DNA of 18,947 nucleotides from assembly GCA_013001485.1 (NCBI GenBank), contig JABDMN010000239.1, forward strand, positions 1 to 18,947. Reading direction: 5' to 3'. The position numbers and the translations under genes are program-made. The notes below the pieces were generated by a model. The model made no database searches. It was not told the origin of the DNA and saw only the letters and a program-made list of their open reading frames with translations. Positions 1-18,947 of the stretch are shown here, one piece after another. The first letter of the stretch is position 1. The number at the start of each line of letters is the position of its first letter. Source of the stretch: Acidimicrobiia bacterium (GTDB lineage Bacteria > Actinomycetota > Acidimicrobiia > Spongiisociales > UBA5794).

Positions 1-624
1 AGCCAGTACTACGACAACCTGATCGCCAAGCTGATCGTGTGGGGCGCCGACCGCACCGAGGCCATCGCCAGAGCCCGGCGAGCCCTCGAAGAGTTCACCA
101 TCACCGGTTTGGCGACCACGATCCCGGCCCATCTCGCCATCCTCGATCACCCGACGTTCGTCGCGGGCGACCATGACACCAAGTTCGTCGAGAACGACAT
201 GGACCTGTCGGCCGTCGAGCATCCGGCAGCCCCCGCCATCCCCGAGGACGAGGAGTTGACCGAGCGGTCGATCACCGTCGAGGTGGGTGGGCGGCGGTTC
301 GTGGTGAAGCTCTGGGCACCGGCGCTGCCTCAGCAGTCATCCGGCAATCGTCGCGCCGCCCCGCGGCGGCGCCCGCCCCGGCTCGACTCGAGCTCTTCGA
401 CGAGCGAAGGCGATGGGGTCATCCGCGCCCCCATGCAGGGCACGATCGTCAAAGTGCACAAGGAAGCGGGCACCGCGGTGAAGGCAGGCGAAGCGGTCTG
501 CGTTCTCGAGGCGATGAAGATGGAGAACGAGATCTCATCTCCGATCGACGGCGAGATCGTCGAACTCCGCGTTCAGCCGGGGGACGCTGTGTCGTCCGAC
601 TCGGTGCTGATGATCGTCCGCTGA
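1..624 (+). CDS. Acetyl/propionyl-CoA carboxylase alpha chain, C-terminal part (biotin carboxylase end plus biotin carrier domain)
   Basis: This is the last 207 residues of a gene that starts before the window. The frame is open from base 1 and begins SQYYDNLIAKLIVWGADR, the typical biotin carboxylase C-terminal-lobe motif. A variable linker rich in Arg, Pro and Ser (about residues 108-137) leads to a biotinyl/lipoyl domain with the biotinylation motif EAMKMEN; the modified lysine is residue 173 of the fragment. Family knowledge: this subunit carboxylates biotin with ATP and bicarbonate, and a separate beta chain transfers the CO2 to acetyl-CoA or propionyl-CoA in the cytoplasm. The nearby methylmalonyl-CoA mutase favours propionyl-CoA, but the substrate cannot be read from this subunit. 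The TGA stop lies one base from the stop of the convergent oxidoreductase gene. The family is certain; the substrate is inferred. Confidence 0.95.
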   Translation, partial: SQYYDNLIAKLIVWGADRTEAIARARRALEEFTITGLATTIPAHLAILDHPTFVAGDHDTKFVENDMDLSAVEHPAAPAIPEDEELTERSITVEVGGRRFVVKLWAPALPQQSSGNRRAAPRRRPPRLDSSSSTSEGDGVIRAPMQGTIVKVHKEAGTAVKAGEAVCVLEAMKMENEISSPIDGEIVELRVQPGDAVSSDSVLMIVR

Positions 625-625
625 C

Positions 626-1984
626 CTACTCGGCAGCCTCGGAGATCGACTCGACCAGCGACGGATGGGCCATCATCGCGTGCAGCAACAGGTCGACCTG
701 GAGGTCTCCGGCGACCGCCAACGAGATCGGGGCGATCAGTTCTGAGGCGTGATGCCCGACAACCGTTCCGCCCAACACTTCCCGAGTAGCCGGATCCGAG
801 ATCACCTTGACGAAGCCCCGGGGGTTGCCCTGGATGAGCGCGCGGGGGTTGGCGGCGAAGGGCACTTTGGTGATCCGTACTTTGCGCCCAGCCGCCGCAG
901 CATCGACCTCCTCGAGACCGACCGAGGCGATCTCGGGCTCGGTGAAGATGGCCTGGGTGACCTTGGCGTACTCGATGGGCCTGGCGGTCCGACCCATCAC
1001 GTGGTTGGCGATGAGACGGCCCTGGGCCGTGGCCACTGAAGACAGCGGCAGCTGACCAGTGACGTCGCCTGCGGCATAGATGTGACCTGCCGAGGTTCGC
1101 TGGAACTCGTCGACGGGGACGTATCCGCGCTCGGTTTCGACACCGGCGAGCTCGAGATCGAGCCCTTCGGTGTTGGGAACCGACCCCACGGCGAGCAGGG
1201 CGTGCGATGCCTCGACCCGCCGCCCGTCCTCCGTGGTGACGACGACTGAGCCGTTCTCCAGCACCGCACCGTTGGCGCGACTTCCCTTGAGGAGGACCAC
1301 ACCTCGCTCCAAGAAATCCTCCTCGAGAACGGTGGCCACCTCTGCGTCTCGATGGGGCAGCACGTGGTGCCGGCTGACCAACAGAGTGACCTTGCTGCCG
1401 AGGCTCGAGAAGATGTGGACCATCTCGACACCAGTGACGCCGGAGCCGACCACGACGATGTGTTCCGGGAGCTCATGGAGGTGATAGGCGTGGCGAGTGG
1501 TGATGACGCGATCGCCGTCGACGGCCGCCCAGTCGGGCTCCCAGGGCCGGCTCCCTGTGGAAACCACTGCGGCGTCGAACTCGACCTCGACGTCGCCTTC
1601 ATCGGTGGTCGCCACGACGGTGTTTGGTGAGGTGAAGCGACCCCTGCCACGAACGATCTCGACTCCCTGGGAGACCAGCATCGAGGTGATGCCAGATGCC
1701 AACGAGTCGGTGATCCCGCCGAGGTGTTCGCCGAGTCGAGCCATGTCGAGGTCGACGTGGCCGGCATCGGAGATCCCGAGTCGAGCCGCGTTCCGGATGG
1801 CGGCGATACGCATCGAGGACGCCACCATCGCCTTTGAGGGAATGCAATCCCACAAGTGGGCGGCACCACCAACGATCGAGTCCTCGATGAGGGTGACTTC
1901 GGCGCCCAGCGTGGCAGCGATCGTTGCTGCAGAGTGGCCGGCAGGACCGCCGCCGACAACGGCGATACGTAGGGGGTCAGACAT
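626..1984 (-). CDS. NAD(P)H-dependent flavin oxidoreductase of the dihydrolipoyl dehydrogenase/quinone reductase family
   Basis: The 452-residue protein has the full pyridine nucleotide-disulfide oxidoreductase layout: FAD motif GGGPAG (11-16), NAD(P)-binding VVVGSGVTGVE (about 177-187), second FAD motif IYAAGDVTG (302-310) and C-terminal dimerisation domain. The redox site, normally GGTCLNVGCIPSK, reads GGAAHLWDCIPSK, so the first cysteine is Ala42 and only Cys47 remains. A disulfide cannot form, and true lipoamide dehydrogenase activity is unlikely. Loss of this pair is known in mycobacterial LpdA-type (Rv3303c) NAD(P)H:quinone reductases, which this resembles. Unlike what I recall of those, the His440/Glu445 pair in AHPSLVES is kept. 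The start is ATG at 1984. The gene follows the mutase gene by 38 bases on the same strand, so co-transcription is possible. The electron acceptor is unknown; quinone is an inference. Confidence 0.88.
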   Translation of the reverse strand: MSDPLRIAVVGGGPAGHSAATIAATLGAEVTLIEDSIVGGAAHLWDCIPSKAMVASSMRIAAIRNAARLGISDAGHVDLDMARLGEHLGGITDSLASGITSMLVSQGVEIVRGRGRFTSPNTVVATTDEGDVEVEFDAAVVSTGSRPWEPDWAAVDGDRVITTRHAYHLHELPEHIVVVGSGVTGVEMVHIFSSLGSKVTLLVSRHHVLPHRDAEVATVLEEDFLERGVVLLKGSRANGAVLENGSVVVTTEDGRRVEASHALLAVGSVPNTEGLDLELAGVETERGYVPVDEFQRTSAGHIYAAGDVTGQLPLSSVATAQGRLIANHVMGRTARPIEYAKVTQAIFTEPEIASVGLEEVDAAAAGRKVRITKVPFAANPRALIQGNPRGFVKVISDPATREVLGGTVVGHHASELIAPISLAVAGDLQVDLLLHAMMAHPSLVESISEAAE

Positions 1985-2022
1985 CGGTGGCGACGGTAGC
2001 GCAGCCGCACCCGATTGGTTGC

Positions 2023-3624
2023 TCAGGTGGGACGATGGCGGCCAAACACCTCCACCAGAGCCGACGAGACCTCCCCGACCGTGCAGCCAACCCGCAATGC
2101 CTCCCGCATCGGGTAGAGCAGATTGGACGTGCCGCGAGCTGTGTCTGTGACGGCGGCGAGACCAGAGGCGACTGCTTCGCCGTCGCGATTCGCCTTCCAG
2201 GACGCCAACTGCTCCACCTGGGACGCTTCGATCGTCGGGTCGACCTTCAACACCGGGATGTCACCCGAAGAGTCGTCGCTGGCGAAACGGTTCACACCGA
2301 CGATCACCTCTTCACCCGACTCGAGGCGGCGAGCAGTGTCGTAGGCAGCGTCCTCGATGGCTTGTTGGGGGAGACCGGCCGCTACCGCGGCGACCGCACC
2401 CCCTGCAGCCTCGAGATCGTCGATGATCGCCATGGCTTCGGCCTCGATGGAGTCGGTCAACGCCTCGATGTGCCATGAGCCAGCAAACGGATCGATGGTG
2501 TCGGCTGCGCCGGTCTCATCCGCGATGATCTGCTGGGTACGAAGGGCGATCAGCGCCGACTCCTCTGTCGGCAGGCCGAGCGCCTCGTCGTATGAGTTGG
2601 TGTGAAGCGACTGCGTGCCGCCGAGCACAGCGCTCATGGCCTGCAGGGCGGTGCGAACGATGTTGTTCTCTGGTTGCTGCGCAGTCAGTGTCGATCCGGC
2701 GGTCTGGGCATGGAATCGCATGGTCCACGCTCGCGGGCTTTCCGCCCCCATCCGCTCCCGCATCAGCCGAGCCCACAGCCGTCGGGCGGCGCGGTATTTG
2801 GCGACCTCCTCGAGGAAGTCCTTGTGGCCGTTCCAGAAAAACGAGAGCCGCGGAGCGAACTCATCCACGTCGAGCCCGGCGTGGCGAGCGGCATCGACAT
2901 AGGCCAGGCCATTTCCGATGGTGAAGCCGACCTCCTGCGCAGCCGTCGAACCGGCCTCACGGATGTGATACCCGCTGATGGAAATGGTGTTCCACGATGG
3001 CAACTCGGCGGCGCAGTAGGCGAACAAGTCGGTGACGAGTCGCATCGACGGTCTTGGCGGATAGATGTACGTCCCCCTGGCCACGTACTCCTTGAGGATG
3101 TCGTTCTGCACGGTGCCGCGGATTCGATCCGAGGGCACGCCCTCCTCCTCGGCGACCAACTGGTACAGCAACAGCAGGACCGCGGCCGTGGCATTGATGG
3201 TCATCGACGTCGACACCTCGCCCAGCGGGATGCCCCGCATCAGGCGTCGCATGTCTTCGATCGAGTCGACGGCGACGCCGACCTTGCCCACCTCTCCTTG
3301 AGCCAGCGGGTCATCCGAATCGAGCCCCATCTGAGTCGGGAGGTCGAATGCCACCGAAAGCCCCGTCTGACCGGCGTCGAGGAGGGCCCGGAAACGGGCG
3401 TTCGTCTCGGCTGCCGAACCAAAGCCGGCGTACTGGCGCATCGTCCAGCGGCGACCTCGATACATCGAAGAATGGATCCCGCGGGTGTACGGGTACTCAC
3501 CGGGATTGCCCAGGCGAGCGGCGATCTCCTCTGGCGTCGGCTCGGGAGGTGAGATGTCGGCTCCTTCTCGGCGAGGTCGGCGGGCGGGACGGTGACTGGC
3601 ATGACGCCAGATCGTCGGTACCAT
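2023..3624 (-). CDS. Methylmalonyl-CoA mutase large (catalytic) chain, no B12-binding domain; 5' end probably frameshifted
   Basis: This is the TIM-barrel catalytic chain that isomerises (R)-methylmalonyl-CoA to succinyl-CoA with adenosylcobalamin. Recognisable stretches include [71 protein letters not shown] and [15 protein letters not shown]. Numbered from ATG 3624, Tyr65, Arg183 and His220 align with Propionibacterium MutB Tyr89, Arg207 and His244. Tyr and Arg at the first two sites fit methylmalonyl-CoA rather than isobutyryl-CoA mutase, which has Phe and Gln. The chain ends soon after the barrel at GRHRPT (533 residues), so the C-terminal cobalamin domain must be a separate protein, not seen here. 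The start is doubtful. From 3624 the first 20 or so codons look non-coding, whereas another frame from ATG 3602 has GC-rich third positions and would join at about 3560 if one base were restored. The function is certain; the N-terminus is not. Confidence 0.9.
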
Positions 3625-3683
3625 GCCGTGTCCGGGAAATGCTACCGGGAACCCTCTCCCTCTCTCGAACGCTCTAGAGCACG
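3603..3683. promoter_or_regulatory. Divergent control region between mutase and PBP genes
   Basis: These 81 bases separate the divergent mutase (taking ATG 3602) and PBP genes, so both promoters should lie here or in the coding ends. Visible structure includes two direct copies of CCGGGAA at 3632-3638 and 3645-3651 (13 bases apart) and a perfect palindrome at 3671-3680. I see no convincing -35/-10 pair and no strong ribosome binding site for either gene. Regulatory role is inferred from position only. Confidence 0.45.
3671..3680. repeat. 10-bp perfect palindrome just upstream of the PBP start
   Basis: GCTCTAGAGC is a perfect palindrome whose last base is three bases before the ATG at 3684. 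It contains CTAG, often under-represented in bacterial coding DNA. It lies where a ribosome binding site would normally be, and no Shine-Dalgarno is visible. It could be an operator, a short hairpin or chance. Confidence 0.4.
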
Positions 3684-6230
3684 ATGGAACCAACCATTCA
3701 CGATCTGGAACGCCGCGACCAGCGCGGCCGCCGCATCCCTTCGCTTGCCGTGATTGGGGCGATCGGCATCGTGGCTGCCACGTGGCTCGGGTTGTTCTCG
3801 TTCCTCGGCACCAATTCGGCATTTGGAACCATCGAGGACCTCGAAGACAGGTACTTCTGCGTTCCGACCGATTTCGACTTCGGTTTCCCCGACCTCTCCA
3901 GGTTGTCCGAGGTGTACACGTCGGACGGCGTGCTGCTCGGCAAGCTCAACCTGCGCAACAGCCAGCCGGTGACTCGTGACGAGATGCCCGACCTCGTGGT
4001 CCACGCCCTCCTTTCCGCCGAGGACGGCGACTTCTTCGAACACGGCGGCGTCGACTGGACCGCCATCGCCCGAGCGGCCCGGATCCAGGTCCAGGGCGGC
4101 AACATCACCGGTGGCTCCACCATCACCCAGCAGGTGGTGAAGAACAACATGCTGACGACCGAGGTGACGCTCGACCGCAAGATCTGCGAAGCGGTTCTCG
4201 CCGTTGAGCTGGAGCGCCGGTACACCAAGGACCAGATCCTCGAGTTCTACGCCAACTCCGTGTTCTACGGCGAGAACGCCTACGGGGTGAAGGCGGCTGC
4301 ACAGGAGTACTTCGGCAAGGAACTCGACGAGCTCACCGTGGCCGAGGCGGCAGCGATGATGACCCCGATCCGAAACCCCACGGTCTACGACCTTCGCGAG
4401 GAAGAGGACAGCGTCGTGCGTGCCCGCAACGCCGTGATCGGCCAGATGGAGGCAAACGAATACATCACGTCTGTGGAAGCCGCCGCGGCACGGCGCGAGC
4501 CACTGCGAGTCATGCCAGACACCGATGCCGAGGAGCTGGCCCCGGAGGTGCTGATCGCGGCACGTGAGGAGATCCTCAACAGCTCCGAGTTCAACCTCGG
4601 CGACACGTACGCAGAGCGATTCCAGCGAGTGTTCGGGTGCCCCGCGGAGGACACAGAATGTGAAGGAGGCGGGGGTCTCAAGATCACCGTCACCGTCGAC
4701 TACGCCCTCCAGGTCGAGGCCGAGCGCATCCTGCGAGCGTGGTTCCCGGCCGATTGGGAAGACGTCCCCACGGGCTCAATAGCGATGATCGACAACGCCA
4801 CCGGAGCAATCAAGGTGATGGCCGGAGGCCTTGAGTTCGGCGAGGACATCGAATCCGGACAGCGACCGTACGACCTGGCCACCAAGGGCCAGCGTCAGGC
4901 AGGGTCGAGCTTCAAGCCGTTCGCGCTCCTCGCCGGCCTCGAGTACGGCGGACAGGACAATCAGCCCATCACCCTCGGCTCATACTGGGATGCCACCAGC
5001 CCCCAGGAGATCGAGTGCGGCTATCCATGCTCGCCACAAGGCGACATCTGGACGGTCCGCAACGCCGGTGGAGGCGGTAAGGGTCTCCGCACGCTCGAGG
5101 TCGCCACCTACACCTCCACCAACACCGTGTACGCCCAGGTCTCCCAAGCCGTCGGGCCCGAGCAGATCGTCGAGGTGGCACAGCGGGCGGGTGTCGAGTC
5201 GAACCTCAACCCGGTGCTCTCGATCGCCCTCGGCACCCAGGAAGTCTCACCAATCGAGATGGCTGCCGGCTACTCGACCATCGCCAACTTCGGTGAGCGC
5301 GCCGAGAAGCACATCATCGAGCGCATCGAGGACAACGAGGGCAATGTCCTCTACAACCACACTCCCAACCGCGAGCAGGTCTTCGACGAGGCGATGATGG
5401 CGGCCATCGTCAAGACACTCGAGAAGGTTGTTTCTGGCTCGGGTACGGCACCACGAGCCGACATCGACCGCCCCCAGGCCGGCAAGACCGGCACCGCCCA
5501 GAACTTCCGCGACGTTTGGTTCGTCGGGTTCATCCCCCAATACACCACGGCCGTGTGGGTCGGGTACCCGGATGCCCAGGTGGAGATGGTGAATTTCGTG
5601 GTGTGGGACGACCTCAACCAGCGTGAGTTCCCGATCACCCGCGCCTATGGCGGCCGGCTCGCAGCACCGATCTGGAAGCAGTTCATGCTCGGCGTTACCG
5701 AGAACCTCCCTGTCGAGGATTTCCCTGACGATCCCCCCGGTACCTCGGCCTACTTCGCAGTGCCCAACACCGAAGTCCCTGACGTGGCGGCGATGGAAGG
5801 CATCGACGACCTCCGCGATCTCGAGGCGCGACAGAAGGACATCGAGTCGCTGATTCTCCATGCCGGCATCAGCCCAACGATCGAGCTGATCAACTCGATT
5901 GAGCCGGAGGGCACGTTCCTGGAGCAGACCCCGGCTGCCGGCACGACGATCCGGCAGGGCCGGGAAGTCATCATCCAGCTGTCATCCGGTCTGCCGCCCG
6001 AGGCCCCGATGCCCAACTGGGTCGGACTCGGCGACGCCGAGATCGAGGGTCTGGTGACCGCCTTCGCCGAGCTGACCAACCTCCGCATAACCTGGGTCAG
6101 AGTCGAAGCGCCGACGTCCGACCCGCTGCTGTGGGGCAAGATCGTGGCGACGACTCCGGCGCCTGAGGATCTGGTGCTCGACGAGTCGGTGATCTCGATC
6201 ATCGTCGGCGTCCCGCCGATAACTCCGTAG
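3684..6230 (+). CDS. Class A penicillin-binding protein (glycosyltransferase GT51 + transpeptidase + PASTA-like C-terminus)
   Basis: This is an 848-residue bifunctional peptidoglycan synthase that polymerises lipid II and cross-links stem peptides outside the membrane. It has a short basic cytoplasmic N-terminus and one membrane anchor (about 19-41). The GT51 domain shows [15 protein letters not shown] (catalytic Glu113), [12 protein letters not shown] (143-154) and the [30 protein letters not shown] block (165-196). The transpeptidase domain has Ser408-x-x-Lys411 (GSSFKPF), Ser478-Thr-Asn480 and Lys601-Thr-Gly603. From about 728 to the end are two PASTA-like modules, shown by [23 protein letters not shown] and the [21 protein letters not shown] stretch. 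Several cysteines lie outside the membrane (319/326 and 445/449 in close pairs), so disulfides are possible. ATG 3684 gives a sensible N-terminus. The ABC exporter gene follows after 36 bases on the same strand. Confidence 0.95.
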
Positions 6231-6266
6231 GGCAGTGAGGTGCGACCGAGGCAGTAGCGTGCCCCG

Positions 6267-8036
6267 ATGCATCCGCTGATCCGCCTCTGGCACTACGCCA
6301 CCGCCCACCGGCCTCGGATCGTCCGCGCCACGTTGTGGTCTGTGCTCAACAAGGCGTTCGATCTCGCTCCCCCGGTCTTGATCGGCATGGCGGTGGACAT
6401 CGTCGTCCAGCGCGAAGAATCTCTCCTCTCCAACTTCGGCATCGACACCCCGCGCACCCAGATCGTGGTCCTCGCCCTCCTCACGTTCGCCATCTGGGCT
6501 CTCGAGTCGCTCTTCGAATACCTGTGGCAGGTCGAGTGGCGCAACCTCGCCCAAACGATTCAGCATGAGCTACGCATGGATGCCTACTCGCACATCCAGC
6601 ATCTCGAGATGGGCTTCTTCGAGGACCAGACGACCGGGGACCTCATCGCCATCCTCAACGACGACGTCAACCAGCTCGAACGGTTCCTCGACGGTGGCGC
6701 CAACGAGGTACTCCAGGTGTTGACCACCGTGGTGCTCGTTGGCATCGCCTTTTTCGGTCTCGCACCGGAGATCGCCTGGCTGGCCTTTCTTCCTATCCCG
6801 TTGATCCTGTGGGGTTCGGTTCGCTTCCAGCGTCGGATGGAACCCCGCTACGCCGCGGTACGCGACCAGGCAGGTCTCCTTGCCGGCCAGCTAGGCAACA
6901 ACATCGGCGGGATCGCCACGATCAAGTCATTCACGGCAGAAGACCGTGAGTCCATCCGGATTGGCAAAGAGAGCGACGCCTACCGGATGGCCAACCGGAG
7001 GGCGATCACGTTGAGCTCGGCCTTCTCACCACTGATCCGCATCGTGATCCTGGTCGGGTTCACCGCCACCCTGGTGTTTGGCGGATTCCAGGCACTCGAC
7101 GGCACCCTTGCGGTCGGTTCCTACTCGGTGATGGTGTTCCTCACCCAGCGCCTGTTGTGGCCGCTGACCCGCCTCGGCCAGACCTTCGACCTGTACCAAC
7201 GTGCCATGGCCTCGACCAACCGTGTCCTCGACGTTCTCGATCGCGAACCGGAGATCACTGGTGGCGACGTCCACCTCAACGGCGCCCGGGGAAGACTCGA
7301 GCTGCGGAACGTCGACTTCTCCTACCGCGAGGGGTACCGGGTACTCCATGACGTCGACATCGACATCGCTGAGGGGGCGACCACGGCGTTCGTCGGAGCC
7401 ACGGGTTCGGGAAAGACGACGCTCATCAAGCTGTTGCTTCGGTTCTACGACGTTGAAGACGGCGCCGTGTTCTTCGACGGCCACGACGTTCGGGACCTCG
7501 ACCTGCGCGACCTGCGCAACTCGATCGGGTTGGTGTCCCAGGATGTGTTCCTCTTCCATGGCACGGTGCGCGACAACATCGCGTACGGAGCACCGGATGC
7601 ACCGCAGGCCCAGATCGAGGCCGCGGCGCGCGTCGCCGAAGCACACGAGTTCATCATCGGGCTTCCCGAGGGCTATGACACCGTCGTCGGCGAGCGCGGC
7701 CAGAAGCTCTCGGGAGGTCAACGGCAGAGAATCTCGCTCGCACGTGCCGTCCTCGTCGATCCGACCGTGTTGATCCTCGACGAGGCAACTTCGTCGGTCG
7801 ACAACGAAACCGAAGCAGCGATCCAGCGGTCACTAGAGCGGATCTCGGTCGACCGGACAACCGTGGTCATTGCCCACCGACTGTCGACCATTCGCCACGC
7901 CGACCGGATCTATGTTCTGGATGCCGGCCGGCTAGCCGAAGTGGGCACTCACGAGGATCTGATCGCTGTCGGCGGCATCTACGCCGCGCTGTGGGATGTC
8001 CAAACGGGCGAAGCCGTTCCCTGGCACGTGGAGTAA
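6267..8036 (+). CDS. ABC exporter half-transporter (fused membrane and ATPase domains)
   Basis: This is a 589-residue type IV (exporter-fold) half-transporter that should act as a homo- or heterodimer in the inner membrane. The first 320 or so residues are the transmembrane domain: hydrophobic stretches near 20-45, 65-88, 150-185 and 255-300, with coupling-helix sequence [18 protein letters not shown]. The ATPase domain has Walker [10 protein letters not shown] (377-385), Q-loop Gln425, signature LSGGQ (481-485), Walker B VLILDE (501-506), a D-loop and H-loop His537. The catalytic glutamate (506) is present, so the site looks competent. The substrate is unknown: the sequence resembles lipid/multidrug exporters of the MsbA type. 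Placement 36 bases after a peptidoglycan synthase suggests an envelope link, but that is inference. The 3' end overlaps the convergent hypothetical gene by 58 bases. Confidence 0.94.
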
Positions 8037-8380
8037 CCCGCTTCGTCGTGCTCTCTGCGAATCGAGGCGGGCAACCGGCGGAACTGGTTCCCATTGAGCG
8101 ATGGAATCCGGTTTCTCACCGCAAGGCGCCCACCCCTGGTGGTCATCAATCCCTCGGCGACCAATACCGCAAGGTTGAGGGGGACCTTCACTGCGAGACC
8201 ACGACGGGCGGCGACGGCGCTCTTGATCAGCTCTGCAACCGCACCCGCACCCACCGTCGCTGTCCAGTACCGGCGCACGTAGGGGTCTTCGGGGAGAAAC
8301 CCCTCACCCGGCCACTCGACAGGGCGAACCTGGGGACGGACTCGGGCAGTGGGTCGAAGAATGGGGTACGGATCAGTCAT
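7979..8380 (-). CDS. Small hypothetical protein (133 residues)
   Basis: I do not recognise this protein family with confidence. It has no signal peptide and no clear membrane helix. The middle, from [19 protein letters not shown] through a basic [22 protein letters not shown] stretch, looks like a folded, mainly helical domain; the end is Arg-rich and then low in character. Reasons to believe it: ATG start next to an AT-rich divergent region holding an inverted repeat, and no better gene on the opposite strand. The last 20 or so residues are encoded antisense to the end of the ABC exporter gene (58-base tail-to-tail overlap). They look non-native ([16 protein letters not shown]), as if the original stop had been lost and the frame ran on. 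No function is proposed. Confidence 0.6.
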
Positions 8381-8505
8381 GGACAGTTTGTATCAATAGT
8401 ATTGATTGAAGACAAGAGACATGTTTTGAGCTATCAAGACAGCGAGGAATGGCAACCGGTCGACACCAGGGAGCCGGCGGGTCATCCGCCTGCCAAACTC
8501 GAACC
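8381..8505. promoter_or_regulatory. AT-rich divergent intergenic region between hypothetical gene and sirtuin
   Basis: About 60 bases (8387-8445) are clearly richer in A and T than the surrounding DNA. They lie between the divergent starts at 8380 and 8506, so promoters for both genes are expected here. Box-like hexamers can be picked out, but none with good spacing. The clearest element is the inverted repeat at 8392-8406. Confidence 0.5.
8392..8406. repeat. Inverted repeat, 6-bp arms with 3-base centre (operator-like)
   Basis: ATCAAT-AGT-ATTGAT is a perfect inverted repeat 12 bases upstream of the hypothetical gene's ATG (8380) and about 100 bases before the sirtuin GTG (8506). An AT-rich dyad in GC-rich DNA between divergent genes is typical of a repressor or activator site. 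No regulator gene is adjacent, so the protein that might bind is unknown. Confidence 0.5.
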
Positions 8506-9261
8506 GTGACGTCTTCACTCGACAGCGCCATCGAGATTCTCGCCAACAGCCAGCGCCTGCTCGTGTTCACCGGCGCCGGCATCTCGACGGAATCGGGTAT
8601 CCCCGACTTTCGGGGCCCTGAGGGGGTGTGGACCAAGGTCGACCCGGCCGACTTCACCATCCAGCGATTCATGGCCTCGTCAGATCACCGTGAACGGGAT
8701 TGGGAACGAAGGTTCTCCTCTGGGGTAACCGACGCCGCGCCGAACGCCGCCCACTTCGCAGTCGCCGACCTGGTGCAGAACGGCCCGGCAATCGGCGTGG
8801 TCACACAGAACATCGACGGCCTCCACCATGCCGCCGGGCTCGACCCAACGGAGGTCGTCGAGCTCCACGGCTCATCGCGGGTGGCCGAGTGCGTCGAATG
8901 CGCCATCGTCGAGTCCATCGACGAGGTACGAGCCCGGTGGCAGGCCGGCGAGCGCGACCTGCGCTGTCCGAGCTGCCAGGGCATCGTCAAGCCCGGAGTC
9001 GTGCTCTTTGGCGAAGCCCTTCCCGCCGCTGAGGTCGCCCGGGCCAACTCCATGGCAGCCGTGGCAGATGCGGTACTGGTGATCGGGTCGACGTTGTCCG
9101 TCTACCCGGCCGCATTCGTGCCACTCGACGTCGTCTCGGCAGGGAATCCGATGATCATCGTCAATCTTGGCCCGACCGACCACGACCAGCTTGCCACCAC
9201 GGTCGTGGAGGCCTCCGCCGGCGAGGCCGTGCCTGCGATCGCTGCCGCTCTGAGCTCATGA
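8506..9261 (+). CDS. cobB: NAD-dependent protein deacylase, sirtuin (Sir2/CobB family)
   Basis: This is a 251-residue sirtuin that removes acyl groups from protein lysines, consuming NAD and releasing nicotinamide and O-acyl-ADP-ribose. Numbered from GTG 8506, it shows GAGIS (23-27), GIPDFRG, the TQNIDGLH block with catalytic His121 further on (VELHGS), and four zinc cysteines as two CxxC pairs (129/132 and 154/157). GSTLSVYPA and IIVNLGPTDHD form the distal NAD site. The frame is open further up to ATG 8449, but those extra 19 residues (Gly, Arg, Gln-rich) do not look like sirtuin. The GTG start gives the usual N-terminus, TSSLDSAIEIL, just before the Rossmann strand. Bacterial sirtuins often regulate acyl-CoA synthetases; no target is adjacent. 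The rhodanese-MoeB gene follows after 34 bases, possibly as an operon. Confidence 0.93.
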   Translation: MTSSLDSAIEILANSQRLLVFTGAGISTESGIPDFRGPEGVWTKVDPADFTIQRFMASSDHRERDWERRFSSGVTDAAPNAAHFAVADLVQNGPAIGVVTQNIDGLHHAAGLDPTEVVELHGSSRVAECVECAIVESIDEVRARWQAGERDLRCPSCQGIVKPGVVLFGEALPAAEVARANSMAAVADAVLVIGSTLSVYPAAFVPLDVVSAGNPMIIVNLGPTDHDQLATTVVEASAGEAVPAIAAALSS

Positions 9262-9295
9262 GCGGGCCCCTGCCAGCCGGTACGCTCGCTGCCCG

Positions 9296-10468
9296 ATGAC
9301 GTACGACGACATGGTCGCCGCTGCCCGGGCCAGGATCACGGAGATGACGCCTGGCCAGGTCGAAGCGCGACTGACCGAGGGATCGGCCGTCCTGATCGAT
9401 GTGCGTGAAACTCACGAGTTCGAGAGCGGTTCCCTCACCGGCGCAATCCACACCGCTCGGGCCAAGCTGGCGACAGCCATCGCCGACCTCGCCCCGGACC
9501 TCGAGTCGGACCTCATCCTGTTCTGTTCCGTCGGAGAGCGGTCCGCCCTGGCGGCGGCGGCGCTTCAAGACTCTGGATACACCAACGTGGTGTCGATGTC
9601 GGGCGGTGTCGAGCAGTGGAGAGCAGAGGGACGCGCCTGGCCAGGCCCCGAGTACCTCTCTGCGGACCAGCGCGACCGCTACAGCCGGCACCTTCCCCTG
9701 GGCGAGGTAGGAGAAATGGGGCAAGCCAAACTCCTGGCGTCCCGGGTGCTGCTGATTGGTGCCGGCGGGCTTTCGTCGCCTGCGGCCCTCTATCTCGCAG
9801 CCGCCGGGGTCGGGACGATCGGAATCGTGGACTTCGACACCGTCGAGACCAGCAATCTGCAGCGTCAGATTCTTCATGCGACCGACCGAATCGGCGAAGC
9901 CAAAGTCGAGTCGGCACGAAGGACTCTCGCCGCCATCAACCCGGACGTGAAAGTCGAGGCGTTGGCGACCCGCCTGTCTGCGGCGAACGCCCTCGAGATC
10001 ATGGAAGGCTTCGACGTCGTCATCGACGGGGCGGACAACTTCCCGACCCGCTATCTCGTCAACGATGCAGCGCTGCATCTCGGAATCCCCGTGGTGCACG
10101 GATCGATCTTCAGGTTCGAGGGCCAGGCAACAGTCTTCAAGCCTTTCGAGGGTCCCTGTTATCGGTGCCTGTTCGCCGAGCCACCGCCGCCGGAGTTGGC
10201 CCCATCGTGCGCGGAAGCGGGCGTCCTCGGCGTTCTCCCCGGCATCATCGGATCGATCCAGGCGGTTGAGGCGCTCAAGCTGCTCCTCGGGGTCGGCGAC
10301 ACGCTGGTTGGCAGACTCTTGACATACGACGCCCTGTCCCAGGAGTTCGTCACGCTCGCCTTCAACCGCAACCCGAACTGCCCGGCTTGTGAGGACGAGT
10401 CGAGGCTGCCGGTCCTCGTCGACTACGACTCCGCTTGCACATCCGCAGGAACCCAACCACGCCACTGA
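9296..10468 (+). CDS. moeB: Rhodanese-MoeB/ThiF-type sulfur-carrier adenylyltransferase (N-terminal rhodanese)
   Basis: This 390-residue fusion belongs to the E1-like enzymes that adenylate the C-terminal glycine of a ubiquitin-like sulfur carrier (MoaD or ThiS type) and load sulfur onto it, for molybdopterin, thiamine or related biosynthesis. Residues about 13-113 are a rhodanese domain with VLIDVRETHEFESG and active-loop Cys77 (CSVGERS). Residues about 123-365 are the adenylyltransferase: RYSRHLPLGEVGEMGQAKL, ATP loop GAGGLSSP (155-162), DFDTVETSNLQRQ, DGADNFPTRYLVND, presumed catalytic Cys305 in SCAEAGVLG, and zinc cysteines 288/291 (CYRC) and 362/365 (CPAC). In MoeZ/MOCS3-type proteins the rhodanese is normally C-terminal; here it is N-terminal. 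The carrier protein is not in the window, so the exact pathway is open. ATG 9296 fits the rhodanese N-terminus. Confidence 0.92.
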   Translation: MTYDDMVAAARARITEMTPGQVEARLTEGSAVLIDVRETHEFESGSLTGAIHTARAKLATAIADLAPDLESDLILFCSVGERSALAAAALQDSGYTNVVSMSGGVEQWRAEGRAWPGPEYLSADQRDRYSRHLPLGEVGEMGQAKLLASRVLLIGAGGLSSPAALYLAAAGVGTIGIVDFDTVETSNLQRQILHATDRIGEAKVESARRTLAAINPDVKVEALATRLSAANALEIMEGFDVVIDGADNFPTRYLVNDAALHLGIPVVHGSIFRFEGQATVFKPFEGPCYRCLFAEPPPPELAPSCAEAGVLGVLPGIIGSIQAVEALKLLLGVGDTLVGRLLTYDALSQEFVTLAFNRNPNCPACEDESRLPVLVDYDSACTSAGTQPRH

Positions 10469-10557
10469 CCGCGGTCGGGTGTCGCGTTCTGTCACGGGAC
10501 GTGTGGTAGATTTCTCTCGGGCTCTGGGCGGAGTCCGTCAACATATGGAGTGGAGCT
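10469..10557 (+). promoter_or_regulatory. Leader of the SpoIID/LytB gene with ribosome binding site
   Basis: This 89-base gap contains a GGAG at 10547-10550, seven bases before a TTG at 10558. That spacing is ideal for translation initiation and supports the TTG start over ATG 10582, which has no such site. GGTAGATT (10505-10512) could be an extended -10-like box, but no -35 box sits at a normal distance, so the promoter call is weak. Confidence 0.4.
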
Positions 10558-13533
10558 TTGATCTCCTCCGAACATCGGCGCATGACCGCCCGGGCTATTG
10601 CGTTCTCACTTATTGCGACGATGCTGACGCTCGTCGCCTCCCAGCCCGCAGCTGCACAGGTCTCCAACCCCGATATCACGATCCAGGGTGGTGGATGGGG
10701 CCACGGCGTGGGCATGAGCCAGTACGGCGCGTACGGCCAATCCCTGCTCGACGACGCCACCGCCGACGACATCCTCGGGCACTACTTCCAGGACACCACT
10801 TCGGGCACGCTCGGTGTCGACTTCCCTGATCCCGGCACGATCTGGGTCAATCTCGAGCGCGAGGTGTCCTCTATCGATCTGGCTCTCGAGCCTCTTGGCC
10901 CCGATGCAGCACCGGTAACAGTGAGTTTCGGCGACACGGTCGTCGCGCTGACCGAGACGTCGATCGTCGAATTCGCAGTGACCGACGCCGAAGCAGACCC
11001 GGACCCTCTCTGCGTGACGACCATCGACGGCGTCGCATCCGAGCCGGGACCCTGCGACATCGACATCGACTGGGACGGCTTCTCCCCGAGCCCAACGTCA
11101 GCATTCACCATCACCAACGTGGCCCATCATGAAGGCTCCCCCGACGGTGCCGCATGCACTCTCGCCGACTGGAACGCCATTCCCAGCACCATCCAGCGCC
11201 CCTGCAAGTACTCCTACGGCAGCCTCCACATCCGCCCCGACGACGACACAGCTTCGTTCCACCTCGTGCTGGAGATCGACGTCGACGACTACGTCCGCGG
11301 GATATCGGAGATGCCGTACTACTGGGGCCTGCCCACCGACGGACCGAACGGCCAGGCCGCGCTCGAGGCCCAGGCGATTGCGGCTCGCTCGTATGCGGTG
11401 CATCGGTCGATCGTTCGGGGCGACCCCGAGGACAGGCCGTGGTGCCACTGTCAGATCTACGACACCACCGTCGACCAGCGATACGTCGGCTACGGCCACG
11501 TGGGGCTGGGCCACGAACGATGGGAAGAGGCCGTGGTCGCCACGTCCGGAGTGGTTCGAGCCCATCCAGCTGCGACCTTCGAAGGCCAGGCTGTCCCCGT
11601 GCAGACCTTCTACGGTTCGTCGACATTCGGCAGAACCGAGCCGTCCGAGGTCGGCTTCACTTCGGCTGTCCCCTACCTCATCAGCGTCGACGATCACTGG
11701 GGCATCGACCCTGCCGTCGGAAACCCGCGAGCCACGTGGACGGTGGTCTTCACTGCATCTGAACTCGCCCAGAGCCTCGGGTGGCCAGACGGCTCAGAGG
11801 TGGCAGGCGTCGACATCGTCTCCTGCTCGCCATCGGGTGCAGCGGCAGAGGTCCGGTTCACCGACGGTGACGGACTGGTCGACACCAGGCCGACACGGAA
11901 CCTGCGCACCGCTTTGGGGCTGAGGTCGCCGCAGATCACCAACATCGGGAACCCGGTCACCGGCCCGCCTCCGTGCGGTGGCCTGGGCGACAACGGCGTC
12001 GAGTTGTACGGAATCACAATCGACGATGGCCCGACCGGCGACAGTGTCGGCAACGACGACGGGATCGCCCAGTGCGGCGAGACCGTCGAATTGCGCACGA
12101 CGGTTCGCAACCTCCTGGCAGGGACACTCACCGGCGTCAGCATGATCGCCAGCTCGGCCGATCCCCATCTGGCGGTGTTGCACAACACGTCCTCGGCGGC
12201 CGACGACATCCCCGGTGGTGGCACCGGCGAGAACCTGAACGACTGGGACATCGCCGTGCTGCCTTCAGCGCCGGACGGTCACGTCGGTCGCATCGAGCTC
12301 GAGGTGGCCGCAGCCGAAGGTGGGCCGTGGGAGATAGAAGCACTGCTTCCCATCTCGTGTCTGGAAGACAACGCACCGACTCTGGTGGCCGGGCCGCTCA
12401 CTGTCGATGACGGACCAACCGGGGACAGCGATGGCAACAACGATGGCATCGCCGCGTGTGGCGAGACGGTCGAGATCTACATCCCCCTGACGAATGACGG
12501 AGACTCAGACCTCACGGCGGTGATCGCCGCGCTCGAGATCCATGACCCCGCAGCGACGGTGCTCCACAACACGACATCGACATACCCGTCGTTGCCGAGC
12601 GGTGCGACCGGCGTCAATCTGAACGACTGGGACGTGGTGCTGTCGCCAAACACACCCGCCGGCCACGTGATGTCAGCAACGGTCACCGTGGATGCCGCCG
12701 AGTTGTCAGAGCCAGTGGCGGTGCCAATCGTCATCGACATCGATTGCGGCACCGACACCTTGCCGGTCGACCCCCCACCGACGATTCCAGTCACCATCGC
12801 TGGTCACGTGATCGATGACGGCGTCCGGGGTGACTCCGTTGGCAACAACGACGGCCTCGCCAACTGCGGCGAGACGATCGAGCTGTACATCGACCTCAGC
12901 TCGACCACGGGAGCCAGCCTGGCTGCGACATCAGTCACGATCGCCACGGACGACCCGTTGCTGACCATCCTCTACAACACGTCGTCGCCCTACCCCACGG
13001 TGCCCGAGACAGGTTCGGTCCGAAACTCGAATGACTTCGACATCGCCATTTCGCCAGCTGCTCCCCATGGCCACGAACCAGGGATCAGGCTGACGGTGGA
13101 GTCGAGTGAGGGCGGGCCATGGACGCTGGACTACCGGTTGCCTCCGATCGGTTGCGACAACGGAGTGGTGGAGGCCATCACCTTCGCCGGCCTTGTCGTG
13201 GACGACGGAGTGCGTGGCGACTCGATCGGCGACAACGACAAGCGGGCCGAGTGCGGCGAGACCATCGAGTTGTACGTCGCTCTGACGAACCAGACCGGGC
13301 AGGACCTCACGTCACCGATCGCCACCCTGTCGACATCCGATCCGTACCTGACGCTGCTCTACAACAGCGACTCTCCATATCCGGTGTTGCCCGACGGTGC
13401 CACCGCAGAGAACACGAACGACTGGGACTTCAGAATCTCAGCGAGCACGCCGCCAGGCCACGTCGCTGTACTGGACATTCAGACGTCTGGGGTCTGGTCG
13501 ACGACGGTCAGCCTGCCAATCGACTGCGGCTAA
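10558..13533 (+). CDS. Secreted SpoIID/LytB-domain protein with four C-terminal Cys-containing repeat domains
   Basis: This 991-residue exported protein starts with a signal peptide (basic end, hydrophobic 12-28, likely cleavage after Ala33 in QPAAAQ). Next comes GGGWGHGVGMSQYGAYG (44-60), then the SpoIID/LytB core: VLEIDVDDYVRGISEMP, ALEAQAIAARSYAVHRS (268-284), CHCQIYD and a QTFYGSST region up to about 460. In sporulating Firmicutes SpoIID cuts glycan strands. In non-sporulating actinobacteria the role of this family is unsettled, but a peptidoglycan-related job is likely. Residues 486-601, 614-730, 751-866 and 879-991 are four copies of one domain with core DDGxxGDSxGNxDG...CGETxEL and a closing Cys. 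TTG 10558 has a good GGAG; ATG 10582 would also leave an intact signal peptide. No membrane anchor or sorting signal is visible at the C-terminus. The gene converges with the CAP gene across nine bases. Confidence 0.9.
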   Translation: MISSEHRRMTARAIAFSLIATMLTLVASQPAAAQVSNPDITIQGGGWGHGVGMSQYGAYGQSLLDDATADDILGHYFQDTTSGTLGVDFPDPGTIWVNLEREVSSIDLALEPLGPDAAPVTVSFGDTVVALTETSIVEFAVTDAEADPDPLCVTTIDGVASEPGPCDIDIDWDGFSPSPTSAFTITNVAHHEGSPDGAACTLADWNAIPSTIQRPCKYSYGSLHIRPDDDTASFHLVLEIDVDDYVRGISEMPYYWGLPTDGPNGQAALEAQAIAARSYAVHRSIVRGDPEDRPWCHCQIYDTTVDQRYVGYGHVGLGHERWEEAVVATSGVVRAHPAATFEGQAVPVQTFYGSSTFGRTEPSEVGFTSAVPYLISVDDHWGIDPAVGNPRATWTVVFTASELAQSLGWPDGSEVAGVDIVSCSPSGAAAEVRFTDGDGLVDTRPTRNLRTALGLRSPQITNIGNPVTGPPPCGGLGDNGVELYGITIDDGPTGDSVGNDDGIAQCGETVELRTTVRNLLAGTLTGVSMIASSADPHLAVLHNTSSAADDIPGGGTGENLNDWDIAVLPSAPDGHVGRIELEVAAAEGGPWEIEALLPISCLEDNAPTLVAGPLTVDDGPTGDSDGNNDGIAACGETVEIYIPLTNDGDSDLTAVIAALEIHDPAATVLHNTTSTYPSLPSGATGVNLNDWDVVLSPNTPAGHVMSATVTVDAAELSEPVAVPIVIDIDCGTDTLPVDPPPTIPVTIAGHVIDDGVRGDSVGNNDGLANCGETIELYIDLSSTTGASLAATSVTIATDDPLLTILYNTSSPYPTVPETGSVRNSNDFDIAISPAAPHGHEPGIRLTVESSEGGPWTLDYRLPPIGCDNGVVEAITFAGLVVDDGVRGDSIGDNDKRAECGETIELYVALTNQTGQDLTSPIATLSTSDPYLTLLYNSDSPYPVLPDGATAENTNDWDFRISASTPPGHVAVLDIQTSGVWSTTVSLPIDCG
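12013..12360 (+). repeat. Repeat domain 1 of 4 in the SpoIID/LytB protein
   Basis: Residues 486-601. It opens DDGPTGDSVGNDDG, has the AQCGETVEL core, then AVLHNTSSA, GENLNDWDIAV, DGHVGR and closes at PISC. It is about 116 residues long and shares its order of motifs with the three following units. Confidence 0.85.
12397..12747 (+). repeat. Repeat domain 2 of 4 in the SpoIID/LytB protein
   Basis: Residues 614-730. It opens DDGPTGDSDGNNDG, has AACGETVEIYIPLTN, then TVLHNTTSTYPSLPSG, VNLNDWDVVL, AGHVMS and closes at IDC. This unit has the clearest Asp/Asn-rich acidic loop of the four. Confidence 0.85.
12808..13155 (+). repeat. Repeat domain 3 of 4 in the SpoIID/LytB protein
   Basis: Residues 751-866. 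It opens DDGVRGDSVGNNDG, has ANCGETIELYIDL, then TILYNTSSPYPTVPE, RNSNDFDIAI, HGHEPG and closes at IGC. A short Pro-rich linker (VDPPPTIPV) separates it from repeat 2. Confidence 0.85.
13192..13533 (+). repeat. Repeat domain 4 of 4 in the SpoIID/LytB protein
   Basis: Residues 879-991. It opens DDGVRGDSIGDNDK, where the usual DG is DK, has AECGETIELYVALTN, then TLLYNSDSPYPVLPDG, ENTNDWDFRI, PGHVAV and ends IDCG at the protein C-terminus. The closing Cys is the second-last residue. Confidence 0.85.
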
Positions 13534-13542
13534 TCGCCCTGA

Positions 13543-14220
13543 CTAGATCGGTCGGACCAGCAGGATCGATACGTGCTGGATCGGTGCCGGGGGTGCTGGG
13601 GGATCGGCACGCTTCACATCCGCTACCGGTGCCGGCGTCGTGCGCTCGGTTGTCGGTGCCGGTGCAGGTGCAGGCTTGGGCTCGGGCTCAGGAGCCGGCT
13701 CGGGCTCAGGAGTCGGCTCCGGTTCCGGGGCGGGCTCTGGGGTGGGCTCAGGCTCAGGAGCCGGCTCTGGCTCAGGCGGTGTGACCAGACCCTCGGGACC
13801 ACTCATGAACACCACGGTGACCCACATCTTCGTGTCGGTTTCGACAACGACACCAACGCCGACGTAGTTGTAGTCACCGAGGATGTTTGCCCGGTGTCCC
13901 GCCGAGTTCATGAAGGCTGTGTGGAGAGACGACACGCTGGGGCCGACACCCACGTTTTCGCCTAGTGAGTACCAGCCGGTGGTGACGCTTCCCAGGTTCG
14001 GGTTGTGGTGCAGATCGTCACCATCGAGCATCACCTGGGAGTGAGCTCTGGCGTCGTCCACGAGATCCCAGTAGACCTCGAGCGGCTCCAGGCCGTTGGC
14101 TGCACGTTCCGCATTGATCTCTGCGACGAAGCCGCTCTCGGCGCCGGCCATGGCGGGAGCGGCGAGACCGGCGACGAGGATCGTGAGAACTCCGAGAATT
14201 GCTGCCAGCCGCCGTGCCAT
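13543..14220 (-). CDS. Secreted CAP-domain (SCP/PR1) protein with Pro/Glu-rich tail
   Basis: The 225-residue protein has a signal peptide (basic MARR, hydrophobic core, cleavage likely after Ala25 in APAMAG). Residues about 31-141 form a CAP domain: EINAERAANGLEPLEV, AHSQVM with His60, HHNPNL, YSLGENV with Glu88, AFMNSAGHRANILG with His109, and VGVGVVV...WVTVVF. These His/Glu positions match the CAP metal-binding cavity. From 148 to 189 comes a Pro-Glu/Pro-Ala repeat, then a short Pro-rich end without sortase motif or membrane helix. Bacterial CAP proteins have no single agreed function; a cell-wall location with the tail spanning or binding the wall is an inference. ATG 14220 has GGGAG eight bases upstream, inside a hairpin loop. 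It ends nine bases from the SpoIID/LytB gene, tail to tail. Confidence 0.92.
   Translation of the reverse strand: MARRLAAILGVLTILVAGLAAPAMAGAESGFVAEINAERAANGLEPLEVYWDLVDDARAHSQVMLDGDDLHHNPNLGSVTTGWYSLGENVGVGPSVSSLHTAFMNSAGHRANILGDYNYVGVGVVVETDTKMWVTVVFMSGPEGLVTPPEPEPAPEPEPTPEPAPEPEPTPEPEPAPEPEPKPAPAPAPTTERTTPAPVADVKRADPPAPPAPIQHVSILLVRPI
13654..13779 (-). repeat. Pro-Glu/Pro-Ala low-complexity repeat in the CAP protein
   Basis: Residues 148-189 alternate PEPEP, APEP and TPEP units with proline at every second position. At DNA level this is a degenerate six-base tandem pattern (GGCTCx on the plus strand), so the length may vary by slippage. Such tails are extended and commonly traverse or bind cell wall. 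Confidence 0.85.
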
Positions 14221-14222
14221 GT

Positions 14223-14237
14223 CGTAGTCTCCCTACG
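14223..14237 (-). promoter_or_regulatory. Hairpin presenting the CAP gene ribosome binding site
   Basis: On the mRNA strand CGTAG-GGAGA-CTACG has perfect five-base arms. The Shine-Dalgarno GGGAG (14229-14233) spans the last arm base and the loop, eight bases before ATG 14220. A small stem placed this way could tune translation. Confidence 0.5.
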
Positions 14238-14262
14238 GAAAGTGGTCTCTATGACTACTTTC
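14238..14262. repeat. Inverted repeat upstream of the CAP gene (10-bp arms, one mismatch)
   Basis: GAAAGTGGTC-TCTAT-GACTACTTTC has 9 of 10 arm positions matching with a five-base centre. It abuts the ribosome-binding-site hairpin. It could be an operator near the transcription start or a leader-RNA stem. Confidence 0.55.
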
Positions 14263-14269
14263 TGTATCG

Positions 14270-14284
14270 ACTACTGCGCGTAGT
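14270..14284. repeat. Third inverted repeat upstream of the CAP gene
   Basis: ACTAC-TGCGC-GTAGT has perfect five-base arms. GACTACT occurs here (14269-14275) and in the neighbouring inverted repeat (14253-14259), so one protein could bind both. The rest of the gap to the next gene (14285-14373) shows nothing I can assign. Confidence 0.45.
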
Positions 14285-14373
14285 GCCTTTAGCGAAACAT
14301 CACTCAGAGTGGTCGACTCAGTCAGGCCTGAAGCAACCCCTGTTTGCGGGAAAACGGAGAGTGTTCGACGACG

Positions 14374-15816
14374 TCAGTCGGAGGATGCAGCGAGGTCCTG
14401 GGCCACGGCGACCAGCGTCCGCACACCAAATCCCGTGCCGCCCTTCTGCACGTAGTGACGCGCCGATTCGGACCGACCGGGCCCGGCGATGTCGAGGTGA
14501 ACCCAAGGCGTGTCGTCGACGAACTCCTCGAGCAGGAGGGCCGCGGTGATGGCGCCACCCCACCGCTCGCCGGTGTTCTTCATGTCCGCCACCACGGAAT
14601 CGATCATCGACCGGTAATCACGCGCCAGTGGCATCCGCCACACTCTCTCCCCAGCTCTCTTGGCAGCCGATTCAACCGCTTCGGCCGCGTCATCGTCGTT
14701 GCTGAAGAGGCCCGCGATGCGCGGACCCAGGGCGACCTTGCATGCGCCGGTCAGCGTGGCGATATCAACGATCAGGTCGGGCGAGCTCTCTGCGGCCAGA
14801 GACAGCCCGTCGGCCAGGACGAGCCGCCCTTCAGCATCGGTATTGAGCACCTCGATGGTCTTGCCGTTTCGGGCCTGGAGCACATCCCCGGGGCGCATCG
14901 CTCCGCCGCCTGGCATATTCTCGGTCAGTGGCATGACCGCCATCACGTTGACGCCGACGTCGAGCGACGCGATCACCTCCATGGCTCCGAAAACGGCGGC
15001 AGCGCCTGCCATGTCGGTCTTCATGTCTTCCATGCCTTTCGGTGGCTTGAGCGACAATCCGCCGGAGTCGAAGATGATGCCCTTGCCCACAAAGGCCACT
15101 GTCTTGGTGGCACCTTCCGGCTCGTGTCGCAACACGACCATGCGAGCCGGATTGTGCGCACCGGCGGCGACGCCGCCGAGGCCACCAAATCGCTCTGATT
15201 CGATCTGGTCCTCGTCAAAGACCTCGATCGACAACCCGGTTCGTTGTGCAAGCTCTTCGGCCCAGCCGGCGAAAGCAACGGGCGCCTTGTGTCCTGGGGG
15301 CCGGTTGACGAGATTGCGGGCGGTGACCACACCTCCGGCGAGGGTGGCTCCTCGCTCGGCTTCAGCAACTTCGTCTGCGGAGCCGTCGACGAGGATCAGC
15401 GCCTCGGTGACACTCGGCTTGCCCTTGCTGCGATGCTCGTCAAACGAGTATTGGCCGAGGGCGAACCCCGTGGCGACCAGCTCTGCGGCTTCATCGATGC
15501 CGACGGAATGAAGAGTCGTTGCGACTCTCTTCGATTTCCGTGCCCGTCGGCCCATCCGGCCGGCTGCCTGTCGGAGCCCCTCCGCGTCGAGATCGTCTCC
15601 GAGGCCTACGAGCAACACGGTCATGCCGGAACCCGGGATCGCCGTCAGCTGGCCCTTCTTGCCGCTGAAGCCCACGGCGTCCAGGTGAGCCTCCAAACCC
15701 TCGATGTCCGCAAGCGCCTCTTCGGCGCCCGTACCCCATGCCCTGTCGGCAAACACGGGCACGGCAAGCACCTCGGCATCCACCGGGGCAGAACTCATCT
15801 CGATCGACAGCGTCAT
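14374..15816 (-). CDS. pepA: Leucyl aminopeptidase (M17 cytosol aminopeptidase)
   Basis: This 480-residue cytoplasmic, probably hexameric, two-metal aminopeptidase removes N-terminal residues from peptides. The N-terminal half is the variable macro-like domain; catalytic motifs are in the second half. The metal ligands are visible: Lys245 and Asp250 (GKGIIFDSGG), Asp268 (KTDMAG), and Asp327 and Glu329 in NTDAEGRL (325-332). Catalytic Lys257 (LSLKP) and Arg331 are also present. The frame extends to ATG 15846, but ATG 15816 is preferred: its A is the last base of the upstream TGA stop (TGATG overlap), a strong ribosome binding site precedes it, and it removes an unlikely GAESPRGGL extension. 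The gene is translationally coupled to the adenosyltransferase gene. No functional link between the two is evident. Confidence 0.95.
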   Translation of the reverse strand: MTLSIEMSSAPVDAEVLAVPVFADRAWGTGAEEALADIEGLEAHLDAVGFSGKKGQLTAIPGSGMTVLLVGLGDDLDAEGLRQAAGRMGRRARKSKRVATTLHSVGIDEAAELVATGFALGQYSFDEHRSKGKPSVTEALILVDGSADEVAEAERGATLAGGVVTARNLVNRPPGHKAPVAFAGWAEELAQRTGLSIEVFDEDQIESERFGGLGGVAAGAHNPARMVVLRHEPEGATKTVAFVGKGIIFDSGGLSLKPPKGMEDMKTDMAGAAAVFGAMEVIASLDVGVNVMAVMPLTENMPGGGAMRPGDVLQARNGKTIEVLNTDAEGRLVLADGLSLAAESSPDLIVDIATLTGACKVALGPRIAGLFSNDDDAAEAVESAAKRAGERVWRMPLARDYRSMIDSVVADMKNTGERWGGAITAALLLEEFVDDTPWVHLDIAGPGRSESARHYVQKGGTGFGVRTLVAVAQDLAASSD

Positions 15817-16388
15817 CAGTCCTCCTCGCGGCGACTCGGCACCCATTCGGCCTCAGTCGCTCTGGCCAGCATGTACAGGAAGTCGGCGAGGCGGTTCAGG
15901 TAGGGCACGACCTCGCTGTCGTCGGTCGCGGCGGCAATGGCCCTTCGCTCTGCGCGCCGGACGACCGTTCGGGCGACGTCGATGGCGGCCGCCAGCGGCG
16001 AACCGCCCGGCACCACGAACCCGGTCGGCATTCCGACTCCGGCCTCGATCTCGTCGATCATCGTCTCCAGCCTGGCCGTCATGTCGGGCGTGACCAGCGC
16101 CACTCCTGGTTCGAGCTTGTGGCGGTTGTCGGGAGCGGTAGCCAGCTCAGCGCCGACGACAAACAGTTCCCGTTGCACCTCGAGCAGGATCTCGGCGATC
16201 TGGTCGTGATCGGTGTCGGGTTTCTCGCCCAACGGCTCGCGACCCGCCTCGGCTCGCGCCGCTCCCAGGGCGGCCACGGCCTCGTCGACCGTTCCATAGG
16301 CCTCCGGCCCGGCCGCATCTTTCGACACCCGGCCGCCATAGAACAGGCCGGTCGTGCCGTCGTCACCAGTCTTTGTGTAGATCTTCAC
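15816..16388 (-). CDS. pduO: Cob(I)alamin adenosyltransferase, PduO/MMAB type
   Basis: This 190-residue enzyme transfers adenosyl from ATP to cob(I)alamin to make adenosylcobalamin, the cofactor of methylmalonyl-CoA mutase. The family's ATP-binding N-terminus is clear in YTKTGDDGTTGLFYGGRVSKD, followed by YGTVDE. The trimer/active-site motifs FVVPGGSPLAA (124-134), VARTVVRRAERR (138-149) and YLNRLADFLYMLAR (163-176) are all present. The length is normal for the family. The start is GTG 16388, giving MKIYTKTG as in homologues. The stop overlaps the pepA start by one base. The mutase that would use its product is 12 kb away in the same window, which fits a propionate/B12 theme without a shared operon. 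Confidence 0.94.
   Translation of the reverse strand: MKIYTKTGDDGTTGLFYGGRVSKDAAGPEAYGTVDEAVAALGAARAEAGREPLGEKPDTDHDQIAEILLEVQRELFVVGAELATAPDNRHKLEPGVALVTPDMTARLETMIDEIEAGVGMPTGFVVPGGSPLAAAIDVARTVVRRAERRAIAAATDDSEVVPYLNRLADFLYMLARATEAEWVPSRREED
15821..15827 (-). promoter_or_regulatory. Ribosome binding site for pepA, inside the adenosyltransferase gene
   Basis: On the mRNA strand GAGGAGG lies four bases before the ATG at 15816 and encodes the last Arg-Glu-Glu-Asp codons of the upstream gene. With the TGATG overlap it decides the pepA start and implies translational coupling. Confidence 0.75.
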
Positions 16389-16409
16389 GGTGCGAGAGCC
16401 TAGGCCCGA

Positions 16410-17108
16410 TCAGACACTGACCAGCGCCCGCCCCACCACGGCGACGCCAAGGGCTGTGAGGACGGCCAGGTACGACAGGCCCGTCGCTGCCATGACGCCT
16501 GTGTACGAGGGCTCCCGCAGAGCACCCCACACTCCCGCCATGAGCAGCGCCGTCATTGCTGCCAGGCCCACGAAAGCCCAGCCGAAGATCTCGTCGCCGC
16601 TACCCCATGACAGGGCACCGTCGAGCGCCAGCGCACCGACATCGGCACCGACGCCGATCAGCCCGACGGCAGCGAGGCGAAACAGAGCCCACCGCGGCAT
16701 TTGCGGGTCCACGAGGTACCAGTGGCCAAGCACCATCTCGGCGGTGATTGCCCCGAGGAAGAGTGCCCCAGTGACCACTGGAACCAGCGGCGAGTCGGCG
16801 GTTGCGCCGACCGCGTAGGCCACCGCCGCTGCAGCGAGAGCGACCACGGGTGCCCTTGTCGGCCCCGAGCTCCACACGAGATAGGCGGCTGCGACGGTGA
16901 ACCCGACGCCAATCCAAGCCCACAGCGAGCCACCGGCCAGAGCTGCTCCGACCCCGAAGAGGAGGACCACGGACGACGCCAGCCACGTGTAGCCGACACC
17001 AACCACCCGCCACGCGACAACCGCAGCAGTAGCCGCGACGAGACCAGCTGCCCACATGCCGAGCACGAGAGCCGGTGAGAGGTCTACGAGGTCTCCCCAG
17101 CGAGCCAC
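16410..17108 (-). CDS. Polytopic membrane protein of unknown function
   Basis: I do not recognise this protein. The 232 residues are mostly Ala, Val, Leu and Gly in about seven or eight hydrophobic helices (roughly 12-32, 38-58, 62-79, 86-103, 108-127, 142-162, 174-195 and 204-228). The one striking polar motif is [16 protein letters not shown] (125-140), where a His in a loop or helix end might bind a cofactor or metal. It is followed by [20 protein letters not shown]. The GTG start at 17108 overlaps the transketolase end by 25 bases. GTG 17066 and ATG 17054 are in frame and would start nearer the first helix; no strong ribosome binding site separates them. The stop is 21 bases before the adenosyltransferase start, so tkt, this gene, the adenosyltransferase and pepA probably form one transcript. 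Confidence 0.75.
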
Positions 17109-18947
17109 CCGGCGACGCGGTCAGCGACAGCAGTCGGGGTCAGTCCGTACTGCTCGGCGAGGACCGTGTGCGGAGCGGAGGCTCCGTAGTGGTCGATGCC
17201 CATCGTCAGGCCTCCCTTGGTGATGCGATCCCATCCCCAGGTCGTTCCGGCCTCGACGCTGGCAACGGGACCATCGCCCAGCACCGATTGGCGGTAGTCC
17301 GCCGGTTGCTCGAGGAACGCCTCGACGCACGGCATCGACACCACTCTCAGATCGATGTCCCGATCGGCAAGAAGGGCTGCGGCTTCGAGAGCCACCCAGA
17401 CCTCCGAGCCCGTCGCCACGAGGGCCGCGTTCGAGCCGTCGCGCAGCGTGTAGCCGCCGCGAGCGACGCCGCCGTTCGGCCGCTCGAGCACAGGCACTCC
17501 CTGTCTGGTCAACACGATTGCGCTCGGCCCGTCGACCCGATTGATCGCGGCTTGCCACGCTTCAGCCGTCTCGGTGGCATCGGCAGGTCGATACACATGA
17601 AGGCCCGGGATCGCCCGCAGAGCAGAGAGGTGCTCGATGGGCTGGTGAGTTGGGCCGTCCTCACCGAGGAACACGGAGTCGTGAGTCCAGACCCAGATCG
17701 AAGGGATCTCCATCAAACCGGACAGCCGGACCGAGGCCCGCATGTAGTCCGAGAAGGTCAAGAAGGTGGCACCAAACGCGCGAAGGCCTCCGTGGAGCAC
17801 GATGCCGTTGACGGCGGCCGCCATCCCGTGCTCACGGATGCCGAAGTGGAAGTTGCGACCCTCGGGATGATCGGCAGTGAATGACCCGGAGCCATCGATG
17901 AACGTGTTGGTCGATGGCGTGAGATCGGCCGAACCACCGACGAGGTCGAGGCGAGCCGCAGCGATCTCGTTGAGCGCCGCTGAGGAAGCCTTGCGGGTGG
18001 CGAGGGATGACCCGACGTCGAAGGCAGGCCCATCTAGCGACACGTCCTGCGGCGACCAGAAGTCGCTCCATCGTCCAGCCACCTCGGCGTCCGAGGCAAA
18101 CACTCCGTCTCTCCGTGACTCCCAGGCTCGCCGGGCGTCTCGACCACGATCCATGGCAAGAGAGAAGAACTCGTAGACCTCGTCTGGCACATGGAACGGC
18201 GGGGCGTCCCAACCCATCAACTCTTTCACGAGAGCGATCTCATCGTCACCCAGCGGGCTGCCGTGCACCGACGACGTGTCCTGCTTGTTCGGAGATCCGT
18301 GGCCGATGTGGGTCTTGCACGAGATGAGTGACGGGTGATCGGCAACAGCAAGTGCCTCCCGGATTGCCTGCTCGACAGCGCGACGGTCATGACCATCAAC
18401 GGTCGTCGTGTGCCACCCGTAGGAGTCGAACCGCTTGGGGACATCCTCGGAGAAGGCGAGATCGGTGCTGCCGTCGATCGTGATGCCGTTGTCGTCGTAG
18501 AGATACACGATGCGGCCCAGACCGAGATGACCCGCGATGGAAGCGGCCTCGGAGGACACGCCCTCCATCAGGTCCCCGTCGGAGACGAACCCGTACGTGT
18601 GGTGGTTGACGAGCTCCGAACCGAAGACTGATCGCAGGTGTCGTTCGGCGATAGCCATGCCGACGCCGTTGCCGAAACCCTGGCCAAGGGGCCCGGTTGT
18701 CGTTTCGATCCCTCGAGCGAGATCCCGCTCGGGATGGCCGGGAGTGCGGGACCCCCACTGGCGGAAGTCGCGGAGCTGATCGAGCTGGAGATCGAACCCA
18801 GACAGGTGGAGGAGCGAATACAGGAGCATCGACCCGTGACCGTTGGACAGCACGAAGCGGTCACGATCGGGCCAGTCAGGGACGTCAGGGTCGACGTTGA
18901 GGAACTGAGACCACAGGACGACGGCGATGTCGGCCATACCCATCGGC
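17084..18947 (-). CDS. tkt: Transketolase (5' end beyond the window)
   Basis: This thiamine-diphosphate enzyme moves two-carbon units between sugar phosphates in the non-oxidative pentose phosphate pathway. The frame is open to the window edge and the first visible codons read [12 protein letters not shown], the usual sequence about 30-40 residues into transketolase, so the true start is outside. Visible motifs, numbered from the first Met (18943), are [20 protein letters not shown] with [12 protein letters not shown], the cofactor site [19 protein letters not shown] (121-139) with Asn152 and [15 protein letters not shown], and in the second domain [40 protein letters not shown] and the C-terminal domain [15 protein letters not shown]. 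It ends [14 protein letters not shown]. No defect is seen. It heads the minus-strand run towards pepA. Confidence 0.95.

Follow-up and report, generated by a model that had tools for sequence, protein, structure and literature searches.

Tandem Ig-like CGET units, putatively disulfide-stapled, on an apparently permuted SpoIID/LytB protein from an Acidimicrobiia bacterium

The window, positions 1–18,947 of contig JABDMN010000239.1 from an Acidimicrobiia bacterium, contains a gene for a SpoIID/LytB protein ending in four tandem repeats, here called CGET units (Table 1). Two start codons are possible for this gene, TTG 10558 or ATG 10582; the copy of the protein in the databases (P0002) takes the ATG and is 983 aa long. 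A hydrophobic N-terminus with a putative signal peptide precedes the core, and the protein would be secreted. The gene ends 10 bases from a convergent neighbour (13543–14220, minus strand) that encodes a secreted protein with a CAP domain and a long tail of Pro-Glu repeats. The closest named relative among the matches listed is P0003, from an Acidimicrobiia MAG (locus L023), with 74% identity over the tail, and the closest genome in the genome collection is from the same genus, with 76% identity across the whole protein.

Table 1. Coordinates of the SpoIID/LytB gene and of the parts of its product in the window.
Feature	Position	Strand	Basis and details
SpoIID/LytB protein gene with four C-terminal CGET units	10558..13533	+	TTG start, 991 aa/codons
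Putative signal peptide (MTARAIAFSLIATMLTLVASQPAAAQ...)	10582..10662	+	By eye; hydrophobic helix 5–27 in model
GGGWGHGVGMSQYGA segment, residues 40–82	10675..10803	+	Aligns with the C-terminus of SpoIID proteins of solved structure
Main SpoIID catalytic part (PF08486 / TIGR02669)	11254..11943	+	E251 in YVRGISEMP, C296, C298
CGET unit 1, residues 481–601	11998..12360	+	Cys 506 and 601; profile; own model, pLDDT 94.5
CGET unit 2, residues 607–730	12376..12747	+	Cys 634 and 730; profile, model
CGET unit 3, residues 745–866	12790..13155	+	Cys 770 and 866; profile, model
CGET unit 4, residues 874–990	13177..13527	+	Cys 899 and 990; profile, model

Profile comparisons revealed that residues 237–457 match TIGR02669 (SpoIID/LytB; E 1.1e-32) and residues 233–333 match PF08486, in both cases above the curated cut-offs (114.1 vs 83.3 bits and 36.3 vs 23 bits, respectively), in agreement with the partner domain assigned in a preliminary description of this DNA. 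The arrangement of the domain is not the canonical one, with the catalytic part first and the GHGxGMSQ segment last: residues 40–82 (GGGWGHGVGMSQYGA; query 5–47) align with residues 276–317 of 4rwr, whereas residues 267–414 align with its residues 87–226. In the solved SpoIID proteins (4rwr, 5i1t, 5txu) the GHGVGMSQYGA end is C-terminal, whereas in the window protein it is N-terminal and the core is followed by the four Ig-like units. Since the beginning of the protein matches the end of 4rwr and the following part matches an earlier one, the SpoIID domain is, as judged from these alignments, circularly permuted in the window protein and in the listed relatives. Likewise, in 124 records with a YVxGxxExP-type motif, which count the window protein twice (P0001 and P0002), a GHGxGMSQ-type motif is found before it in 118, after it in none, and is absent in six. 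Related genomes additionally encode shorter SpoIID proteins with the usual order (e.g., G018:C139, G001:C258), and the source genome has a second SpoIID place (L001). Exact-word searching of the open-access literature retrieved no paper joining SpoIID and circular permutation.

The excerpted report on SpoIID from C. difficile (PMC6221140) gives E101 as catalytic and describes zinc binding via C140 and H145, in a site comprising C140, H145, C146, and H134. From its motif, E251 of YVRGISEMP would be the counterpart of E101. It is invariant in 22 aligned proteins, as are C296 and C298, two candidate ligands of a zinc site like that of C. difficile. Because the motif glutamate and these two cysteines are invariant in the 22 proteins, the enzyme is probably active, and the core would work like SpoIID, as a permuted subtype.

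The four units are 117–124 residues long. Each contains exactly two cysteines, the first in C-G-E-T and the second closing the unit; the N-D-W-D and G-H motifs occur in all of them, as N-D-F-D in unit 3. The preliminary description, which had reported four tandem units with an acidic loop, a CGET core and a final Cys, was right in coordinates and motifs, with slight deviations in unit 2, which reads CGETVEI, and in unit 4, with a loop DDGVRGDSIGDNDKR that does not follow the ...GNxDG pattern. A unit profile of 18 rows, the four window units among them, recovered each copy in its own genome with E-values from 6.6e-46 to 1.9e-48, and units 2–4 are 39–46% identical to unit 1; by these E-values and identities, a chance origin of the repeats is excluded. 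A search of the source genome (2.25 Mb, 82.85% complete) with this profile found the domain nowhere outside this gene. In another protein, P0005, three of the four CGET units are apparently letter-for-letter identical, pointing either to a tandem duplication of very recent date or to an effect of the assembly.

Variation at the two cysteines is tightly linked. The profile retrieved 566 hits in 310 proteins, of which 557 (259 proteins) had adequate coverage and 514 aligned to the end. A closing Cys, counted within two residues, was present in 274 of the 275 copies with a Cys in C-G-E vs 4 of the 239 without it; for the first copy set alone, the respective figures were 201/202 and 4/43. The single exception is found in P0030, whose C-terminus is unusual; P0154, a second exception in a looser count, is likewise unusual at this end. 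Additionally, seven proteins have a Ser-type unit without the closing Cys beside a Cys-type unit that has it. Pro occupies the position of the first Cys in 156 of the 557 copies, in line with the PGE that the preliminary description gave for this place in Ig-like surface domains. The co-occurrence relies here on direct counts and not on mutual information: of 5886 pairs, that of the cysteines ranks first if the closing column is recoded according to the protein sequence and 2011th if it is left as aligned, because the aligned closing column is mostly gap in the non-Cys copies. An independent-pairs test on the unit tree found three pairs on supported branches, all three in the expected direction (sign test, p 0.25); with only three such pairs, common descent underlies most of the statistics. 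Since both cysteines are gained or lost together, the existence of one intradomain disulfide per domain, which had been proposed from the window alone, is strongly supported by the sequence comparison.

The cysteines could also bind a metal, e.g., zinc, or link neighboring units or chains, and in fact the closing Cys is predicted by secondary structure at the domain exit, near the next unit, and there are acidic residues near the first Cys in the sequence. However, the pair is kept in single-unit proteins, such that a partner in a neighboring unit is not needed: 52 of the best 120 core hits have one unit, and none of the 53 Cys-type units in set C was non-matching. Moreover, 227 of 246 copies contain no further cysteine, so that the ligands would not suffice for a zinc site of the Cys type, and we consider both arrangements very improbable.

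Modeled alone with AlphaFold2, unit 1 is confidently predicted to be an Ig-like β-sandwich (pLDDT 94.5), as had been anticipated in the preliminary description. Its closest structures are transglutaminase C-terminal, HAP2/fusexin, and sialidase-linker domains, with borderline Foldseek matches (five at E ≤ 0.001, the best 4.6e-04). The matches span the whole domain and correspond to a seven-strand-type sandwich (Ig-like / transglutaminase-C-type), which designates a fold and not a family; sequence identity to the transglutaminase C-terminal β domain, the HAP2/fusexin Ig-like domain, and the sialidase linker is 5–15%, and a shared function is not implied. We used the single-unit model because searches with the full-length model mostly matched tandem Ig-like proteins and little was gained from them. 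No Ca-binding Ig family was prominent among the second-look structural rows, an absence that proves nothing.

The second strand of an Ig-like sandwich begins at the pole where the last strand ends. The model of unit 1 places Cys26 three residues ahead of strand 29–37 and Cys121 directly behind the last strand, 108–120, so that a bond between them is plausible because they would share this pole. Residues D9, D10, S16, D21, E28, and D55 (unit 1 numbering) are conserved, H95 is nearly invariant, and D55-H95 is among the three strongest covarying pairs. All seven would cluster at the pole of the cysteines, and a metal site at this acidic/polar cluster is possible.

The units of the window protein did not produce any Pfam match at E ≤ 1, and neither Pfam nor NCBIfam contains a model that reaches its cut-off on the units, whether in this protein or in the 18 unit rows. 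Among these rows there were weak Pfam matches to CARDB (PF07705; four rows, best E 0.0055), DUF11 (PF01345; two rows, 0.018), and NPCBM_assoc/NEW3 (PF10633; one row, 0.11). These matches, together with the general fold in common and the presence of the sialidase linker among the structural matches, would fit with the units being ordinary members of one of those three families, with the Cys pair as mere local variation. However, the weak matches all fall short of significance and the window protein has none of them even at E ≤ 1, so we take ordinary membership as conceivable and somewhat doubtful. In the comparison with NCBIfam, 16 of the 18 rows match part of TIGR03900 (MXAN_5808 family serine peptidase; best E 1e-07) and 11 match part of NF038112 (myxosortase-dependent M36 peptidase; 2.8e-06). 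In the window protein the match covers residues 488–523, with the acidic loop and GET, and scores 26.8 and 16.4 bits vs whole-protein cut-offs of 660.95 and 1500 bits, respectively; the domain alone is shared. By these profile matches, the unit domain is common to myxobacterial-type peptidase models and has no model of its own in Pfam or NCBIfam. Pfam, NCBIfam, and PDB sequence searches gave no significant ready family name for it; the PDB produced a weak match, an agarase domain (8wac_A, E 0.00046) with a P-G-E-T-I stretch.

The profile search that the preliminary description had proposed as a check thus matched no well-described family in Pfam or NCBIfam at cut-off and found many relatives. 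From 7991 scored candidates, 106 tail relatives were listed, the window included, with their domains taken from the precomputed Pfam column. Among them, SpoIID and the unit occur together in 22 (window included), M23 peptidase domains are present in 15, and six each have papain-type C1A (PF00112) and C25 (PF01364) domains. As these last carriers are secreted proteases, the unit is not restricted to enzymes of the wall. Pro-type relatives, with P-G-E-T in T9SS-sorted, C25/gingipain-type, and C1A proteins (e.g., P0034), share the same profile, the acidic loop, N-D, and G-H, whereas both cysteines of the window units are missing from them: the first is replaced by Pro, Ala, Ser, or Gly, and the closing one is absent. 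The idea of an undescribed architecture is therefore only partly sustained: the combination of SpoIID and the unit recurs in 22 of the 106 listed relatives, some of them already titled 'SpoIID/LytB domain protein' by a source, while the unit itself lacks a Pfam or NCBIfam model at cut-off and exact-word searching found no paper on it in the open-access literature.

To place the units among other tails, we surveyed relatives of the core (residues 36–475) at 40 loci of related genomes (L004–L022 and L046–L065 included), omitting L003 (the window), L014 (with an 8-residue tail), and L016 (without core). Pfam assigned 16 of the 37 remaining tails to SLH, four to FG-GAP, three to CWB2, two to PG_binding_1, and two to RTX repeats; three (L004–L006) are CGET tails, and by reading, the other seven are one SLH-like and six propeller-like. 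A core tree (158 rows, FastTree) required at least 19 tail changes, with at least eight changes of the CGET label, five of them forced by well-supported branches; the tail labels of this tree come from our own letter patterns, not from Pfam, and it carries long-branch warnings. In the best 120 of 1264 core hits, a sample biased to near relatives, 51 proteins have no unit, 52 have one, three have two, one has three, and 13 have four. On these comparisons, the permuted SpoIID core carries exchangeable tails, CGET being one of them, and in this group the unit belongs to wall enzymes whose tail slot is mostly filled by known envelope-attachment modules. At the level of sequence, the architecture accordingly recurs, has no model of its own, and belongs to a system of tail exchange. 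Among the proteins with the unit, P0090 (Acidimicrobiia) has one CGET unit, after which come SLH domains and part of a PQQ-dependent sugar dehydrogenase, and by eye its start is like the SpoIID core end.

The survey is relevant to how the units would act. They might themselves bind the wall or the S-layer, being exchangeable with SLH, CWB2, or PG_binding domains, and the enzyme would then be targeted by direct ligand binding. This would agree with a C-terminal slot shared with SLH (16), CWB2 (3), and PG_binding_1 (2) in the 37 tails, with the swapping of tails on the core tree, and with a copy number that is often four (13 of the best 120 core hits, with 52 having one). However, the same slot is also taken by β-propeller-like FG-GAP (4/37) and RTX (2/37) tails, which to our knowledge are not known wall binders, the unit is present on proteases of other phyla, and P0090 has the unit and SLH domains together; we therefore hold direct wall binding by the units as rather unlikely. 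By a similarly tentative proposal, the Cys-type CGET unit might be an unnamed disulfide-stapled envelope attachment module that replaces SLH, CWB2, and peptidoglycan-binding domains on permuted SpoIID enzymes in Acidimicrobiia; if true, the CGET unit would add a fourth means of attaching wall enzymes to the envelope of actinobacteria.

We favor instead, with a probability of roughly two in three for the whole reading, that the stapled units act as a stiff envelope rod. The four units would be tandem Ig-like β-sandwich domains that share their fold type with transglutaminase C-terminal and sialidase-linker domains. Within each of them, the C-G-E-T cysteine, where the second strand begins, would bond to the Cys just past the last strand, at the same domain pole. 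The disulfide would adjoin an acidic/polar cluster from the end of strand A, the A-B loop, the CGET Glu, D55, and H95 (unit 1), which may bind a metal such as Ca2+. Stapled in this manner, the four domains would make up a stiff rod within the envelope and hold the enzyme, a permuted lytic transglycosylase of the SpoIID type, where it works. The likeliest role of the unit is thus that of a rigid envelope-located spacer or anchor, and a spacer fits better than a strict anchor because P0090 has one unit plus SLH in one protein and carriers outside this group are secreted proteases.

The units represent a testable domain family that has had no model so far and whose single staple in each domain would be a simple feature dependent on oxidation. 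A new unit profile would annotate many hypothetical secreted proteins. Likewise, wall-remodelling enzymes of Acidimicrobiia would have kept one permuted SpoIID core while exchanging its tail, and the comparison of tails could show how poorly studied actinobacteria position their wall enzymes.

The distribution of the CGET domain is patchy: it occurs in 4 of the 50 genomes from the family and in 9 of the 138 from the order, and there are SpoIID-type matches in 54 of 60 relatives; using the closer-set alignment as a pattern, only five loci were found in genome contigs. A CGET unit with 47% identity to window unit 4 (L025) is on a 3991-base contig titled as a Candidatus Micrarchaeota MAG, where misbinning is possible. 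Within the family, one member (G015) has units identical to those of P0018, an M23 peptidase-type protein.
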